From: Methylacidimicrobium fagopyrum
GTDB lineage: Bacteria; Verrucomicrobiota; Verrucomicrobiia; Limisphaerales; UBA11358
Direction of reading: 5' to 3'
NCBI GenBank assembly: GCA_026225255.1
Contig: JAMFSJ010000074.1
Coordinates: 1 to 64,000 of the forward strand
DNA: 64,000 bases
A model generated the notes under the pieces. It worked only from the letters and a program-made list of their open reading frames with translations. It did not search any database and was not told the origin of the DNA. Position 1 is the first letter of the stretch; each line of letters begins with the position of its first letter. Position numbers and translations under genes: made by a program. Of the stretch, positions 1 through 64,000 are shown piece by piece.

Positions 1-1921
1 CCAGTGGCTGAACCTTGCCGCGCGAGAACGACCAACTGGCATCGTCAGTTTGCGTCGGTAAAAAATCCATCCAATCACCGGTTGATAATTGTTTGGCGGT
101 TTGCAAAGAAGCGAGCCGCAATTGGATGAATTGTTGGGTGCGTTCATCCGTTGCGACCGTTTGCAATTTTTGATACGCGACCAGCGCTTCACCCATTTTG
201 TCCGCGTGGAATAGCAATTCGGCGGTGTAGATTTCTTTGCTCAGCGAGCCGGTGCGCGCGGCGACTTCAAGCGGCATGCCCGAAAGATTGACGCCCCAGC
301 CAGTAAGATTTTCCGACCGGGGTTGCCAGTTCAAGATCTCCAATTGCGTGCGCGCCACGTCATATTTCTGGGCGAGGAACGCCACGACGGCATAGGCCGA
401 GCGCCAGCCGTCGCGAGATTTATCCGGCGGCGAGGCGGCGATGTAGCCGTTATACATCCGTTGTAGATCCGGCCAAATATCGGCGCGACCATAAATATGA
501 TGCCCGACGCCAGTTCCCATTTCAGATTCCACGTCGGTAAGGCAGTCAAAGTATTTACGCGGCACATCGGTGTCGAAACGACCGCTATCAATGGCCGTCC
601 GTCCGAACGCGAGCATGGAAGCTTCATTACCATACCAACGTGGACGCAAGCCCCAACGCATTTCAGACCAGGCGCCGGGATAATCAATCTGCGCCGTCGT
701 GGTGCGGTCGAACCAGACGCGCATTTCATCAATGCCGTCATCACCGAGCGCCACTGTCATCATGCGATCGGGGGCTTGCGGCCAAGCGGAGTGCGACTGC
801 CACGCCGCGGTCAAATATTCCCGCGCGCGGGCGAGATGCGAACTGAAACCTTGTTGGCCCGCGTCGGTGACCGTGTTGGCAAAGCCATTACCGCGGGCCG
901 CCCACGCGGCCTTGATTTCACGTTCACCGTCCAAAACATTTGCCAGCCACAAATAATTAGAACCCGCTTGCCGGACCACGCCACAAACGGAAACGGCATT
1001 GCTCTGGAAAAAACGTTCGCCCCAGTTGTGCAAAAAAATCTCCGCGATCTCCGGTTGATCCTCCGGCGTGAAACTGCCGTCGGTGAAGCCGTCGGCCAAT
1101 AATCGCAGGACGGCCGCCGCGCGCACGCCGGTGCGATCTTCATCGTCCGTCGATTTTGAGGCCAACATGAGGTTCGCATAAATTTGTGGATAGGCTTGAT
1201 GCCGCGAATGGAGATAGCCCGCCCAAGCGCGTTCGAAGAGTCCGATGGCCTCAAGCTGCCCGCTATTCACCGCCGCCACGGTCAATATCAACGGGTCGGT
1301 GACCTCCGGATCATTGGCCAGTTGGTCGCTTTTTTTGGCCAGCCACAGTTTGTTAGTGGCTTCCGGGCCGCCATAATTACTGTCGATCCACGTTTGCAAA
1401 AAAGTAATCGATTCCGCGTCCGTCGCATAATTTCGCTGGCCACGCTGCCGGTAACCCTCGATCCATTGGCGCGTGCGGAATTCGCGCGCTCTCCGGTTGA
1501 CATCGGCCAGCGTCAAAGAATTGGTCGTCCACACCACGGGTTGTTTGGCGGCGGCAACGGCGGCCTCCGGCACCGCAGTGGAATATTTTCGTGAACTTTC
1601 GTTGCGTGCCAGTTGCTGCGTCTGGAAAGCCGTCCGGGCCAAAAAGATGCCGATGCCCGCAAAGAAGAGGACGCCGATGGCAATCGCGCCAAGGACGAAA
1701 ACCGGATTCGGGCCGCCGCTGCTGACAGCTAATTTCGGAACCGGCGGCGGGGTGGTGTGATAACCCTGTTGCAAAACAAAATCCAGCGGCTGCCAATCCG
1801 CCATACCATCGCGCTGAACGTATTCTGCGCCGGAAAATTCACCGAGCGCGTGGCGACGACGTAATTCATCAAGGTCAAAACTTCCCAGGTCAATTCCTTG
1901 CCGGCGCACCTTGTAATTCAT
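1..1921 (-). CDS. GYF_2-domain membrane protein, C-terminus beyond the window
   Basis: An open frame runs from an ATG at 1921 to the left edge without a stop (640 residues visible). Residues 2-52 resemble a GYF_2/DUF4339 domain, ending in the typical ADWQPL segment. A Pro-rich linker and one membrane helix (about 74-95) follow, then a long helical soluble part rich in Trp and Ala that looks like a repeat scaffold. GYF_2 proteins of this layout are common in Verrucomicrobia and Planctomycetes and are thought to bind peptides; the function here is unknown. AGGA lies just upstream of the ATG. The gene was read directly because the missing stop hides it from simple ORF calling. Confidence 0.8.
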   Translation of the reverse strand, partial: MNYKVRRQGIDLGSFDLDELRRRHALGEFSGAEYVQRDGMADWQPLDFVLQQGYHTTPPPVPKLAVSSGGPNPVFVLGAIAIGVLFFAGIGIFLARTAFQTQQLARNESSRKYSTAVPEAAVAAAKQPVVWTTNSLTLADVNRRAREFRTRQWIEGYRQRGQRNYATDAESITFLQTWIDSNYGGPEATNKLWLAKKSDQLANDPEVTDPLILTVAAVNSGQLEAIGLFERAWAGYLHSRHQAYPQIYANLMLASKSTDDEDRTGVRAAAVLRLLADGFTDGSFTPEDQPEIAEIFLHNWGERFFQSNAVSVCGVVRQAGSNYLWLANVLDGEREIKAAWAARGNGFANTVTDAGQQGFSSHLARAREYLTAAWQSHSAWPQAPDRMMTVALGDDGIDEMRVWFDRTTTAQIDYPGAWSEMRWGLRPRWYGNEASMLAFGRTAIDSGRFDTDVPRKYFDCLTDVESEMGTGVGHHIYGRADIWPDLQRMYNGYIAASPPDKSRDGWRSAYAVVAFLAQKYDVARTQLEILNWQPRSENLTGWGVNLSGMPLEVAARTGSLSKEIYTAELLFHADKMGEALVAYQKLQTVATDERTQQFIQLRLASLQTAKQLSTGDWMDFLPTQTDDASWSFSRGKVQPL

Positions 1922-2005
1922 GATCCTAAAAATAGCCGCTGAATTTTACACTTCAATCACATACGCCAAAAAATTGTCGGCGCTGAAAAAATTGCGCGCG
2001 TCACT

Positions 2006-2725
2006 TCACTTAAGCTGCGCGGAATGTTGTCTCAACCAAAACTTGGCCGTTTTAAAATCTGGGCAAACGCTGGCCACTTCCCGCCAAAAACGCGCGGAAT
2101 GATTCATCTCGCGCAGGTGCATCAACTCATGGAGTAAGATGTAATCGCGGACAAACGGCGGCATCTGGATGAGTTTCCAGTTCAGCGAAATCGTGCCGCT
2201 GCGGGAACAGGAACCCCAACGCGATTTTTGACTGCGGATCGTGACGCGGCGAATGGTTAATTGGTGTTGGGCGGCAAGTTCAAAGGTGCGCGGCGGCAAT
2301 TCTTTCGCGGCCAGCTTCCGTAAATATTTTTCAATCGCCGGTCGCAAATCAGCCGTCGGGTCAATTGCTTTGAGGGTCTCGCTGCCGAACTGAATCAAAC
2401 TGTTTTCGTTAATTTTCAAAGCGGTCAACTCGCCGCGAAAAAGAATTTCCGTGCCGGGCAACCAGGCTTGAGGGTGAGCCGGCTGCGCCGCGCGTTTTTG
2501 TAATTGTTCGGTCAGCCAGGATTTATTTTGTTCCGCAAAACGACGGGCTTCGGCGAGCGAGCCGCCGCGCGGAATAGTCACGCGTGCCTGGCCATCCGGC
2601 TGGAGGCGCAGCACATAACGGCGCGCACGCGGATGGCGAATCAGTCGGATCGGGATTTGATCCAACACCAAAAAGTGTTGGGTCAAATCCGGCCTGACTT
2701 TTTTCAGTAGAAAATCAAACAGCAC
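2006..2725 (-). CDS. YgjP-like (DUF45) M48-type metallopeptidase
   Basis: This 239-residue protein carries the YgjP/DUF45 signature HELMHLREMNHSARFW near the C-terminus. HELMH supplies the two zinc histidines and the catalytic Glu, and the NHS...FW segment supplies the third ligand typical of the family. The N-terminal half (IRLIRHPRARRYVLRL) also matches the family start. Length is normal for DUF45 proteins (220-250). These are cytosolic predicted zinc proteases, sometimes linked to restriction or DNA-repair loci, with no defined substrate. It lies between the GYF_2 gene and HU on the same strand, with 84 bp before the latter. Confidence 0.85.
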   Translation of the reverse strand: MLFDFLLKKVRPDLTQHFLVLDQIPIRLIRHPRARRYVLRLQPDGQARVTIPRGGSLAEARRFAEQNKSWLTEQLQKRAAQPAHPQAWLPGTEILFRGELTALKINENSLIQFGSETLKAIDPTADLRPAIEKYLRKLAAKELPPRTFELAAQHQLTIRRVTIRSQKSRWGSCSRSGTISLNWKLIQMPPFVRDYILLHELMHLREMNHSARFWREVASVCPDFKTAKFWLRQHSAQLK

Positions 2726-2761
2726 GCGGAGAGTAAAAGAAGCGCCGGCGATTTGGGCAAT

Positions 2762-2791
2762 AAAAAAGGCACTCCGCTTTAGCAGAGTGCC
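2762..2791 (-). terminator. Rho-independent terminator of the HU gene
   Basis: On the minus strand GGCACTC pairs with GAGTGCC (2768-2774 with 2785-2791) around a 10-nt loop, followed directly by six T. It sits 19 bp after the HU stop. Confidence 0.85.
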
Positions 2792-2809
2792 GTGAAAAAA
2801 AGCGGTGAA

Positions 2810-3097
2810 TTACTTCGTGCCGAGGATCGCGTCTTTGGCCGCTTTGGCCACGCGGAACTTCACGACTTTTTTAGCTTTGATCTGGATCGTTTCGCCCGTG
2901 GCCGGATTGCGGCCGACGCGTGCTTTGCGATTGACCAACACCAATTTGCCCAGACCGGGAATGGTGAAACTGTTCTTCGCGTTTTTGTAAGCCAAGTCCG
3001 CGATGAACTCGAGGATCTCAACGGCTTGCTTTTTGGTGATGTTGTTTTTGTCAGCGATGGACGCTGCGATTTGTGATTTGCTTAATGCTTTAGCCAT
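2810..3097 (-). CDS. HU-family DNA-binding protein
   Basis: This 95-residue basic protein matches HU/IHF along its whole length: an N-terminal helical dimerisation part (ALSKSQIAASIADKN), the GLGKLVLVNRKARVGRNPATGE beta-arm with the conserved RxGRNPxTGE motif, and a basic C-terminal helix. HU dimers bend and compact DNA. A strong terminator follows, so it is probably a single-gene unit. The generic HU form fits better than IHF alpha or beta, but the two cannot be separated by eye. Confidence 0.95.
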   Translation of the reverse strand: MAKALSKSQIAASIADKNNITKKQAVEILEFIADLAYKNAKNSFTIPGLGKLVLVNRKARVGRNPATGETIQIKAKKVVKFRVAKAAKDAILGTK

Positions 3098-3484
3098 GAT
3101 TCGATAATTGTTTGGTTGTTAAAAACGATTGTTGACGCCCCCATTAAAGCGATTCTACTGCGCGACGCCAAGCGAAAAACCGTGAAAACATTGAATTTTT
3201 TTGATGGATTGTCGCCGATACCACTGGTAAACGCAGTTATTATGCTGGGTTGGTGATGGATCAGGACGGAAAAGCATTCGTATCAATCGAAACTTGATGC
3301 CGATATGCCTCTATTTTACGACCGTTTTTAGACGGGGATAACGAGTGTTCGTCATCCAGCAACCCGCATCGCGCCAAAATTCCGAGGCCGAAGAGAAGGG
3401 AAAAGCCGGAAAGCGAGAAAGCGGAAATAAGGATTGAAACGCCGTCGTGCTACCGGCGTTCCAACACTCTACGCTTCGCTTCGC
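3098..3484. other. Intergenic region between HU and rtcB
   Basis: No coding frame is convincing here. A 7-bp hairpin (3438-3444 with 3454-3460, loop 9) lies 25 bp after the rtcB stop and could end that transcript, though its T-run is weak. The rest presumably holds the HU promoter. Confidence 0.5.
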
Positions 3485-4996
3485 TCACGCTGCGCCTTTC
3501 AAACTATCATCCGAATCTTTGATGACGAAACGCGCCCGGAGACGCGCGACTTCGCTGGCGAGGCCGGCGAGACGCACAGAATTCAACACTTCATTGAAAT
3601 CCTTGTAAGCCGCCGGCGCTTCGTCTTTCGGATACGTGCGACAGTTGGACATGACATCGTGCGCCACGAATTCATCATCAATCGTTTTCTGATCAAGTTC
3701 GCGGATCGCCGCTTTGCGGCCTTTGGCGCGGCCGGCACCGTGGTTCACGCTGAAACAACTTTTCTCCGCACCTGCATCCGCCACCATCACGCAAGAACCG
3801 GCTGTCGGATTGCCGGGCAATAAAATTGGATGTCCGGTTTCGTAAAAGGGCGTGTCCTTCAGCGCGAAATGGTTCGCTGGATACGCGCGCGTCGCCCCTT
3901 TGCGATGCACCCAGCATTCCTGGTTCGCCACGATCTCGCGGCGCGCGATGTTGTGGCTGATGAAATACACCAGCTTACCGCGCGTGCCGGGGATGATTTC
4001 CTGAAACGCCTCCAGCACGAGCGCGTTGATAAGCATGTGATTCACGGTCGCAAAATTCGCACCGAGCGACATGTCATCAATGTAATCATCCGCTTCCTGT
4101 GTGCCGAGCGGCGCATAAACGAGTTCCCGATCATTGCCGGGCAGGGGAATGCCCCACGCGGCAAATTTACTTTGTAACGTGCGGAACTGTTCGTTCGCCA
4201 AGGCGTAACCGAATCCGCGCGAACCGCAGTGCGAAAGAAACGCCACGCAGTTATCCCGCAAGCCAAATACTTCGGCGGCGCGGCGAGCGCGGTCGTTATT
4301 CGCAATCGTCACGGCTTCGCATTCGCCAAAATGATTGCCGCCGCCATAGGAACCGAGCTGGCGGATCTTGTCCTCGAACTTCGGAAAGCGTCCGGCATTG
4401 ATGAGTAAATCGAGCCGCACAGCAAGGTCATCGCGCTGGTTATTGTGGCCGACGTGAAATGCGTCTTCGCAGTGGGCCGCCCATTCCGGCGGAATACCAA
4501 GCTCACGGCAGACAGCGGCGGACGCACCCTCGATCGCCACGCGACGGCCAAGTTCGGCATTCACATTGCGGCTCTTTTTAACGTTGCGCTGGCCTTTGCC
4601 TGCGCCGGTCGGCGTGCGTTCGACGATGGCGTTGATGAGCGCGCGGCGAATGGTTTTATCCGCCACGGCTTCCGTCGGTAAATCGAGTTGGAGCAGGCTC
4701 ATGGAACATTTGATGTCCACCCCGACCGGGCCGGGATAAACATGCGTCGGCGAAACGAGCACGCAGCCGACCGGCGCGCCATAGCCGCAATGCGCGTCGG
4801 GATTGAGCACGAGATCGGTCACGCCCGGTGCGCCGCGCGAATTAAGCGCCTGCTCAATGCATTTCGCATCGAACGTTTTGCGGATGGCTTCCGTGCCGAT
4901 GACGGTGATCGGCTTGCCCTGATTGCCCGGCGCGGGGATAAAGCCGGTGGCTTCGCCCGTGGGCTGGATCAATGAGGCGGTGGTTTCTGGATTCAT
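3485..4996 (-). CDS. rtcB: RtcB-family RNA ligase
   Basis: The 503-residue protein has all hallmark RtcB motifs: NPDAHCGYG (66-73), GVDIKCSMS with metal Cys97, GGGNHFGE (His222), SHCGSRG (His256), FISHN (His348) and NHGAGR, whose His419 is expected to carry GMP. RtcB joins 2',3'-cyclic phosphate (or 3'-P) ends to 5'-OH ends in GTP- and Mn-dependent steps and repairs cleaved tRNA or rRNA. It is about 95 residues longer than the E. coli enzyme, with extra sequence in the middle and at the C-terminus. The ATG at 4996 follows an AT-rich stretch without an SD site. It is the last gene of a sigma-54 operon with a slipin and is controlled by the divergent rtcR. No RtcA cyclase is present. Confidence 0.95.
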   Translation of the reverse strand: MNPETTASLIQPTGEATGFIPAPGNQGKPITVIGTEAIRKTFDAKCIEQALNSRGAPGVTDLVLNPDAHCGYGAPVGCVLVSPTHVYPGPVGVDIKCSMSLLQLDLPTEAVADKTIRRALINAIVERTPTGAGKGQRNVKKSRNVNAELGRRVAIEGASAAVCRELGIPPEWAAHCEDAFHVGHNNQRDDLAVRLDLLINAGRFPKFEDKIRQLGSYGGGNHFGECEAVTIANNDRARRAAEVFGLRDNCVAFLSHCGSRGFGYALANEQFRTLQSKFAAWGIPLPGNDRELVYAPLGTQEADDYIDDMSLGANFATVNHMLINALVLEAFQEIIPGTRGKLVYFISHNIARREIVANQECWVHRKGATRAYPANHFALKDTPFYETGHPILLPGNPTAGSCVMVADAGAEKSCFSVNHGAGRAKGRKAAIRELDQKTIDDEFVAHDVMSNCRTYPKDEAPAAYKDFNEVLNSVRLAGLASEVARLRARFVIKDSDDSLKGAA

Positions 4997-5047
4997 AATT
5001 TTATTTTCTAAATTGTTTTCTTAAATAACCGGTGCGACAAGGTTTTG

Positions 5048-5084
5048 CTGAAACGGATTGCTCTACCAACTGAGCTGCGGCCCC
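5048..5084 (-). ncRNA. tRNA 5'-half-like element between slipin and rtcB
   Basis: On the minus strand GGGGCCG (5084-5078), two linker bases, a perfect D-arm GCTC-AGTTGGTA-GAGC (5075-5060) and the first side of an anticodon stem appear in correct tRNA order. There is no matching 3' anticodon strand, T-arm or acceptor strand. It is therefore an isolated tRNA 5' half, inside the predicted slipin-rtcB transcript. It may be a decayed tRNA or a functional tRNA mimic. Its presence in an RNA-ligase operon makes the second idea worth testing. Confidence 0.55.
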
Positions 5085-5125
5085 GTTTGATGGATCCGGC
5101 GAGATTCAAAAATTTCCATTGCTGG

Positions 5126-5151
5126 GGGAGCAGGCCGGATTGCCTGCTCCC
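5126..5151 (-). terminator. Perfect 10-bp hairpin after the slipin gene
   Basis: GGGAGCAGGC (5126-5135) pairs exactly with GCCTGCTCCC (5142-5151) over a 6-nt loop. On the minus strand only a short T-run follows about 15 nt later. It may be an attenuator or processing site between slipin and rtcB rather than a full terminator. Confidence 0.5.
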
Positions 5152-5197
5152 GCATCATTCACTCTTCACCCGCTTCGTTCACCTTGGTGTCTGGCTT

Positions 5198-5953
5198 TTA
5201 AAACGCCGGATTCGGTTGTGCCAAGGGCACGAATCCCGTTGGCAACCCCATTACCAGCGTATTGCCGGACGCGCCGATGGACTGCATCAGGCGAAGATTT
5301 TGTAAGGCGGGATTGTTCTCCAACAATCGCGCGGCATTCGCGAGATTTCGCAATGCGGCACTCTCGCCCCGGGCTCGTTCCAAGGCCGCCTGACCTTCCT
5401 GTTTCGCCTTCAATACTTCAGTGAAGACCTTCTTCAAATCGCCCGGGAACATCACGTCTTTGACCTCCGTCGCATGCACCGTGATTCCGACCTTTTCGGC
5501 TTCCGGCTGAACGTCGGCCAGCATTTCTTTCCCGATATTGAGCCGTTGCGCGAGCAATGCCTCCATCGGTTGCGCCCCCACGAGGGCACGCAATGCAAGT
5601 TGAACTGTGTTATAGACCTGGGCGCGCCAGTCTTGCACTTCATGCATGGCCTTGAGCGGGTCAGTCACTTGGACCGTTACCGTCAGGCTCACTTTCAACC
5701 CGATGCCTTCAGCACTCAATACTTCCTGACTAGCGACCGGAAAAGTTTGTTTGCGGAGATCCACCTTCGTGAGCGCGTAGCCAAATCCCCAGCGACTGTG
5801 ACGTCCGGCTTCGAGCCGGGTCTGAAACTTCCCGTGCCGGTAAAGCAGTCCGCATTCAAACTCGCGGATCACGAACCAATTGTGGAAATTGGGCGTTTTG
5901 ACCGGTTCGTTCGAGTTCATATTCCAGTTCATCGTTAGCAAGTCCATGTTCAT
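5198..5953 (-). CDS. Slipin / SPFH (band 7) protein of the RNA-repair operon
   Basis: SPFH-domain protein of about 251 residues. It has the typical beta-rich start (FECGLLYRHGKFQTRLEAGRH), the LRKQTFPVASQEVLSAEGI stretch, and a C-terminal helix rich in Ala, Glu and Arg (LKAKQEGQAALERARGESAALRNLANAARLLE). Slipins are membrane scaffolds that oligomerise and are recurrent partners of RtcB and RtcR in bacterial RNA-repair operons. A longer frame opens at 6007, but its first 18 codons overlap a 14-bp RNA stem, so the ATG at 5953 (or 5947) is preferred. No transmembrane helix is evident. The role is inferred from the operon. Confidence 0.85.
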   Translation of the reverse strand: MNMDLLTMNWNMNSNEPVKTPNFHNWFVIREFECGLLYRHGKFQTRLEAGRHSRWGFGYALTKVDLRKQTFPVASQEVLSAEGIGLKVSLTVTVQVTDPLKAMHEVQDWRAQVYNTVQLALRALVGAQPMEALLAQRLNIGKEMLADVQPEAEKVGITVHATEVKDVMFPGDLKKVFTEVLKAKQEGQAALERARGESAALRNLANAARLLENNPALQNLRLMQSIGASGNTLVMGLPTGFVPLAQPNPAF

Positions 5954-5973
5954 AGTTAAGTTTTTTATTGGCT

Positions 5974-6177
5974 GACATCCGGCAACCACCATTGGCAGCG
6001 GGAGCAAATTCGCATTCGCTCACAGGCTGTTGCGTGGCTGCGTATTTACGCGGTTACCGGATGCCATCCGTTTGATGGGCTTCGAACCCAGCGGTGTTTA
6101 GACCGTTCCAGTTACCGAGTCCCAATGCGCAGAACCAAGTCAGATCATTTCCAACTGGCTGCTGGTTCGATTCGGCA
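5974..6177 (-). ncRNA. Structured tRNA-like leader RNA of the slipin-rtcB operon
   Basis: The predicted transcript start to the slipin ATG is about 220 nt, and most of it folds. It contains a T-arm mimic, TGGG-TTCGAAG-CCCA (6089-6075), with the TTCGANN loop. Before it lies a CGGT-CTAAAC-ACCG hairpin, placed like an anticodon arm. Beyond it a 14-bp stem (6065-6052 with 5987-5974, GU pairs included) closes over two further hairpins (GCGT-AAAT-ACGC, and an 8-bp stem at about 6020-6001). This resembles bacterial Y RNAs (YrlA type), which mimic tRNA and sit in enterobacterial rtcBA operons. No Ro60/Rsr gene lies in this window. The fold was made by eye. Confidence 0.45.
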
Positions 6178-6187
6178 AATATCCAAT

Positions 6188-6204
6188 CGCAACCGCCGTG
6201 CCAA
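6188..6204 (-). promoter_or_regulatory. Sigma-54 (-24/-12) promoter for slipin-rtcB
   Basis: The minus strand reads TTGGCACGGCGGTTGCG. This matches the sigma-54 consensus YTGGCACGRNNNTTGCW at every fixed position except the last. Spacing between the GG and GC elements is correct, placing +1 near 6177. RtcR is a sigma-54 activator, so promoter and regulator agree. Confidence 0.9.
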
Positions 6205-6298
6205 CTGATTTTGCGGGCGTTAAATTGTGAAAATCACCAATAAATAAGGGCTAAATGATCAAAATTTTGGCTTTAGCTGATTTTAATTGCTGGATTTG

Positions 6299-6325
6299 TT
6301 GACTAGCATATAAGCTAATTATAAA
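6299..6325 (+). promoter_or_regulatory. Possible sigma-70-type promoter of rtcR
   Basis: TTGACT (6299-6304) and TATAAA (6320-6325) are separated by 15 bp, shorter than ideal. They end 11 bp before the rtcR ATG. This is the only promoter-like pair seen here and it is weak. Confidence 0.25.
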
Positions 6326-6336
6326 GAATAAATGCT

Positions 6337-7956
6337 ATGAATGTTAAGAAACGGGTAGTGATTGGCCTGCTTGGCAGCGTGTTGGACTATGGCTTTCATC
6401 AGGAACGCTGGAATAAGTGGCGTCCAACCGTTTCATTGTGCAAGCATCCGGAGTTGCCGGTTGACCGCTTTGAATTGATTTATGATCCCAAGTTCAAAGA
6501 TTTGGCGAATGTGGTCATGGCAGATATTTCAAACGGCTCGCCCGCGACCGAAGTTTGCGGCACGACCCATGTGTTTCGCGATCCGTGGGATTTTGAAGAG
6601 GTTTATGCTGCGCTGCATGATTTTGCGCGTGGTTATGAATTCAAGCCGGACACGGAAGAATATCTCGTCCACATCACAACCGGTTCGCACGTGCAGCAGA
6701 TTTGTCTGTTCTTGCTGACCGAATCACGGCATTTCCCGGCGCGGCTGGTGCAAACTTCGCCGGCGGACGCCAAACGTCGCGGGCCGGAAAGCAAGTTCAC
6801 GATCATAGATCTCGACCTTTCCAAATACGACCGCCTCGCCTCGCGTTTCGGCAAGGAGCAAATGGAAGCGCGCTCGTTTCTCAAGTCCGGCATTGCCACG
6901 CGCAACGAACGTTTCAATCAGCTCATCGAACAAATTGAACACGTCGCGATCCACGCAAAGGAGCCGATTTTATTGACCGGACCGACGGGCGCGGGAAAAT
7001 CCCAGCTTGCCCGGCGCATCTACGAATTGAAAAAATCGCGACATCAAATTGGCGGCGATTTTGTGGAAGTGAATTGCGCCACGTTGCGCGGCGACGGCGC
7101 GATGTCGACCTTGTTCGGTCACCTCAAAGGCGCCTTCACCGGTGCGTTGAAAGATCGTCCCGGCCTGTTGCGCGCGGCTAACGACGGTCTACTTTTCCTG
7201 GATGAAATCGGCGAACTCGGATTGGACGAACAGGCGATGTTGCTCCGCGCCTTGGAAGACAAACGCTTTTTACCCTTCGGCGGCGACCGCGAAGTCAGCA
7301 GTAATTTTCAACTGATCGCCGGCACGAATCGCGATCTACAACTCGCCGTGCGTGATGGCCGTTTCCGCGAAGATTTATTGGCGCGAACCAATCTGTGGAC
7401 TTTTTCGCTGCCCGGTTTGCGTCAACGCCCCGAAGACATTGAGCCGAATCTGGATTACGAGCTGGAACAATTCGCCCGCAAACACAGCCAGCGCGTCACG
7501 TTGAGCAAAGAAGTGCGCGAAGATTTTCTGAAATTCGCTAAGTCGTCGTCGGCCAAATGGTCGGCAAATTTTCGTGATTTGAACGCCTGCATCACCCGCA
7601 TGGCAACGCTCGCGCCCGGCGGTCGCGTGACGCCGCCGGTTTTGATTGAGGAGATCGCGCGCTTAAAAGCGAGTTGGTCAACGCCCGTCGCCGAAGACGA
7701 TCACGCAGCGGTGTTGGCCACGGTGCTCAATGATCGGGTGCGGGAGAAACTGGATTTATTTGATCAAGCGCAACTGGCCTTCGTCATTCGGATTTGTCAG
7801 GAATCCGCGACGCTCTCCGACGCTGGCCGAAAATTATTTGCCGCGACGCGGGAGCATCGTAAAACTGCCAACGATGCAGATCGCCTGCGCAAATATTTGG
7901 CGCGTTTCGATCTCGATTGGTCGGAGGTAAAACGCGCAGTGACTTCGGTTGGATAA
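6337..7956 (+). CDS. rtcR: RtcR, CARF-domain sigma-54 activator of RNA repair
   Basis: This 539-residue protein has the RtcR layout. Residues 1-185 form a CARF-like sensor (start KKRVVIGLLGS; ligand-loop segment HITTGSHVQQ at 112-121). A sigma-54 AAA+ domain follows, with Walker A GPTGAGKS (215-222), the GAFTGA sigma-contact loop (265-270), Walker B LLFLDE (285-290) and an arginine-finger region (FREDLLARTNLW). A C-terminal domain completes it. In Salmonella the CARF domain senses broken RNA with cyclic-phosphate ends and switches on the rtc operon. Here it faces slipin-rtcB, whose promoter has an exact -24/-12 element. Confidence 0.95.
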   Translation: MNVKKRVVIGLLGSVLDYGFHQERWNKWRPTVSLCKHPELPVDRFELIYDPKFKDLANVVMADISNGSPATEVCGTTHVFRDPWDFEEVYAALHDFARGYEFKPDTEEYLVHITTGSHVQQICLFLLTESRHFPARLVQTSPADAKRRGPESKFTIIDLDLSKYDRLASRFGKEQMEARSFLKSGIATRNERFNQLIEQIEHVAIHAKEPILLTGPTGAGKSQLARRIYELKKSRHQIGGDFVEVNCATLRGDGAMSTLFGHLKGAFTGALKDRPGLLRAANDGLLFLDEIGELGLDEQAMLLRALEDKRFLPFGGDREVSSNFQLIAGTNRDLQLAVRDGRFREDLLARTNLWTFSLPGLRQRPEDIEPNLDYELEQFARKHSQRVTLSKEVREDFLKFAKSSSAKWSANFRDLNACITRMATLAPGGRVTPPVLIEEIARLKASWSTPVAEDDHAAVLATVLNDRVREKLDLFDQAQLAFVIRICQESATLSDAGRKLFAATREHRKTANDADRLRKYLARFDLDWSEVKRAVTSVG

Positions 7957-8095
7957 CTATTTCCGAACTAGGGCGCGACACCCGAAACAACCGGCTAGAG
8001 GCGGATGCCACCCAGAGCATTTTGAAAATACGCACTACTGTTCGTAGCAGCAAATGCGATCAGGCTAAAAAGTAACGCGAACCTGACTTGGAAAT

Positions 8096-8902
8096 TTATT
8101 GGCTCACGCTATTCGTCTTGGCTTGTCCAGCGGCCCAGAGAATCGCGTGCTGCACTAACATTTTGTAATCCTCATTTTTCAACAGCGTTGGATGGTGTCC
8201 CATCAAAATATAAATATTACGCGCCTTCATTTTTTCATTCGTCCAGATCACCGGATGATCGCCCATCTTGATGTCGGACGGCGGCTGATACGAGGCTTCG
8301 TCCACATGCGCCAACACATGCACGTTGGGGCGCGGGTCTTTGTCGAACGTATACCATTCTTCCTCATCAATGTTGAAAGTCGCGGGCAATCCTTTCATCG
8401 CCGGATGCGTCGGATCTTCGACGACCACGGTGCCGGAGGCGCGCTTGGCGATGTAATTTTTGAAACGAATTCCTCCCATGAAATCGGAGAACCATGGCCA
8501 GATATGATAGCCGTCAAATTCGCCCAACAATGTGGCGTGATGAAATCCAACCCAGCCGCCCCGGCCTTGTTCGATGTAATCCTGAAACGCGGCTTTAGCT
8601 GCGTCGCTCCAGCGGTAAGGTGGATAATTGAGTTGGACGATCAATTGATAATTGGTCAGAAAAGATTGGGTGACCTTGTCGGGGTTCTCGAAAACATCCA
8701 GCGTGAAATGATCGTTCGTGGCCGTGTCTTTCAGCCACGCCAACGCCGCGGCCACGAAGGGTTCGTGTTGATCACCACGCTCGGCCAGAACTAATGCGTG
8801 AAAACGGAGGTCATTGGTTTGGGCGAAAACGGGAACCGCGAGCCCGGTCAGAATGATGACCGCCAGTTTGAGGGCGGCCGTTTTAATGGTTTTAGTTTTC
8901 AT
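8096..8902 (-). CDS. Secreted ThuA-like domain protein
   Basis: 268 residues. An N-terminal signal peptide (about 1-27, ending VFAQ) is followed by a ThuA/glutamine-amidotransferase-like fold with the typical GRGGWVGFHHATLLG segment and a C-terminal HPVIWTNE...MGHHP stretch. ThuA-like proteins are abundant in Verrucomicrobia and Planctomycetes and are tied to keto-sugar and trehalose metabolism. The class I amidotransferase catalytic Cys is absent, as is usual in this family. It ends 10 bp downstream of the GH9 gene on the same strand, so the two are probably co-transcribed. Confidence 0.85.
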   Translation of the reverse strand: MKTKTIKTAALKLAVIILTGLAVPVFAQTNDLRFHALVLAERGDQHEPFVAAALAWLKDTATNDHFTLDVFENPDKVTQSFLTNYQLIVQLNYPPYRWSDAAKAAFQDYIEQGRGGWVGFHHATLLGEFDGYHIWPWFSDFMGGIRFKNYIAKRASGTVVVEDPTHPAMKGLPATFNIDEEEWYTFDKDPRPNVHVLAHVDEASYQPPSDIKMGDHPVIWTNEKMKARNIYILMGHHPTLLKNEDYKMLVQHAILWAAGQAKTNSVSQ

Positions 8903-8911
8903 AGGTAATTT

Positions 8912-10711
8912 TTATTTTGCTGCCGACATCGCCGCCACGGCTTGCAGAAACCAGGCTGAATGCGGAATCCACTGTTCCGTCCAGCGCCATTCGTTGCCAT
9001 TCGCATGTAGCTTAAAATCAATGCCGGAACCGTCGGGATGGCCGTCTTGACCGGTGATGCCGTTGGAGATGCCGCCGCGTCCCGAACCGTGACCGAAGCT
9101 GGAACTCATGTGCGGCACATTGTTTTTTCCGAACTGATACATGAAACAGACGTCGTAAGGATTTTCGCCCAAAATCCACGCGATTTGATGGCTGGCAAAA
9201 TCGGCCAGTTCCGGTTTGATGCCAAATGCGCCCGCGCCCGGATACACCAGACGTCCGCCAACAATCGCGGCGGTGGCCAACGAGGCGAGCCGCGCGTTTT
9301 CACCCTGCCACCACCAACCGGTTTCGTTTTCGTGCGGAATAAAAAATCCGTCCTGCACCTGACCGTGAAAGAGAAAACTTTGTCGCGCATAGCCGAACGG
9401 ATTGATGGTTTCATCGGTAACGCGCAGATTATAATCCAGGGCTTTTTTAATGGTTTTGAGGGCCGCCGCGCGATTTTGCAAATCCGTTTCTTTGTCCAGA
9501 TAACGCACTAATGCAATCACCGGCAGGCCGGCGTCCGAGGCGTGCCAGAACGGGCGATTGGAATCGTTGGCGATAAAATATCCGGCGGTTGACATGCGGG
9601 CGGCCAGATTTTTTGCCCGTTGACGGGCGGCGTCGCGGTAAACTGCCCGGTCGGTCGCGATCCATAATTCCGTGGCTGCCATCAGCGCGCAATAATCGTC
9701 AATAATGTTTTCTTTGCCGTCGTCATCGTATTGGAGGTTGTGCGTTTGCAAGTGCGCGAAGGCCCGTTCCGCACCGGCGAGATAGGCTTGTGCGGAAAAT
9801 TCACCGTGCGTTTTCCATTGCGAAACACGGGCTAAAGAAGCGATGGCCAGGCCGCCGCCTTCACGATAGGCGCATTGATAATCGTCCGTCGTTTTGCTGT
9901 TCGCCAACAATCCGACCACGCGCCGCGCCCGGGGATCTTTGTTGAAGTAACTGAACACCGTCATGTAAAAATAATTACTCGGCGACAGCGAGCGCAGGAG
10001 ATAATCCGCGCCGTAGAGAGCTTCCGCCATCAGCGGCGTTTTTGCGTTCAAACGATCGAGCAGCGGCGCCGCGGTTTCCACCGTGTTGACCATGGACCAA
10101 ACCACCAGCGGCGTTTGCTGGGGCGACATGAAATTGGCGTAGGCGAGATGGGAAAAATATTTACTGACATCGCCCGAGGCATCGCACCAGCCGCCGCGCA
10201 GATCCACCGTGTTGGTGCTGCCGTAAAGGAGCAGATGTTCATCGGCCGATAATTCCGCCGGCGTGTTCGCGCGTTGATGATGATAAAAATCAATGATGGC
10301 GGGCACGGTTTGAGTGGCCAGGGCGTTCGTTCCGATTTCAAAGTCGAAGGAATTGTAGGATTTTCCGGCCTGATCCACTTGCAATTTGAAATGGCCGGAC
10401 TGCTGGAAGGCTGAAAAATTTGCGCGATAAAAATATTTCCCCGGAAACCAATCGGCACATTCCTGGCCGGAGGTTAAGGTTTCCTTGAAGACCGTGTTCG
10501 ACGTTTGCACGTCTTCGATTTGAAACCGGCTCGACGCGGGAAGCGGACGGGAAGTTTCGAACACGGCAAACTTTGGCGCCGCGTAATCGTAAGCGACTTG
10601 GTTCACGTGAATGCTCGCGCTCGCCGACGGTGCGGGCGGATCATTAAATTGCGAATTTTGTGCCGCGGCATGAAAAACAAATCCCCCCCAGATAGCCCAA
10701 ATGAATCTCAT
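8912..10711 (-). CDS. Glycoside hydrolase family 9 (endoglucanase-like), secreted
   Basis: 599 residues. A short signal peptide (cleavage near HAAAQ) leads to a CelD_N Ig-like domain (about 33-125, starting HVNQVAYDY), then an (alpha/alpha)6 GH9 catalytic domain. The DAxGD nucleophile region appears as GGWCDASGDVSKY. The C-terminal acid/base region appears as NEWRWTEQWIPHSAWF, and the FGHGSGRGGISNG part matches the GH9 substrate loop. Family members cleave beta-1,4-glucans or related oligosaccharides in the periplasm or outside the cell. Substrate cannot be assigned from sequence alone. Confidence 0.9.
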   Translation of the reverse strand: MRFIWAIWGGFVFHAAAQNSQFNDPPAPSASASIHVNQVAYDYAAPKFAVFETSRPLPASSRFQIEDVQTSNTVFKETLTSGQECADWFPGKYFYRANFSAFQQSGHFKLQVDQAGKSYNSFDFEIGTNALATQTVPAIIDFYHHQRANTPAELSADEHLLLYGSTNTVDLRGGWCDASGDVSKYFSHLAYANFMSPQQTPLVVWSMVNTVETAAPLLDRLNAKTPLMAEALYGADYLLRSLSPSNYFYMTVFSYFNKDPRARRVVGLLANSKTTDDYQCAYREGGGLAIASLARVSQWKTHGEFSAQAYLAGAERAFAHLQTHNLQYDDDGKENIIDDYCALMAATELWIATDRAVYRDAARQRAKNLAARMSTAGYFIANDSNRPFWHASDAGLPVIALVRYLDKETDLQNRAAALKTIKKALDYNLRVTDETINPFGYARQSFLFHGQVQDGFFIPHENETGWWWQGENARLASLATAAIVGGRLVYPGAGAFGIKPELADFASHQIAWILGENPYDVCFMYQFGKNNVPHMSSSFGHGSGRGGISNGITGQDGHPDGSGIDFKLHANGNEWRWTEQWIPHSAWFLQAVAAMSAAK

Positions 10712-10881
10712 GCCATGAATGGTTGTTTTTGATTCATAAAAATTTCAAAGTGATTTTCTAATACGAAAATAGTTTATCAACCTTTTTCGCGTTTCAAGCT
10801 GATGGAGTGACGGTTGCGTGGGCAATTTTTACAGGGCCTCACGAGGCGTGACCTGCGGCGTAAATGTGTTATTATTTCGCC

Positions 10882-11181
10882 ATGCCGACGACGGTCATGC
10901 CGGAAACGATTCCTGATCACCAAACCGATTCCAAAGTCAGTTTGGAGCCGGGTTATTTGGTTATTTGCTGGGATGATCCGGTGAATTTGATGGAATATGT
11001 CACGCATGTTTTTCAGATTGTCTTTGGCTGGGAGCAGGAAAAAGCGCAAAAACACATGTTGGAAGTGCATGAGCAGGGCAAGAGTGTGTTGGTCCGCGAA
11101 GGCTTTGAGCGCGCCGAATTTTATGTTCATCGACTGCAAAAATATACGTTGCAGGCGACGATGGAACGGGATGGAAAATGA
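10882..11181 (+). CDS. clpS: ATP-dependent Clp protease adaptor ClpS
   Basis: About 99 residues, the normal ClpS size. Conserved features are YLVICWDDPVNLMEYVTHVF (the N-degron pocket; the usual NDD is CWDD here) and KAQKHMLEVHEQGKSVL, ending in the ERAEFYVHRLQKYTLQATME helix. ClpS recognises proteins with N-terminal Leu, Phe, Tyr or Trp and hands them to ClpA/ClpC. The ATG at 10882 is chosen over 10864 because it leaves a typical short N-terminal tail. Its stop overlaps the next ATG (ATGA), so translation is probably coupled. Confidence 0.93.
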   Translation: MPTTVMPETIPDHQTDSKVSLEPGYLVICWDDPVNLMEYVTHVFQIVFGWEQEKAQKHMLEVHEQGKSVLVREGFERAEFYVHRLQKYTLQATMERDGK

Positions 11182-11654
11182 AACTCATTCAAGCCGATCA
11201 GGAAAATCTTCAGTTTGAAATGGCCCACCCGGAGAAGTTTTTGCTGCAACAAGTTTTGCAATGCTATCCGCTGGTGCCAGCGACTTATCATCGCTTGAGC
11301 AAGCAGAAATCCGATTCTAACCACGAGGAAAATCAACGGCTCTTGGAAGAAGCGTTGCAAGCGCAACGGCAGGAGCATCGTCAACAAATTGAGGCGTTAT
11401 TGAATGACGCCAAACGCTTCGAAGTGTGCGCGGCAGGCTATGAGGTTCGTTTCAGTCGGGTTGAAATGGAATGGTTGTTGCAAGTGATCAATGACGTGCG
11501 GATCGGGAGTTGGATCGCGGCCGGATCACCGTCGCCGAAAGCGGAGCCGAATCCGCCACCGACCAAGCAAACGATGATGATGGAGTTTGCGGCGTATTTC
11601 GAAATGTGTTTTCTGCGGGCGTTGGATGGCGGAAAGTCCTCCGAACATGATTGA
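11178..11654 (+). CDS. DUF2017-like protein between clpS and aat
   Basis: A 158-residue soluble, mostly helical protein that I cannot assign firmly. Its position right after clpS and its size recall the DUF2017 proteins that follow clpS in Actinobacteria. The segment VEMEWLLQVINDVRIGSWI is the best-ordered part and is the kind of sequence seen in that family. It starts in an ATGA overlap with clpS and overlaps the aat start by 8 bp, so all three are one translation-coupled unit. A role in N-degron processing or Clp regulation is inferred from context only. Confidence 0.6.
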   Translation: MKLIQADQENLQFEMAHPEKFLLQQVLQCYPLVPATYHRLSKQKSDSNHEENQRLLEEALQAQRQEHRQQIEALLNDAKRFEVCAAGYEVRFSRVEMEWLLQVINDVRIGSWIAAGSPSPKAEPNPPPTKQTMMMEFAAYFEMCFLRALDGGKSSEHD

Positions 11655-12327
11655 GCCACCCGTCCAATTGGAGGCAGCGATCTGGTTTCCCGAGGTGGCC
11701 CAGACTAATAGTGAAAGGCCGGTGGCAGTTGGTGGTGATCTCAGCGTCGAACGATTATTGGCGGCTTATCGGCAAGGCATTTTTCCGTGGTCGATCAATC
11801 CCCTCACTTGGTGGTCGCCGGATCCGCGTGGAATTATTGAGTTGAATCAATTTCACGTTTCCCAAAGTCTAGCGAAGGTGATCCGGCGGCAACCGTTTAA
11901 AGTCACGCGGGATCGCGCTTTTCAAAAAGTCATGTCGGCGTGTGCGCGCTCGGGTCCGGGGCGGGAAAGCACTTGGATTTCGGAGGCATTTATCACGGCT
12001 TACACGCAATTGCATCAACAAGGTCACGCGCACAGCGTCGAATGTTGGCGCGAAGGAAATTTGGTCGGCGGCATTTACGGCGTGGTTGTCGGTGGATTAT
12101 TCGCCGGCGAATCCATGTTTCACTTGGCTGATAACGCTTCGAAAGTAGCGATCTATCATTTGGTCGAACATCTGCGTGCGCGCGGATTTTTACTGTTCGA
12201 TGTGCAAATGGTGACCGACGCTACGCGACAATTGGGAGCCAAAGCCATTCCACGCGAAGACTATCTGCAACGACTAAAAGCAGCCGTAGCCAAGGATTGT
12301 TTATTTTTAAAAAACCACCGAGGCTGA
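11647..12327 (+). CDS. aat: Leucyl/phenylalanyl-tRNA-protein transferase
   Basis: 226 residues with the full Aat pattern: AYRQGIFPW, WWSPDPRG (substrate pocket), RESTWISEAFITAY and GGLFAGESMFH. Aat adds Leu or Phe from tRNA to N-terminal Arg or Lys, creating a primary N-degron that ClpS then binds. The ATG at 11647 is used; the longer frame from 11587 lies inside the upstream gene. Writer (Aat) and reader (ClpS) in one coupled operon is functionally coherent. Confidence 0.93.
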   Translation: MIEPPVQLEAAIWFPEVAQTNSERPVAVGGDLSVERLLAAYRQGIFPWSINPLTWWSPDPRGIIELNQFHVSQSLAKVIRRQPFKVTRDRAFQKVMSACARSGPGRESTWISEAFITAYTQLHQQGHAHSVECWREGNLVGGIYGVVVGGLFAGESMFHLADNASKVAIYHLVEHLRARGFLLFDVQMVTDATRQLGAKAIPREDYLQRLKAAVAKDCLFLKNHRG

Positions 12328-12354
12328 CGGATTGGTGGATAGATTGAAAAAAAA

Positions 12355-12432
12355 TGGTCGGGGCGGGGAGATTTGAACTCCCGACCTCTTGCACCCCAAG
12401 CAAGCGCGCTAGCCGGGCTACGCTACGCCCCG
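12355..12432 (-). tRNA. tRNA-Pro (anticodon GGG)
   Basis: Full cloverleaf on the minus strand: acceptor CGGGGCG/CGCCCCG, anticodon arm CTTGC-TTGGGGT-GCAAG with GGG at positions 34-36, T-arm GGGAG-TTCAAAT-CTCCC, and an encoded CCA (12357-12355). Confidence 0.95.
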
Positions 12433-12540
12433 AACCATTGAACTGCGGACAATATAGATAAACCCGTCGCAGTTCAATCCAAGATTTTCAATCGCTGATT
12501 ATTTTTTCACAACCATCGCAACCTTGAGGGCAAAAATAAT

Positions 12541-12568
12541 GCGGGCAATATCCGCAGATATTGCCCGC
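12541..12568 (-). terminator. Perfect 12-bp hairpin after the ThuA lipoprotein gene
   Basis: GCGGGCAATATC (12541-12552) pairs exactly with GATATTGCCCGC (12557-12568) across a CGCA loop. On the minus strand a T-rich stretch follows. It lies 28 bp beyond the stop of the minus-strand ThuA gene. Confidence 0.8.
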
Positions 12569-12596
12569 ACTTTGATTTACGATTTTTCGTCGCGGG

Positions 12597-13481
12597 TTAC
12601 TTCTTCAAACCAAGCGCCCATTCGATGCCGCCGAGTAGATGCGCTTGATAGGCTTGCGCGATCTCAACGGTGTTCTTGCGGTCATGAATATTCGGGTCGG
12701 TGTCAATCAAGTCCTCGCGATGACCGAGCGAGGTATAGAAAACCCGTCCGTCGCCGTAATTTTTGCACCACGAAACGCCGTAATGTCCGGGCGCGCCGGT
12801 TTCCGGATGCTTGGCCAAAATCAGCAGATCATGAACTTTCATCGGGTCGTAGTTTTTGAATTGATAAATTTCTTCCTGCTGCACCGTCCAGACTTTCGGC
12901 AGCGACGCCGTGGCGGGATTGGACGCGTCTTGAACCAGGCAATCCACACTGACTTGGCGTCCGTGATGTTCAAATTCACCGCCGAGCATGTCCGCATAAC
13001 CCGGCCAGCCGTGAAACGTATCGGCGGCCGCGTGGATACCGATGAACGCGTGACCGGCCTTGATCCAATCGAGAAATCCCTGCTTGTCGGGAATTGGCAG
13101 ATCACCGGTCGTGCTTGCGAAAACCACGCCGTCATAATGTTTCAAATTTTCCGGCGACAATTTTTGCAGCTCGGTTTTCAAGCTTTCCTGCCAGGCCGCT
13201 TCCTTGGCTTTGTCGGCGTCGCTCGCATCGCTTTTCAATGCCGGGGCAAATCCGTTCGGATGGCCCGCCGGTTGTTCCACAAAATCCACGGTGAATTCGC
13301 CGCTGGTTTGGGCGAGTTGGGTGAGCACTTTCTCCAACGTCGGAATCGAGCTGTGACGGAAACCGGTCGTCGTGGTGACCACGAGCAATTTTTTCGGCGT
13401 GTGCGAAGCCGTCAACGATTGGCAACTCGTCAACGTTGCGGCCAGCGCGGCAACGGTTAAAAACGTGAATAATTTTTTCAT
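12597..13481 (-). CDS. ThuA-like lipoprotein
   Basis: 294 residues. The signal peptide ends in a lipobox-like LTSC (Cys20), so the protein is probably lipid-anchored. The rest is a ThuA fold: LLVVTTTTGFRHSSIPTLEK at the start, GHAFIGIHAAADTFHGWPGY in the middle, and the GRVFYTSLGHREDL motif near the end. It shares the fold with the ThuA protein at 8.1-8.9 kb but is a different subfamily. It probably works with the DUF1080 and oxidoreductase genes upstream on the same strand in keto-sugar or polyol breakdown (inference). Confidence 0.88.
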   Translation of the reverse strand: MKKLFTFLTVAALAATLTSCQSLTASHTPKKLLVVTTTTGFRHSSIPTLEKVLTQLAQTSGEFTVDFVEQPAGHPNGFAPALKSDASDADKAKEAAWQESLKTELQKLSPENLKHYDGVVFASTTGDLPIPDKQGFLDWIKAGHAFIGIHAAADTFHGWPGYADMLGGEFEHHGRQVSVDCLVQDASNPATASLPKVWTVQQEEIYQFKNYDPMKVHDLLILAKHPETGAPGHYGVSWCKNYGDGRVFYTSLGHREDLIDTDPNIHDRKNTVEIAQAYQAHLLGGIEWALGLKK

Positions 13482-13514
13482 TTTTAATTTTAAATTGGAA
13501 ATTTTAAATTCAGT

Positions 13515-14336
13515 TCAAGGTTCATTGTTCACCGCTACCGGGCGCACCCAAATGTTGCGGAACGAAACGGAGTTGTTGTGATATTGCAGCGCTATCGGGC
13601 CGGTCGGGCCGACCGGATGATACGTGCCGGGCACGCGCCAGTTGGTTTCGCCGCGGATGGCTTGATGATTTTGCACGATGACACCGTTCCAGATGACCGT
13701 GACGTAAGCGGGTGACAGCAATTTTCCGTCCGCATCAAAATGCGGCACGTTGAAAACGATGTCATACGTCTGCCATTCGCCGGGCGGGCGGGCGGCATTC
13801 GCGAGGGGCGGATGTTGACCGTAAATGCCACCCGTCGAACCGTCGGCGTAAGTTTTGGCGTGGTAGCAGTCGAGCACTTGAATTTCATAACGGCCCATCA
13901 GAAAGACGCCGCTGTTGCCGCGATCTTGGCCCGTGCGGCCAACCAAAACCGGTTCGCGAAATTCTAAATGTAGTTGCATGTCGCCAAATTGGTTCGTGCA
14001 AACAATGTCGTGTTTGGCGGAAATCGCGACACCATCTTCCACTTTCCACGGCACCGGGCCGCCGTCATTTTTATCGCGCCATTGCGACAAATCTTTGCCG
14101 TCGAAGAGCACCACCGCATCGCTCGGCGGCGTGGCTTGCTGGCTGAATTTGTCACCGGGCGTGACGACTTCCGGCTGTGGACGCGCGGGATCGTGCACGT
14201 GCCATTTGCCGTCCGGTTCCAGCGGCGTGTCTTGAAAGCCTTCGACGCCATCAATGGTGACTTCGGGAAACGCAAACGCACGCAGGCACGTCAATGCCGC
14301 GACCGCGACGGTGGTCAGAATAATTTTTTTGTTCAT
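13515..14336 (-). CDS. DUF1080 family protein (3-keto-disaccharide hydrolase-like), secreted
   Basis: 273 residues with a signal peptide (about 1-22). It contains the DUF1080 lectin-like fold: VVLFDGKDLSQWRDKN, GDMQLHLEFREP, RGNSGVFLMGRYEIQVLDC, PPGEWQTYDIVF and the final HNNSVSFRNIWVRPV. These are diagnostic strings of the family now linked to hydrolysis of 3-keto-glycosides. It lies between the ThuA lipoprotein and a Gfo/Idh/MocA dehydrogenase, a frequent trio in Verrucomicrobia and Planctomycetes. Confidence 0.93.
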   Translation of the reverse strand: MNKKIILTTVAVAALTCLRAFAFPEVTIDGVEGFQDTPLEPDGKWHVHDPARPQPEVVTPGDKFSQQATPPSDAVVLFDGKDLSQWRDKNDGGPVPWKVEDGVAISAKHDIVCTNQFGDMQLHLEFREPVLVGRTGQDRGNSGVFLMGRYEIQVLDCYHAKTYADGSTGGIYGQHPPLANAARPPGEWQTYDIVFNVPHFDADGKLLSPAYVTVIWNGVIVQNHQAIRGETNWRVPGTYHPVGPTGPIALQYHNNSVSFRNIWVRPVAVNNEP

Positions 14337-14357
14337 TTTGTTTTTAAATTTCAGATT

Positions 14358-15512
14358 TCAGATTTTGGCGAACTTCGTCCACCGCGCATTGGACGCGGCG
14401 GACTTCACTGCGGTTTCAAGAAAGGCCATGCCGTGAACGCCGTCGTCCACGGTCGGAAAATCAAATGGACCGCCGCGCTTGCCGGCGAGATTGGCGCGGA
14501 TGGCCGCGATCGCTTCCAGATAAATATTCGCGAACGCTTCGATGAACGCCTCCGGATGGCCGGCGGGCAAGCGCGTAAATTTTTTCGCTGCGTCGCTCAA
14601 ATAACCATTGCCGCGACGCAAGGTGCGCGCCGGTTCGTTCTTCACGCAAAACTTCAATTCGTTCGGGTGTTCCTGCGACCACGCGAGCGAGCCTTTTGTG
14701 CCATAAACCCGGATGTTCAGATTATTTTCTTCGCCGCAAGAAATCTGGGAGCAATGCAAAACGCCTTTCGCGCCGCCTTGATAACGCAGCAGCAAATTCG
14801 CGTCGTCCTCCAGCACGCGACCGGGAATGAACGTCGTGAATTCCGCGCACAATTCATCAATCTCCAGGCCGGTAATATAACGGCCGAGATTTTCCGCGTG
14901 CGTGCCGATATCGCCGAGACAGCAGCTCGCGCCCGCCTTTTTCGGATCGCTGCGCCACGCGGCTTGCTTCTGACCCGTCGCTTCAATTTTGTCGAGCAAC
15001 CAACCTTGCGGATATTCGGCGACGACCTTTAAAATTTTTCCAAGCTGACCGCTGCGCACGAGTTCGCGTGCTTCTTTCACCATCGGATAGCCCGTGTAAT
15101 TATGCGTCAGCGCAAAAACTTTGCCGCTCTTACGCACCACTTCCCGCAAGGCCTTTGCTTCTTTCAAGGTCAACGTCATGGGCTTGTCGCAAATGACATG
15201 AAAGCCCGCCTTCAAAAAAGTGGTGGCGACCGGCGCATGCAAAAAATTCGGCGTGACGATGGAAATAAAATCAATGCGTTCATCCGCTGGCAAAGCCGCC
15301 TCGCGCTCCGCCATTTCCGCGTAACTACCATAAACGCGTGCGGGATTCAGAAAAAGTTGTTCGCCCGTTGTCTGTGAATTTTTCGCATCGGACGAAAATG
15401 CGCCCGCGACGAGTTCGATTTGCCCATCCAAACTAGCGGCCAGCCGATGCACCGCGCCGATGAAAGCGTTCTGCCCGCCGCCGACCATGCCGTAACGAAG
15501 TTTACGTTTCAT
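14358..15512 (-). CDS. Gfo/Idh/MocA family NAD(P)-dependent sugar oxidoreductase
   Basis: 384 residues. The Rossmann start is GMVGGGQNAFIG. The conserved lysine motif is VICDKPMTLT, and the catalytic Asp-His stretch is GDIGTHAENL. A beta-sheet C-terminal domain follows. Such enzymes oxidise or reduce sugars and inositols, often at C3. There is no signal peptide, so it acts in the cytoplasm while its DUF1080 neighbour is exported. Its start is 22 bp upstream of the DUF1080 gene end-to-start, consistent with co-transcription. Confidence 0.93.
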   Translation of the reverse strand: MKRKLRYGMVGGGQNAFIGAVHRLAASLDGQIELVAGAFSSDAKNSQTTGEQLFLNPARVYGSYAEMAEREAALPADERIDFISIVTPNFLHAPVATTFLKAGFHVICDKPMTLTLKEAKALREVVRKSGKVFALTHNYTGYPMVKEARELVRSGQLGKILKVVAEYPQGWLLDKIEATGQKQAAWRSDPKKAGASCCLGDIGTHAENLGRYITGLEIDELCAEFTTFIPGRVLEDDANLLLRYQGGAKGVLHCSQISCGEENNLNIRVYGTKGSLAWSQEHPNELKFCVKNEPARTLRRGNGYLSDAAKKFTRLPAGHPEAFIEAFANIYLEAIAAIRANLAGKRGGPFDFPTVDDGVHGMAFLETAVKSAASNARWTKFAKI

Positions 15513-15801
15513 AAATTCTATTTTTAACCCTGGATAAAGACGGGTCAGACGCGGATTTCACAGGTTAAATCGAATTCAAACCGCCCAAAATCAATTCGTG
15601 AAAACGTGTGAAATGCTGGTTAAAGCCTGGCCCCATCTGCGCTCATCGGTATCCATCTGTGGTTGATTTTTTAATTTAGGGACGCGCCAATTTAGGCCAA
15701 CGCGGAAGCGGGGACAAGGGCTGACTTTGGGTCTGGTAAAAAAACCGGTCACTAATTTATGCGACAGTTTTCCGCCATGAATGGCCCTCCGTGATTAAAT
15801 A

Positions 15802-16710
15802 TCAGGAAATAAAACTAAACGAGCCGGAGCACCATTCGTTTTCGACTTTGCTCGCCACAAGTTTTAATCCCAGTGCCTCAAACGCCCGTTGGACTTCCGA
15901 AAATTCGGCGGCCAAAATTCCCGCCAAAACCAAAGTGCCGCCGGGTTTTACCTGCGCGACGATTTTCTTTCGCTCGGCGATAAGCAGGTTTGAAATCAGG
16001 TTGGCGCAGACCAGATCAAATTTTTTCTTGAGCGCAATCGTCGGTTTCAACTGAGTGACATCGCCGCGCGTGATTTTTAATTTTGCGGCAATCCCGTTTA
16101 CTTGCGCGTTGGCTTTGGCGACGCGAACAGATTCAGGATCAAAATCAAACGCGTGAACGGGCTGGTAACCGAGTTTGGCGGCGGCCATCGCCAGGATGCC
16201 CGAACCGGTGCCGATGTCTAAAAACGATTTGGCGGCGGCATTGTTTTTGGTGACGCGAGCAATTTCACCCAAACAAAACGACGTGGTCGGATGTTGGCCG
16301 GTGCCGAAACTTAAACCCGGATCGAGGATGAGCACTGCTTGATTTTTGCGCGGACGCTGTTTGATCCAACTTGGTTTGACGAGCAATGCGTCGCCGATTT
16401 CGATCGGGTGAAAATGTTTCTTCCACGATTCCGCCCAGTCTTCGCGCTTCACTTTGGCGATCTCAATTGTGCCCGCGCCGATTTCTAAGCCGCAGTTTTT
16501 GATCTGTTTGAGGCCGGCGGAAATTTCGCCGCGCAACGTGCGCGAAAATGGCTTTTCGCTGAACGTAGTGACCAGGCTGACGCGCGTCTCGAGATTGAAA
16601 TAAGCCGCCGCCGCGCTTCCAAGCGTTGCGCCCAATAATTCCGCCACGGCATCTTCGGCTTCAAGCGAAGTGGTGACGGAGAGCCGCCAAAGTGGTTTGG
16701 TTGATTTCAT
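15802..16710 (-). CDS. prmA: Ribosomal protein L11 methyltransferase
   Basis: 302 residues. An N-terminal substrate-recognition domain is followed by a class I SAM domain with LDPGLSFGTGQHPTT, FLDIGTGSGILAMAA (SAM loop) and DLVCANLISNLL (catalytic NxxxN-like loop). All are PrmA hallmarks. It trimethylates L11 of the large subunit. It is the last gene of a likely three-gene minus-strand operon with a histidine phosphatase and rph (gaps of 27 and 19 bp). Confidence 0.92.
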   Translation of the reverse strand: MKSTKPLWRLSVTTSLEAEDAVAELLGATLGSAAAAYFNLETRVSLVTTFSEKPFSRTLRGEISAGLKQIKNCGLEIGAGTIEIAKVKREDWAESWKKHFHPIEIGDALLVKPSWIKQRPRKNQAVLILDPGLSFGTGQHPTTSFCLGEIARVTKNNAAAKSFLDIGTGSGILAMAAAKLGYQPVHAFDFDPESVRVAKANAQVNGIAAKLKITRGDVTQLKPTIALKKKFDLVCANLISNLLIAERKKIVAQVKPGGTLVLAGILAAEFSEVQRAFEALGLKLVASKVENEWCSGSFSFIS

Positions 16711-16737
16711 AAATTTATATTTCGGCTCAATCGAGTC

Positions 16738-17397
16738 TCACCCCACCAGATCGCGCCACGGCGTGAAATTCAGCAATTCCACTTCGGCCATATGCGGATG
16801 TAAGGCGACTTGCGTGATGCTCGAATATTCGATGTCAAACTGGTTGGTTTTCGGTAGCGGCAGTTTGAGCAGAATCGCAAGGATCATGCGGATGACGCCG
16901 CCGTGGCAAAAAATCGCGACGTTTTCGCCGGGATGTTTTTTGATGATCTGGCGCAAACGCGGTTCGATGCGCGCCCGAAAAACTTTGCCGCTTTCGCCAC
17001 CCGGCACCCCGTGGCGATGAATTTGATGCAGCCATTCGTGCGATTGAAATCCGAATTGCGCCTGCACTTCCAGCCAGCCGAGACCGGTCCATTTGCCGAA
17101 ATCAATTTCGCGCAGTTCGGGAAAAATTGTCTGCGCTTGACGTTTCAATTTCAAGGTCGGTGCGAGCGTTTGCTGCACGCGTTTCATCGGGCTGGCGTAA
17201 ATGTGATCAATCGTTTTAGCGCGCAAATAATCCGCCAGAATCTTCGCCTGCCGTTTTCCGTTCGGCGATAAATTCATGTCAATAATGCCGCCGAATTTTT
17301 TTTGATAGCTCGCCTCCACTTCGCCGTGGCGAATGAGCAGCAAACGAGTGGCCGGGGGCAGCGGCGATGAGGGCCGCGAGTTTTTTGAAGTAGCCAT
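16738..17397 (-). CDS. Histidine phosphatase family protein (phosphoglycerate-mutase-like)
   Basis: 219 residues with LLLIRHGEVEASYQKKFGG at about 20-38. The RHGE catalytic histidine loop and a second conserved histidine in VAIFCHGGVIRMIL are both present. This branch includes GpmB- and CobC-like phosphatases acting on small phosphorylated metabolites. Substrate is unknown. It lies between rph and prmA in the same operon. Confidence 0.85.
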   Translation of the reverse strand: MATSKNSRPSSPLPPATRLLLIRHGEVEASYQKKFGGIIDMNLSPNGKRQAKILADYLRAKTIDHIYASPMKRVQQTLAPTLKLKRQAQTIFPELREIDFGKWTGLGWLEVQAQFGFQSHEWLHQIHRHGVPGGESGKVFRARIEPRLRQIIKKHPGENVAIFCHGGVIRMILAILLKLPLPKTNQFDIEYSSITQVALHPHMAEVELLNFTPWRDLVG

Positions 17398-17416
17398 TTT
17401 GAAAAATCAGCAAAAA

Positions 17417-18151
17417 TTAAGCGATGGCGTTTTGTTGCGCGACGAGCAATTCGCGGATGCCGCCCTTGCCCAGCGTGAGCAAACTGGCGAGCTGCGTTTC
17501 GGTGAAGGTCGCTTCTTCGCCGCTGCCTTGCAGTTCAATAAATTCGCCCGCGGAATTCATCACGAGATTCATATCCACGGCGGCGGCGGCGTCTTCGGTG
17601 TAACACAAATCCAACAACGGCTGGCCGTTCACGATGCCGACGCTGACGGCGGCCACGGGTTTGATGATCGGATTTTCCACCAACTTTTTCTCGGTGATCA
17701 ATTTTTTCATCGCGAGCGAAAGCGCAACGAACGCCCCGGTAATCGCCGCGGTGCGCGTGCCGCCGTCGGCTTGCAACACATCGCAATCCACGCAGATCGT
17801 CCGGGCGCCGACCTTTTCCAGATCAATCGCGGCGCGGATGGATCGGCCGATGAGCCGTTGAATTTCGGAAGAACGTCCGTCGAGTCTGCCTTTGGAAATA
17901 TCGCGCGCTTTCCGGTCGAGGGTGGAATACGGCAGCATCGAATATTCGGCCGTGAGCCAGCCCCCGGTGACTTTTTGTTCCTTCATCCAACGCGGGACGC
18001 TTTCTTCGATGGTCACGCCGCAGATGACGCGCGTGTTGCCCCATTCAATGAGCGTTGAACCGGCCGCGTAAGGCGCGATGTGGTTCTGAAAGCGTAACGG
18101 ACGGAGTTGATGAGCGAGGCGGCCATCGGCGCGAATGGATAAATCAGACAT
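17417..18151 (-). CDS. rph: Ribonuclease PH
   Basis: 244 residues, full-length RNase PH: RADGRLAHQLRPLRF at the start, STLIEWGNTRVICGVT, LTAEYSMLPYSTLDR, GRSSEIQRLIGRSIRAA (conserved arginine cluster) and DCDVLQADGGTRTAAITG. It trims tRNA 3' ends using phosphate as acceptor. It heads the rph-phosphatase-prmA operon. Confidence 0.95.
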   Translation of the reverse strand: MSDLSIRADGRLAHQLRPLRFQNHIAPYAAGSTLIEWGNTRVICGVTIEESVPRWMKEQKVTGGWLTAEYSMLPYSTLDRKARDISKGRLDGRSSEIQRLIGRSIRAAIDLEKVGARTICVDCDVLQADGGTRTAAITGAFVALSLAMKKLITEKKLVENPIIKPVAAVSVGIVNGQPLLDLCYTEDAAAAVDMNLVMNSAGEFIELQGSGEEATFTETQLASLLTLGKGGIRELLVAQQNAIA

Positions 18152-18215
18152 AAATTGGCGAGTATGTTAAACGTCAACCGCACAGTCGGGCAACGAGTAA
18201 AATGAGGTAACAAAA

Positions 18216-18779
18216 TTATCTGACTGCGCCGCCCGTTTTACTGGATCGCACCAGTTTAATAATGCCCCAAATACTGAGGCCCATACCAATCATCGTCACG
18301 AACAACGATAGACCAATGCCGCCAAAAATCAGGGCGAAAATCTTGAGTAAATTGGACGGCCCGAAAGAAAAAATCCGTGCTTCATCGCCGCCCGAAATCG
18401 TAACTTTCAGTTCGCCACTATTTTTGATTTCGACATAGCCGATCGAGTTTTTCGCACTGCCGTTGCTGGTGGAAGAAGTTGAGGTATCACTGATGAAAGG
18501 CAGCAACGTGCCATCGGCATTTCGAATTTTTATTTCCATTCCATCCGGAATGGCTTTGGAACGGTTGTAACTCTTGCCATCAAAAACGGTTCGGAAATCA
18601 TTCCAAAGATAGTAACGTCCTGGCTGTTCAATTTTGACGGTTTGCGTTCCCGGAACTTTGAATGACACTTCGTTGGATTTTTCCAAAATGATCGGCAGAA
18701 CGCAAAGGATTGGGATGACGACCACTCCTAAAATGAAGAACACAACTCCAACCATGATGGTTTTAATTCCAGGTTTCAT
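18216..18779 (-). CDS. Membrane protein of unknown function, two TM helices
   Basis: 187 residues. A hydrophobic helix lies near the N-terminus (about 7-30) and another near the C-terminus (about 145-172). Between them is a periplasmic beta-rich part with an ETVK-like pattern (GTQTVKIEQPGRYYLWND). No family was recognised. Single gene; function unknown. Confidence 0.6.
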   Translation of the reverse strand: MKPGIKTIMVGVVFFILGVVVIPILCVLPIILEKSNEVSFKVPGTQTVKIEQPGRYYLWNDFRTVFDGKSYNRSKAIPDGMEIKIRNADGTLLPFISDTSTSSTSNGSAKNSIGYVEIKNSGELKVTISGGDEARIFSFGPSNLLKIFALIFGGIGLSLFVTMIGMGLSIWGIIKLVRSSKTGGAVR

Positions 18780-19179
18780 TTTGTTTGGGCTTTTAAGTTC
18801 TGCGATAGCGTAAAGGCATGTTCCCGGGCGGTCAAAATGAATTCGGCTTTTAACCCCTGATCTGCGCTTATGTTCGCTAATTTAAAATGGGCTGATACAT
18901 CAACCCTCGTTCTCGTTCTTGATTGGTTTAACTAGCAAGCTGCGATGGCAAAGTCCCCGTTGCGCGGCGAATCCTCTTCCCAGACCCGAGACGCCAGAAC
19001 CAAGACCCAATTTCGAGGATGAGGACGAGGATGAGTTAACCAACAAACTGCGATGAGAATGTCCCCGTTGCGTGGCAAATCCTCTTTCCAGACCCGAGAC
19101 GCGAGAACCAAGACCCAATTTAATTAGCATAGACGCCGCACCTCAAATGGAATAAATCTCCCGCCCGTCGCTCCTATCT
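18780..19179. other. Gene-poor region with a direct repeat
   Basis: No convincing gene. The region holds two copies of an 87-bp repeat (separate entry) and the upstream region of the ECF sigma gene. Frames seen here are low-complexity readings of the repeat. Confidence 0.6.
18928..19121. repeat. Pair of ~87-bp direct repeats
   Basis: Copy 1 (about 18928-19013) and copy 2 (about 19035-19121) share the core AGTCCCCGTTGCG / TGTCCCCGTTGCG and the tail GAACCAAGACCCAATTT. They are near 88 percent identical by eye. A GAGGATGAGGACGAGG-type spacer separates them. Confidence 0.8.
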
Positions 19180-19680
19180 ATGGACGAAACGTCATTCGAA
19201 AATATTGTGAACGCGCATTACGAGCCATTGTATCGTTTTGCGTTGAGTCTTGCGCGGAGCGAGGCCGACGCGGGCGACCTCGTGCAGCAGACGTTCTATC
19301 GTTGGGCGACGAAAGGCGCGCAGTTGCGCGATAAATCCAAGGTGAAAGCGTGGCTGTTCACCACGTTGCACCGCGAATTTCTCGGCCATCGTCGGCACGA
19401 AGATAAATTTCCGAAAGTAGAAATTGCCACGGACGAAGGTCACGAATTGGTGGCCGAATCACCCTCACCCGACCAGCAACTCGACGGCGCGAGCGTGATG
19501 ACGGCCTTGCAACGATTGGATGAAACGTATCGCGCGCCGCTGGCGTTGTTTTATTTGGAAGAACATTCGTATCGCGACATCGCCGAGATTTTGGAAATTC
19601 CGATCGGCACCGTGATGTCGCGGATTTCGCGCGGCAAACAAATATTGCGGCAAACCATTTTGGAAAAGGAAACGTCATGA
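19180..19680 (+). CDS. RNA polymerase ECF-type sigma factor
   Basis: 166 residues with sigma region 2 (LYRFALSLARSEADAGDLVQ) and region 4 (LDETYRAPLALFYLEEHSYR, then a GTVMSRISRGKQILRQ helix-turn-helix). No region 3 is present, as in ECF factors. Its stop overlaps the next gene's ATG by four bases, indicating a sigma/anti-sigma pair. Targets are unknown. Confidence 0.9.
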   Translation: MDETSFENIVNAHYEPLYRFALSLARSEADAGDLVQQTFYRWATKGAQLRDKSKVKAWLFTTLHREFLGHRRHEDKFPKVEIATDEGHELVAESPSPDQQLDGASVMTALQRLDETYRAPLALFYLEEHSYRDIAEILEIPIGTVMSRISRGKQILRQTILEKETS

Positions 19681-20489
19681 CGCACGACGACGCCAAATTA
19701 ATTTTGCAATCCTATCGCTCCGGCGGTCAGGATGCGGGTGATCCGTATTTCGTTGAAGCCTTGGCCTTGGCGAAAACCGATGCCGCGCTCGCCGGGTGGT
19801 TTGCGGAACAACAAAAATTCGACGCCAATGTCAGCGGCGGTTTGCAACAAGTGCGCGTGCCTGCGCAGCTGAAGGCGAAAATTCTGGCGCGCCAAGAACC
19901 GCCGCCATCGCCAATCGCAACGTGGTGGCAAAAATTATTTTCCCAGCAACCGCCATTGGCTTGGGCGCTGGCGGCCCTCATCATCCTGGTTTTGAGCCTG
20001 GCGATGTTCTGGAAAAAGCCGGAACCCGCCGCGAATTTTGCTGCTTATTCCGCGCAAATGGTCAACGCCGCCGCGAACGAAAAAGCCCACGTCGCCGGCC
20101 ACGCCAGTGACATGAAACAAGCGTTGGCTTGGTTCGCCGGACATCAGGGCGAGAACAACTTGGTTTTGCCCGCCCTGTTGAACGACGGCAAAGGTTTGAT
20201 GGGCTGTCGGGTGCTGGATTGGCACGGGCAAAAAGTTTCCATGCTTTGTTACATGGTTAACGATTCCGCGCACGTGGATGTTTTTGTGGCCGAAGCCAAT
20301 ATTTTTCCCGACGCGCCGCCGGTGGATCAACCGCAATTCGCCCGCAATGACGGCATGGCGACCGCCAGTTGGACGCATGATGGCAAAGCCTATCTCGCCA
20401 TCAACCATGGCGATGAAACGATCTTGAAAAAAATGTTGTCGCCGGAAACGTCGGTTCAAAAACAAAAGTTGTATTGCCGTTTGCGTTAA
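19677..20489 (+). CDS. Probable membrane anti-sigma factor
   Basis: 270 residues. A soluble N-terminal part (1-85) is followed by one membrane helix (about 98-112, LAWALAALIILVLSLAMFW) and a periplasmic C-terminal domain. The ATGA overlap with the ECF sigma gene and this layout point to an anti-sigma factor. The zinc-binding HxxxCxxC motif is absent. A DUF3379-like relation is possible but not proven. Confidence 0.7.
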   Translation: MTHDDAKLILQSYRSGGQDAGDPYFVEALALAKTDAALAGWFAEQQKFDANVSGGLQQVRVPAQLKAKILARQEPPPSPIATWWQKLFSQQPPLAWALAALIILVLSLAMFWKKPEPAANFAAYSAQMVNAAANEKAHVAGHASDMKQALAWFAGHQGENNLVLPALLNDGKGLMGCRVLDWHGQKVSMLCYMVNDSAHVDVFVAEANIFPDAPPVDQPQFARNDGMATASWTHDGKAYLAINHGDETILKKMLSPETSVQKQKLYCRLR

Positions 20490-20638
20490 ACTCGGCGGCG
20501 CGCGGACCGTCTTGCCCGTGCTCCTTTAGCTCCCAAAAAATAAATCGGCTTTCGCCCGAAAGATGTTAATTTTGCTTAGCGTGGTTCGACTTCATAAATA
20601 ATTGAACCGCTCAAGCACGGTTTACGTCTATAAAACCA

Positions 20639-22798
20639 ATGTCTGTCCGTTTTAAGCCGCCGATCTGGATTTTACCGCTCGTCATCGCAGCGGTGGTCGC
20701 GGTTTTGGGTTGGTGGGGGAATTACCGATTGCGTGACGCCATCGAAACCGATCTCAAGGCGGATTTACGGACGACGCTCAATGCTAATATCACCGCGCTC
20801 GAAATCTGGGCGACGAACCAGATACGCATGGCCACGGCGCTCGCGGCCGAACCGACCGTTCATAGATTGGCCGAACGCGTTTTGAGTGCGCCGTTGAATC
20901 GCAACGATTATGTTCCGTCGCAAGATGCGAGTGAGTTGGGGAATTATTTGCGCCCGCGCTTGAACTTGATGGGCTACGAAGTCGCGCAATTGGTGAACAC
21001 GAATTACTTTGTCGCCGCGACTTCGATCCGCGGCCAGTTCGGCGCGGGCGACCCGGTCTCGGAAGCGCACCTTGATAAATATGTCGAATTATTCACCTCC
21101 CAAAGTCCGGTCATCATCACGCCTTTTAAGTTGGATTTATTGCTGGACCGACAACCGCGGCCGGGCGCGAACAATAACGACCGCCGTCGGAATCGCCCGG
21201 CATTTGCGCGGCGGCGCGGCGATGTGATGTTGATGCAAGTGGCCGCGCCAATCATGGAAAATGGCGTCGCTGAAGGCGCACTGGCGTTGATCATCAATCC
21301 GACCAATGAATTTTCCCGGGTTCTATCCGTCGCGCATCGCGGCAAAACGGGCGAAACCTTTGCGTTCGATCAAACTGGTTTATTGATTTCCGAAAGCCGT
21401 TTTGACCCGCAACTGCGCACATTAGGTTTACTCGCGAGCACGAATAACAGTTCCGCTTTGAACGTTCGCCTGCACGATCCGGGCGGCGACCTGACGCAAG
21501 GTTTTAAATCCGCCGACACCAATTCGGCGGATGACGCGCTGACGACGATCGTCGCCAACGCGGTGGCGGGCATAAATGGCGTGAGCATTATTGCCTCGCG
21601 CGATTATCGCGGCGTGCCGGTCGTCGGCGCGTGGCGTTGGCTGCCGCAATTTGGCATCGGCGTCGCCACGGAAATGGAAGCAGGCGAAGCCTTCTGGTTG
21701 CTGCATGTGTTGCAATTCATCTTCGTCATCCTGTTTTTGCTGCTCGTATTGTGCGCGACCGTTTTATTTATTTATTCATATGCCAACTCCGCCTCGCAAC
21801 AACGGCTCGATGAGGCCGAATCCAAATTGCGGCAACTCGGCCAATATTCGCTCGAAGAAAAAATTGGTGAAGGCAGCATGGGCGTCGTTTATCGCGCGCG
21901 CCACGCGTTGATGCGGCGCGACACGGCGGTGAAATTACTTTTGCCCGAACTTGCGAACGCGATTTCCATCGAACGTTTTCAGCGTGAAGTGCATCACACT
22001 TGCCAGCTCGCGCATCCGAATACGATTCAGATTTACGATTACGGCCACACGCCCGAAGGAGTTTTTTATTACGCGATGGAATTTTTGAACGGCGTCAATC
22101 TGCGTCAACTGGTGGACGAATACGGGCCGCAGCTCGAAGGCCGCGTGATCAATATTCTAACGCAAATCTGTAATTCGCTCGCTGAAGCGCACTCGCAAAA
22201 TCTCGTTCATCGCGACATCAAACCGTCCAATGTTTTTATCAGTGAACGTGGCGGTGTGCCGGATTATGTGAAGGTGTTGGACTTCGGTCTCGTGCGTCAA
22301 TATGTGGGCGGCGGCATAAAAAATGACGATCATGAAATGGTCGGCACGCCCTGGTTTATGTCGCCCGAAGCGATCCAAAATCCGGCGACGAGCGATCCGC
22401 GCAGCGACATTTATTCGGTCGGCGGCCTCGCGTATTATCTGCTGACCGGCAATCACGTTTTTGAGCACGAATCCGCCGATGAGGTTTATCAGCGACAACT
22501 CACCGCCGTGCCGTTGCCGCCGTCGCACATCACCGCGAATCCGATCAGCGAGGAACTCGACGACATCATTTTGCGTTGCCTCGAAAAAGATCCCGCGCAG
22601 CGACCGCAATCCGCGCTGGAACTTTTTTCATTATTGATGACCAGCCCGGAAGCCGGTGCGTTCACGCCGGAAAAACGCGCCGCGTGGTGGCAACAATTTC
22701 ACGCGCGGAAAAAATCCGCAACCGCACCCGTAACCGGCGAAGACTCGACGACGTTGCCGGATGTGAAAATTGATTTCGACGGCCGGATGGAATCGTGA
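20639..22798 (+). CDS. Membrane-bound Ser/Thr protein kinase with extracytoplasmic sensor
   Basis: 719 residues. TM1 (about 9-27) and TM2 (about 357-382) flank a large extracytoplasmic region resembling a dCache sensor. The cytoplasmic kinase follows: glycine loop GEGSMGVVYRARH, VKLL lysine, HRDIKPSNVF catalytic loop, DFGL and GTPWFMSPE. All catalytic residues are present, so it should be active. The sensor-first order differs from the usual PknB layout, where the kinase comes first. It follows the ECF pair by 149 bp and could belong to the same signal pathway (inference). Confidence 0.93.
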   Translation: MSVRFKPPIWILPLVIAAVVAVLGWWGNYRLRDAIETDLKADLRTTLNANITALEIWATNQIRMATALAAEPTVHRLAERVLSAPLNRNDYVPSQDASELGNYLRPRLNLMGYEVAQLVNTNYFVAATSIRGQFGAGDPVSEAHLDKYVELFTSQSPVIITPFKLDLLLDRQPRPGANNNDRRRNRPAFARRRGDVMLMQVAAPIMENGVAEGALALIINPTNEFSRVLSVAHRGKTGETFAFDQTGLLISESRFDPQLRTLGLLASTNNSSALNVRLHDPGGDLTQGFKSADTNSADDALTTIVANAVAGINGVSIIASRDYRGVPVVGAWRWLPQFGIGVATEMEAGEAFWLLHVLQFIFVILFLLLVLCATVLFIYSYANSASQQRLDEAESKLRQLGQYSLEEKIGEGSMGVVYRARHALMRRDTAVKLLLPELANAISIERFQREVHHTCQLAHPNTIQIYDYGHTPEGVFYYAMEFLNGVNLRQLVDEYGPQLEGRVINILTQICNSLAEAHSQNLVHRDIKPSNVFISERGGVPDYVKVLDFGLVRQYVGGGIKNDDHEMVGTPWFMSPEAIQNPATSDPRSDIYSVGGLAYYLLTGNHVFEHESADEVYQRQLTAVPLPPSHITANPISEELDDIILRCLEKDPAQRPQSALELFSLLMTSPEAGAFTPEKRAAWWQQFHARKKSATAPVTGEDSTTLPDVKIDFDGRMES

Positions 22799-22931
22799 CA
22801 AGTCCCCTAATTTTATCTGCGCTCAGCGGTGAAATTAGGGTGAAACCGTTCGTAATTATTTTCTTTCCTTGATTTTCTTCGCGTCCGGCTTTTTCATCTG
22901 ACAAAATAAATACTAAACTTAACTGAATAAT

Positions 22932-24197
22932 ATGCCTTACAAGGACATCACCCCACCCGCCGGCGGAAAAATCACCATCAGCAACGGCCAGCTCACTGTG
23001 CCGGAAAATCCTATTCTGCCCTTCATCCGCGGCGACGGCACGGGGCCTGACATCTGGGCGGCGAGCGTGCGCGTGTTCGACGCGGCGGTGGAAAAAGCCT
23101 ATGGCGGCAAACGGAAAATTTCTTGGTTCGAAGTTTTCGCCGGCGAAGAAAGTTTTAAGAAATTTAATAACTGGTTGCCCGATGATACGGTGGATGCGTT
23201 CAAGGAATATCTCGTCGGCATCAAAGGTCCGCTCACGACGCCCGTCGGCGGCGGCATCCGCTCGCTCAACGTCGCGCTGCGCCAGATGCTGGATCTCTAT
23301 GTTTGTCTGCGTCCCGTGCAATGGTTCACCGGCGTGCCCTCGCCCGTGAAACATCCGGAAAAAGTTGAGATGGTCATCTTCCGCGAAAACACCGAAGATA
23401 TTTACGCGGGCATTGATTTTGAAGCGGGCAAAGAAGCGGCGCTCAAGACGATCGAATTTTTGAAAAATACGTTTCCGAAAGATTTCAAAAAAATTCGCTT
23501 CGGCGAAACGCCCGAGGTCGTCGGCATCGGCATCAAGCCCGTTTCCAAAACCGGCACGCAACGCTTGTTCCGCTCGGCGATGGAATATGCCATCACGAAC
23601 AAACGCAAATCCGTGACGATTGTCCACAAGGGCAACATCATGAAATTCACGGAAGGCGGCTTTCGCGATTGGAGCTATGAATTGGCGAAGAGCGAATTCG
23701 GCGCGGTGGAAATCGACGGCGGACCGTGGTGCAAAATTCCCGAAGGCAAACCCGGCGCGGGCATTGTCATCAAAGACGCCATCGCGGACATCGCGTTACA
23801 ACAAGTGCTCACGCGCCCGACGGATTTCGACGTCATCGCGACTTTGAATTTGAACGGCGATTATTTGAGTGATGCCCTCGCGGCGCAAGTCGGCGGCATC
23901 GGCATCGCGCCCGGCGGCAATATTAATTACGTCACCGGCCACGCCATCTTCGAAGCCACGCACGGCACGGCTCCGAAATACGCGGGCAAAGACATGGTGA
24001 ACCCCGGCTCCGTCGTGTTGAGCGGCGAAATGATGTTGCGCTACTTGGGCTGGACCGAAGCGGCGGACTTGATTCTCAAAGGTCTGAACGGCGCGATTGG
24101 CAGCAAACGCGTGACGTATGACTTCGCACGCCAGATGGAAGGCGGCACGGAAATCAAATGCTCGCAGTTCGGCGATAATATCATCGCGAATATGTGA
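22932..24197 (+). CDS. icd: Isocitrate dehydrogenase, NADP-type
   Basis: 421 residues, the normal length for bacterial Icd. [32 protein letters not shown] (substrate loop with the phosphorylatable Ser), [12 protein letters not shown] and [20 protein letters not shown] identify it. The latter, with its downstream region, favours NADP. It makes 2-oxoglutarate in the TCA cycle. It is monocistronic, with its own terminator. Confidence 0.95.
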
Positions 24198-24212
24198 TCA
24201 GGTAAAAAATTC

Positions 24213-24249
24213 AAAACGGCAGCTGTTATCATGACAGCCGCCGTTTTTT
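24213..24249 (+). terminator. Terminator of icd
   Basis: AAAACGGC and AGCTGT pair with ACAGC and GCCGTTTT around a short loop, followed by a T-run. The hairpin begins 16 bp after the icd stop. Confidence 0.85.
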
Positions 24250-24349
24250 ATTTTCGAGCACGGAGCGTGAGGTCGGCAATGAGATTGCTACCGCTGCACC
24301 AAGGAAGTTCCATCCGTGGTTAAATCCAGTCTTAAGTAAAGAAGGTCGG

Positions 24350-24847
24350 TTATTTCTTATCGTTGGCAGCGTTTGAATTTTGCGCTTCAGTTTTCAAATC
24401 GTCCGTATCGCTCTGCTCAAATGCTTTGATGAGTTTGATGACCATCCACGCGCCGCAGGACAGAACGGTAGCGGCGGCGATCAATCCGGTCATCACATCC
24501 CAAAAATGTTGGCCGGATAAAAAGCGCAACGGAAACGTGAGCCACCACAAACACGGCACGCCTAGCACGATGGAACCGACCATGACGTCTTTGCGAGTTG
24601 CGTCGGCGCGACCGGCCGGCGGCCAGACTTTACGCCAGAAAAAGGCATTGGTGCCCACGCCGATGACGATCCAGAGCAGCGCGTTCCATTGCCAGTGAAA
24701 ATAAAAACTGCCGTTCGGTTGCCGATCAAAACATGCGAGCCAGCCATACATCGTCGCCAAGCTCAACGCGCAGGCAATGACGATCATGCGTTTGAACAAG
24801 GTGTCGGTGGCCTTAGCCGGTGGCGGCTGATTGTTTTCAGGAACCAT
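24350..24847 (-). CDS. Membrane protein of unknown function, about four TM helices
   Basis: 165 residues. Hydrophobic stretches lie near 22-40, 50-70, 88-110 and 118-138, with a polar Asn/Asp-rich tail. No domain was recognised and no neighbour is in operon. Function unknown. Confidence 0.6.
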   Translation of the reverse strand: MVPENNQPPPAKATDTLFKRMIVIACALSLATMYGWLACFDRQPNGSFYFHWQWNALLWIVIGVGTNAFFWRKVWPPAGRADATRKDVMVGSIVLGVPCLWWLTFPLRFLSGQHFWDVMTGLIAAATVLSCGAWMVIKLIKAFEQSDTDDLKTEAQNSNAANDKK

Positions 24848-25049
24848 AAAATTTAGCGCGTGACGCGCCGTTAGAAATCGTCCCGCACCCGTCGCTGATT
24901 TGCAAGATTGAATCTATTGGCATCGTTTAGAATGTGGGGGCCATGCCGAAGGAATCGCCATCCTCGATTCCGAGTGTGGCGCAGCCCATTGTGGTTTGAG
25001 AATGACGTTGATTTCACATAACCATTCCGCGATGCTGCTTCTGCCTCAA

Positions 25050-25403
25050 ATGAAAAGTAATTTCTTATTTATTGTCCTTTTGGCCGCAGTGATCGCCTCC
25101 GGCTGTAGTTCGTCGAAAAAAACTTCGTCCACTGCCAAGCCGGCAGTCACCGCATCGAAAACCATCATCACGCCGGACGATTCGCTCGCGGCGACCGTGG
25201 TTTCGGTCAACACGATCGGACGCTTTGTCGTTTTGGATTTTCCCACCAGCCAGTTGCCGAAAATGCAACAAACCTTATTTATCTATCGCGCGGGATTGAA
25301 AACCGCCGAGGTGAAAATCACGGGCCCGCAACAGGATAATAATATCGTGGCCGATCTGGTTTCCGGCGAAGCCAAAGTGGGCGACACCGTCCGCGATCAA
25401 TGA
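25050..25403 (+). CDS. Small putative lipoprotein
   Basis: 117 residues from the ATG at 25050, chosen because it leads directly into a signal peptide ending in the lipobox IASGC. A Ser/Thr/Lys-rich linker is followed by a beta-rich domain (AATVVSVNTIGRFVVLDFPT) that recalls small SH3-like domains. The gene ends in a perfect hairpin. Confidence 0.7.
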   Translation: MKSNFLFIVLLAAVIASGCSSSKKTSSTAKPAVTASKTIITPDDSLAATVVSVNTIGRFVVLDFPTSQLPKMQQTLFIYRAGLKTAEVKITGPQQDNNIVADLVSGEAKVGDTVRDQ

Positions 25404-25407
25404 TTTA

Positions 25408-25430
25408 GCCGGGCAAGTAGCTTGCCCGGC
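25408..25430. terminator. Bidirectional hairpin between convergent genes
   Basis: GCCGGGCAAG (25408-25417) pairs exactly with CTTGCCCGGC (25421-25430) over a 3-nt loop. It lies between the lipoprotein stop and the end of the opposing gene, with T-rich flanks. Confidence 0.7.
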
Positions 25431-25439
25431 GGACAATTT

Positions 25440-25766
25440 TTATTCGCCCGTCGTGGGCAATTTTTCCACGAGCGGCTTCACCGTTTTGGGCAGCGAATCT
25501 TTTTTGTAAGGCGTGTGCAGATTAAAATAAATTCCGCAGAGTGGGCGTAGTTCGTCATTCTGGCTCAAGATGACGGTGACTTCCTTATCCAAAGCGATGC
25601 CGTGGCGAAAACCTGCGCCGCGTTGCTGGTAAGCCTTGATGGCTTTTTGCATCAGCGAATTCAGCGCCGCCTCAAATTCGTCCGGCGTTTTATGGAGACA
25701 GACGACGTAACGGTCGAAGTTTTTAACAGCTTCGGCAATCTCACGTTTGAAAGTTTCCACAGTCAT
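25440..25766 (-). CDS. Small protein of unknown function
   Basis: 108 residues, soluble, helical N-terminal half (VETFKREIAEAVKNFDRYVV) and a beta-like second half with two Cys. No domain recognised. The yggS gene lies 69 bp upstream on the same strand, so they may be co-transcribed. Confidence 0.55.
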   Translation of the reverse strand: MTVETFKREIAEAVKNFDRYVVCLHKTPDEFEAALNSLMQKAIKAYQQRGAGFRHGIALDKEVTVILSQNDELRPLCGIYFNLHTPYKKDSLPKTVKPLVEKLPTTGE

Positions 25767-25835
25767 CAGTGGAAAATAATTAAACGCCGCGAAATGGCGA
25801 TAACATTTTCTGGTGATAGAGCTGGGGAGGCATTT

Positions 25836-26540
25836 TTACTCGGTCGCCCGACGCAGGCTGCTGACGCGTTCGCCGAACAATGCCGTGCCGATCCGCACAA
25901 TCGTCGCGCCTTCTTCGATCGCTACTTCAAAATCACCGCTCATGCCCATGCTCAAATGGGGCAGGGGAACGCCGAGAATTTCTTCACAACGAAGTTTCAA
26001 TTCGCGCAACCGTTGGAAATACGGACGCGATTTTTCCGGCACCGGATTGAACGGCGGAATTGCCATCAGCCCATGAATCTCGATCCGCGGCAACGCGTTC
26101 AGTTCATTCAATTCCGCCAGCAACTGTTCCGGCTTGTAACCAAACTTGCTCGCCTCACCCGCCACGTTTACCTCGAGTAAAATCGGCAGCGTCTTGCCGA
26201 CTTGTTCCGCGCGTTTGGAAATTTCTTTCGCGATGGCGAGACTGTCCACGCCCTGGATCATCTCAAAGAGCTCCACAGCGTCGCGCACTTTGTTCGATTG
26301 CAAATGGCCGATAAATTGCCAGCGTGCTTTGCTGGGCGATAAAGGGATTTTTGCTTTAGCTTCCTGAATTTTATTTTCGCCAAAGTGCAGTAATCCGCAA
26401 CCCACTGCGGTCTCGATGGTCTCCGGCGGATGCGATTTGGAAACCGCGAGCAACGTGACGGAATCAACCTCGCGCCCGGCCCGCGCACACGCGGCGGCGA
26501 TGCGTTGTTGGATCAAACTTAAATTTTCGGCAAATTCCAC
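25836..26540 (-). CDS. yggS: YggS-family pyridoxal phosphate homeostasis protein
   Basis: 234 residues with the family strings TLLAVSKSHPPETI (Lys binds PLP), LHFGENKIQEAKAK, WQFIGHLQSNK and HLSMGMSGDFEVAIEEGATIVRIGTALFG. It is a PLP-binding TIM barrel with no known reaction that buffers free PLP and amino-acid pools. Confidence 0.95.
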   Translation of the reverse strand: MEFAENLSLIQQRIAAACARAGREVDSVTLLAVSKSHPPETIETAVGCGLLHFGENKIQEAKAKIPLSPSKARWQFIGHLQSNKVRDAVELFEMIQGVDSLAIAKEISKRAEQVGKTLPILLEVNVAGEASKFGYKPEQLLAELNELNALPRIEIHGLMAIPPFNPVPEKSRPYFQRLRELKLRCEEILGVPLPHLSMGMSGDFEVAIEEGATIVRIGTALFGERVSSLRRATE

Positions 26541-26549
26541 GATGCATTC

Positions 26550-26693
26550 TAGCCACAGATGAAACCCAGATGAAACACAGATTTTGATTTACGCTTACCA
26601 TGATGTCCTGAAAACGGATTGTCCGACCAATTCGATGTTATAAAAATTGGTCTTTGGTTTTATCTGTGTTTAATCTGGGCTCATCTGTGGCTA
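26550..26693. repeat. Inverted-repeat element carrying a tRNA-half-like core
   Basis: Arms of about 36 bp (26550-26585 and 26658-26693), built of ACAGATG-type words, flank a 70-bp core. Within the core, 26608-26630 matches the 5048-5069 part of the tRNA-half element in the rtcB operon, with one indel and a few mismatches. No ORF lies inside. Confidence 0.6.
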
Positions 26694-26703
26694 AACTACC
26701 GGT

Positions 26704-27117
26704 ATGAATTACTGGCTCGCAAAATCGGAACCTGAAACTTACGCCTGGGCGCAATTGGTTAAGGACGGCAAGACGGCATGGACAGGCGTCCGCAATTTTC
26801 AAGCGCGCAATAACCTGCGGGCGATGAAAAAAGGTGACTTGGTTTTCTTTTATCACAGCGTCAGTGAAAAACAAATCGTCGGCCTCGCCAAGGTGGCGAA
26901 GGAATTTTATCCCGATGCGACCGCCGAGGAAGGAGATTGGTCCTGCGTGGATTTGGCACCGGTGAAAGCATTGATCAAACCGGTGACGCTGGAAACCATC
27001 AAGATGGATAAATTGTTGCAAGACATGCCGCTGGTGAAACAGTCGCGGCTCTCCGTAACGCCGCTGACGAAAGAGCAGTTTGACCGAGTGCTGGCATTGT
27101 CCACGACCAAGATTTAG
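26704..27117 (+). CDS. EVE domain protein
   Basis: 137 residues, an almost complete EVE domain: MNYWLAKSEPETYAW at the start, TWTGVRNFQARNNLR-like core, KKGDLVFFYHS and WSCVDLAPV. EVE domains belong to the PUA-like fold and bind modified bases or RNA; human THYN1 is related. Stand-alone bacterial forms have no settled function. Confidence 0.93.
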   Translation: MNYWLAKSEPETYAWAQLVKDGKTAWTGVRNFQARNNLRAMKKGDLVFFYHSVSEKQIVGLAKVAKEFYPDATAEEGDWSCVDLAPVKALIKPVTLETIKMDKLLQDMPLVKQSRLSVTPLTKEQFDRVLALSTTKI

Positions 27118-27283
27118 GGAATAATTCCAGTTTTTTTGGTCTTGAAGATTTTAGAAAATGTCCGCCTCACAACGTAAATTTCGTCCAAGCAACGGGTTGT
27201 GAAAAGTTTTAAAAGCATTGATAAATAAGGGCTTTTTGTTACTATTTTTAAGATTCTTTTCTCATATAAAAATAAACTCGTTT

Positions 27284-28321
27284 ATGAAAAAAATAACGTT
27301 TCTTCGATTTGGAACAGTTTTAACGTTGCTTGCCAGCATCACTCCAGTTTCGGCGCAAACCATGTTTGCGGACACTGCGACGGCCATTTATGAATATCAA
27401 AACGGAGTAAAAACCACTTTCGCATCCGGCTTGAGCGGCTTGGCATTCATGAATTTTGATCCGACCGGTGATTTGTTTGCGATCAGTGGCAGCAGTATCC
27501 TTGAATTTGCCAATACCGGTGGCGTTTTGAGTTCCACTCCAACCACCGTAGTCACGGGCTTGCAGTATTATAATACCGGCAACCAATATACCAGTTACCC
27601 TGACAGCATGGCTTTTGATTCGGCGGGGAATATGTATGTGAATGATTCCGGTAGCACGGCCAATCCTTTGCCTCCGGGCGGTTCGGCCCGCAACTCCGCC
27701 AAGACTTATCGATTCACTTATAATAGCGGGACGGGAACTTTTAATCAGTCAACGATCTCTTTAGCCAACGTTTACCAGGGAACCGAGATCGCCCCGCTCG
27801 GTCAAATCACTTATAATAATGGCCGTTTATATTCGCCGCAAAATTATGGCGGCGGCGTGCAGATATTTTCCACGGGATCGGTAACCAATAACATGATTGT
27901 GGCTGCTAATGGCGCGAATGCTAATAAGACCGCCGGTGGCGAAGGTTCGGCGGTGGATAGCCTTGGCAATATCTATGTTTCCATTTACGCCGCTAATAAT
28001 ATGGGTGGCGCAATCATGGAAATTCCGGCGGGCGCGGATCAAAATACCGTGCCGACAACTTTTGCGACGGGACTGAGTTACGTCCGCGCCTTGGCCTTTG
28101 ATACGAATGGCGATCTGGTCGCTACGGGCTTAAATAGCATTATCGTTTATACGAACTTCAACGGCACTTTGAGTTCGACTCCCACGGTGACCACCTTATC
28201 AGGGGTCGAAGCACTGGCGTTTCAACCGGTGTTGACGCCCGTTCCCGAGCCGGTGACTTGGGCATTAGTGAGTGCGGGAGGATTGGCCTTGCTCGCTGGT
28301 CGGCGCCCTAAAAAAGCCTGA
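27284..28321 (+). CDS. PEP-CTERM surface protein, NHL/SMP-30-like propeller
   Basis: 345 residues from the ATG at 27284 (signal peptide ending VSAQ). Repeats of the type LAFDTNGDLVATG suggest a beta-propeller. The C-terminus has the sorting signal VPEPVTWALV, a hydrophobic helix and a basic RRPKKA end. Such proteins are cut and anchored by an exosortase (EpsH/XrtA); none lies in this window. Confidence 0.9.
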   Translation: MKKITFLRFGTVLTLLASITPVSAQTMFADTATAIYEYQNGVKTTFASGLSGLAFMNFDPTGDLFAISGSSILEFANTGGVLSSTPTTVVTGLQYYNTGNQYTSYPDSMAFDSAGNMYVNDSGSTANPLPPGGSARNSAKTYRFTYNSGTGTFNQSTISLANVYQGTEIAPLGQITYNNGRLYSPQNYGGGVQIFSTGSVTNNMIVAANGANANKTAGGEGSAVDSLGNIYVSIYAANNMGGAIMEIPAGADQNTVPTTFATGLSYVRALAFDTNGDLVATGLNSIIVYTNFNGTLSSTPTVTTLSGVEALAFQPVLTPVPEPVTWALVSAGGLALLAGRRPKKA

Positions 28322-28464
28322 TCTGCCAAAGGTTTGGCGGGTTTGCCAGTTGGGGAAAAACAGCGTAAGCAACGTCGGCTCAATTTTTTGCCGATCCGGG
28401 TGGCCCTTTGAAACTGCTCGCCAAACGTCCGGTTTCTGCTATTTTGTCCGTCGGAAAAAATATC

Positions 28465-29343
28465 ATGTTCACTGGAACTTATACCGCAATCGTCACGCCG
28501 TTTCGCGGCGGTCAACTGGATGAAGCCGCGCTCGAACGCCTGATCAAATTGCAGATCAAGGGCGGCGTGGATGGCATCGTGCCGGTCGGCACCACGGGCG
28601 AATCGCCCACGGTGGACATGGCCGAGCACATCAAAATCATCGCCCTCTCAGTGAAATTTGCGGCGGGCAAACTCAAAGTGCTCGCGGGCACGGGCGGCAA
28701 TTCTACGGCGGAAGCCATTCACCTGACGCAGGAAGCCGAGAAGGCGGGCGCGGATGGTTCGCTGCAAGTCGCGCCGTATTACAACAAGCCGACGCAGGAA
28801 GGGCTGTATCAACATTTCAAAGCCATTTCCAAAGCGACGAAATTGCCGATCATTTTGTATAGCATTCCCGGCCGTTGCGGCATCGAGATCGCCGTGGAAA
28901 CGGTGAAACGGCTCGCGGCGGATTGCAAAAATATCATCGGCATCAAAGAAGCCGGTGGCAGCTGTGATCGCGTATCGCAATTGCGCGCGGTGCTCGGGCC
29001 GAAATTTGAGATTTTGTCGGGCGACGATTCGTTGACGCTGCCGTTCATGGCCGTCGGTGCGAATGGCGTCATCAGCGTCGCGTCCAACGTGATTCCCAAA
29101 GAAGTTTCGCAGATGGTGCATGCCTTCGCGCGCGGCGATGCCAAAAAAGCGGCAACCTTGCACGCCCGGTATTATCCGTTGTTCAAAGATTTATTCATCG
29201 AAACGAATCCGACGCCGGTGAAAGCCGCGCTCGCGATGATGAAAGTCATTGAGGAAGAATATCGTCTGCCGCTCGTGCCGATGAATCCGAAGCATTGGGA
29301 TGTCCTGCGCACGACACTCAAACGCTGCGACGTGTTGGAATAA
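28465..29343 (+). CDS. dapA: 4-hydroxy-tetrahydrodipicolinate synthase
   Basis: 292 residues from the ATG at 28465, which leads straight into FTGTYTAIVTPF. GTTGESPT, YYNKPTQEGLYQHF, LYSIPGRCG (catalytic Tyr region) and GIKEAGG (Schiff-base Lys) are all present. It condenses pyruvate with aspartate semialdehyde, the first step towards lysine and meso-DAP for peptidoglycan. It is followed by dapB. Confidence 0.95.
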   Translation: MFTGTYTAIVTPFRGGQLDEAALERLIKLQIKGGVDGIVPVGTTGESPTVDMAEHIKIIALSVKFAAGKLKVLAGTGGNSTAEAIHLTQEAEKAGADGSLQVAPYYNKPTQEGLYQHFKAISKATKLPIILYSIPGRCGIEIAVETVKRLAADCKNIIGIKEAGGSCDRVSQLRAVLGPKFEILSGDDSLTLPFMAVGANGVISVASNVIPKEVSQMVHAFARGDAKKAATLHARYYPLFKDLFIETNPTPVKAALAMMKVIEEEYRLPLVPMNPKHWDVLRTTLKRCDVLE

Positions 29344-29351
29344 GTTTTTTT

Positions 29352-29420
29352 GCCACAGAGGCACAGAGAGCACAGAGCTAAGCGTTTTCTGAAACTCTGT
29401 GTTCTCTGTGTCTCTGTGGC
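29352..29420. repeat. Inverted repeat between dapA and dapB
   Basis: A 26-bp arm of CACAGAG words (29352-29377) pairs with its near-complement (29395-29420) over a 17-nt loop. It is a large hairpin in the dapA-dapB transcript and belongs to a family of simple-word intergenic repeats seen elsewhere in the window. Confidence 0.75.
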
Positions 29421-29429
29421 TGATTAAAA

Positions 29430-30164
29430 ATGGCAAAAATCATTATCATTGGCGCAAAAGGCCGCATGGGGCAGGCACTCGTTTCCTGCGCGAAAAACTT
29501 TCGTGAACTGGAAGTAGTCGCACAAATCGGTCGTGGCGATGATTTGGCTGCGGTCATCGGTCAGTGCGACGTGGTGATTGATTTCAGTCTGCATTCCGTC
29601 ACGCCCGGCATCGTCGAACTTTGCGTCCAACATAAAAAAGCCATCGTCATTGGCACCACGGGATTTTCCGATACCGAAAAAACGGCCATTGTAAATCAAC
29701 AATCGGCAATTCCCATCGTTCTCGCGACAAACTTTTCTACCGGCGTCAACACGTTGTTCTGGCTCACGCGCAAAGCGGCAGAGATTTTGGGCACTGACTT
29801 CGATCTCGAAGTCGTTGAGATGCATCATCGCCTGAAAAAAGACGCACCCAGCGGCACGGCGACGACATTGCTGGAAATTTTAGGCGATGTCCGTCAGGTG
29901 CAGTTGCAAGAAGCGTTGCGCCACGGACGCAAAGGAATTGTCGGCGCCCGCACGCGTGACGAGATCGGCATTCATGCCATCCGCGGCGGCGATGTTGTTG
30001 GCGATCACACCGTCATTTTTGCGAACGTCGGCGAACGTGTCGAACTCACGCATAAAGCTTCCAGCCGCGACACGTTTGCGAATGGCGCGTTGCGCGCCGC
30101 GTCATGGCTCGCGAATCAAAAGCCTGGCATCTATGACATGCAGGACGTGCTTGGTTTGAAATGA
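29430..30164 (+). CDS. dapB: 4-hydroxy-tetrahydrodipicolinate reductase
   Basis: 244 residues. NAD(P) loop IIIGAKGRMGQAL, DVVIDFSLHSVTPG, the catalytic EVVEMHHRLKKDAPSGTA motif and GIHAIRGGDVVGDHTV are present. It makes tetrahydrodipicolinate, downstream of DapA. Its stop overlaps the folK start (ATGA). Confidence 0.95.
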   Translation: MAKIIIIGAKGRMGQALVSCAKNFRELEVVAQIGRGDDLAAVIGQCDVVIDFSLHSVTPGIVELCVQHKKAIVIGTTGFSDTEKTAIVNQQSAIPIVLATNFSTGVNTLFWLTRKAAEILGTDFDLEVVEMHHRLKKDAPSGTATTLLEILGDVRQVQLQEALRHGRKGIVGARTRDEIGIHAIRGGDVVGDHTVIFANVGERVELTHKASSRDTFANGALRAASWLANQKPGIYDMQDVLGLK

Positions 30165-30700
30165 ATTCGGAATTCGGAATTCAGAATTCAGAAGCTAAAA
30201 AATTTGCCTTCGTCGCGCTTGGGTCAAATCTGGGTGATTCGCAAAAAGTTATTTCAGAGGCGATGATTCGGTTGCAGGATTTTTCCGATTCGCCGATCTT
30301 AAAATCTTCCTTGTGGGAAACGGCGCCGGTGGATTGTCCGCCCGGTTCGCCGAAGTTTGTTAATGCCATCGTCGGTTTAATACCTCAGGAAAATGAAACG
30401 CCGGAATCATTGCTGGCCAAACTTCAAGCGTTGGAAAAAGAATTCGGGCGCTTGCCAAAAAAAGTTTTGAATGAGGCGCGTCCATTGGACTTGGATTTGA
30501 TCGCGTTCGGAAACGAAACCCGGCATTCCGCAGAATTAATTTTGCCGCATCCGCGTGCCCACGCGCGGCGGTTTGTGCTGCAACCATTGAGTGAAATTGT
30601 GCCCGAACTGATTTTTCCGGGGCAGGGGAAGTCGGTGCTGCAATTGCTTGCCAGACTTCCGGCGGATGAAATAACGAGGCTCGGAGCGCCGATCTCCTGA
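30161..30700 (+). CDS. folK: HPPK, 2-amino-4-hydroxy-6-hydroxymethyldihydropteridine diphosphokinase
   Basis: 179 residues. FVALGSNLGD, the APVDCPPGSPKFVNAIV substrate region and RPLDLDLIAFG (metal-binding DxD) identify HPPK, which pyrophosphorylates the folate pterin. The first 13 residues come from an AATTC-rich simple repeat (GAATTCGGAATTC type) and are not part of the conserved fold. Translation is likely coupled to dapB. Confidence 0.92.
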   Translation: MNSEFGIQNSEAKKFAFVALGSNLGDSQKVISEAMIRLQDFSDSPILKSSLWETAPVDCPPGSPKFVNAIVGLIPQENETPESLLAKLQALEKEFGRLPKKVLNEARPLDLDLIAFGNETRHSAELILPHPRAHARRFVLQPLSEIVPELIFPGQGKSVLQLLARLPADEITRLGAPIS

Positions 30701-30705
30701 TCGGC
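30688..30705. terminator. Hairpin overlapping the folK stop
   Basis: GCCGATC (30688-30694) pairs with GATCGGC (30699-30705) over TCCT. The folK stop lies inside it. A GTTTTG-type tract follows. It may serve folK on one side and the convergent dgt on the other. Confidence 0.55.
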
Positions 30706-30760
30706 TCGGCGATGTTTTGTCAGTCAACCGACTCGCCGATCACACGATCGGAGTTCTGCA

Positions 30761-31918
30761 TCAAAGCTTGAACGTCTCGCCAAAAATGCGCTGATATTCC
30801 AACATCACATAACGATCCGTCATGCCAGCGATGTAATCGCACACCGCCCGGTGCAGGCCGATTTTCTTGACGCGTTTTTGCGCGCTGGCACCGATCTCTT
30901 TTGGGTGGGTGAGAAAATATTTGAACAGTTCGCCCAGCATCCGCACGGCGCGCAAATTCGGTTCGTGCACCACGGGATTATAATACAAATTTTTGTAGAG
31001 ATATTTGCGCAGCTCTTGATTCAATTCGCGGCGCACCGGGCTGTAGGCGATGAGCGCTTTGGCCTGAAGGCGCACATCATCGGCGGATTGCACCCCCGCT
31101 TTGGCGATGAGCCGTTCGCTATTTTCGACCACGTCGTGGATCTGCATGTCAATAATCGTGCGGATGGTGAAGTAGCGACGGCTTTCGTCAGGCAACGTGC
31201 CGAATTCCTTTTTAACCAACTTCGCGGCGTGCGCCCAGACGCGGACGTTGGCCGTGAGTTTTTTTTCGGACAATAAATTAGAATCGAGGCCGTCGTCTAA
31301 ATCGTGGCTGTAATAAGTGATTTCGTCCGCGAGATTGGCGATCTGCGCTTCTAGCGAAGAATTTTTCGCGTTGAAATCTTTGCGTTTGCTTGGATGGTCG
31401 TAAGCTGTGTGATGTTTCGCCAAACCTTCGCGAACTTCCCACGAGAGATTCAGCCCGGAAAAAGTCGGATATTTTTGCTCGAGCTGTTCGACGATGCGCA
31501 GGCTGTGCGTATTGTGTTCAAAACCGCCGTGGCCTTTCATCAAACGCGCGAGGACGGTTTCGCCTTTGTGGCCGAACGGCGAATGGCCGAGGTCGTGCGC
31601 CAGGGCAATGGTTTCCGCCAGATCAGTATTGAGTTTGAGCGCACTGGCGATGTTGCGCGAAATGGCGGCCACTTCCATCGTGTGCGTGAGGCGCGTGCGC
31701 AGATGATCGCCGGTGCCGTTGAGGAAAACTTGGGTCTTATATTCAAGCCGGCGGAACGCGCGCGAATGAATGACGCGGTCGCGGTCGCGCTGATAATGCG
31801 TGCGCCATTCCGGCGGCGTTTCTTTGTAAGCGCGTCCGCGCGTGTCGCCGCTGAACTGCGCGTAAGGCGCGAGAATTTGTCGTTCGATCTGCTCTAATTC
31901 CTGACGTGTGCGAGGCAT
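30761..31918 (-). CDS. dgt: dGTPase-like HD-domain dNTP triphosphohydrolase
   Basis: 385 residues. The HD metal centre is seen as RLTHTMEVAAISR and ALAHDLGHSPFGHKGE, with GFEHNTHSLRIV and the later DEITYYSHDLDD completing it. It removes triphosphate from dNTPs. Family members differ in nucleotide preference, so the dGTP activity is assigned by homology only. Confidence 0.92.
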   Translation of the reverse strand: MPRTRQELEQIERQILAPYAQFSGDTRGRAYKETPPEWRTHYQRDRDRVIHSRAFRRLEYKTQVFLNGTGDHLRTRLTHTMEVAAISRNIASALKLNTDLAETIALAHDLGHSPFGHKGETVLARLMKGHGGFEHNTHSLRIVEQLEQKYPTFSGLNLSWEVREGLAKHHTAYDHPSKRKDFNAKNSSLEAQIANLADEITYYSHDLDDGLDSNLLSEKKLTANVRVWAHAAKLVKKEFGTLPDESRRYFTIRTIIDMQIHDVVENSERLIAKAGVQSADDVRLQAKALIAYSPVRRELNQELRKYLYKNLYYNPVVHEPNLRAVRMLGELFKYFLTHPKEIGASAQKRVKKIGLHRAVCDYIAGMTDRYVMLEYQRIFGETFKL

Positions 31919-31924
31919 AAAATT

Positions 31925-32344
31925 TTAGTTCGGATTATAACGGCCGCCGTAACCGGGTTGATAAAGCATGATCCCAGCACCGGCGGAATACATGAGTTCG
32001 AAATGTTTATCAATCGTGTAAATTCGGCACTTCGCCTTTACGGAAAGGCTGGCGATCAAAATATCATTCCACGGCGTGTGACAGCCTTTATCGCGCAGCC
32101 GCCACGCCAGATTTTTCGCCGAATCCCACGCCAAATCATGCATCGGAAAATACGGGATGCAGCTGAAATATTCCTCCAAGGCTTTGCGATCCTGCGGACG
32201 GGCACCGCCGAGAACTTCCAATTTTACCGGCCCGCACCACGCAGCTTCGTATTCTTCAAGAAGACTTTCGAGCGCGACTTTTACATCGAGCCGGCCATCA
32301 CGCCGTAGTGACTCGATCCAAACCGATGAATCTATCAGCACCAT
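31925..32344 (-). CDS. vapC: VapC-family PIN-domain toxin
   Basis: 139 residues. LIDSSVWIESLRR holds the first Asp (Asp5), VKLEVLGG an acidic Glu, and HTPWNDILIAS the next Asp; these form the PIN metal site. PIN toxins cleave RNA such as initiator tRNA. The antitoxin gene lies just upstream (6-bp gap), the standard VapBC order. It sits between dgt and the antitoxin. Confidence 0.9.
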   Translation of the reverse strand: MVLIDSSVWIESLRRDGRLDVKVALESLLEEYEAAWCGPVKLEVLGGARPQDRKALEEYFSCIPYFPMHDLAWDSAKNLAWRLRDKGCHTPWNDILIASLSVKAKCRIYTIDKHFELMYSAGAGIMLYQPGYGGRYNPN

Positions 32345-32350
32345 GTCAGC

Positions 32351-32554
32351 TCAAATATCACGGGTTTCAATTTCCTCGTTGGTGGCGGGATAATCAAACT
32401 TGCCTTCCCGCAACATCTGGCCGAAATCCTTCGCTTTTTTCCGGTTAATGAAATCCCGGACGACGAACGCCACCGCCGGACTATTCTTTTTATGGCCGGT
32501 GATCTTCAACAATTCATCCAATGTCTCTTCGTCGATTTCAACGGTCATTCTCAT
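32351..32554 (-). CDS. vapB: VapB-like antitoxin
   Basis: 67 residues. The N-terminus MRMTVEIDEETLDELL resembles a short ribbon-helix-helix DNA-binding domain of VapB_antitoxin type. The C-terminal tail (REGKFDYPATNEEIE) would wrap the PIN toxin. It precedes vapC in the same operon. The operator was not recognised. Confidence 0.85.
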   Translation of the reverse strand: MRMTVEIDEETLDELLKITGHKKNSPAVAFVVRDFINRKKAKDFGQMLREGKFDYPATNEEIETRDI

Positions 32555-32603
32555 TGGTCTAAAATGATTCTTTTTGCATCATTTGTCAACCGTGGAAGAA
32601 TCA

Positions 32604-34313
32604 TTAGTTTTTGAGCAACGCTTGCACGGAAATGCCGCGCAGGTCGAAAAGTCGGCGGATCGTGTCTTCGATCAGGTTGTTCGGGCAGCTCGCGCCGGCG
32701 GTGATGCCGACGGTGATCTTGCCGGACGGCAGCCAATCGCGCGTTTCGACTTCCATTTTTTTATGTTGGTCATAATGCACGATGAGTTGGCTGGACTGCA
32801 TCTTCGCAGCGTTCTTGATGAAAAAAGTTGGCAACACTTGCTCGCCCATTTCCGCAAGATGCGACGTGTTCGACGAATTGTAACCGCCCACGACGATCAA
32901 TAAATTCGGCGGTTCCTTGAGCATTTTTTGCAACGCATCCTGACGATCTTGTGTCGCGCCGCAAATTGTGTCGAAGAAACGAAAATGTTTTTCGACTTCG
33001 CCCGCACCGTGTTTCTTTTCCATCACGGCTTTGAAACGTCGCTGCACTTCTTCCGTTTCGCCGCGCAACATTGTCGTTTGATTTGCCACGCCGACCGCAC
33101 GCAAATGCAAATCGGGATCAAAACCTTCGGAGTGCGCGCCTTTGAATTTTTCGAGGAAATTATTTTTATCGCCGCCGTTCAAAATATAATCGCAGACGTA
33201 ATCCGTCTCCGCGAGATTGAACACCACGAGATAATGCCCGCTGCCGTAAGCGCGCGCTTGCGACGTGGTGGCTTTCGTTTCTTCGTGTTTCGCTTTCCCG
33301 TGTATAATGCTCGTGACGGATTCCTTCGAATATTGACGCACACGTTTCCAAACGCTCATCACGTCGCCGCATGTCGTATCCACGATCACGCAACCTTTGG
33401 CCTCAATTTTTTTGCGCGTGCCGACTTCCGTGCCGAACGCCGGAATGATGACCGCATCGCCGGATTGTAATTGTGAAAGCTCTTCATCCGACGGTTTCGG
33501 CGAAATGATTTGGATGCCGAGATTGCTGATCTGATCGTTGACTTCGGGATTATGAATAATTTCGCCCAGCAGATAAATCGGCGTGTTCGGCGCCACTTCG
33601 GCAAAATATTTTTTCGCCGCGTAAGCCAGGTCAATCGCCCGCTCGACGCCGTAGCAAAAACCAAATTCCTTCGCCAGCTTCACGGTCAAATCGCCCGACG
33701 AAAGCACGCCGCCGCCCGCGCGAATATTCTCCACGATCTCGCTGCGATAATGCGACAATACCTGCGCCTGCACCTGTTCCATGATATCCGGGCGCCGCAG
33801 GTTGATTTTTTTCTGCGCCGCCGGAACTTCCGCGGCTGGCACTTCGATCAATTGGGCCGCGATGACATGGGCGATTTCCAACAACGAATTGATTTCGGCC
33901 GCCGAATACTCATGTTCGCGCTGCGTGCCGATGCCGAGCGTGCCGATGATTTTATCCTGCTGTTTGATCGGCACACAGAGCGCGCCGCCGACGCCCGTCT
34001 GTTTCGCCGCGGGCTTGGCCACGCCGCTGGTGTCCGTCTGCAAATTACAAATCGTCACCGGCCGGTTTTCCGCGACGACTTGACCGGCGATGCCTTTGCC
34101 GACCGGAATCGTTTTAACCACCTCAAGGATTTGCGGCGGCAAGCCAACTTGCGCGACGAGTTGCAGTAATTGTTTTTCGCCGTCCAATTGGTGGACGGTG
34201 CCGGTCTCGGAAAAAAAATGTTTCAGCACCGCGCGCAGAACCTGTTCCAGAATGATTTCGCGGGCTTGGCCGCTTTTTTGCAGCAATGAGATGTGATGGA
34301 GCAATTCTTTCAT
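32604..34313 (-). CDS. ispH: GAF-IspH fusion, HMBDP reductase
   Basis: 569 residues. Residues about 20-155 form a GAF domain (LLQLVAQVGLPPQI, IPVGKGIAGQVVAENRPV, GALCVPI). Residues about 205-569 form an IspH domain with iron-sulphur cysteines Cys220 (FGFCYGVE), Cys315 (DTTCGD) and Cys451 (DTICGATQDRQ), plus GASCPNN. IspH makes IPP and DMAPP from HMBPP in the MEP pathway. Cysteine spacing is wider than in E. coli, as in the long plant/cyanobacterial form. An N-terminal GAF domain on IspH is unusual and suggests ligand or redox control. It may be coupled to a small ORF (ATGA) just upstream. Confidence 0.93.
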   Translation of the reverse strand: MKELLHHISLLQKSGQAREIILEQVLRAVLKHFFSETGTVHQLDGEKQLLQLVAQVGLPPQILEVVKTIPVGKGIAGQVVAENRPVTICNLQTDTSGVAKPAAKQTGVGGALCVPIKQQDKIIGTLGIGTQREHEYSAAEINSLLEIAHVIAAQLIEVPAAEVPAAQKKINLRRPDIMEQVQAQVLSHYRSEIVENIRAGGGVLSSGDLTVKLAKEFGFCYGVERAIDLAYAAKKYFAEVAPNTPIYLLGEIIHNPEVNDQISNLGIQIISPKPSDEELSQLQSGDAVIIPAFGTEVGTRKKIEAKGCVIVDTTCGDVMSVWKRVRQYSKESVTSIIHGKAKHEETKATTSQARAYGSGHYLVVFNLAETDYVCDYILNGGDKNNFLEKFKGAHSEGFDPDLHLRAVGVANQTTMLRGETEEVQRRFKAVMEKKHGAGEVEKHFRFFDTICGATQDRQDALQKMLKEPPNLLIVVGGYNSSNTSHLAEMGEQVLPTFFIKNAAKMQSSQLIVHYDQHKKMEVETRDWLPSGKITVGITAGASCPNNLIEDTIRRLFDLRGISVQALLKN

Positions 34314-34447
34314 GAAATTATTTTTACGGCGCGAAAACCAAGCGACGTATCACCAAAATAGTCATTATTCACCGAAGCGTCGAGTTGAAAAGCGGGGCGG
34401 AAGAATTGGCAATCACGATTGACGGAGGCGTCGGCAAAGTGTTCCAT
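34310..34447 (-). CDS. Possible small ORF coupled to GAF-ispH
   Basis: A 45-residue frame starts with MEHFADASVNRDCQFFRP and ends with YFGDTSLGFRAVKIIS. Its TGA overlaps the ispH ATG (ATGA). The LGFRAVK end recalls the last strand of formylglycine-generating-enzyme (SUMF1-like) domains, so it may be a leftover gene tail. There is no SD site. Weak call. Confidence 0.3.
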   Translation of the reverse strand: MEHFADASVNRDCQFFRPAFQLDASVNNDYFGDTSLGFRAVKIIS

Positions 34448-34536
34448 AGCGTGGGCGATTTGGGGTGTTAACGCGCTTCTGGAAAACGGTTAATTTTCTT
34501 TTGGCAAAGTCTCCGAACGATCCGCAGTGTTCCGAT

Positions 34537-35220
34537 ATGCAAAATAAATATTTATTACTTTCATGCCTCGGCGTCCTCCTGTTTTGCGGTTGCGACAAAC
34601 AGGCGAAGCTTAACAGTGAAAAGATTCAGACGTTGTCGCAGAAGATCGCGGAATTGGAACAGATGCAGGCCAAGCAGATGGCTGTGATTCAATCCGAGCT
34701 GACCTCGCTCGCGCCGATGATGGACAAGGTGAACAACACTTACTTTGAAAAAAATCGTGACGACGCGCTCTTTTTTCACACCAACACGCTGTATCTGTTG
34801 TTGACCGTGGGCAAACAGATTTCGGCGCAACTGGGCGTGGCCGATACGGAACGGCAGGTGCAAAATTCGCTCACCTATAGTTATCACACCAATCAATTGA
34901 CCACCTTGTATCTTTGCACCGCGCAGGTTGAGGACGCGATGAACAGTCAGCAAAGTCAGATCCAAGCGGCGATGACCGCGCAGGAAAGTCGGATCGAGGA
35001 AAATATCAATACTCAAACCAAGCAGTCCAACGCGACCTTGCGTGATGCGTTGGTGCAACAGATAAAACTTTCGGCGGCACCGGCGGCGGATGAAATCGCC
35101 AGACAGACGAAAATAGCGGCGGACGTGGCGCAACTCCAACGTGATTTGGCGGCGATCAAAGTCAAATTGGATGCCCTCGCGGCTCCGCCAGTCGTCGTTC
35201 CACCCGTCGCCCGCCCTTGA
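34537..35220 (+). CDS. Coiled-coil lipoprotein of unknown function
   Basis: 227 residues from the ATG at 34537. Signal peptide with lipobox LFCGC, then a long helical region with heptad-like repeats (LSQKIAELEQMQAKQM and IARQTKIAADVAQLQRDL) and a Pro/Val-rich end. No known domain. It may be a periplasmic coiled-coil anchored to a membrane. It precedes the amidase gene on the same strand. Confidence 0.7.
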   Translation: MQNKYLLLSCLGVLLFCGCDKQAKLNSEKIQTLSQKIAELEQMQAKQMAVIQSELTSLAPMMDKVNNTYFEKNRDDALFFHTNTLYLLLTVGKQISAQLGVADTERQVQNSLTYSYHTNQLTTLYLCTAQVEDAMNSQQSQIQAAMTAQESRIEENINTQTKQSNATLRDALVQQIKLSAAPAADEIARQTKIAADVAQLQRDLAAIKVKLDALAAPPVVVPPVARP

Positions 35221-35334
35221 TTACTTGCCAATGCACCTTTGCCTTGAATCCAGTCCGGCGCACGGGCAATCTGCGCCGATGAATTCATGCCACTTCTGTT
35301 ACTGCCGATGGGCAAGTGGTTTGCGATTTAAATT

Positions 35335-36378
35335 ATGACCGCGCAGCCGATCTCACTGCGGGCTTTTTTCATCGGCCTTATCACTTTGATAGTGAGCGCG
35401 GGGCCGTCGTCGGCGCTTCCTATCAACGGACAAGATTACGTTCCGCTGACCGATTGGGCGCGGGCAAACGGTTTTTACGGATTCACCCGCAATCGGGGCG
35501 ACGAAATTGTCCTGACGAATAAAAATTCACGGCTGGTGTTCGACGTGGATTCCGCACAGGCGGAAATTAATGGCGTCAATGTGCGGCTATCGTTGCCTGT
35601 TGCGGGACGCAAAACGGTGCCGGCGATTTCGCAATTGGATGTGGATACGACGCTGCGGCCACTAATTTATCCGCAAAAACCGTCGGCTAAACGCGTCACG
35701 ACGATTTGCCTTGATCCCGGCCACGGCGGCAAAGACACGGGTAATCGAGCGCCGGGATTTTTTTCGCGTTACGAAAAAACTTACACGCTGGCGCTGGCGT
35801 TGGAATTGCGGTCGCAACTTCAGAAGGCGGGATTCAATGTGATTCTTACGCGCACGGGCGATACGTATCCCGATTTGCCGACACGACCGGACATCGCCAA
35901 TCGTAATCACGCGGATTTATTTGTCAGTCTGCATTTCAATTCCGCACCGCACGACGCGCAAAACGTCGAAGGGCCGGAGACGTATTGCATCACGCCCGTT
36001 GGCGCGTCGTCGTCCAACTCGCAAGGCGAAGGTTCGAGTCACGCGGCGACGGCGGCGAATCGTGTGGAGTCGAAAAGTCTGTTGCTCGCGTATCAAATCC
36101 AGAAATCGCTCGTGCATAGTTTGCCCGTGCCCGACCGCAGCGTGCGCCGCGCCCGTTACGCTGTTTTGCGCGATGCCACGATGCCGGCGATTTTGATCGA
36201 GGGCGGTTACATGAGCCATCCGATCGAAGGTAAACGGATTTTTGACGCCGGTTATCGCAAGCAAATGGCGACGGCGATTGTGCGGGGAATCATGAATTAT
36301 CAAAAATTGACCGCGCCGGCTTCTGGGCCGGTTCCGTCACCGAAATCAAAACCCAATAATCAGAAAGCTTCGAAATAA
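35335..36378 (+). CDS. N-acetylmuramoyl-L-alanine amidase
   Basis: 347 residues. Signal peptide, then a small copper-amine-oxidase-N-like domain (about 30-110), then an Amidase_3 domain with the zinc motifs LDPGHGGKDTG and DLFVSLHFNSA, and catalytic Glu in ILIEGGYMSHP. It cleaves the bond between MurNAc and L-Ala, as in AmiA/B/C, and acts in cell separation. A Pro/Ser/Lys tail follows. It precedes the cobalamin gene by 19 bp. Confidence 0.9.
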   Translation: MTAQPISLRAFFIGLITLIVSAGPSSALPINGQDYVPLTDWARANGFYGFTRNRGDEIVLTNKNSRLVFDVDSAQAEINGVNVRLSLPVAGRKTVPAISQLDVDTTLRPLIYPQKPSAKRVTTICLDPGHGGKDTGNRAPGFFSRYEKTYTLALALELRSQLQKAGFNVILTRTGDTYPDLPTRPDIANRNHADLFVSLHFNSAPHDAQNVEGPETYCITPVGASSSNSQGEGSSHAATAANRVESKSLLLAYQIQKSLVHSLPVPDRSVRRARYAVLRDATMPAILIEGGYMSHPIEGKRIFDAGYRKQMATAIVRGIMNYQKLTAPASGPVPSPKSKPNNQKASK

Positions 36379-36397
36379 TTTTTAGAGTAACTTTACC

Positions 36398-36937
36398 ATG
36401 AGCATTGTCACCAAAACTGGAGATGCCGGAACGACCGGCCTGATGTATGGCCGGCGCGTGCCGAAGAATCATCCGCGCGTGGAAGCCTGCGGCACGATTG
36501 ATGAATTGAACAGCGCTCTCGGCCTCGCGCGCGCGACGGCGGAACGCGATTTCGTCAGCAAAAATTTACTGTGGATTCAGAAAAGTCTCGTCGATGTGAT
36601 GGGCGAAGTGGGCGTGATGGCGGAAGATCTGCCGCGTTACGCGAAGGATGGTTACACGCTGACGAAGCCGGAGTTGACCGCCAAACTGGAAAAAATTGTG
36701 CGCGAAATCGAGGCGCAAAATATCAGCTTCAAAGGCTGGGCGACGCCGGGATCAAACCTGAATTCGGCGGCGTTGGATGTCGCGCGTAGCACTTGCCGCC
36801 GCGCCGAGCGTCGGGTGTTTGAATTGCACGCCAATGGTGAGTTGGCGAATGGTGAAATTTTGATTTTTCTAAACCGCCTGAGCGATCTGCTCTGGCTCTT
36901 CGCGCGTTGGGCGGATACGACGGGCACTGCGCCTTAA
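36398..36937 (+). CDS. PduO-type cob(I)alamin adenosyltransferase
   Basis: 179 residues. TKTGDAGTTGLMYGRRVPKNHPRVEACGTIDELNSALGLA is the ATP-binding start of the PduO family (quoted by position, residues 5-44). SNLNSAALDVARSTCRRAER and the LNRLSDLLWLFARW end match as well. It converts cob(I)alamin to adenosylcobalamin with ATP. Confidence 0.93.
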   Translation: MSIVTKTGDAGTTGLMYGRRVPKNHPRVEACGTIDELNSALGLARATAERDFVSKNLLWIQKSLVDVMGEVGVMAEDLPRYAKDGYTLTKPELTAKLEKIVREIEAQNISFKGWATPGSNLNSAALDVARSTCRRAERRVFELHANGELANGEILIFLNRLSDLLWLFARWADTTGTAP

Positions 36938-36946
36938 AACGAAAAA

Positions 36947-36973
36947 CCCGCGCGGAATTTTGTCCCGCGCGGG
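36947..36973 (-). terminator. Terminator of the PEP-CTERM gene
   Basis: CCCGCGCGG (36947-36955) pairs with CCGCGCGGG (36965-36973) over a 9-nt loop. On the minus strand TTTTTCGTTTT follows. It lies just beyond the stop of the minus-strand PEP-CTERM gene and could also slow the convergent transcript. Confidence 0.88.
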
Positions 36974-36991
36974 CATTGCATAAAAGTTCAA

Positions 36992-37846
36992 TCAAGCCTG
37001 ACGGTTTTTCCACCGACGAAAACCGGCGAGGGCCATCAAGCCACCCGCCGCCAAAGCGTAGGTAGAAGGTTCGGGAACGGCACCCGTGATAAGCACATTG
37101 TCCAATTGCCAGTTGCCGGACGTTGCCGTTAAAGCGGCCCCACTGGCCGCAATATTGTCGGCACCAGTAGCTGCATTGACTATTTCAATGGCAAAATTCG
37201 GGTTATTATTCACTCCTGAAATTCCGGTGAGATTGAATGAAATATCGTTGAACCAGTTATTGCCGGCGGTTGCGTTAAGATAATTTCCCAGGACCAGACC
37301 CGAGTCGGAACTATTATTTTTAATCGTCGCGTTGGCGCCGGAATACGAAATGGTGGCGAGATTCCAACTGGTGCCATCGGTCGTATATTCAACTGCCATA
37401 TTCGCTTCGCCCGTGGTGGTGATATAAGCATCAAAAGAAACATTGATGTTGATGTATCCGGCGGTGCTGGCGGCAAATTCCGCGCCTTGCGTGGCGATGG
37501 GCGCATTGGTTGACCAGCCATTCGGCGTGCCCGCGCCACCCGCTGAACTTCCGCCGCGAATCCGCCAACCATAGGATGTGCCCGGAACCGAAGCCCCGGT
37601 TTCCTTCGTCACATCGGCGTAGCTGAGGCTCGCGCCATTGTATGAATTGTTCATGCCGAGCACGCTGGCCACGCCGCCATTGGCACCCGAAGTAGCGGCC
37701 GGACTATTATAGGGCGGGTTTTGTTTGCCACCGGCATCAAAACTCCAAGCCGCAATGGTGGTTTGCGCGTGGCTCAGAGTGGTTGCCGCCGGCAACGCAC
37801 TGGCAATCAGCGTGGCGGCGAGGAATGAACGATTGATTTTTTTCAT
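36992..37846 (-). CDS. PEP-CTERM sorting domain protein
   Basis: 284 residues. Signal peptide (ending SHAQ), an extracellular beta-sandwich-like part rich in Asn, Gly, Ala and Ser, then VPEPSTYALA, a hydrophobic helix and RRWKNRQ. This is the tripartite exosortase signal. The mature part is a probable outer-surface or biofilm protein of unknown binding. No exosortase is present here. Confidence 0.93.
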   Translation of the reverse strand: MKKINRSFLAATLIASALPAATTLSHAQTTIAAWSFDAGGKQNPPYNSPAATSGANGGVASVLGMNNSYNGASLSYADVTKETGASVPGTSYGWRIRGGSSAGGAGTPNGWSTNAPIATQGAEFAASTAGYININVSFDAYITTTGEANMAVEYTTDGTSWNLATISYSGANATIKNNSSDSGLVLGNYLNATAGNNWFNDISFNLTGISGVNNNPNFAIEIVNAATGADNIAASGAALTATSGNWQLDNVLITGAVPEPSTYALAAGGLMALAGFRRWKNRQA

Positions 37847-37930
37847 GATATGAGTGGAGGGTGCTTAAATAGTGGTTTGTAAATGGCTTAGTTCAGGTAA
37901 AGCGTGAACTTGTAACTGTCCGGTTACAAA

Positions 37931-38635
37931 TCATTTTTTGGCGGCGGCAATTTCAGCCTTCGCTTCGGCTAAATCTTTTTGGAAATCCGGATTCGCTTCC
38001 ATCGCGCGCACGATGGCTTGGGCCAGCACGCGTCCGGCGTAAATGTCCGTCGGATAATGCCGGGCAATTTCCACGCGATGCCAGCCGATGCTGCGGCCTT
38101 CGGCGACAAGCGCGGCGCGTTTGTCGGGAAATAAATCCGCCAACACCAGCGCGAGCGTCATGGATTCCGTCGAGTGGCCGCTGGGATAACTAAAACTTTT
38201 CTGCAATTTGCCCGCGGGCGCGAGGCTCGGATCGGTCACGTAAGGCCGCGGCCGGTGCCAAAAATCTTTGGCCGCGTCCACGATACTGGCCGCATCTTGG
38301 TGCACCGATTTCAAGAATGCTTCCGTCTTGGGCAACTGACCGGAAGTCAAAAGATCGCCCACGACGGGCGTAAAATAAGCCAGCTCCACGCCTTTGTTTT
38401 CAATCAGCGCCGCGGCCACTTCGTTGCTTGGTGCGTCATGTAAAACCGCGCGGACTTCCGCCAAGTCCGCCGCTTGCTCCGCCGAATCTGCCAACGGTGG
38501 CGGCGCGAGCAAATTCGTGGCGTTCGGTTCGCCCGCAGTTAAATAGTGAAGTTCAATTTCCGCCGCGTGCAACGGCGCCACGGCCAGAGCCAGAAAAAAT
38601 AAAACGGACGCCAGGCGGCAACGGAAGTTTTTCAT
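37931..38635 (-). CDS. PAP2-superfamily acid phosphatase (class A type)
   Basis: 234 residues from the ATG at 38635, which starts a signal peptide (ending PLHAAE). The frame extends to 38734 but that part has no family match. Catalytic motifs are KDFWHRPRPY, FSYPSGHSTESM and GWHRVEIARHYPTDIYAG, the phosphatase signature of PhoN-like class A enzymes. It should hydrolyse phosphomonoesters in the periplasm. Confidence 0.9.
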   Translation of the reverse strand: MKNFRCRLASVLFFLALAVAPLHAAEIELHYLTAGEPNATNLLAPPPLADSAEQAADLAEVRAVLHDAPSNEVAAALIENKGVELAYFTPVVGDLLTSGQLPKTEAFLKSVHQDAASIVDAAKDFWHRPRPYVTDPSLAPAGKLQKSFSYPSGHSTESMTLALVLADLFPDKRAALVAEGRSIGWHRVEIARHYPTDIYAGRVLAQAIVRAMEANPDFQKDLAEAKAEIAAAKK

Positions 38636-38917
38636 TTTTGGAGATGTCATTTTAATTAGGAACGAAAAGATGCCGTTCCTGCGTTTCAGATTGATGACGA
38701 ACGCGTTACAATCCGGTGACTTTGGTTTGGCCACTGTTTATGCCAGTGCTGAGCCAGGAGAATCATCGTCGTAAACTTTTTCGATTAGCGAAATATCAGC
38801 GCCCATCAGCGGTTGAAATTTTTCTTTTGTAGTGGCGCTTTGAAGGTTGTGGCGAATCCGCTTGCCCTTCACCGTAAACTCGGCAAACTACGTTTTCGAT
38901 TCACTGTAAATTTGGGT

Positions 38918-38995
38918 CGGAGCGTAGCTCAGCCTGGCTAGAGCACTTGCTTTGGGAGCAAGACGTCGCAGGTTCGAATCCTGTCGCTCCGACCA
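38918..38995 (+). tRNA. tRNA-Pro (anticodon TGG)
   Basis: Acceptor CGGAGCG/CGCTCCG, anticodon arm CTTGC-TTTGGGA-GCAAG with TGG at 34-36, T-arm with GGTTCGAATCC, and an encoded CCA (38993-38995). A second proline tRNA, GGG, lies at 12.4 kb. Confidence 0.97.
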
Positions 38996-39011
38996 TTTTC
39001 TTTTTTTCCTC

Positions 39012-39689
39012 ATGGTTTCTATCATTATCGTCGCCGCTGGCAAAGGCACGCGCATGGGCGCAAACGTGGATAAGCTCTGGCTCGAAGTGGCAGGTCGCCC
39101 GGTCGTGGCGCACACCTGGCAACAATTCAATGACGCGGCGGGCGTGGACGAAATCATTCTCGTCGTGCGCGATGGCATGCAATCGCACTTCCACGAACTC
39201 GCGGCGCAATTCCATTTTCAAAAACCGTTCAAGCTCGTGGTTGGCGGCGCGGAGCGACAGGATTCGGTCTGGAGTGGGCTCGAAGCCGTTTCGCCGAAAA
39301 CGGAGATCGTGGCGATCCAAGACGCCGCGCGGCCTTGCACCAGCGCGGAATTAATTGCCGCCACGATCGCCGCCGCCCGTGAAACCGGCGCCGCGGTGGC
39401 GGCGCAGCCGGTGACGGACACGATCAAGGAAACCGCCGATGGTAAAGTGATTTCGCGGACGGTGGATCGTTCCAAATTATGGTCGGTGCAAACCCCTCAG
39501 ACCTTTCGCATCGAAGTGATTCGCAAAGCCATTTTGACCGCGCGGGAGAAAAATCTGACTTTGACGGATGATACGGCGGCGTGCGAATTGATCGGTCAGC
39601 CGGTGCGTTTGGTGAGAAGCATCGCGCCCAACCCGAAGGTGACCGTGCCGGGCGATTTGCCGTTCGTGGAATCATTGCTGCGCCGCTAG
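39012..39689 (+). CDS. ispD: 2-C-methyl-D-erythritol 4-phosphate cytidylyltransferase
   Basis: 225 residues from the ATG at 39012, just after the tRNA. IIVAAGKGTRMGANVDKLWLE is the CTP-binding start (residues 4-24). VQTPQTFR and the DDTAACELIG region match IspD. It makes CDP-ME in the MEP pathway, complementing ispH at 33 kb. Its last 49 bp belong to a tandem duplication. Confidence 0.94.
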   Translation: MVSIIIVAAGKGTRMGANVDKLWLEVAGRPVVAHTWQQFNDAAGVDEIILVVRDGMQSHFHELAAQFHFQKPFKLVVGGAERQDSVWSGLEAVSPKTEIVAIQDAARPCTSAELIAATIAAARETGAAVAAQPVTDTIKETADGKVISRTVDRSKLWSVQTPQTFRIEVIRKAILTAREKNLTLTDDTAACELIGQPVRLVRSIAPNPKVTVPGDLPFVESLLRR

Positions 39690-39914
39690 AAATTTTTTAA
39701 TAAGGAAAGCAGGAAGTCAGGAAAAGCCATTCCTAACTTCATGCTTTCTTTATTAGGTTGAACTTTGTGCCCGTGCTGACCGTGCCGGACGATTTGTCGT
39801 TTTAAGAATCGTTGCTGCGCCGCTAGGAATTTCTTAATAAGGAAAGCAGGAAGCTAGGAAAAGTTATTCCTAACTTCCTGCTTTCCTTATGGGATTGAAC
39901 TTTGTGCCCATGCT
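39641..39914 (+). repeat. Tandem duplication of 137 bp, including the ispD tail
   Basis: Copy 1 (39641-39777) holds the last 49 bp of ispD plus downstream DNA. Copy 2 (39778-39914) repeats all of it at the same length with scattered changes, leaving a broken copy of the ispD tail. Each copy contains a long hairpin (39699-39754 and 39836-39890), built on AAGGAAAGCAGGAAG and its complement. Confidence 0.85.
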
Positions 39915-39940
39915 GTCTTCATGGTAAAGTCTTGGCGCTT

Positions 39941-41257
39941 ATGAACCGACGTTTGATTTACGGATTGGTCGTGACCTTGTTGCTGGTGAATCTGGCGATC
40001 GGCGCGCAGATTTATTTGAAAGCGCCGAAGGTGAAAGCGGTCGCGGATACTTCGAGTCAAAATTTACAATTGTTCGCCGACGTGTTGGAAAAAATCCGCA
40101 CGCAGTATGTGGACGGCACGAACCTCACTTATCGCCAACTTACTTACGCCGCGTTGAGCGGCATGGTGGATAAGCTTGATCCGCACAGCGAATTTCTTGA
40201 CGCGCAATCATATCAACAATTGCAGGATGATACGGAGGGCCAATTCGGCGGGCTCGGCCTGGTCGTGGTGGAAAAGAAAGACGGCTTTGTCACCGTCGTC
40301 ACGCCGATGGACGACACGCCGGGCGCGCGCGCAGGAATTTTATCCGGTGACCGCATTATTAAAATCGGCACGAACAGCATCGTTGGCACACCGTTGGAAC
40401 AAGTGGTGAAAACGTTGCGCGGCGAACCGGGTTCGACGGTGACGCTCACCGTGCAACGTCCGTCCACGGGCGTGACCAAGGAATTTACTCTGGCGCGCGC
40501 GATTATCCAGATGGACATGGTCAAGGACATCAATGGCCGCAAGGAATTTCCCCTTGGCGAAAATCAGATCGGCTACGCGCGCATCACGGAATTCGGCGAC
40601 CAGACGAGCGATGAATTGGAAGACGCGTTGCAGAAGCTGCAGGCGCAAGGCATGAAGGCTCTCATCATTGATCTACGCGGAAATCCCGGCGGCTTGCTCG
40701 ACGAAGCGGTCGGCGTCTGCCAGAAATTCTTGCCGAATGGCCAGTTGATTGTTTCCACGGAAGGCCGCGAAACGGTGGAAAAATATTTTGCTAAAGGTGA
40801 CGGCGATGAATTGAAAGGCCTGCCGATCGTATTGCTGGTGAATCTCGGCAGCGCGAGCGCGGCGGAAATTGTCACTGGCTGTCTGCAAGATTTACATCGC
40901 GCCTATGTCATCGGCGAAAAAACTTTTGGCAAAGGTTCCGTGCAAACGATTTTCCCGCTCGACGACGGCTCGGCGCTGAAATTGACCGTGGCGAAATATT
41001 ATACGCCCAGCCACAAAGTCATTCACGAACACGGCATCACGCCGGACACGATTGTGCCGGTGACGGATTTTGAAGAAGCGGCGTTGATCCGTCGTAGCAC
41101 GCCCGGCGGCGTGGAATCCTTGCCCGACGATCAACAGGCCGCAGTGAAAAGCGTTCACGACACGCAACTCGAACGCGCGCAAGATGTGCTGAAAGGCATT
41201 CTCCTTTATCACGCGATGAACGCAGGCGCGTCGCCGAAAAATGTGGCGGTGAAATGA
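39941..41257 (+). CDS. ctpA: S41 family C-terminal processing peptidase
   Basis: 438 residues from the ATG at 39941. An N-terminal membrane anchor (5-25), PDZ domain (about 95-180) and S41 protease core with LIIDLRGNPGGLL, NLGSASAAE (catalytic Ser about 304-306) and KTFGKGSVQ (catalytic Lys331). It degrades or trims proteins at their C-termini in the periplasm. Substrate unknown. tsaD follows on the same strand. Confidence 0.93.
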   Translation: MNRRLIYGLVVTLLLVNLAIGAQIYLKAPKVKAVADTSSQNLQLFADVLEKIRTQYVDGTNLTYRQLTYAALSGMVDKLDPHSEFLDAQSYQQLQDDTEGQFGGLGLVVVEKKDGFVTVVTPMDDTPGARAGILSGDRIIKIGTNSIVGTPLEQVVKTLRGEPGSTVTLTVQRPSTGVTKEFTLARAIIQMDMVKDINGRKEFPLGENQIGYARITEFGDQTSDELEDALQKLQAQGMKALIIDLRGNPGGLLDEAVGVCQKFLPNGQLIVSTEGRETVEKYFAKGDGDELKGLPIVLLVNLGSASAAEIVTGCLQDLHRAYVIGEKTFGKGSVQTIFPLDDGSALKLTVAKYYTPSHKVIHEHGITPDTIVPVTDFEEAALIRRSTPGGVESLPDDQQAAVKSVHDTQLERAQDVLKGILLYHAMNAGASPKNVAVK

Positions 41258-41333
41258 GGACGAATGACGAAGTGCGGAATGGTTGCTTGAACGCGTTTAT
41301 ACTCCATTCGTCATTCGTTATTCAAAATTACCC

Positions 41334-42359
41334 ATGACCTTGCTCGCCCTCGAAACTTCCTGCGATGAAACCAGCGCCGCGGTGGTGCGCGATGGCGTGG
41401 TTTTGTCTAACGTCGTTTCTTCGCAGATTAAATTGCACGCGGAATACGGTGGCGTTGTGCCGGAGCTCGCCGCGCGCGAACATCTAAAAAATATTCTGCC
41501 CGTCGCGCAAGCCGCGTTGAGCGAAGCCCAAATTTCCGCCGCGCAATTAGACGCTGTGGCCGCCACGCAGGGGCCGGGATTATCCATCGCCCTGCTCGTC
41601 GGCTTGAAGGCCGCGCAGTCCGCTGCGTTTGCGTTGTCGAAGCCGTTTGTCGGCATCAATCATCACGAAGCGCATTTATATTCGCCGTGGATTTCTGGTA
41701 ATCCGCCGGTCGCCGATTTTACAAAATTTCAACCGAACGTTTCGCTCATCGTCAGCGGCGGACACACGTTGCTCGTGCTCGTGGAATCGGAATTAAATCA
41801 TCGCGTGCTTGGCGGCACGATTGACGACGCGGCGGGCGAGTGTTTTGACAAGGCCGGCAAACTGATGGGCCTCGCGTATCCCGCCGGGCCGCTGATCGAT
41901 AAATTGGCGGAGCAGGGGAATCCGAAGGTGTTCGATTTTCCGCGTCCACTATTGCGCGATGCCAATGACGATTTCAGTTTTAGCGGGCTGAAAACTTCCG
42001 TCCGCTATTTTCTGCGCGATCATCCGGAGTTGCTCGATGATCCGCAAAAAGTCCGTGACCTTTGTGCGAGCGTGCAGGCGGCGATTGTTGAAGTGCTCGT
42101 CACGAAAACAATTCGGGCGGCGAAACGGAATGGCGTCAATTGCATCACCGCGTCCGGCGGCGTAACGTGCAATCGCGCCCTGCGCAGCGAACTGGAACGC
42201 GCCTGCCAACGCAACGGCTTCACGCTTCACCTCGCGGAAAAAAGTCTGTGCACGGATAACGCCGCGATGATCGGCATTCTCGCGGAACGAAAATTATTGA
42301 AAGGCGATTTTGTTTCTGAGCTGGACGCGGAGATCAAACCCGGTTGGGCGCTCGCGTGA
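41334..42359 (+). CDS. tsaD: tRNA N6-adenosine threonylcarbamoyltransferase
   Basis: 341 residues from the ATG at 41334. TLLALETSCDETSAAVV, the iron-binding GINHHEAHLYS, IVSGGHTLLV and TASGGVTCNRALR are TsaD signatures. It completes t6A37 in ANN-decoding tRNAs with TsaB, TsaC and TsaE, none of which is in this window. Confidence 0.95.
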   Translation: MTLLALETSCDETSAAVVRDGVVLSNVVSSQIKLHAEYGGVVPELAAREHLKNILPVAQAALSEAQISAAQLDAVAATQGPGLSIALLVGLKAAQSAAFALSKPFVGINHHEAHLYSPWISGNPPVADFTKFQPNVSLIVSGGHTLLVLVESELNHRVLGGTIDDAAGECFDKAGKLMGLAYPAGPLIDKLAEQGNPKVFDFPRPLLRDANDDFSFSGLKTSVRYFLRDHPELLDDPQKVRDLCASVQAAIVEVLVTKTIRAAKRNGVNCITASGGVTCNRALRSELERACQRNGFTLHLAEKSLCTDNAAMIGILAERKLLKGDFVSELDAEIKPGWALA

Positions 42360-42365
42360 AAATTA

Positions 42366-42439
42366 TTTAACCGCCAATCTTCGCTGGTCGCGCTATTCAA
42401 ATAAGCATTAGCGGAGATCAGCGAAGATTGGCGGTTAAA
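42366..42439. terminator. 21-bp inverted repeat between convergent tsaD and Minf_1886
   Basis: The 21-bp arms at 42366-42386 and 42419-42439 are exact complements, with a 32-nt loop and an A/T end on both sides. It is a large stem and suits a two-way terminator. Confidence 0.7.
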
Positions 42440-42442
42440 AAT

Positions 42443-42862
42443 TCAATGTGCGACCGGCTTCGCCGCCGAGTCCAACTTGCATTGCGGCCAGAACGGTTTG
42501 CAGAACGCATCGGTGAAATCGTAGCCGCTCTGAAAATCATCACGCGAATCACGATCCGTTTTCGCGAGCAGGCCGATCTCGACCATGTTGAAAACCAGTT
42601 CGCCAAAATCACGGCTCTCCTTGATACCCCATTCTTCGAGCACCGTGGTGGTCATGGGACCAAATTGCACGAGCGCATATTGGCGGATGCCATCGAGCAA
42701 TTCCTGACCGGTCACGTGGCGGACTTTGCCGTGATTTTCTTTGCTAATGATTTTCTGCGTGAAATCGAGCGCCTCGCGGAGAAATGCGTAGGCATCGCGC
42801 GCATAACGCGGATCCTTCGCGAAGATTTGCTCCACGGTTTCGTCGAAATTGACTTCTTGCAT
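42443..42862 (-). CDS. Minf_1886 family protein
   Basis: 139 residues. The pattern IFAKDPRYARDAYAFLREAL, VRHVTGQELLDGIRQYAL, QFGPMTTTVLEEWGI and DFGELVFNMVEIGLLAKTD is typical of the Minf_1886 family, found mostly in Verrucomicrobia and Planctomycetes. Function is unknown. It follows a tiny membrane protein gene with a 1-bp gap. Confidence 0.88.
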   Translation of the reverse strand: MQEVNFDETVEQIFAKDPRYARDAYAFLREALDFTQKIISKENHGKVRHVTGQELLDGIRQYALVQFGPMTTTVLEEWGIKESRDFGELVFNMVEIGLLAKTDRDSRDDFQSGYDFTDAFCKPFWPQCKLDSAAKPVAH

Positions 42863-42863
42863 T

Positions 42864-43001
42864 TTAAGGTTTGGCCAGTTGAACCATGTTCACCGCTGCC
42901 GCCGGATGCGCGAGGCGATAATATTTTACTACGAGGCCAGTCAGCAGTAAAACCACGACGACAACCAGAACCCGTTGTTCCTGTTTCGTCAGATAATTCA
43001 T
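42864..43001 (-). CDS. 45-residue single-pass membrane protein
   Basis: Starts MNYLTKQEQRVL, then a run of Val and Leu (residues 11-25, the membrane helix), then a polar end (YYRLAHPAAAV). One base separates its stop from the Minf_1886 ATG side, so the two are probably one operon. The N-terminus resembles that of membrane-anchored helical adaptors. Function unknown. Too short for most gene finders. Confidence 0.55.
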   Translation of the reverse strand: MNYLTKQEQRVLVVVVVLLLTGLVVKYYRLAHPAAAVNMVQLAKP

Positions 43002-43128
43002 ATTGATAAAGTAACGCAAAATCACGGGACGGCAAGCGCGCACGCGGTTTCAACCTTGTGCGGATTGGACGATGTTTGCGCCGCTCATCAAATGGATGAA
43101 AGCGACGCGGGCAGAAAACCGCCGTTTT

Positions 43129-44106
43129 TTAATGGCCCATCTGGGCGGCTTTGAGTTCGTTTTGAAAATGCTCAACGTCGTCCTTGGTGACGGCGTGCGA
43201 ATGGATGATGACTTTCCCGCCGGCCAGTTGCGTTTTATCGCCGCGAAGATATTTGGTCAGGCGGAAGATAGTTTGCCCGCCAATCTGAAAAGGGTTTTGG
43301 ACAACGGAACCGTAGATTTCGCCAGCGGCAATCCCGGCCAGCGTGTCACTGTCTTCATCAAAGCACACAATTTTCACTTGTCCCAGCTTGCCCGCGCCGC
43401 GCACGGCGGTGAGAATGGCCGGCCCGTGATAGTCATAAATCCCGACCATGCCTGCGAGGTCAGGATATTTCGCCAGCGCATCCTCCGCGTTTTTGTGGGC
43501 GGCGGCGCGCTTGGTGTCATCGGCCAGGGTGTCAATGATCTGAATTTTCGAACCGGCCAATCCGTCTTGAATGCCTTGAATGCGATCTTTGGTGTTTTGC
43601 GCGTCGGCATAGCCGACGAATAAAATAATTTTTCCACCTTGAGGCAACGCGGCTTTGAGCAAACCCGCCGCCTGCTTGCCAGCGGCAATATTATCGGTGC
43701 CAATGTAACAGGTGCGCTGGCTGCTGGCCGCGTCGCTGTCAATGCACACCAGCGGCGTATGGGCGGCGATTTGATTTAAGAAAACCGTCTGTTTATCGGC
43801 GTCAATTGGACTGATGGCGATGCCGTCCACGCCGCTGGCGACGAAGTTACTGACGATTTCCTGCTGCGCTGCCACCGTGCTGTCGGTTGGAATGCGAAAA
43901 TCCAAATCCACGGCCTCATCACCCCGCACGATAAAATCGCAACCCAATCGCATCAGCGACATATAATCGCTCGGGGCATTGATCACCACCCCCAGCCGTA
44001 ATTTTTTTGGCGCGGCCGCCGTGGTTCCGCTGCCGTTGTTGTCGCATCCTTGGAATAATGCGAGCGCACTTAGCATTAGGACGGTCAGGCAAGATTTTTT
44101 CATCAT
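43129..44106 (-). CDS. Periplasmic sugar-binding lipoprotein (Peripla_BP_4 type)
   Basis: 325 residues from the ATG at 44106 (signal peptide with lipobox LFQGC). LRLGVVINAPSDYMSLMRLG, VASGVDGIAISPIDAD, CYIGTDNIAAGKQAA, GKIILFVGYADAQNTKDRIQG and VKIVCFDEDSDTLAGI follow the ribose/galactose-binding fold of RbsB type. No ABC permease or ATPase lies nearby, so the partner is elsewhere or this is a sensor-type binding protein. The frame runs further upstream without family match. Confidence 0.88.
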   Translation of the reverse strand: MMKKSCLTVLMLSALALFQGCDNNGSGTTAAAPKKLRLGVVINAPSDYMSLMRLGCDFIVRGDEAVDLDFRIPTDSTVAAQQEIVSNFVASGVDGIAISPIDADKQTVFLNQIAAHTPLVCIDSDAASSQRTCYIGTDNIAAGKQAAGLLKAALPQGGKIILFVGYADAQNTKDRIQGIQDGLAGSKIQIIDTLADDTKRAAAHKNAEDALAKYPDLAGMVGIYDYHGPAILTAVRGAGKLGQVKIVCFDEDSDTLAGIAAGEIYGSVVQNPFQIGGQTIFRLTKYLRGDKTQLAGGKVIIHSHAVTKDDVEHFQNELKAAQMGH

Positions 44107-44278
44107 AGAAGCAGGAGCATTGATTTTCATAAAAACAAAACAATGGGTGGAACGGTGGTTTGATGGATGAAAACTCTCAAACCGAATTGTGTCAAGGCGA
44201 TACTGGCGGGAGCCATATTCGCAATTCAAAATAAAATTCTTCATTCCTACGTTCCTTTGTTGTTAAACTTCCCGCCGC

Positions 44279-45991
44279 ATGTATTGGACTAAAACTTTGA
44301 TTCCGACCCTCCGCGAAGCTCCGTCTGACGCGGAGATCGTTTCGCACAAACTGTTGCTGCGCGCCGGCCTCATCCGCAAACTTGCCGGCGGCGTTTATAC
44401 TTTTATGCCGCTCGGACTCCGCGCGCTCCGCAAAGTCGAGCAGATCATCCGCGAAGAAATGAACCGTGCGGACGGCATCGAAGTCCTCATGCCTGCGCTC
44501 CAGCCGCCGGAAATCTGGGAAGCCAGCGGCCGTGCGGAAACCGCCAGCAACGTGCTGTTCAAGGTGAAAGACAGCTCCGGTCGCCAATGGTTTTTGAGCC
44601 CGACCGCCGAGGAAGTCATCACGACGATTGCGGCGAACGAAATCAATTCCTACCGCCAATTGCCGAAGAATTTTTACCAGATCAGTTTGAAATTTCGCGA
44701 TGAAATCCGTCCGCGCTTCGGCCTCATGCGCGCCAAAGAATTCATCATGAAAGACGCGTATTCGTTCGACACCACGGACGATGGCGCGATGGCCAGCTAC
44801 AAAAAAATGTATGATGCCTACACGCGCATCTTCGCCCGCTGTGGACTGAAAGCGTTTCCTGTCGAAGCCGATACCGGCGTCATCGGCGGTAATTATTCGC
44901 ACGAATTTATGGTGCCCGCCGAGACCGGCGAAAACGAAGTCGCGTTCTGCGAAGCGTGCGGCTACGCGGCGAATATCGAAAAAGCGACGAGTGGTATTCC
45001 CAAAACTGCTGTGCGCGAAATCGGTGCGGCGATTGAAAAATTCGCCACGCCCGGCGTCGTTACGATCGAAGCGTTGAGCAAAGAGCCTTATAAAGTCGCC
45101 GCCAACCGCCAGATCAAGACGCTCATCTACATCGCTGATTCTAAACCGGTCATTATTTTGATTCGAGGCGACGATCAGTTAAACGAAACTAAATTCGCTG
45201 CGAAAACTGGCGCAGTTGCTGTGCGTCCAGCCACCGTGGACGAAATCGTGCCGTTACTCGGCGCGAAACCCGGTTCGCTCGGCGCAGTCGTGAATGTGCC
45301 GGCGGACGTTAAGATTTACGCCGACGAGCGTTTGCAAGGCGCGAACGACATGACGACCGGCGCGAATGAAGACGGTTTCCATTTGAAGAACGTCTCCATC
45401 GAGCGCGATATCAAAGTGACGGCGTGGTTTGATCTGCGCACCGTCAGCGCTGGCGAACCGTGCGTCAAATGCGGCAAAGCTTTGAAGATCCGCCGTGCGA
45501 TCGAAGTCGGTCACGTCTTCAAGCTCGGCACAAAATACAGCGAAAAACTTGGCGCGAATTTTCTCGATGAAGCTGGCGCGCGCAAGCCCGCCGTGATGGG
45601 TTGCTATGGCATCGGCGTCACGCGCACGTTGCAGGCAATCATCGAACAGAGCAACGACAAGGACGGCGTCGTCTGGCCGTTGAGCGTTGCGCCCTATCAA
45701 GTCTGCATCACGCCGCTCGCCGTCACCGCTGATAGCGAAGCGATGAAACTGGCCGAACAATTTTACACCGAACTTACTGCGAAAGGTGTGGACGTGATTC
45801 TCGACGACCGTGACGAACGTCCTGGCGTGAAATTCAAAGACGCCGATCTAGTTGGTTTCCCGATACGCATCGCGCTGGGCGAAAAATCGCTGGCGAAGGG
45901 TGAAGTGGAAATCAAGCCGCGCAGCAGTGCGTTTCAATCCGTGAAAATTGAAGCCGCCGTGGAAGCCGTGCTTGCGCTTTTGAAAGCGTAA
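44279..45991 (+). CDS. proS: Prolyl-tRNA synthetase, bacterial type
   Basis: 570 residues. The start LIPTLREAPSDAEIVSHKLL, motif 2 region FRDEIRPRFGLMRAKEFIMKDAYSFD (given as 697-722 of the domain by feature, not length), and motif 3 GCYGIGVTRT are present. A YbaK-like editing insertion lies between motifs 2 and 3 (about 230-380), and a C-terminal anticodon-binding domain follows. It charges tRNA-Pro; both proline tRNAs of the window are its substrates. Confidence 0.95.
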   Translation: MYWTKTLIPTLREAPSDAEIVSHKLLLRAGLIRKLAGGVYTFMPLGLRALRKVEQIIREEMNRADGIEVLMPALQPPEIWEASGRAETASNVLFKVKDSSGRQWFLSPTAEEVITTIAANEINSYRQLPKNFYQISLKFRDEIRPRFGLMRAKEFIMKDAYSFDTTDDGAMASYKKMYDAYTRIFARCGLKAFPVEADTGVIGGNYSHEFMVPAETGENEVAFCEACGYAANIEKATSGIPKTAVREIGAAIEKFATPGVVTIEALSKEPYKVAANRQIKTLIYIADSKPVIILIRGDDQLNETKFAAKTGAVAVRPATVDEIVPLLGAKPGSLGAVVNVPADVKIYADERLQGANDMTTGANEDGFHLKNVSIERDIKVTAWFDLRTVSAGEPCVKCGKALKIRRAIEVGHVFKLGTKYSEKLGANFLDEAGARKPAVMGCYGIGVTRTLQAIIEQSNDKDGVVWPLSVAPYQVCITPLAVTADSEAMKLAEQFYTELTAKGVDVILDDRDERPGVKFKDADLVGFPIRIALGEKSLAKGEVEIKPRSSAFQSVKIEAAVEAVLALLKA

Positions 45992-46104
45992 TCGCTGATG
46001 GTGGGGCGGAACTTTTACCGAAGCGAACGAAGGAAACGAAGAGTCTTTGTTCGCTTCGTTCCCGGCGGTTAAATATTTGGCTGGCGGCAACTTTTGCTCA
46101 TCCA

Positions 46105-46746
46105 TCAATGCGACAAAGCCGCGTTGCGTCCGCGCGGTAATTTATCGAGGTGGAAAATCAAAAAGCCTTGTAGCCATTGGTATAATTCGCGATCCTGCGC
46201 ATCCGCTAGTTTCAAACGTGCAATGTTTTTCCAGTCGTTTGCCAGCAGTGCGGCGATGATTTTCTTTGCGCCCGGCGTCAAATGCGTTTCGGCCAAGTCC
46301 GGAGCCAGTCCCATTTCGCGCAGTAATTTTAATTCAAACGCATAGACCATTTGCGGCGATGTTTTTTGTTCGCACAAGGCTTTCCAAAAATCCCGCACCA
46401 GTTCAAAAATTTCCGGCACCGGTGTTTCGGTTTCGGTCGTTTGCTCGATGAACGCCGTGGCGTAAGCGGCTTGTTGCAGTTTTAAAATATCTTCACGGAT
46501 CGGGCTGTGCGTTTCGCGCAAATTGATTTCGCGCAAATTGTGCAGCTCAGAAGTGCGACTGCGACTAAAAGAAAAATCTGCGCCGTAAAAAAGATCCAGT
46601 TTCCCAGCGAACGGCGATTTTGGCCGACGTGCTCCTTTGGCCACCGTTGCCACGCGCCCCAAATCCGGCGTGAGCCAATGCACGATCAAGCTCGTCTCCG
46701 TGAGCGGACGCGTCCGCAGAATGAGGCCGTGGGTCGACTCGGTCAT
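46105..46746 (-). CDS. recO: DNA repair protein RecO
   Basis: 213 residues from the ATG at 46746. The N-terminal OB fold (STHGLILRTRPLTETSLIV, VATVAKGARRPKSPFAG) and the helical C-terminal part (YAFELKLLREMGLAPDL) are those of RecO. The zinc-finger cysteines of some RecO proteins are absent. It works with RecF and RecR in gap repair. Confidence 0.88.
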   Translation of the reverse strand: MTESTHGLILRTRPLTETSLIVHWLTPDLGRVATVAKGARRPKSPFAGKLDLFYGADFSFSRSRTSELHNLREINLRETHSPIREDILKLQQAAYATAFIEQTTETETPVPEIFELVRDFWKALCEQKTSPQMVYAFELKLLREMGLAPDLAETHLTPGAKKIIAALLANDWKNIARLKLADAQDRELYQWLQGFLIFHLDKLPRGRNAALSH

Positions 46747-47098
46747 ATTATTAACCACGGATAGGCGCAGGCTGTGGTATTGGTTTCGATAGCGTTAAAA
46801 TAGCAAAATCGCCTGTGAAATCAAGGGTGATTGGCCATAATTGGCGGCTGATTTTTGATTTTATTAGAACTTTCACTGGCAAATCTCGCGGCTCAAATCG
46901 GTGGGTTGGAGGCCGAGAAAAGAGCGGTTCAATCTTGCCTGGCAAATGGGTAAGTTCAGGGGAATGAGGGCCAGAATGATGCGCGGAAAAATCAGAACCG
47001 AAATTATCTAAAGATTTTTGTGGTAAATTAATTTTGCTTTGCTACATTCCCGCGCTCTTGATGAGCCGGAATAAAACCCGGAAAATAATTAAAATTTT
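46747..47098. other. Intergenic region upstream of the dksA-like operon
   Basis: No gene is convincing. The region is AT-rich towards its right end and probably holds the promoter of the DksA-like/L33/S18 operon. AAATTAATTT (about 47024-47033) is a small palindrome of unknown use. Confidence 0.4.
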
Positions 47099-47689
47099 GT
47101 GACTGCAAAGAAAATCGAAGCAAAGAAGCCGTTGGCGCGGGGCAAAACGCAAGGCGCAACCGCTGCGTCCATTTTGGGACGTTCGGTAACAAAACCGCAA
47201 GTTTCGGTGTTTGAAGCGAAGAAAATCAAGCTCGAATGGCAAGGTTTTTATCAAAATTTGCTGGATTTACGCGATCAATTGCGCCATCAAATGCATGGTC
47301 TGGCGAAAGAATCGGCGCAGGAATTGCCCGGTTACAGCTTGCACATGGCGGATTCCGGCACGGATAATTTTGACCGTGATTTCGCGTTGAGTTTGCTCTC
47401 GGCGGATCAAGACTCGGTTTATGAAATCGAGGAAGCGCTCAAACGGATCGAGCGAAAAACGTATGGCGTTTGCGAATTGACTGCTAAAGTCATTCCGCGC
47501 GCCCGCCTCGAAGCGATTCCGTGGACCCGGTTCACGGTGGAAGCGCAGGCGCAGTTGGAAAAAGACGGCGCGTTGAAATCACGTCGTCTCGGCGCTCTGG
47601 GATCGGTTGATTCCATTGGCGTTAACGACGTGGAAACGGACGACGAAGATCAGCCGGAAGAACAAAAAGCAGTCAAAGAAAAAGAATAA
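47099..47689 (+). CDS. DksA/TraR-like protein lacking zinc cysteines
   Basis: 196 residues with a GTG start. A coiled-coil region (about 40-85: FYQNLLDLRDQLRHQM), a DSGTDNFDRDFALSLL motif and the zinc-finger frame YGVCELTAKVIPRARLEAIPWTRF follow DksA. Only the first of four zinc cysteines remains (the others read Thr, Thr and Ala), so the finger cannot bind zinc in the usual way. DksA enters the RNA polymerase secondary channel with ppGpp. It is joined to rpmG and rpsR. Confidence 0.85.
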   Translation: MTAKKIEAKKPLARGKTQGATAASILGRSVTKPQVSVFEAKKIKLEWQGFYQNLLDLRDQLRHQMHGLAKESAQELPGYSLHMADSGTDNFDRDFALSLLSADQDSVYEIEEALKRIERKTYGVCELTAKVIPRARLEAIPWTRFTVEAQAQLEKDGALKSRRLGALGSVDSIGVNDVETDDEDQPEEQKAVKEKE

Positions 47690-47692
47690 TTT

Positions 47693-47860
47693 ATGGCACG
47701 GGAAACTATCACAATCGAATGCACGGAAGCGCGTAAAGAAGGCAAATCGCCTTCGCGCTACAGCACCAGCCGCAACAAAAAACTGCAACTGGAAAAACTG
47801 GAAGTCAAAAAATACAATCCGGCGCTCCGTCGCCACACTTTGCATAAGGAGATTAAGTAA
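47693..47860 (+). CDS. rpmG: 50S ribosomal protein L33
   Basis: 55 residues, not covered by longer-ORF calling. [20 protein letters not shown] and [27 protein letters not shown] (given as residues 28-55) match bL33. Only one cysteine is present, so it is a C- (zinc-independent) form. It lies 3 bp after the DksA-like stop and 2 bp before rpsR. Confidence 0.92.
47846..47851 (+). promoter_or_regulatory. Shine-Dalgarno site of rpsR
   Basis: AAGGAG sits 11 bp upstream of the rpsR ATG, within the end of rpmG. It is one of few clear SD sites in the window. Confidence 0.75.
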
Positions 47861-47862
47861 TT

Positions 47863-48117
47863 ATGCCACGCAAGACAAATACCGAGAAGGATAAGCGCGG
47901 TGCACGCCGCACAACTGAAAAACGCACGCCGCGCCCGAAGCCGAAAATCGACTTCACGCCCGACGCGTTGGATTTCAAAAACACCAATCTGCTCCGGCAA
48001 TATGTGACCGATCAAGGCCGCATTCTGCCGCGCAAATATACTGGCATGCCCGCGCATTATCAACGCCGCCTGACGAAAGCGATCAAACGCGCCCGTCAGA
48101 TGCTGTTGATGAAGTAA
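47863..48117 (+). CDS. rpsR: 30S ribosomal protein S18
   Basis: 84 residues. A basic N-terminus is followed by the S18 core FTPDALDFKNTNLLRQYVTD, QGRILPRKYTGMPAHYQRRL and TKAIKRARQMLLM. No cysteines, so a C- form. It binds 16S rRNA beside S6. A strong terminator follows. Confidence 0.93.
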   Translation: MPRKTNTEKDKRGARRTTEKRTPRPKPKIDFTPDALDFKNTNLLRQYVTDQGRILPRKYTGMPAHYQRRLTKAIKRARQMLLMK

Positions 48118-48135
48118 TTGACCGGAGTTTTTACC

Positions 48136-48170
48136 ACCGTGCGATTGCCAGTGCGATCGCACGGTTTTTT
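48136..48170 (+). terminator. Terminator after rpsR
   Basis: ACCGTGCGAT (48136-48145) pairs with ATCGCACGGT (48156-48165) around a 10-nt loop and is followed by TTTTT. Confidence 0.9.
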
Positions 48171-48260
48171 CGTTGCCATCGAACCTAGGTTCCCTTTGTC
48201 GAATATGCCCATGAGTCCGATCCTTGATTCTTCCAACCGTCCGTGTAGTTTCTAAATCTG

Positions 48261-48722
48261 ATGAAACCCTGCTGCGCGCACCACCATTCGCATGACAAAC
48301 AGGAAATGCCAGCGTTAACCGAACGCCTGCGTCGTCAGTCGCGCAAAATCACCGGCCCGCGTGCCGCCATTTTAGAGATTCTCCGCGCCCATCCGCACCC
48401 GCTCACGAACAAAGAGATTTTTTCCGCTTTGCCCGCCGGTCAATGCGATCTCGCCACCATCTATCGTTCCATGCACCTGTTGCAGGAAATGGGCATGGTC
48501 AAACGATTTGATTTTGGCGATGGCACGGCGCGGTTCGAACTCATCAAGGAAGGCGACGATGGCCATCACCATCATTTGGTTTGCACGAAATGTTCCGAGG
48601 TTATCGAGGTCGAAGAATGTTTTCCTGAGCAGATTGAGCAACAGATCGCCGCCAAAAACGGCTATAAATCCGTCACCCACAAGCTGGAATTTTTCGGCAT
48701 ATGCCCGGACTGCCAAGAGTGA
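48261..48722 (+). CDS. Fur-family metal-responsive repressor
   Basis: 153 residues. A CCAHHHSHD N-terminal tail could bind metal. The winged helix (ITGPRAAILEILRAHPHPLT, LATIYRSMHLL) is followed by the dimer/metal region DDGHHHHLVCTKC and GICPDCQ, two CxxC pairs forming the structural zinc site. It may be a Zur, Fur or PerR type; sequence does not decide. It lies downstream of a zinc-free DksA/L33/S18 set. Confidence 0.9.
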   Translation: MKPCCAHHHSHDKQEMPALTERLRRQSRKITGPRAAILEILRAHPHPLTNKEIFSALPAGQCDLATIYRSMHLLQEMGMVKRFDFGDGTARFELIKEGDDGHHHHLVCTKCSEVIEVEECFPEQIEQQIAAKNGYKSVTHKLEFFGICPDCQE

Positions 48723-48737
48723 GTTTTTCTACTTAAA

Positions 48738-48761
48738 CCAGCCGGGGGCAAGCCCGGCTGG
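48738..48761 (+). terminator. Hairpin after the Fur-family gene
   Basis: CCAGCCGGG (48738-48746) pairs with CCCGGCTGG (48753-48761) over six bases. Only a weak T-tract follows. Confidence 0.55.
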
Positions 48762-48802
48762 CTATTTCTGGACACTGTGGACACATCTGTCCCGAAATTT
48801 AA

Positions 48803-48967
48803 CTACGCCATTTCTTCGGTTAACCAATCACCAAGGTGAAGATATTCCTTGATCTTACGGCGCTCGTAACGATTTTTTTGCGCCTTTTTGGGCTGATTAT
48901 CTGCTTTGCGAAACGGATGTTTGGGATCACGAATCGCATCACTGATGACTTCCATGGTTTTCATCAT
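48803..48967 (-). CDS. 54-residue basic protein of unknown function
   Basis: Begins MMKTMEVISDAIRDP, then RKADNQPKKAQKNRYERRKI and KEYLHLGDWLTEEMA. AAAGGAT lies at a suitable SD distance before the double ATG. A helical basic protein with no recognised domain. Confidence 0.5.
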   Translation of the reverse strand: MMKTMEVISDAIRDPKHPFRKADNQPKKAQKNRYERRKIKEYLHLGDWLTEEMA

Positions 48968-49308
48968 AGCATTTATCCTTTCTCAAAACCGTCGTGACGG
49001 ATTACAGCCTAAACGATGCCAATTTTCACCTGATCGTTTCCTAAATGTCACGCACAGTCAAACATAAGACTTTGCTCACTGCAAAACTGTTCAAACTTTT
49101 TTTGGAGCTAAAAAATCAACTGCAGAAATCGGCAGCGTGGTGCCCTTTGCCTTGTAATCTTTCGCGCACAGAAAGGTTTATCATTCTGCGCTCTTGGAAT
49201 AAAACCATTCTGGACAAAGGGAAATACCCGGAATAAAGTCAAAATCATGAAACGAGATCGGCTGGGAAATTGCGGTGCCTTTACCGGTTAGGCCAGTATC
49301 AATCTTAT
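48968..49308. other. Intergenic stretch before the cassette-like insertion
   Basis: About 340 bp with no convincing gene on either strand. The last part contains GTTAGGC (49287-49293), the left core of the cassette-like segment. Confidence 0.4.
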
Positions 49309-49413
49309 ATGAACAGATGCCCCTATTGTGGTAAGGAGTATTCAGATGAGTATTTAGTTTGTGCTCCCAGCCGTTTAGGCCGCAGGGGACTGACGCCGCT
49401 TCCAGCCCCATGA
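49309..49413 (+). CDS. Small zinc-ribbon protein
   Basis: 34 residues. CPYCGKEYSDEYLVC holds a CxxC and a later Cys, half of a zinc ribbon. Its TGA overlaps the next ATG (ATGA). It may be a split N-terminal part of the following membrane protein. Confidence 0.5.
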   Translation: MNRCPYCGKEYSDEYLVCAPSRLGRRGLTPLPAP

Positions 49414-49772
49414 CTCAACACACAAAAGCGGCGTGCATGTCTGGGGCGTGTGTCATCGCTTCGATGGTCTTTTTCTTTATCTGGGGAATGGCCTCAGGCA
49501 TTTCAGGAAGTTTCGGCGTTTTAGCTGTTTTAGCGTGTTTTTCGGCCGTAAAGGTCATCCTGTTTGTGTCAACTATTGCATTTATCGTGCAAGGCTTCAA
49601 AGTGCATTGGGGCTGGGGGTTGGCAAATATGTTTCTGGGTCCATTGGCCGGCATGGTCTTCTTTTTCAATCACCGGCCTGAAGGGAGAGTGCCGTTTTAT
49701 GTTTTAGTTCATGGCATAATATTGTTTTTAGTTATGGTGATGGGTTTGCTTATTTACCAAGCCGCTGCCTAA
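49410..49772 (+). CDS. Small multi-pass membrane protein
   Basis: 120 residues, with three to four membrane helices (CVIASMVFFFIWGMA, FSAVKVILFVSTIAFIV, GLANMFLGPLAGMVFFF and VHGIILFLVMVMGLLIY). The ATG at 49410 overlaps the zinc-ribbon stop. No family recognised. Its stop lies in the right core of the cassette-like segment. Confidence 0.6.
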   Translation: MTQHTKAACMSGACVIASMVFFFIWGMASGISGSFGVLAVLACFSAVKVILFVSTIAFIVQGFKVHWGWGLANMFLGPLAGMVFFFNHRPEGRVPFYVLVHGIILFLVMVMGLLIYQAAA

Positions 49773-49831
49773 CGCGTGGCTGCAGCCGACTGCCGCTAAC
49801 GTTTTTATTTCCACCCGAATATTCTCGGCCA

Positions 49832-51016
49832 TTGTCCGTTGAAAAGACTTTTTCCACTCGCCAATCCTCGTTAATCTGGGGCGTGTCTTTCAAAATTGGT
49901 GATAAAATAACTTTACCCATCCACGACATCGCGTTTGGTGGCGAAGGGGTGGGGCGATTGAATGAATTCGTCGTGTTCGTGCCGTTCGTCATCACCGGCG
50001 AAACGGTCGAGGCAGAAATTACGGAGGTAAAAAAGAATTTTGCCCGCGCCAAACTCGTGCGCGTCGTCACCAGCGTGCCGGAACGCGTTACGCCGGAATG
50101 CAAATACTACGGCGCGTGCGGGGGTTGCCAGTATCAACATATTGATTACGCGACGCAGTTGCGCCTGAAACATAAACAGATTTCCGATCTGTTCGAACGC
50201 GTCGGCAAAATTTCCCGCGCGGTCGTCGCGCCGGTATTGCCTTGTCCACAGCCTTATGGTTATCGCAATCGGATCATGATCCGCAGCCAGTGGAATGGGC
50301 CGGCGAAAAAATTGGAGATTGGTTTCATTCGCACGGACAATAAATTCGTCGAGGACATTGACGAATGTAAAATCGCGGAGCCGACCTTGAACGAACAAAT
50401 CAAGGAAGTGCGCGCGAATCCGCCGCACAAAGGCGGCATCAAGGTCGTTTTGCGCGTGCAGCCGGAAAATTGGGAAGTGCCACGCGATTCGTTCTTCCAG
50501 AATAATTTTTTCCTGCTGCCGAAATTGGTCGAGACCGTGCAGACATTTCTCAAAAGCGGCGGGTCCCGCCATTTGATTGATCTTTATTGCGGCGTCGGTT
50601 TTTTTGGAATCGAAGCGGCGAGCGTCATGGATTCATTTGTCGGTGTGGAATATGACAAGCTAGCCATCGCCGCCGCGCGCCAAAATGCGGCGTCACGTAA
50701 TATTAACAATGGCGAATTTATCTCCGCGCAGGTCGAGGACGCCTTGCCGGAATTGCTCAAAAAATTTTCACCGGAAAAAACCTCGATCATCCTCGATCCG
50801 CCGCGCAAAGGTTGCTGGCCGGAGACGTTGGAATTGCTGCGGCAGACGCGTCCGGCGCAGATCATTTACGTTTCCTGTCATCCGGCGACGATGGCGCGGG
50901 ATTTGAACATTTTATGCGCGGATGGTGTCTTTGAACTGGCGCAAGTGCAGCCGTTGGATATGTTTCCACAAACCCAACACGTTGAATGCGTGGCCGATTT
51001 GCGCCGCTGCAACTAA
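49832..51016 (+). CDS. RNA m5U methyltransferase (TrmA/RlmD family)
   Basis: 394 residues from a TTG; a GTG at 49883 (377 residues) fits better, as it starts at the TRAM domain (GDKITLPIHDIAFGGEGVGR). Fe-S cysteines are in CKYYGACGGCQY plus a later Cys. The SAM domain has DLYCGVGFFGIEAA, and the catalytic Cys lies in YVSCHPATMARDL. It methylates uridine in rRNA or tRNA; RlmD-like most likely. Confidence 0.92.
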   Translation: MSVEKTFSTRQSSLIWGVSFKIGDKITLPIHDIAFGGEGVGRLNEFVVFVPFVITGETVEAEITEVKKNFARAKLVRVVTSVPERVTPECKYYGACGGCQYQHIDYATQLRLKHKQISDLFERVGKISRAVVAPVLPCPQPYGYRNRIMIRSQWNGPAKKLEIGFIRTDNKFVEDIDECKIAEPTLNEQIKEVRANPPHKGGIKVVLRVQPENWEVPRDSFFQNNFFLLPKLVETVQTFLKSGGSRHLIDLYCGVGFFGIEAASVMDSFVGVEYDKLAIAAARQNAASRNINNGEFISAQVEDALPELLKKFSPEKTSIILDPPRKGCWPETLELLRQTRPAQIIYVSCHPATMARDLNILCADGVFELAQVQPLDMFPQTQHVECVADLRRCN

Positions 51017-51080
51017 ATCATCAACGGTTGAAAATTTGATGAGTTGAGAGAGACAAGGAAAACAAATTTAGGGAAAATTA

Positions 51081-54000
51081 ATGTCAAACGAAAATCAGAC
51101 TCAGAGAAGTTCGCGCTCGGAGCATCGGGATCCGCGAAAGAATTTCGCCGTGCGCCATTTACCGTGGGTGATCGGAGCCATCATGTTGGTGGTTTATTTG
51201 GGCACGTTGAACCCGTGGGTGACGCTGCTCAACTTGGGGCAGGTGGCGACGGTGGCCGGTTTTGTCTGGCAACCGCAAATGCTCAATCCGCTGCAATATC
51301 TGGCGCTGTTGCCGTTCCACCTGCTGTCCGCTGGAAAAATTCCGTTCGCGCTCAATGTGTTTTCCGCGATTTGCGCCGCCTTGTCGTTAACGATGTTGGC
51401 GCGCTCGATCGCCATCCTGCCGCATGATCGCACGGACATGGAACGGCAACGCGAACGCAGCGATTTTTCGTTTCTGACCGGTTGGATCGCATTTTTCCCA
51501 CCGATCTTCGCGGTGATTTTAATCGGTTTGCAACTGGGATTTTGGGAGAACGCCACCAGCTATACCGGCGAAAGTTTTGAACTGTTGTTATTTGCCGTGA
51601 TCCTCTGGCAACTGTTGGAATATCGGCTGGACGAGGCGCCAGCGCGATTGTTTGCGCTGGCTTTTATTTATGGCGTGGGCATCGTAGAAAATTGGGCGTT
51701 CGTCGGTTATTTCCCCTTGTTCCTCGCCGCGATCATCTGGTTGCGCAAAATGGAATTTTTCAACGTGCAGTTTTTGGGACGCATGGTTCTATGGGGATTT
51801 TTAGGACTTTTATTTTTCTTATGCCTGCCGCTCGGCATTAAGCTTTTCGGTCACTATCATGCCGGTTTGTGGGACGTGCTAAAACCGGGGTTGACTCCGA
51901 GTTGGATGGTGATTTCCAATGCTGTGAACGGCAATGCGAGTGGCGTGTGGCATGGTTTGGCACTGATTTCACTGGCGACGCTATTGCCCGCGCTGGTGAT
52001 GTCTATTCGCTGGAGTTCCCGATTTGGCGATACCAGCAGCGTCAGCACGACGTTGATAAATTATCTGTTCTATTTTGTCCACGGAGCCTTTTTCACCCTC
52101 TGCGTGTGGGTCATGTTTGATCCGCCGTTCAGCCCGAAACAACTGGTGCCGTTTCCGTTCACCGGCACGCCCGCGCTCACTTTTTATTATCTCGCGGCCT
52201 TGTGCCTCGGCTACTACTGCGGTTTTTTCCTACTGATCTTTGGCCGCGAACCCATCCGTTCGCGCCGGAATAATTCACGCACCACGCCGGCGTTGCCCCC
52301 ATTTCTGATGTGGCTATGCCCGGTGATTGCCGGTGGAACGTTGGCTGTGGCCGCGTTGTTCGTGGGCTTACTCATTTACAAAAACGCGCCGATCATCCAC
52401 GCGGTGAACGACAATACATTGCAGAAATACGCGCAGTTCACCACGCAAAACCTGCCCTCGAACGGCGCGATTTTATTATGTGATGCCGATGGCACGGGCG
52501 CGAATCAGTTGGGCCAACCGATCCGTGCGCTGTTGATCCAGGCAGAATTGGCTCGTGAAGGCCGTGCGAAAAATTATCCCGTCCTAGACACGCAATCGTT
52601 GAACTGGCCGCTGTATCAGCATTTTTTGCACGAACGTTTTCCCAATTACTGGCCGGAAATTTACAAAGGTAACGAAACCAACGGCGTCAACCCGCTGGTC
52701 ATTTTCAGCGTGCTGAACCTGCTCGCCAAGTCCAACAACATCTGCTACCTCAACCCCAGTTTTGGCTATTACTTCGAAGCGTTTTATCAGGAGCCGCACG
52801 GTTTGAGCTATGCCATGGATCTGTTGTCAACGAACACTTTGTTGCCGCCGCCGTTGGACAAAAAGTTGATTGCGGAGAACGAAAAATTTTGGACGGAAGT
52901 CACCGAATCCGTTTCGCCCGGCATTGAAAAAGCGTTGATGCCACCCGAGCCGACCGCGCGGGCAAATTTCGCCAACTGGTTTTTGATGCATCTCCACGTC
53001 ACCCCGGAACCCAATCTAAACGCGATTTACGTTGGGACTTGGTATTCGCGTAATCTCAATGCCTGGGGGGTGGAACTCCAGCGGGCGGGGGAACTGGCCG
53101 CTGCGGCCGCCCGGTTCACCACCGCGCAAGATTTGAATCCAGACAATGTCGTTGCCGGCATCAATCTGGATTTTAACCATAAACTACGCAGCGGTGCGGC
53201 GTTGGCTATTGAGCCGGGCCGCGTCAATCCCGATCAATTCGGCAAAGCGCGCAGTTGGTCGGGCGTCATCGCCGCCAACGGCCCGTTTGACGAAGTGAGT
53301 TTTACCTATGAAGACGGGCTGATTCTCGCCACGCAAAATCAATTTTTCCGCCAAGCGGCAGCGCCGTTCACCCGCGTTCGCGAACTCGTGCCCAACTTTT
53401 TGGATGTGCGCCTGCAGCTGGCGCAACTTTATGTTTTCAATCGTCTGCCGGATCGCGCCCTTGAAGCCTTGCATGATCCTATGACGCAGCCTGACCGGTT
53501 TGGTTTGGACGCAGATAATTCCACCGGCCTAAGCGTGCTCGCGGCCACGGCTTATTTTCAAAAAAATGAAAATGCCCGCGCCGTTACGTTGCTCAAGCAT
53601 GAAATTTCCCGCCATCCGGACGACGACAATTTACTCGTTGCCAGTGTGCAAGCTTGCATAATCCATAACCTTTACGCCGATGCGCTTCCGATCATTGACC
53701 ATAAACTCAAACGGACGCCGGACGATCCTAAATGGCTCTTTGCAAAAGGTTTTGCGGAATTGCAACTTACCAATTACACCCCGGCCATCGCCGCCCTCAC
53801 CCGCGTTTTGGAAATCCAGACCAACGACCCGACCGCGCGCTTCAACCGTGCGCTCGCCTATCTCGCCGTGAAAAAATTCGATGCCGCCAAGGCTGACTAT
53901 CTCGTGTTACAAACGGCTTATACGAATTCATTTCAAGTCGCTTTCGGTCTCGGCGAAGTCGCTTGGCAACAACACGCGACCAACGACGCCATTAGCAGCT

Positions 54001-54083
54001 ACGAACGCTATCTCGCCAACGCGCCGACCAACACCGTCGAGGCGACGAACGTCATCGTGCGGTTGCGCGAACTCAAAAAGTAA
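51081..54083 (+). CDS. DUF2723 membrane protein with C-terminal TPR repeats
   Basis: 1000 residues. The N-terminal half holds about 9-10 membrane helices in the DUF2723 (PMT-like) pattern, including LGTLNPWVTLLNLGQVATVA. The second half is soluble with tetratricopeptide-like repeats. Such proteins are predicted lipid-linked sugar transferases in surface-polymer or protein glycosylation. A GT4 and a WecA/MraY-like gene follow directly. Confidence 0.85.
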   Translation: MSNENQTQRSSRSEHRDPRKNFAVRHLPWVIGAIMLVVYLGTLNPWVTLLNLGQVATVAGFVWQPQMLNPLQYLALLPFHLLSAGKIPFALNVFSAICAALSLTMLARSIAILPHDRTDMERQRERSDFSFLTGWIAFFPPIFAVILIGLQLGFWENATSYTGESFELLLFAVILWQLLEYRLDEAPARLFALAFIYGVGIVENWAFVGYFPLFLAAIIWLRKMEFFNVQFLGRMVLWGFLGLLFFLCLPLGIKLFGHYHAGLWDVLKPGLTPSWMVISNAVNGNASGVWHGLALISLATLLPALVMSIRWSSRFGDTSSVSTTLINYLFYFVHGAFFTLCVWVMFDPPFSPKQLVPFPFTGTPALTFYYLAALCLGYYCGFFLLIFGREPIRSRRNNSRTTPALPPFLMWLCPVIAGGTLAVAALFVGLLIYKNAPIIHAVNDNTLQKYAQFTTQNLPSNGAILLCDADGTGANQLGQPIRALLIQAELAREGRAKNYPVLDTQSLNWPLYQHFLHERFPNYWPEIYKGNETNGVNPLVIFSVLNLLAKSNNICYLNPSFGYYFEAFYQEPHGLSYAMDLLSTNTLLPPPLDKKLIAENEKFWTEVTESVSPGIEKALMPPEPTARANFANWFLMHLHVTPEPNLNAIYVGTWYSRNLNAWGVELQRAGELAAAAARFTTAQDLNPDNVVAGINLDFNHKLRSGAALAIEPGRVNPDQFGKARSWSGVIAANGPFDEVSFTYEDGLILATQNQFFRQAAAPFTRVRELVPNFLDVRLQLAQLYVFNRLPDRALEALHDPMTQPDRFGLDADNSTGLSVLAATAYFQKNENARAVTLLKHEISRHPDDDNLLVASVQACIIHNLYADALPIIDHKLKRTPDDPKWLFAKGFAELQLTNYTPAIAALTRVLEIQTNDPTARFNRALAYLAVKKFDAAKADYLVLQTAYTNSFQVAFGLGEVAWQQHATNDAISSYERYLANAPTNTVEATNVIVRLRELKK

Positions 54084-54098
54084 ATCATCCTGCGCGCG

Positions 54099-55295
54099 AT
54101 GCGTGTCACCCACATCATCACGCGGCTCGTCATCGGCGGCGCACAGGAAAACACTGTCGCCACCATTCGTGGCCTGCGCCAAAAGCCGGATGTTGAAGTC
54201 CATTTGATTTCCGGCCCAACCATCGGCCCCGAAGGTTCACTCGAAAACGTCGCGCGCGAAATGCTCGCTGATTCGTCATCCGCCATTCGTCCTTCGTCAT
54301 TAACCATCGTTCCTGAACTCGTCCGCCCCGTTCATCCGCTGAAAGATTTTATCGCGCTCCGCAAGTTGGAAAAAATTCTACTCGCACAAAAGCCGGACAT
54401 CGTCCACACCCATAGCGGCAAAGCGGGAATTCTCGGCCGCCTCGCCGCCAAACGCGCGGGCGTGCCAATTATTGTTCATCATATCCACGGCCCATCGTTC
54501 GGTAATTTTCAAGGCGCGCTGGCGAATTTTATTTTTACCGCCACCGAAAAGCGCGCCGCCAAAGTCACCGACCATTTTTTCTGTTCCGCCGGCGCAATGA
54601 CGAAACTCTATCTCGCCGCGGGCATTGGAAAACCGGAAATGTTCACGCGCATTTTCAGCGGCTTCAAATTGGAACCATTCCTAAACGCGACCAATGATTT
54701 ACGTCTGCGGGAGAAGTTGGGAATTCCGGCGAATGCTTTTGTCATTGGCAAGATCGGTCGCATTTTTAAACTCAAAGGCCACGCCAATTTGCTCAATGCC
54801 TTCGCCAAAATCACGCCGCAAATTCCGCATGCGCGACTGCTCTTGGTTGGCGATGGATCATTGCGCTGTGAAATTGAAAACCAAGTCCGCACGCTGGGGC
54901 TCGAGGGTAAAGTGATTTTCACCGGCCTCGTGCCCCCCGGCGAAGTTGCGTCCTACGTCGGCATCATGGATTGCCTCGCCCACCTTTCGTATCGCGAAGC
55001 GTTGTCGCGCGCATTGCCGCAAGCCCTCGCTGCGGGCAAGCCAGTCATCGCCTACGATTTCGACGGCGCGGATGAAGTCTGCCTCGAAAACGAAACCGGA
55101 TTTCTGATTCACACCGGCGATATTGAAACGGCGGCGCAAAAAATATTAGTGCTGGCCAATCACCCTGAATTACGAAAACAATTCGGCCAGCGCGGTCAGG
55201 CTTTTGTCCGTGAAAATTTCTCCGTCGAAAAGATGGTGGCCGACCAATATAATGTTTATCTGAAACTCGCCGCTGAGCGCGGCCTGCACGCGTGA
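54099..55295 (+). CDS. Glycosyltransferase family 4
   Basis: 398 residues. GT-B fold: ITRLVIGGAQENTVATIRGL, HTHSGKAGILGRLAAKRAGV, KIGRIFKLKGHANLL and YREALSRALPQALAAGKPVIA with the later acidic EALSR loop. Residues 57-74 encode a stretch of an ATTCGTCAT-type repeat (DSSSAIRPSSLTI), a probable insertion. It overlaps the next gene by four bases. Confidence 0.9.
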   Translation: MRVTHIITRLVIGGAQENTVATIRGLRQKPDVEVHLISGPTIGPEGSLENVAREMLADSSSAIRPSSLTIVPELVRPVHPLKDFIALRKLEKILLAQKPDIVHTHSGKAGILGRLAAKRAGVPIIVHHIHGPSFGNFQGALANFIFTATEKRAAKVTDHFFCSAGAMTKLYLAAGIGKPEMFTRIFSGFKLEPFLNATNDLRLREKLGIPANAFVIGKIGRIFKLKGHANLLNAFAKITPQIPHARLLLVGDGSLRCEIENQVRTLGLEGKVIFTGLVPPGEVASYVGIMDCLAHLSYREALSRALPQALAAGKPVIAYDFDGADEVCLENETGFLIHTGDIETAAQKILVLANHPELRKQFGQRGQAFVRENFSVEKMVADQYNVYLKLAAERGLHA

Positions 55296-56269
55296 CTTTT
55301 CCCTACAATTTTTTTGCCGCCGCCTTTGCGGGCGCATTTTTGACGACGCTGATCGCGCTGCCGCTCTGGCGTCAATGGTGTTTGCGCACCAATCTCGTGG
55401 ACGATCCCGGCCACCGCAAAATTCATGACTCGCCGATCCCGCTCGCGGGCGGGATCGCGGTGCTCACCGGAATTTTGCTGCCGCTCGCCGCGGGCGCGAT
55501 TTTGTTGAAATTAGGCTTGGTAAAAATTTCTTCCACCAACTTGATCGTCCACGGCATCGACCGTCGCGCCATCGAGCTTGGCGCGATCGCGTTCGGGGCA
55601 ATTGCCATCACGTTTATTGGCTGGCTGGATGACAAGCATGAATTGAAACCGTTGATCAAATTCATCGGCCAATTTCTGATCGCACTCCTCGTCGCCGCGG
55701 CCTGTAAGCGCATTACGCTCTTTGTTCACAGCGATATTTTCAGTTACGCCATCACCGTGCTTTGGCTGCTCACCGTGATGAACGCCTTCAATTTCATGGA
55801 TAACATGAATGGTCTCTGCGCGGGAATCGGTGCGATTGGCGCGCTGCTGTTCGCGCTGATCGCCGCGGCGAATGGTGAATATCTCGTCGCGCTCACGGGT
55901 TTTTTGATGTGCGGCGCGTTGATCGGATTTCTGCCGTATAATTTTCCGAAAGCGAAATCGTTTCTCGGCGATGCCGGCAGCCATCTCGTCGGCTACCTGC
56001 TCGCGGTCATGGCGATTTTGCCCCATTTTTATAACAAGCATAATCAACATCCGCTCGCCGTCCTGTCGCCGTTGTTTGTGCTGGCCATTCCGCTGCTCGA
56101 TCTCGCGCAAGTCAGCATCTTCCGCACGTTCAACAAAAAACCGTTTTGGATCGGCGACACGAATCACCTTTCGCACCGCCTGGTGCGCGCCGGCTGCAGC
56201 CGGGTTCAAGCCGTGTTGCTGTTGTGGTTGGCGGCGATCCTCATTGGCGCCATCGCGTGCTACTTGTAA
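55292..56269 (+). CDS. WecA/MraY-family polyprenyl-phosphate sugar-1-P transferase
   Basis: 325 residues, GTG start overlapping the GT4 stop. About ten membrane helices, PGHRKIHDSPIPLAGGIAV, WLDDKHELKP, MNAFNFMDNMNGL (metal site) and FLGDAGSHLVGY identify the family. It would load GlcNAc-1-P (or similar) on undecaprenyl phosphate to start a polymer that the DUF2723 and GT4 proteins extend. Confidence 0.9.
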   Translation: MTFPYNFFAAAFAGAFLTTLIALPLWRQWCLRTNLVDDPGHRKIHDSPIPLAGGIAVLTGILLPLAAGAILLKLGLVKISSTNLIVHGIDRRAIELGAIAFGAIAITFIGWLDDKHELKPLIKFIGQFLIALLVAAACKRITLFVHSDIFSYAITVLWLLTVMNAFNFMDNMNGLCAGIGAIGALLFALIAAANGEYLVALTGFLMCGALIGFLPYNFPKAKSFLGDAGSHLVGYLLAVMAILPHFYNKHNQHPLAVLSPLFVLAIPLLDLAQVSIFRTFNKKPFWIGDTNHLSHRLVRAGCSRVQAVLLLWLAAILIGAIACYL

Positions 56270-56491
56270 ACGGGGTAAAAGCGACGCAACAAGCGTAGTT
56301 TTATTTGGAATGGTTCATTGTGATTGGGTATTTAGGCCCAAAACAGAAGTGCCAATTTGGGCTGAAGAATACTTTCTAAAAGATTCGACCGGCCAGTGAA
56401 TGGCCAATTTCCCTCGGTTTGTTAAAAAGGTGTTATCAAGATCCAATAACTCTGGTTTGTCACGCCGCGATTTTCTACATTACATAGTTCA

Positions 56492-57967
56492 ATGATTGAT
56501 TCTGTCTCTGAGCCTGCTGGTGCGGCCAATGATTTTAAGAAAGCCCGGCGGCAAAAGTCGTCGTTGCGCACCGACGTGTCTAAATTGGATCGGTTGCCGC
56601 CGAATGCACCGGACATGGAGCAGGGGATTCTCGGCTGTATTTTCCTGTCACCAAACGAATGTCTGGGCGAATGCGTGGAAAAGCTCAAGGACGATGGCAA
56701 AGAAGCGTTTTACGATCTGCGACATCAGACGATTTACGAGACGTTGATGACGATGTTCAATGCGCGCGATCCGATCGATTTGATCACGGTGCAGCAAAAT
56801 TTGAAGGATCGGCAGTTATTGGATCAAGTTGGCGGGATTGCGTATTTGAGCCAGTTGCAGGATGCGGTGCCGAGCGCGGCGAACCTTTCCTATTACCTCA
56901 ACATCGTTAAAGAAAAATTTTTGCTGCGGCGAATGATTCAGACTTGCTCCGGCGTGGTCGGGCGTATTTACGATTACGAAGGGGAAGTGGATCAATTGCT
57001 CGACGAGGTGGAAAAAGAAGTGCTCCGCGTGAACGAATCGCGCGTGCAGACGAATGTTCAGGGCGTGAAAGATTTGGTGAATCACGCGATCGGGCAGATC
57101 GAACATTTTTTTAATCGTAAAGGCGAATTGAGCGGATTGGCGACGGGTTTTAATGATTTGGACAAGATGACGGATGGTTTGCACGGCGGCGAAATGATCG
57201 TGATCGCGGCGCGTCCTTCGATGGGCAAAACGTCGTTCTCGATGAATATCGTGGAACATGTGGCGTTGGAATTGAATGTGCCGGTGGGCGTTTTCAGTTT
57301 GGAAATGAGCGCGGAATCGCTCGTGCTGCGTATGATGTGTTCGCTGGCGCGGGTGAATTTGCGGAATATCCGCGACGGCTTCATGAGCGAGGCGGATTTT
57401 CCGAAATTGCACACGGCGGCAGGGCGTTTATCGCGGGCCAAATTGTTCATTGATGCGACGGCGGGGCTTTCCATTTTGCAGTTGCGCGCCCGGGCGCGGC
57501 GCATGGCGCAGCAACACGGTATTAAGCTCTTTGTCATTGACTATTTGCAGCTTCTAAACTCTACTGCGAAGCGTTCTCAGGAGAATCGTCAGCAAGAAAT
57601 TGCGGATATTTCCAGCGGTATCAAAGGCCTCGCGAAAGAACTCAATGTGCCGATCATTGTTTTGGCCCAGTTGAACCGCGATTTGGAAAAAGATAAGAGC
57701 CGTAAACCACGTTTGAGCGATTTGCGCGAATCGGGTTCGATTGAACAAGATGCGGACTTAGTGGGTCTGCTTTACAAGCCGAATGCGGGCGATGATGAGG
57801 ACGGCGGAGCGGTGCCGGACGAAAATGAAGGTCTGGCGGTGAATTTGCTCATCGCCAAGCAGCGTAACGGCCCGACGGGCGATGTGAATTTAACATTCTT
57901 AAAACCATATACACGATTTGAAAGCGCAGCGAAATTCAGCCACGAAGACGTGCCGGACGGACGTTAA
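56492..57967 (+). CDS. dnaB: Replicative DNA helicase
   Basis: 491 residues. N-terminal DnaB domain (PPNAPDMEQGILGCIFL), then the RecA-like core: Walker A ARPSMGKTSFSM, FSLEMSAESLVLRM, LFVIDYLQLL (Walker B) and LRESGSIEQDADLV. It unwinds the lagging-strand template as a hexamer. The bamA gene follows after 3 bp. Confidence 0.95.
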   Translation: MIDSVSEPAGAANDFKKARRQKSSLRTDVSKLDRLPPNAPDMEQGILGCIFLSPNECLGECVEKLKDDGKEAFYDLRHQTIYETLMTMFNARDPIDLITVQQNLKDRQLLDQVGGIAYLSQLQDAVPSAANLSYYLNIVKEKFLLRRMIQTCSGVVGRIYDYEGEVDQLLDEVEKEVLRVNESRVQTNVQGVKDLVNHAIGQIEHFFNRKGELSGLATGFNDLDKMTDGLHGGEMIVIAARPSMGKTSFSMNIVEHVALELNVPVGVFSLEMSAESLVLRMMCSLARVNLRNIRDGFMSEADFPKLHTAAGRLSRAKLFIDATAGLSILQLRARARRMAQQHGIKLFVIDYLQLLNSTAKRSQENRQQEIADISSGIKGLAKELNVPIIVLAQLNRDLEKDKSRKPRLSDLRESGSIEQDADLVGLLYKPNAGDDEDGGAVPDENEGLAVNLLIAKQRNGPTGDVNLTFLKPYTRFESAAKFSHEDVPDGR

Positions 57968-57970
57968 ATC

Positions 57971-60451
57971 ATGAAAGCCAGTATTCGCCCTTTGGGAATT
58001 TCCATGTTGTTGGGTGCGACGGTGGCATCGGCCCAAAGTCTCGGGACGAAGATTGACCGGGTGGACATCAAGTTCGTCGGGCCGGCTTCCGTCAGCGAAG
58101 ATTATATTCGCGCGAACATTAAGCTCAAGGCCGGCGATGCTTACCTGCCCGGACTGACGCAAGATGACGTTCATTCCCTTTACGGCACGGGTCAATTCTA
58201 CAATATCCGTGTATCCGCGACGCAAGCGGATGACGGTGGCGTGATTTTGACTTACAACGTGCAACCGCGTCCGCGCATCACGGAAATCAAGGTCGAAGGT
58301 GAAAACGATCTGTCTTACAACAAGGTTAAGAAAAAAATCACGGTCAAGGTCGGCGATCCGTTGGATGAACAAAAACTGTTCTCGGACGTTCAGGAAATCA
58401 AGAAGGTCTATGAAAAATACGGCCTGCCGGATACGAAAATTAAATATGTCCTGAGCATTGACGAGGCCAGCGGCCACGGCGTCGTGACGTTCCAGATCGT
58501 GGAATCGCCGAAGGTCAAAATCACGGAAGTGGATTTCATCGGCGCCTCGGCGTTCACGGAGAAAGCCTTGCGGCACGAAGTAAAGACGCGCCGGCGCTGG
58601 ATGTTTTCGTGGATCACGGGCAGTGGTTATTTCAAGCAGGACGAGTTCGACAGCGACCGCGATGCGCTCTCCGATTTTTATCGCAGCCACGGTTACTTGG
58701 ATTTTGAGATCAAGGACACGAAGATCGTGTATCCAACGCCGTCGACGATGGTGATCAAGTATTACATTTACGAAGGTCGCCAATACAAAGTCGGCACGGT
58801 GAAGATTAGCGGCAACAAAATTTTCAGCGATGCGGAAATCGTCGCGGGACTGCATCAAATCCACGATTATCAGCAGTTGAAAGCCAAGCTGGGTCCGAAC
58901 GGTTTCCCGATGGATACGGGCGATACGTTTACGCCCGAGGGAATGACGGGCGATATCACGGCCGTGTCGGATTTTTACGGCAGCCGTGGTTACGTGGATG
59001 TTACGCAAGGCCAGGCACTACAAATTTTGCGCGTGCCGAATGTCGAGACGGGCACGATGGATCTGGAATTTCACATTCTTGATACCCAGAAATCTTACGT
59101 CAATAAAATCGAAATTCGGGGCAACTTGAAGACCAAAGACAAGGTCATCCGCCGCGAATTGGCGATTTCGCCGGGTGAAGTTTTGGACATGGTCCGCGTG
59201 AAGGTCAGCCAGCAACGTCTCGAAGGCATGAAATATTTCAGCCGGGTCGAGATGACGCCGGAACCGTTGGATCCGCCGATCGCGGGTCAAAAGAATCTCG
59301 TCGTCAATGTGGATGAGCAGGGCACCGGTGATTTCACCGTCGGCGCCGGTTTCAGTTCCATTGAATCGCTGTTTGGTTACGCCCAAATCTCGCAGAGCAA
59401 TTTTGATCCGTTCAAGCCGCCGTATTTTACGGGCGGCGGCGATAAGATTAAATTGCGCATCGAGATCGGTTTGGAAGAACAGCAATACGATCTTTCCTAT
59501 ATTCATCCGTGGTTGTTTGACCGCAAGCTATCGCTCGGCATTGACCTTTACCGGCATCAACTGGATTACGAAAGTCCCAACGATATCTACAATGAAACCC
59601 GCACGGGTGCCCGCGTCAGCTTGACGAGCGCATTGTTCGGCAACGATTTCCTCCAAGGCAGCGTCAATTATAATTTGGAGCAGGTTGGCATTTCGTTGAA
59701 TAGCGGCTGGCATGATGGTCAACAGAATATTGGCGGAATCCCTCCATTAATTTCGCAAAATGTTCCGCAGGATATTATTAACCAGGTCGGCGTGCATCTG
59801 TTTCAACGTGTCGGCGGTTCGCTGGCTTATGACACGCGTAATAGCGTCGAATTGCCGAACCACGGCCAGCGCACTGAATTGGCCGCTCAAGTATCTTCTG
59901 AAATCACTCAGGGAAACGCGCAGTATTATAAGCTGGATCTGACTTCCTCGTGGTATTTCCCCGGATTTCTTAAGCGCCACGTTTTGGAAGTCGGCAGCCA
60001 CATCGGCATTGCGGATAGTTTTAGTGGCGGCGATGTGCCGTTCTACGACCGTTATTATCTTGGCGGCATGTATTCCTTGCGCGGTTATAAATTCCGCAAT
60101 GTTGCCCCGCGCGATTCAGGCTATGGCACTCCATCCTATCCAAACATGGCGAATGAACCGATCGGCGGCGACACGTCTTGGTTTGGTTTTCTGGAATACA
60201 GCGTGCCGATCTTTGAAAAAGACGGCGGCGTCAGCCTGCGTTTCGCGATGTTTTACGACATCGGCGCGGTGTCCAGCGCGTCCTATAAATTCAGCACGGA
60301 CTACGATGACGACTGGGGCTTCGGTTTACGTTTGAATATTCCGCACCTCGGACCGTTGCGTTTGGATTACGGTATTCCGATTACGCATGACAAATTTAAC
60401 GGCAGCAGCGGCCAGTTCCAATTCGGGGTCGGTTACACCCGTCAGTTTTAA
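57971..60451 (+). CDS. bamA: Outer-membrane protein assembly factor BamA
   Basis: 826 residues. A signal peptide (about 1-22) leads to five POTRA domains (about 24-95, 97-175, 178-270, 272-380, 382-460). A 16-strand barrel (about 470-826) ends in GYTRQF with a terminal Phe. The SLRGYKFR motif of the VRGF/Y loop is present. It folds beta-barrel proteins into the outer membrane. The downstream SBBP gene starts after 1 bp. Confidence 0.95.
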   Translation: MKASIRPLGISMLLGATVASAQSLGTKIDRVDIKFVGPASVSEDYIRANIKLKAGDAYLPGLTQDDVHSLYGTGQFYNIRVSATQADDGGVILTYNVQPRPRITEIKVEGENDLSYNKVKKKITVKVGDPLDEQKLFSDVQEIKKVYEKYGLPDTKIKYVLSIDEASGHGVVTFQIVESPKVKITEVDFIGASAFTEKALRHEVKTRRRWMFSWITGSGYFKQDEFDSDRDALSDFYRSHGYLDFEIKDTKIVYPTPSTMVIKYYIYEGRQYKVGTVKISGNKIFSDAEIVAGLHQIHDYQQLKAKLGPNGFPMDTGDTFTPEGMTGDITAVSDFYGSRGYVDVTQGQALQILRVPNVETGTMDLEFHILDTQKSYVNKIEIRGNLKTKDKVIRRELAISPGEVLDMVRVKVSQQRLEGMKYFSRVEMTPEPLDPPIAGQKNLVVNVDEQGTGDFTVGAGFSSIESLFGYAQISQSNFDPFKPPYFTGGGDKIKLRIEIGLEEQQYDLSYIHPWLFDRKLSLGIDLYRHQLDYESPNDIYNETRTGARVSLTSALFGNDFLQGSVNYNLEQVGISLNSGWHDGQQNIGGIPPLISQNVPQDIINQVGVHLFQRVGGSLAYDTRNSVELPNHGQRTELAAQVSSEITQGNAQYYKLDLTSSWYFPGFLKRHVLEVGSHIGIADSFSGGDVPFYDRYYLGGMYSLRGYKFRNVAPRDSGYGTPSYPNMANEPIGGDTSWFGFLEYSVPIFEKDGGVSLRFAMFYDIGAVSSASYKFSTDYDDDWGFGLRLNIPHLGPLRLDYGIPITHDKFNGSSGQFQFGVGYTRQF

Positions 60452-60452
60452 G

Positions 60453-63026
60453 ATGAACTCTTTTGTGAAAAAATTTCTTAGCAGTGGGGCGGTTCTGCAA
60501 TTGACCATTCTGGCGTTGTCGGCGCAGACAACGATGAATCTCGGCAACCTGCCGCTGTGGTTTGAAGCAGATCCTAGCGCGGCCACATCGCAATTCGTTG
60601 CGCACGGGCGCGATTCAGAAATCCAGCTGGCGGCCACCAGCGCGCAATTTGTATTCCGCCAATCCGCGCATCAAACGGTTTCGGCGCGGATGGAATTTGT
60701 CGGGGCTAACCCCACTGCCGAAATTTCCGGCGGTGCGGAAATGACTGGCAAAGTCAATTATCTCGTGGGCAATGATTCGAGCCATTGGCAATCCGGCGTG
60801 ACTGCGTTTGCGCAAGTGCGGGCGAACCAAATTTATCCCGGCATCAACGTCGTCTATTACGGCAACCAGCAACGATTGGAATATGATTTTGATCTCGCGC
60901 CCGGCGTGAAACCGGAAACCATCGCGCTCCGTTTTGCGGGTGCGGATAAAGTTTCTGTGAACCATCAAGGCGAATTGGTCGTCACTTTGGCCGGACGCGA
61001 AATCGTTCAACATCAGCCGGTGGCGTATCAAACGGTGGGCAACACGCGGCACGAAATTCCTGTCGGCTACAAAATGGTGGGTGCCAATACCGTCGCTTTT
61101 TCGGTTGGTCAATTTGACGCGCACTTGCCGCTGGTGATTGATCCTGTGTTGAGTTACGCCACTTACTTTGGCGGTAACAGCACGGACATTGCGTGGGCGG
61201 TGGCTTGGGGAAATGATAATTCCATTTATATCGCTGGGCAGACGCTTTCGACCAAAATTTCCAGCAGTTTGCCGTTCGCTACCTCGGGCGCATTTCGGAC
61301 CAATTTTCAAGGCGGCAGTCAGACGGGCGATGCCTTCATCGCTAAGTTCCATGATCCCGGCACCAACGCTGCCGGAGCAGACCTCAACACGAATTTGATT
61401 TATTGCACTTACCTGGGCGGTTCCGGCGATGACGTGGCCAAGTCGCTGGCGGTGGATTCAAGCGGACATGCTTTTGTGGGTGGCGCGACGACCTCAACCA
61501 ATTTCCCCGTAAAAAACTGGGTTGTCTACCAATCTTTTAATGGTGCGACCAACGCTGGAAAATATGATCCGAGCGTGAAAGCGTATCCGAGTGATGTGTT
61601 TGTCACCGAATTGGAAACCAATGGTGCCAGTTTGGTTTATTCGACTTATTTTGGCGGCTCCGGTTATGACTCCGTTCTCGGCTTGGCTTTGGATTCTTCT
61701 GACAACGTCTATATAACGGGATATGCTTTTTCCACGAATTTCCCCGTAACGCCTGACGCTTACCAAACAAATTATGCTTTTCTTAATACGCAAACCTATG
61801 TCTTTGGTAATGCATTTATTGCTGAAATTGCTGCCAACGGTAACACCCTAAATTATTCTTCATACTTGGGCGGAACAAATGTGGACATCGGCTACGCTAT
61901 TTCCGTGAATGGCAGCTATGTCACCGTGGTGGGTTCAACGAGTTCCACCAATTTCCCGACCCGGAATTTTATCCATCAGTCATTCGTGCAGTTGCCGTTT
62001 TACACGACGAACAAAGTGAGTGGCACGACGAATATCACAATTAATTATTTCGACGGCGGTCACCTGAACGGTTCGACCAATAAAGTGAGTTCCTTGTTTT
62101 TTCAAAACGATGCGTTCGTAGCTTCGTTTTTGGTGAATGGGACGAGTCTGACAAATCGTTATGTCACCTTGCTCGGCGGCACGAATGACGATCTCGCTTA
62201 CGGCGTCACGACGGATCCGGATGGTAACGCGTATGTCGTGGGCGGTTCCGATTCGCGTAATTTTGTCAACACGACCAATGGCGTCTATATCCCGTCCTTT
62301 ATGCGGACGAATACGACGGGCGTTGTCGTGACAAATGCCTTCTTGACCCAGGTGACTTGGAATGGCTCGAATGCTAACGTCGGCTATTCGCAGATGTTCG
62401 GTGGCAGCGTCGCCGATCAGGCCCAAGGCGTGGCCTTGGATGCGGCGGGAGATATTTTCATCATCGGCACCGCCCGGTCACTCAATTTTCCGACCACGAC
62501 CAATAATTTGATCGGCTCGCTCACCGTGACAAATTCGGGCAATAATTCAAGTCGCAGCGATGTGTTTGTGACCGCCGTGAAAGCGGATTTTTCGCAATTG
62601 CTTTACTCGACTTACTTTGGCGGCGCGGGCAATGAATTTGGCAATGCCATCGCGGTGGATCCGGACGGCAATGCCTTTATTACTGGCCAAACCCTTTCGT
62701 CCACCACGTTCCCGGTATTCGATGCGTGGCAAGCCACCGTGCCCGATGCGAATAATGCTTTCCTGGCGAAAATCTGGTTGAACGCGCCCGCGTTGCCGGC
62801 GTTGACCATTAACCATGTTGGCACCAATCTTTTCGTGCTCTGGCCGCCCGTGGCATTCGTCCAATTCACCACCAACGATCTGCGCTTGGCCACGACCACC
62901 AATCTTTTGGTGAATACAACCAACTGGACGGTGCTGTCGCAAACGCCGGTGCTCACCAACGGCAGTTACACTTACAAATTTGGCCCCACCAATCAGGCAC
63001 GCTTTTTCCGTCTCCAAAAATATTAA
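60453..63026 (+). CDS. SBBP-repeat secreted protein
   Basis: 857 residues from the ATG at 60453. Signal peptide, a DUF7948-like N-terminal domain, then many beta-propeller repeats of the type TYFGGSGYDSVLGLALDSSD and a C-terminal Thr/Asn-rich tail. It is inserted between bamA and skp, genes normally adjacent, and is probably exported. Function unknown. Confidence 0.88.
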   Translation: MNSFVKKFLSSGAVLQLTILALSAQTTMNLGNLPLWFEADPSAATSQFVAHGRDSEIQLAATSAQFVFRQSAHQTVSARMEFVGANPTAEISGGAEMTGKVNYLVGNDSSHWQSGVTAFAQVRANQIYPGINVVYYGNQQRLEYDFDLAPGVKPETIALRFAGADKVSVNHQGELVVTLAGREIVQHQPVAYQTVGNTRHEIPVGYKMVGANTVAFSVGQFDAHLPLVIDPVLSYATYFGGNSTDIAWAVAWGNDNSIYIAGQTLSTKISSSLPFATSGAFRTNFQGGSQTGDAFIAKFHDPGTNAAGADLNTNLIYCTYLGGSGDDVAKSLAVDSSGHAFVGGATTSTNFPVKNWVVYQSFNGATNAGKYDPSVKAYPSDVFVTELETNGASLVYSTYFGGSGYDSVLGLALDSSDNVYITGYAFSTNFPVTPDAYQTNYAFLNTQTYVFGNAFIAEIAANGNTLNYSSYLGGTNVDIGYAISVNGSYVTVVGSTSSTNFPTRNFIHQSFVQLPFYTTNKVSGTTNITINYFDGGHLNGSTNKVSSLFFQNDAFVASFLVNGTSLTNRYVTLLGGTNDDLAYGVTTDPDGNAYVVGGSDSRNFVNTTNGVYIPSFMRTNTTGVVVTNAFLTQVTWNGSNANVGYSQMFGGSVADQAQGVALDAAGDIFIIGTARSLNFPTTTNNLIGSLTVTNSGNNSSRSDVFVTAVKADFSQLLYSTYFGGAGNEFGNAIAVDPDGNAFITGQTLSSTTFPVFDAWQATVPDANNAFLAKIWLNAPALPALTINHVGTNLFVLWPPVAFVQFTTNDLRLATTTNLLVNTTNWTVLSQTPVLTNGSYTYKFGPTNQARFFRLQKY

Positions 63027-63080
63027 ACAACCGCATTTCGCTGCTGACATCCAAAACAAATTATGCTTTTATCTTCGACC

Positions 63081-63725
63081 ATGAACAAATTTCGTTTCAT
63101 TCTTGTTATCGCCGTTTCAATGGCCGTTGCCGCGTCCACGTCGACGCAGGCCGCCACCCCCACCACCGCCGCCGCGCCGACCAAAGTCGCCAGCGTGGAC
63201 ATGAAAAAACTATTCGACGGTTTTTGGAAAACCAAACAGGCGACCGCGTTGCTGGATAAGGACAAAGCGGATGCGCGCAAGAACTTGAAGGGTATGGCGG
63301 ATGGCTTGGACAAAGCGGTGGCCGATTATAAACTAATGGCGACCCAGAGCGATGACCCGGCGATTTCGGCGGATGAACGCTCCAAGCGGAAACAAGCCGC
63401 GGATGAGAAGGCCAAAGCGATCAATGATTCTAAAACGCAGTTTCAACAATTCCAACGCCAAGTGGAATCCCAGTTGCAAGACAAGAGCCAGCGCATGAGC
63501 GGCAGCATCGTCACGGAAATCCAAAAAGCGGTCAGTGACCAAGCCAAACTTGGCGGTTACACGGTCGTGGTCAATTCCGCCAGCGTTGAGTCCGTCGTTT
63601 ATGTCAGCCCGGACGTGGACATTACGCCGGCCGTCTTGACCCAGCTCAATGCCGGCGCGCCGATTGATGTAAACGCCGGTGCCGGCGCCGGTTTGCCCCT
63701 CAATCTCAGCACCAACGCTCCGTAA
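63081..63725 (+). CDS. skp: OmpH/Skp-family periplasmic chaperone
   Basis: 214 residues from the ATG at 63081. Signal peptide (Ala/Thr-rich, ending TQAA), VASVDMKKLFDGFWKTKQA start, then long coiled-coil helices (LKGMADGLDKAVADYKLM, FQQFQRQVESQLQDKS) and the beta core GGYTVVVNSASVESVVYVSP. It shields outer-membrane proteins on the way to BamA. The Gly-rich tail is a local feature. Confidence 0.9.
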   Translation: MNKFRFILVIAVSMAVAASTSTQAATPTTAAAPTKVASVDMKKLFDGFWKTKQATALLDKDKADARKNLKGMADGLDKAVADYKLMATQSDDPAISADERSKRKQAADEKAKAINDSKTQFQQFQRQVESQLQDKSQRMSGSIVTEIQKAVSDQAKLGGYTVVVNSASVESVVYVSPDVDITPAVLTQLNAGAPIDVNAGAGAGLPLNLSTNAP

Positions 63726-63808
63726 GCAACACAATTATCGAAAAAACATGCTTGCAACTGTGGACGCAAATCATATAATGCGCGCCCTTTTGCAATTGAA
63801 ATAAATTT

Positions 63809-64000
63809 ATGCGACGTCCCAAAGGCATCAAAACGAAGAAGTCCGTAGCCAAACGGTTCAAGATCACCGCCACCGGCAAAGTCCTGCGCTCCCGCGCCGG
63901 TCGCCGCCACTTGGCGCAAACCAAAAACGCCAAGCGCCTCCGCAGCCTCGGCAAGCGCGCCGTCGTTGACAAAACCGACGTTTATCGCATCACCCAAAAT
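63809..64000 (+). CDS. rpmI: 50S ribosomal protein L35, cut by the window
   Basis: 64 residues visible with no stop, which is about full length for bL35. MRRPKGIKTKKSVAKRFKIT, GKVLRSRAGRRHL and the QTKNAKRLRSLGKRA region match. rplT is probably next, beyond the edge. infC is not upstream here, unlike in many bacteria. Confidence 0.92.
   Translation, partial: MRRPKGIKTKKSVAKRFKITATGKVLRSRAGRRHLAQTKNAKRLRSLGKRAVVDKTDVYRITQN

What the first reader, a model, noticed from the sequence alone, without database searches (positions are those of the whole stretch)
5974..6187. tRNA-like leader RNA in the sigma-54 slipin-rtcB operon
About 220 nt of untranslated RNA are predicted between the promoter and the slipin ATG, and this RNA folds into a T-arm mimic (TGGG-TTCGAAG-CCCA), an anticodon-arm-like hairpin and a 14-bp stem with nested hairpins. 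The layout recalls the tRNA-mimicking bacterial Y RNAs (YrlA), which accompany rtcBA in some enterobacteria. Such a module would place an RNA-damage substrate, sensor ligand or attenuator in the very transcript that encodes the ligase. No Ro60/Rsr gene is present here.
Basis: partly seen in the sequence, partly recalled or inferred. Interest (0 to 1): 0.85.

Follow-up and report, generated by a model that had tools for sequence, protein, structure and literature searches.

The report
tRNA-like RNA paired with slipin genes
Many unrelated bacteria carry the same tRNA-resembling RNA structure directly in front of one kind of membrane-scaffold gene (slipin), and in this microbe that RNA-protein pair sits in an RNA-repair operon where close relatives carry the Ro60 protein and its Y RNAs.

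Summary
The leader (minus strand, about 6180-5968, upstream of slipin) folds better than shuffles (z -4.0). It is conserved in the 7 of 34 RtcR loci that have a slipin beside rtcR, and in none of the other 27. A slipin-protein search found the same RNA upstream of slipins in many phyla, mostly away from rtcB. Covariation is strong for the 3' domain: 29 of 32 pairs change on both sides; score 0.681 against 0.257 shuffled. Parts: P1 arm, D-loop-like GG, T-arm, long branched stem, then slipin (start codon a median 25 nt on). One relative holds a tRNA body in the middle.

It is not a Y RNA by Rfam. A decayed true YrlA lies between slipin and rtcB (5165-5028); close relatives there have Rsr plus tandem YrlA, which slipin plus RNA replaces. 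I found no such RNA family in Rfam 15 or the papers searched.

Best mechanism (about 0.45): a co-transcribed RNA partner of a slipin oligomer, working like Y RNA/Ro60 on tRNA damage. Main rival (0.35): a cis autoregulatory leader. Neither was tested experimentally.

The parts
6189..6203 (-). sigma-54 promoter TGGCACG-N4-TTGC, divergent from rtcR
   Evidence: only match at <=1 mismatch in the window, with 0 mismatches (2.7 matches at <=1 mismatch expected by chance, so the pattern alone is not significant); -24 box at the same offset to P1 in all 7 rtcR-slipin loci
6112..6179 (-). P1 arm: variable outer stem and inner hairpin CCA-GCAG-CC..GG-UY-CUGC (GCAG 6162-6159 with CTGC 6132-6129)
   Evidence: conserved in 7 loci, model R1 64.2 bits in the window (a seed), pair counts on 35 sequences
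6108..6116 (-). D-loop-like GG element (CGGTAACTGG)
   Evidence: sequence; a GG element is present in 31 of 31 sequences tested, 18.8 expected after shuffling (weak test)
6092..6105 (-). anticodon-arm-like hairpin CGGT-CTAAAC-ACCG next to the T-arm; absent or different in part of the family
6076..6090 (-). T-arm mimic TGGG-TTCGAAG-CCCA
   Evidence: T-arm motif in 67 of 78 slipin upstream regions against 18 on the opposite strand and 1.7 after shuffling; GGTTC, A and CC of the arm invariant in 36 aligned sequences
5968..6093 (-). 3' domain matched by covariance model R2 (T-arm, P4 long stem about 6067-5973, hairpin P5 6051-6040, hairpin P6 about 6030-5995 with the family's UG.../CCG internal loop)
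   Evidence: 63.7 bits, E 7.4e-18 for this stretch (a seed); covariation
5198..5953 (-). slipin (Band_7/SPFH protein) without an evident N-terminal membrane helix
   Evidence: Pfam PF01145 8.6e-30; AlphaFold2 model, mean pLDDT 74.9, matches human stomatin, HflK/C and P. horikoshii stomatin
5028..5165 (-). decayed YrlA (bacterial Y RNA) relic between slipin and rtcB; 3' half with D-arm AGCTCAGTTGGTAGAGC kept, 5' half different
   Evidence: RF02553 15.7 bits, far under gathering 69, E 5.7; aligns with the rtcB-proximal YrlA (80.5 bits) of same-genus G043 at the same place
3485..4996 (-). rtcB RNA ligase
   Evidence: PF01139 3.4e-97
6337..7956 (+). rtcR, CARF-domain sigma-54 activator
   Evidence: PF06956 3.4e-80; NF038308 796 bits over its cut-off of 650

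Best explanation
It is a structured, tRNA-elbow-mimicking RNA of about 200 nt that forms the 5' end of a slipin transcript and is kept with that slipin as one unit across bacterial phyla. SHOWN by sequence: conserved fold, covariation, place just upstream of one slipin clade, and slipin plus RNA where close relatives have Rsr plus YrlA in the rtcR-rtcB operon. INFERRED mechanism: the RNA is matured from, or stays on, the transcript and acts as the RNA partner of the ring- or cage-forming slipin, as Y RNA does for Ro60. Its T-arm and GG element imitate the tRNA elbow, so it can scaffold, gate or act as decoy for damaged tRNA and tRNA nucleases. When cut tRNAs activate RtcR, sigma-54 transcription delivers RNA, slipin and the ligase RtcB together. 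Confidence in the existence and linkage of the RNA is above 0.95; the figure below is for the trans-acting partner mechanism.
For: Linkage: R2 finds the RNA upstream of slipin, same strand, in 74 of 82 slipin loci at E <= 2.3e-5 and in 5 more at E 0.005-0.055; 35 of the 74 are seeds, 39 are not (one of these, L158, repeats seed L157). Of the other 3, two (L094, L100) hold no upstream DNA and one (L154) lacks the N-terminal half of slipin. In whole-genome scans of the order without slipin as bait, all 13 fetched matches L197-L209 of 39.9 bits or more are followed by a slipin; 9 of the 13 are DNA already in the slipin set, 4 are new; in other phyla the new true copies L211, L226 and L238 also have slipin. 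Of 53 fetched weaker matches without slipin or mini-slipin, 44 lie over predicted tRNA or tmRNA genes. Controls: 0 of 7 more distant plasmid slipins (27-30% identical) have the RNA; one of 37% does. No expression platform seen: ribosome site slightly more open with the native RNA than with a shuffled one (0.437 vs 0.386, native higher in 24 of 35). Position swap with Rsr plus YrlA, YrlA being a tRNA mimic (PMC7790460, passages). tRNA nature: Rfam tRNA match inside the RNA of L090 (41.5 bits). tRNA-stress links: slipin, rtcB and a 26-tRNA array are under one repressor in Anabaena (PMC10272220, passages); the RNA directly follows tRNA genes in 7 loci plus the duplicate L158; RtcR binds and is activated by cut tRNAs (PMC7790460, abstract). 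SPFH fold, with major vault protein among the matches (rank 48).
Against: Always 5' of one gene, a median 25 nt from its start codon and starting at the promoter, and no convincing copy found alone: this is also what a cis-regulatory leader looks like. No expression, processing or binding data. The anticodon-arm-like hairpin is not universal; L061 lacks the T-arm part and L053 has it altered. Only 14 of 82 slipin loci show an rtcB nearby, so a tRNA-repair role is extrapolated from a minority. The ribosome-site test is weak (p 0.012).
Confidence: 0.45

Rival explanations
1. Cis-acting autoregulatory leader: the tRNA-like leader is an operator that binds slipin itself, or a T-arm-recognising factor or damaged tRNA competitor, and so sets slipin translation or transcript stability (like the thrS operator, which mimics tRNA; recalled).
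For: Invariable position as 5' UTR, gap 19-33 nt (middle half of 75 scripted starts) to the start codon; transcript expected to begin with P1 at both sigma-54 and TATAAT-like promoters; no unlinked copy of convincing score.
Against: No T run after P4 in the window, and no sequestered ribosome site; native RNA leaves the start region slightly more open than shuffled RNA. Architecture conserved over many phyla is unusual for protein-binding operators (general knowledge).
Confidence: 0.35
2. Divergent bacterial Y RNA (YrlA family).
For: tRNA mimicry and place in an rtcB operon; a YrlA relic in the same operon.
Against: No RF02553 match at the leader down to E 10; Rsr absent from the genome held; linked to slipin, not to Rsr; G120 carries both Rsr with a YrlA array and slipin with this RNA near each other, as separate things.
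Confidence: 0.03
3. Degenerate tRNA genes caught upstream of slipin, without function of their own.
For: tRNA genes directly precede it in 7 loci; L090 and L073 hold a nearly whole tRNA body.
Against: Decay does not give compensatory changes in 29 of 32 pairs, nor a shared branched P4-P5-P6 domain across phyla.
Confidence: 0.02
4. Processed decoy or sensor RNA whose partner is RtcR, RtcB or a tRNA nuclease rather than slipin; slipin only rides on the transcript.
For: T-arm and GG mimicry; RtcR senses tRNA fragments (PMC7790460, abstract).
Against: Linkage is to slipin; no rtcB was seen in 68 of 82 slipin loci (some are cut short by contig ends).
Confidence: 0.15

Closest known systems
Bacterial Y RNA YrlA (RF02553) with Rsr/Ro60
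   Same: tRNA-mimicking RNA co-encoded with a protein partner in rtcR/rtcB operons; same slot of the operon in close relatives
   Different: no model match at the leader; other protein (SPFH instead of TROVE); at the 5' end of the transcript instead of tandem copies after rsr; T-arm followed by a long branched stem
tRNA / tmRNA tRNA-like domain (RF00005, RF00023)
   Same: T-arm with TTCRA, GG as in the D-loop; tRNA body in L090; real tRNA and tmRNA genes are the main false positives of model R2
   Different: no regular acceptor stem in the window; P1 and P4 domains; not found by ARAGORN in the window
T-box and other tRNA-sensing leaders
   Same: 5' leader with tRNA-related logic
   Different: no Rfam T-box match; no T run after the long stem; gene is not an aminoacylation gene
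OLE RNA with OapA, and vault RNA with major vault protein (recalled)
   Same: ornate RNA genetically or physically paired with a membrane or cage protein; MVP shares the SPFH fold
   Different: no direct comparison made; no Rfam match of the leader to any family
PaFlo8 SPFH protein in the rtc locus of Pseudomonas aeruginosa (PMC13086221, passages)
   Same: SPFH gene embedded with rtcR, rtcB, rtcA
   Different: whether it has the RNA was not tested here

Membership tests
YrlA / bacterial Y RNA | match to the RF02553 covariance model | tested here: not met
   no match over 5968-6187 at E <= 10; only the separate relic at 5165-5028 matches weakly, 15.7 bits against gathering 69
YrlA / bacterial Y RNA | encoded with Rsr/Ro60 (TROVE) | tested here: not met
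   0 TROVE matches in the genome held, which is 86% complete
YrlA / bacterial Y RNA | binds Ro60 and tethers PNPase | not testable with these tools
   needs biochemistry
tRNA | complete cloverleaf recognised by ARAGORN or RF00005 | tested here: not met
   window; but met inside the relative L090, 41.5 bits
tRNA elbow mimic (T-loop plus D-loop GG) | TTCRA loop closed by G-C stem, and GG upstream | tested here: met
   window 6090-6076 and 6116-6108; T motif 67 of 78, antisense 18, shuffled 1.7; GG 31 of 31 against 18.8 expected. The tertiary contact itself is not testable here
T-box / known riboswitch or known Rfam leader | match to any Rfam 15 family | tested here: not met
   window at gathering and at E<=10; 12 related loci at gathering give only tRNAs; L102 leader at E<=5 gives one hit at E 2.4 on the other strand
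slipin-linked RNA (family described here) | P1, T-arm and P4/P5/P6 domain just upstream of a slipin | tested here: met
   the window is itself a seed of R1 and R2
RtcR sigma-54 regulon | divergent rtcR and -24/-12 promoter | tested here: met
   transcription itself not testable here

The most novel reading that the evidence does not exclude
Bacteria in many phyla have an RNP made of an SPFH (stomatin/vault-shoulder fold) ring or cage and a dedicated tRNA-mimicking RNA, a second and unrelated counterpart of the Ro60-Y RNA particle. It handles or guards damaged tRNA, and in RtcR operons it has replaced Ro60-Y RNA, there with a soluble slipin that lost its membrane anchor.
Probability: 0.3. Interest if true: 0.95.

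Novelty: categorically new. Interest (0 to 1): 0.88.

Why it matters
Slipins/stomatins are old, widespread membrane-scaffold proteins whose function in bacteria is largely open (general knowledge). A conserved RNA in front of one slipin clade gives that question a direct handle: the RNA, its tRNA mimicry and its stress-controlled promoters point to RNA or tRNA quality control. It also gives a natural replacement experiment (Rsr plus Y RNA against slipin plus RNA in the same rtcB operon), bearing on what Ro60 and Y RNAs do.

Tried and rejected
Y RNA at the leader: rejected. Phage origin: a sigma-54 plus P1 pattern scan of viral contigs gave 3 stretches, none a true copy by model R1; a slipin scan of viral contigs gave 2 loci with the same tRNA array and RNA (L157, L158); tblastn of the window slipin in the phage records gave only 2 HflK-like matches. 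Known defence system: of 5 proteins scanned PADLOC matched only RtcR. Conserved gene neighbours in 81 of 82 loci (L158 left out as a copy of L157): besides slipin no cluster in more than 13 loci, and the clusters were not annotated. Expression platform: none seen.

Limits of the scans: scans of more than 40 genomes use stricter filters and miss true copies. The Bacillota scan missed the known copy of its own centre G324, and the order scan with R2 missed G254, G246 and G156, which R1 had found. So counts by phylum are lower bounds: true copies seen were 1 new one of 249 Bacillota genomes, 2 of 329 Pseudomonadota genomes (one the known centre G329) and 3 of 194 in the cyanobacterial phylum (two known). 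R2 is not specific under about 38 bits, where most matches are tRNA or tmRNA genes (up to 37.3 bits, L220). In one search the slipin copy is the best (once tied, G321) match in 18 of 21 genomes; in G254, G246 and G330 only other, weak matches were listed, although their loci have it by R1 (L061, L053) or weakly by R2 (L149).

Selection to keep in mind: A3 seeds were 36 of 66 domains found by a T-arm regex plus a fold-span filter. A5 used 35 of 42 P1 arms found by a regex that itself asks for GCAG/CTGC-like ends; 6 were dropped as out of register, off the expected pairing or near duplicates, and L147 was left out when typing; so only pairs 27-29 of A5 are informative. Start codons were picked by script and several are doubtful. 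The overlap with tRNA genes was judged by a fixed stretch of each locus. In one search the rtcR start of L064 was a guess; the whole-locus scan with R1 covers it. Six of the 40 genomes with an RtcR match, all weak (E 1e-10 to 4e-6), were not fetched.

Papers: nothing on such an RNA in searches (listings); two structured-RNA surveys held had none of the terms slipin, SPFH, Band 7, stomatin, tRNA-like, RtcB in their main text. A third survey and the Y-RNA paper of 2014 were not held, so prior description cannot be excluded.

Full report
1. The observation. The leader lies on the minus strand between a divergent rtcR and slipin. A -24/-12 box without mismatch is at 6203-6189, the slipin ATG at 5953, so about 225 nt are untranslated (start site inferred from the promoter). 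The minus strand folds at -83.3 kcal/mol, z -4.03, 0 of 200 shuffles as good. ARAGORN and Rfam (gathering) see nothing there.

2. RtcR neighbourhoods. RtcR matched in 40 of 294 related genomes. I read 34 neighbourhoods (window plus 33 fetched; six weak matches were not fetched), some cut short upstream by contig ends. Slipin lies beside rtcR in 7 of them (window, L032, L033, L044, L045, L053, L061). The motif GCAGYC..GGTYCTGC is in these 7 and in none of the other 27, 41-46 nt after the start of the -24 box. Model R1, built from these 7, scores them at 61.8-69.9 bits and nothing else in the 34 sources above 17.6. Rsr-type loci have short leaders: the ATG follows about 50 nt after the -24 box in L040, L042 and L050, about 100 in L059. 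In L061 the slipin frame is split and the T-arm part of the leader is missing.

3. A slipin RNA, not an rtcB RNA. R1 found 9 of 320 genomes of the order, two of the places new (G305 and G156). In G156 (L073) the leader precedes a slipin gene with an internal deletion and an rtcB, and holds an evident tRNA body (AGTAGCTCAGTGGGTAGAGC ... GCGGGTTCGACTCCCGC). A slipin-protein scan of the species-genome collection gave 132 relatives, best 80 kept, plus 2 viral contigs. R1 hit 31 places in these 82 loci at E <= 2, all on the slipin strand and upstream of slipin, although only 14 of the 82 loci show an rtcB. The T-arm motif is in 67 of 78 upstream regions; on the opposite strand it is in 18, after shuffling in 1.7 (the motif is nearly its own complement). 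Carriers at E <= 1e-4 are, by record titles, Verrucomicrobia, Chloroflexi, Omnitrophota, Obscuribacterales and other cyanobacterial kin, Planctomycetes, Armatimonadetes, Gemmatimonadetes, Elusimicrobia, Acidobacteria, Nitrospinota, Actinobacteria, Bacillus kin (Fictibacillus, Mesobacillus), proteobacteria (Sedimenticola, Caulobacteraceae, Hyphomicrobium) and myxobacteria (Anaeromyxobacter, Archangium).

4. Structure and covariation. 36 domains from T-arm to the end of P4 were aligned (A3; chosen from 66 found by a T-arm regex and a fold-span filter). The consensus has 32 pairs, 29 with changes on both sides. 90.2% of cells pair against 68.6 +- 0.9% after shuffling; covariation 0.681 against 0.257 +- 0.013; none of 500 shuffles reaches either; sliding by one column drops it to 0.21-0.23. 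For the P1 inner hairpin (35 sequences, regex-chosen) the informative pair 28-51 is C-G 25, G-C 6, U-A 1, U-G 1, unpaired 2; the number of pairs changed on both sides (3) does not exceed shuffles there (152 of 500 reach it), the covariation score does (0.329 against 0.150, 0 of 500). Order 5' to 3': P1; GG element; a hairpin that varies; T-arm; P4 with P5 and P6; a gap of median 25 nt (middle half 19-33, 75 scripted starts) to the start codon.

5. Linkage. Model R2 over the 82 loci finds the upstream RNA in 74 at E <= 2.3e-5 (35 seeds, 39 non-seeds) and in 5 at E 0.005-0.055; L094 and L100 have no upstream DNA, and L154 has an N-terminally truncated slipin and no RNA. Then without slipin as bait: in 320 genomes of the order 21 have a match at E <= 1e-4; the 13 matches L197-L209 (39.9-86.9 bits) are all followed by slipin, 9 of them being DNA already in the slipin set and 4 new (L197, L203, L205, L206); six further matches are slipin loci read before (L161-L163, L165, L167, L171); L210 (29.5 bits) is over a tRNA-Ser; three listed matches (37.1, 32.4, 29.5 bits) were not fetched. 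Bacillota: 9 of 249 genomes; one match (L211, 49.7 bits) has slipin, 7 other fetched ones do not, 6 of them over tRNA genes. Pseudomonadota: 19 of 329; two have slipin (L172, L226), 18 other fetched ones do not, 15 over tRNA-Ser or tmRNA genes. Cyanobacterial phylum: 17 of 194; three with slipin (G911, G328, G331), 15 other fetched ones without, 13 over tRNA or tmRNA genes. In 21 whole genomes of known carriers the slipin copy is the best match in 18. Distant slipins from plasmids, 27-30% identical, lack it (0 of 7); one of 37% from Methylobacterium has a 24.8-bit match at the right place.

6. Transcription context. In 20 loci without rtcR or tRNA array, TATAAT-like hexamers pile up 21-30 nt before the inner hairpin (7 in that bin against 0-1 in the others), so transcripts are expected to begin with P1 there too. 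In seven loci (L079, L087, L089, L090, L140, L145, L157; L158 repeats L157) the RNA directly follows predicted tRNA genes. In L090 Rfam's tRNA model matches inside the RNA at 41.5 bits, over gathering 29. Slipins beside rtcR (window, L077, L078, L082, L084, L085, L099, L135) lack the N-terminal hydrophobic stretch that 63 of the 75 scored starts show (sequences); L091, whose rtcR is 2.7 kb away, has it, and 8 of the 12 low scorers are not rtcR-linked, some through doubtful starts.

7. What was replaced. Same-genus G043, and G225, G237 and G120, have Rsr and about four tandem YrlA matches between rtcR and rtcB. The window has RNA and slipin there, and between slipin and rtcB a YrlA relic whose 3' half aligns with the last YrlA of G043 and G225. 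No TROVE gene is in the genome held. G120 keeps both modules near each other (L050).

8. Mechanism. The AlphaFold2 model of slipin (mean pLDDT 74.9) matches human stomatin, HflK/C, prohibitin and, lower, major vault protein: ring or cage formers. In Anabaena one repressor controls slipin alr0740, rtcB and a 26-tRNA array, with induction under translation stress (PMC10272220, passages); I did not check the RNA there. RtcR is activated by, and its CARF domain binds, cut tRNAs (PMC7790460, abstract). The leader does not close the ribosome site. I therefore favour a co-transcribed RNA partner of slipin working like Y RNA with Ro60 (0.45) over a cis autoregulatory leader (0.35); every functional step is inference.

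9. Novelty. No Rfam 15 family matches the leader or the relatives searched, apart from tRNA in L090, and the searches of open papers listed under Tried and rejected found no description; papers not held may contain one.

Noticed in passing
window 5028-5165, minus strand: Decayed YrlA relic between slipin and rtcB; close relatives hold tandem YrlA arrays with Rsr at this place.
   Followed up: yes
L087, L088, L079, L083, L157 and others: The slipin RNA and slipin sit in or near long tRNA arrays, several with rtcB nearby; the two viral-contig copies (L157, L158) carry 19 predicted tRNAs each.
   Followed up: partly
L073 (G156): A slipin gene with an internal deletion (98-aa frame with both ends of the protein), preceded by the RNA with a nearly whole tRNA body and by an HNH-like endonuclease gene, followed by rtcB; the truncated slipin of L154 also seems to follow an HNH-like gene, and Anabaena's TrcR-controlled genes include an HNH endonuclease. 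The HNH naming is by eye, no family scan was run.
   Followed up: partly
slipins of window, L077, L078, L082, L084, L085, L099, L135: Slipins encoded beside rtcR lack the N-terminal hydrophobic stretch of most others, so they may be soluble.
   Followed up: partly
L050 (G120): One genome carries Rsr-YrlA-rtcB and, convergent to rtcR, a separate slipin with the RNA: a possible intermediate of the replacement.
   Followed up: partly
G182:C12 and G153:C447: Separate TROVE genes with YrlA-like matches away from rtcR.
   Followed up: no
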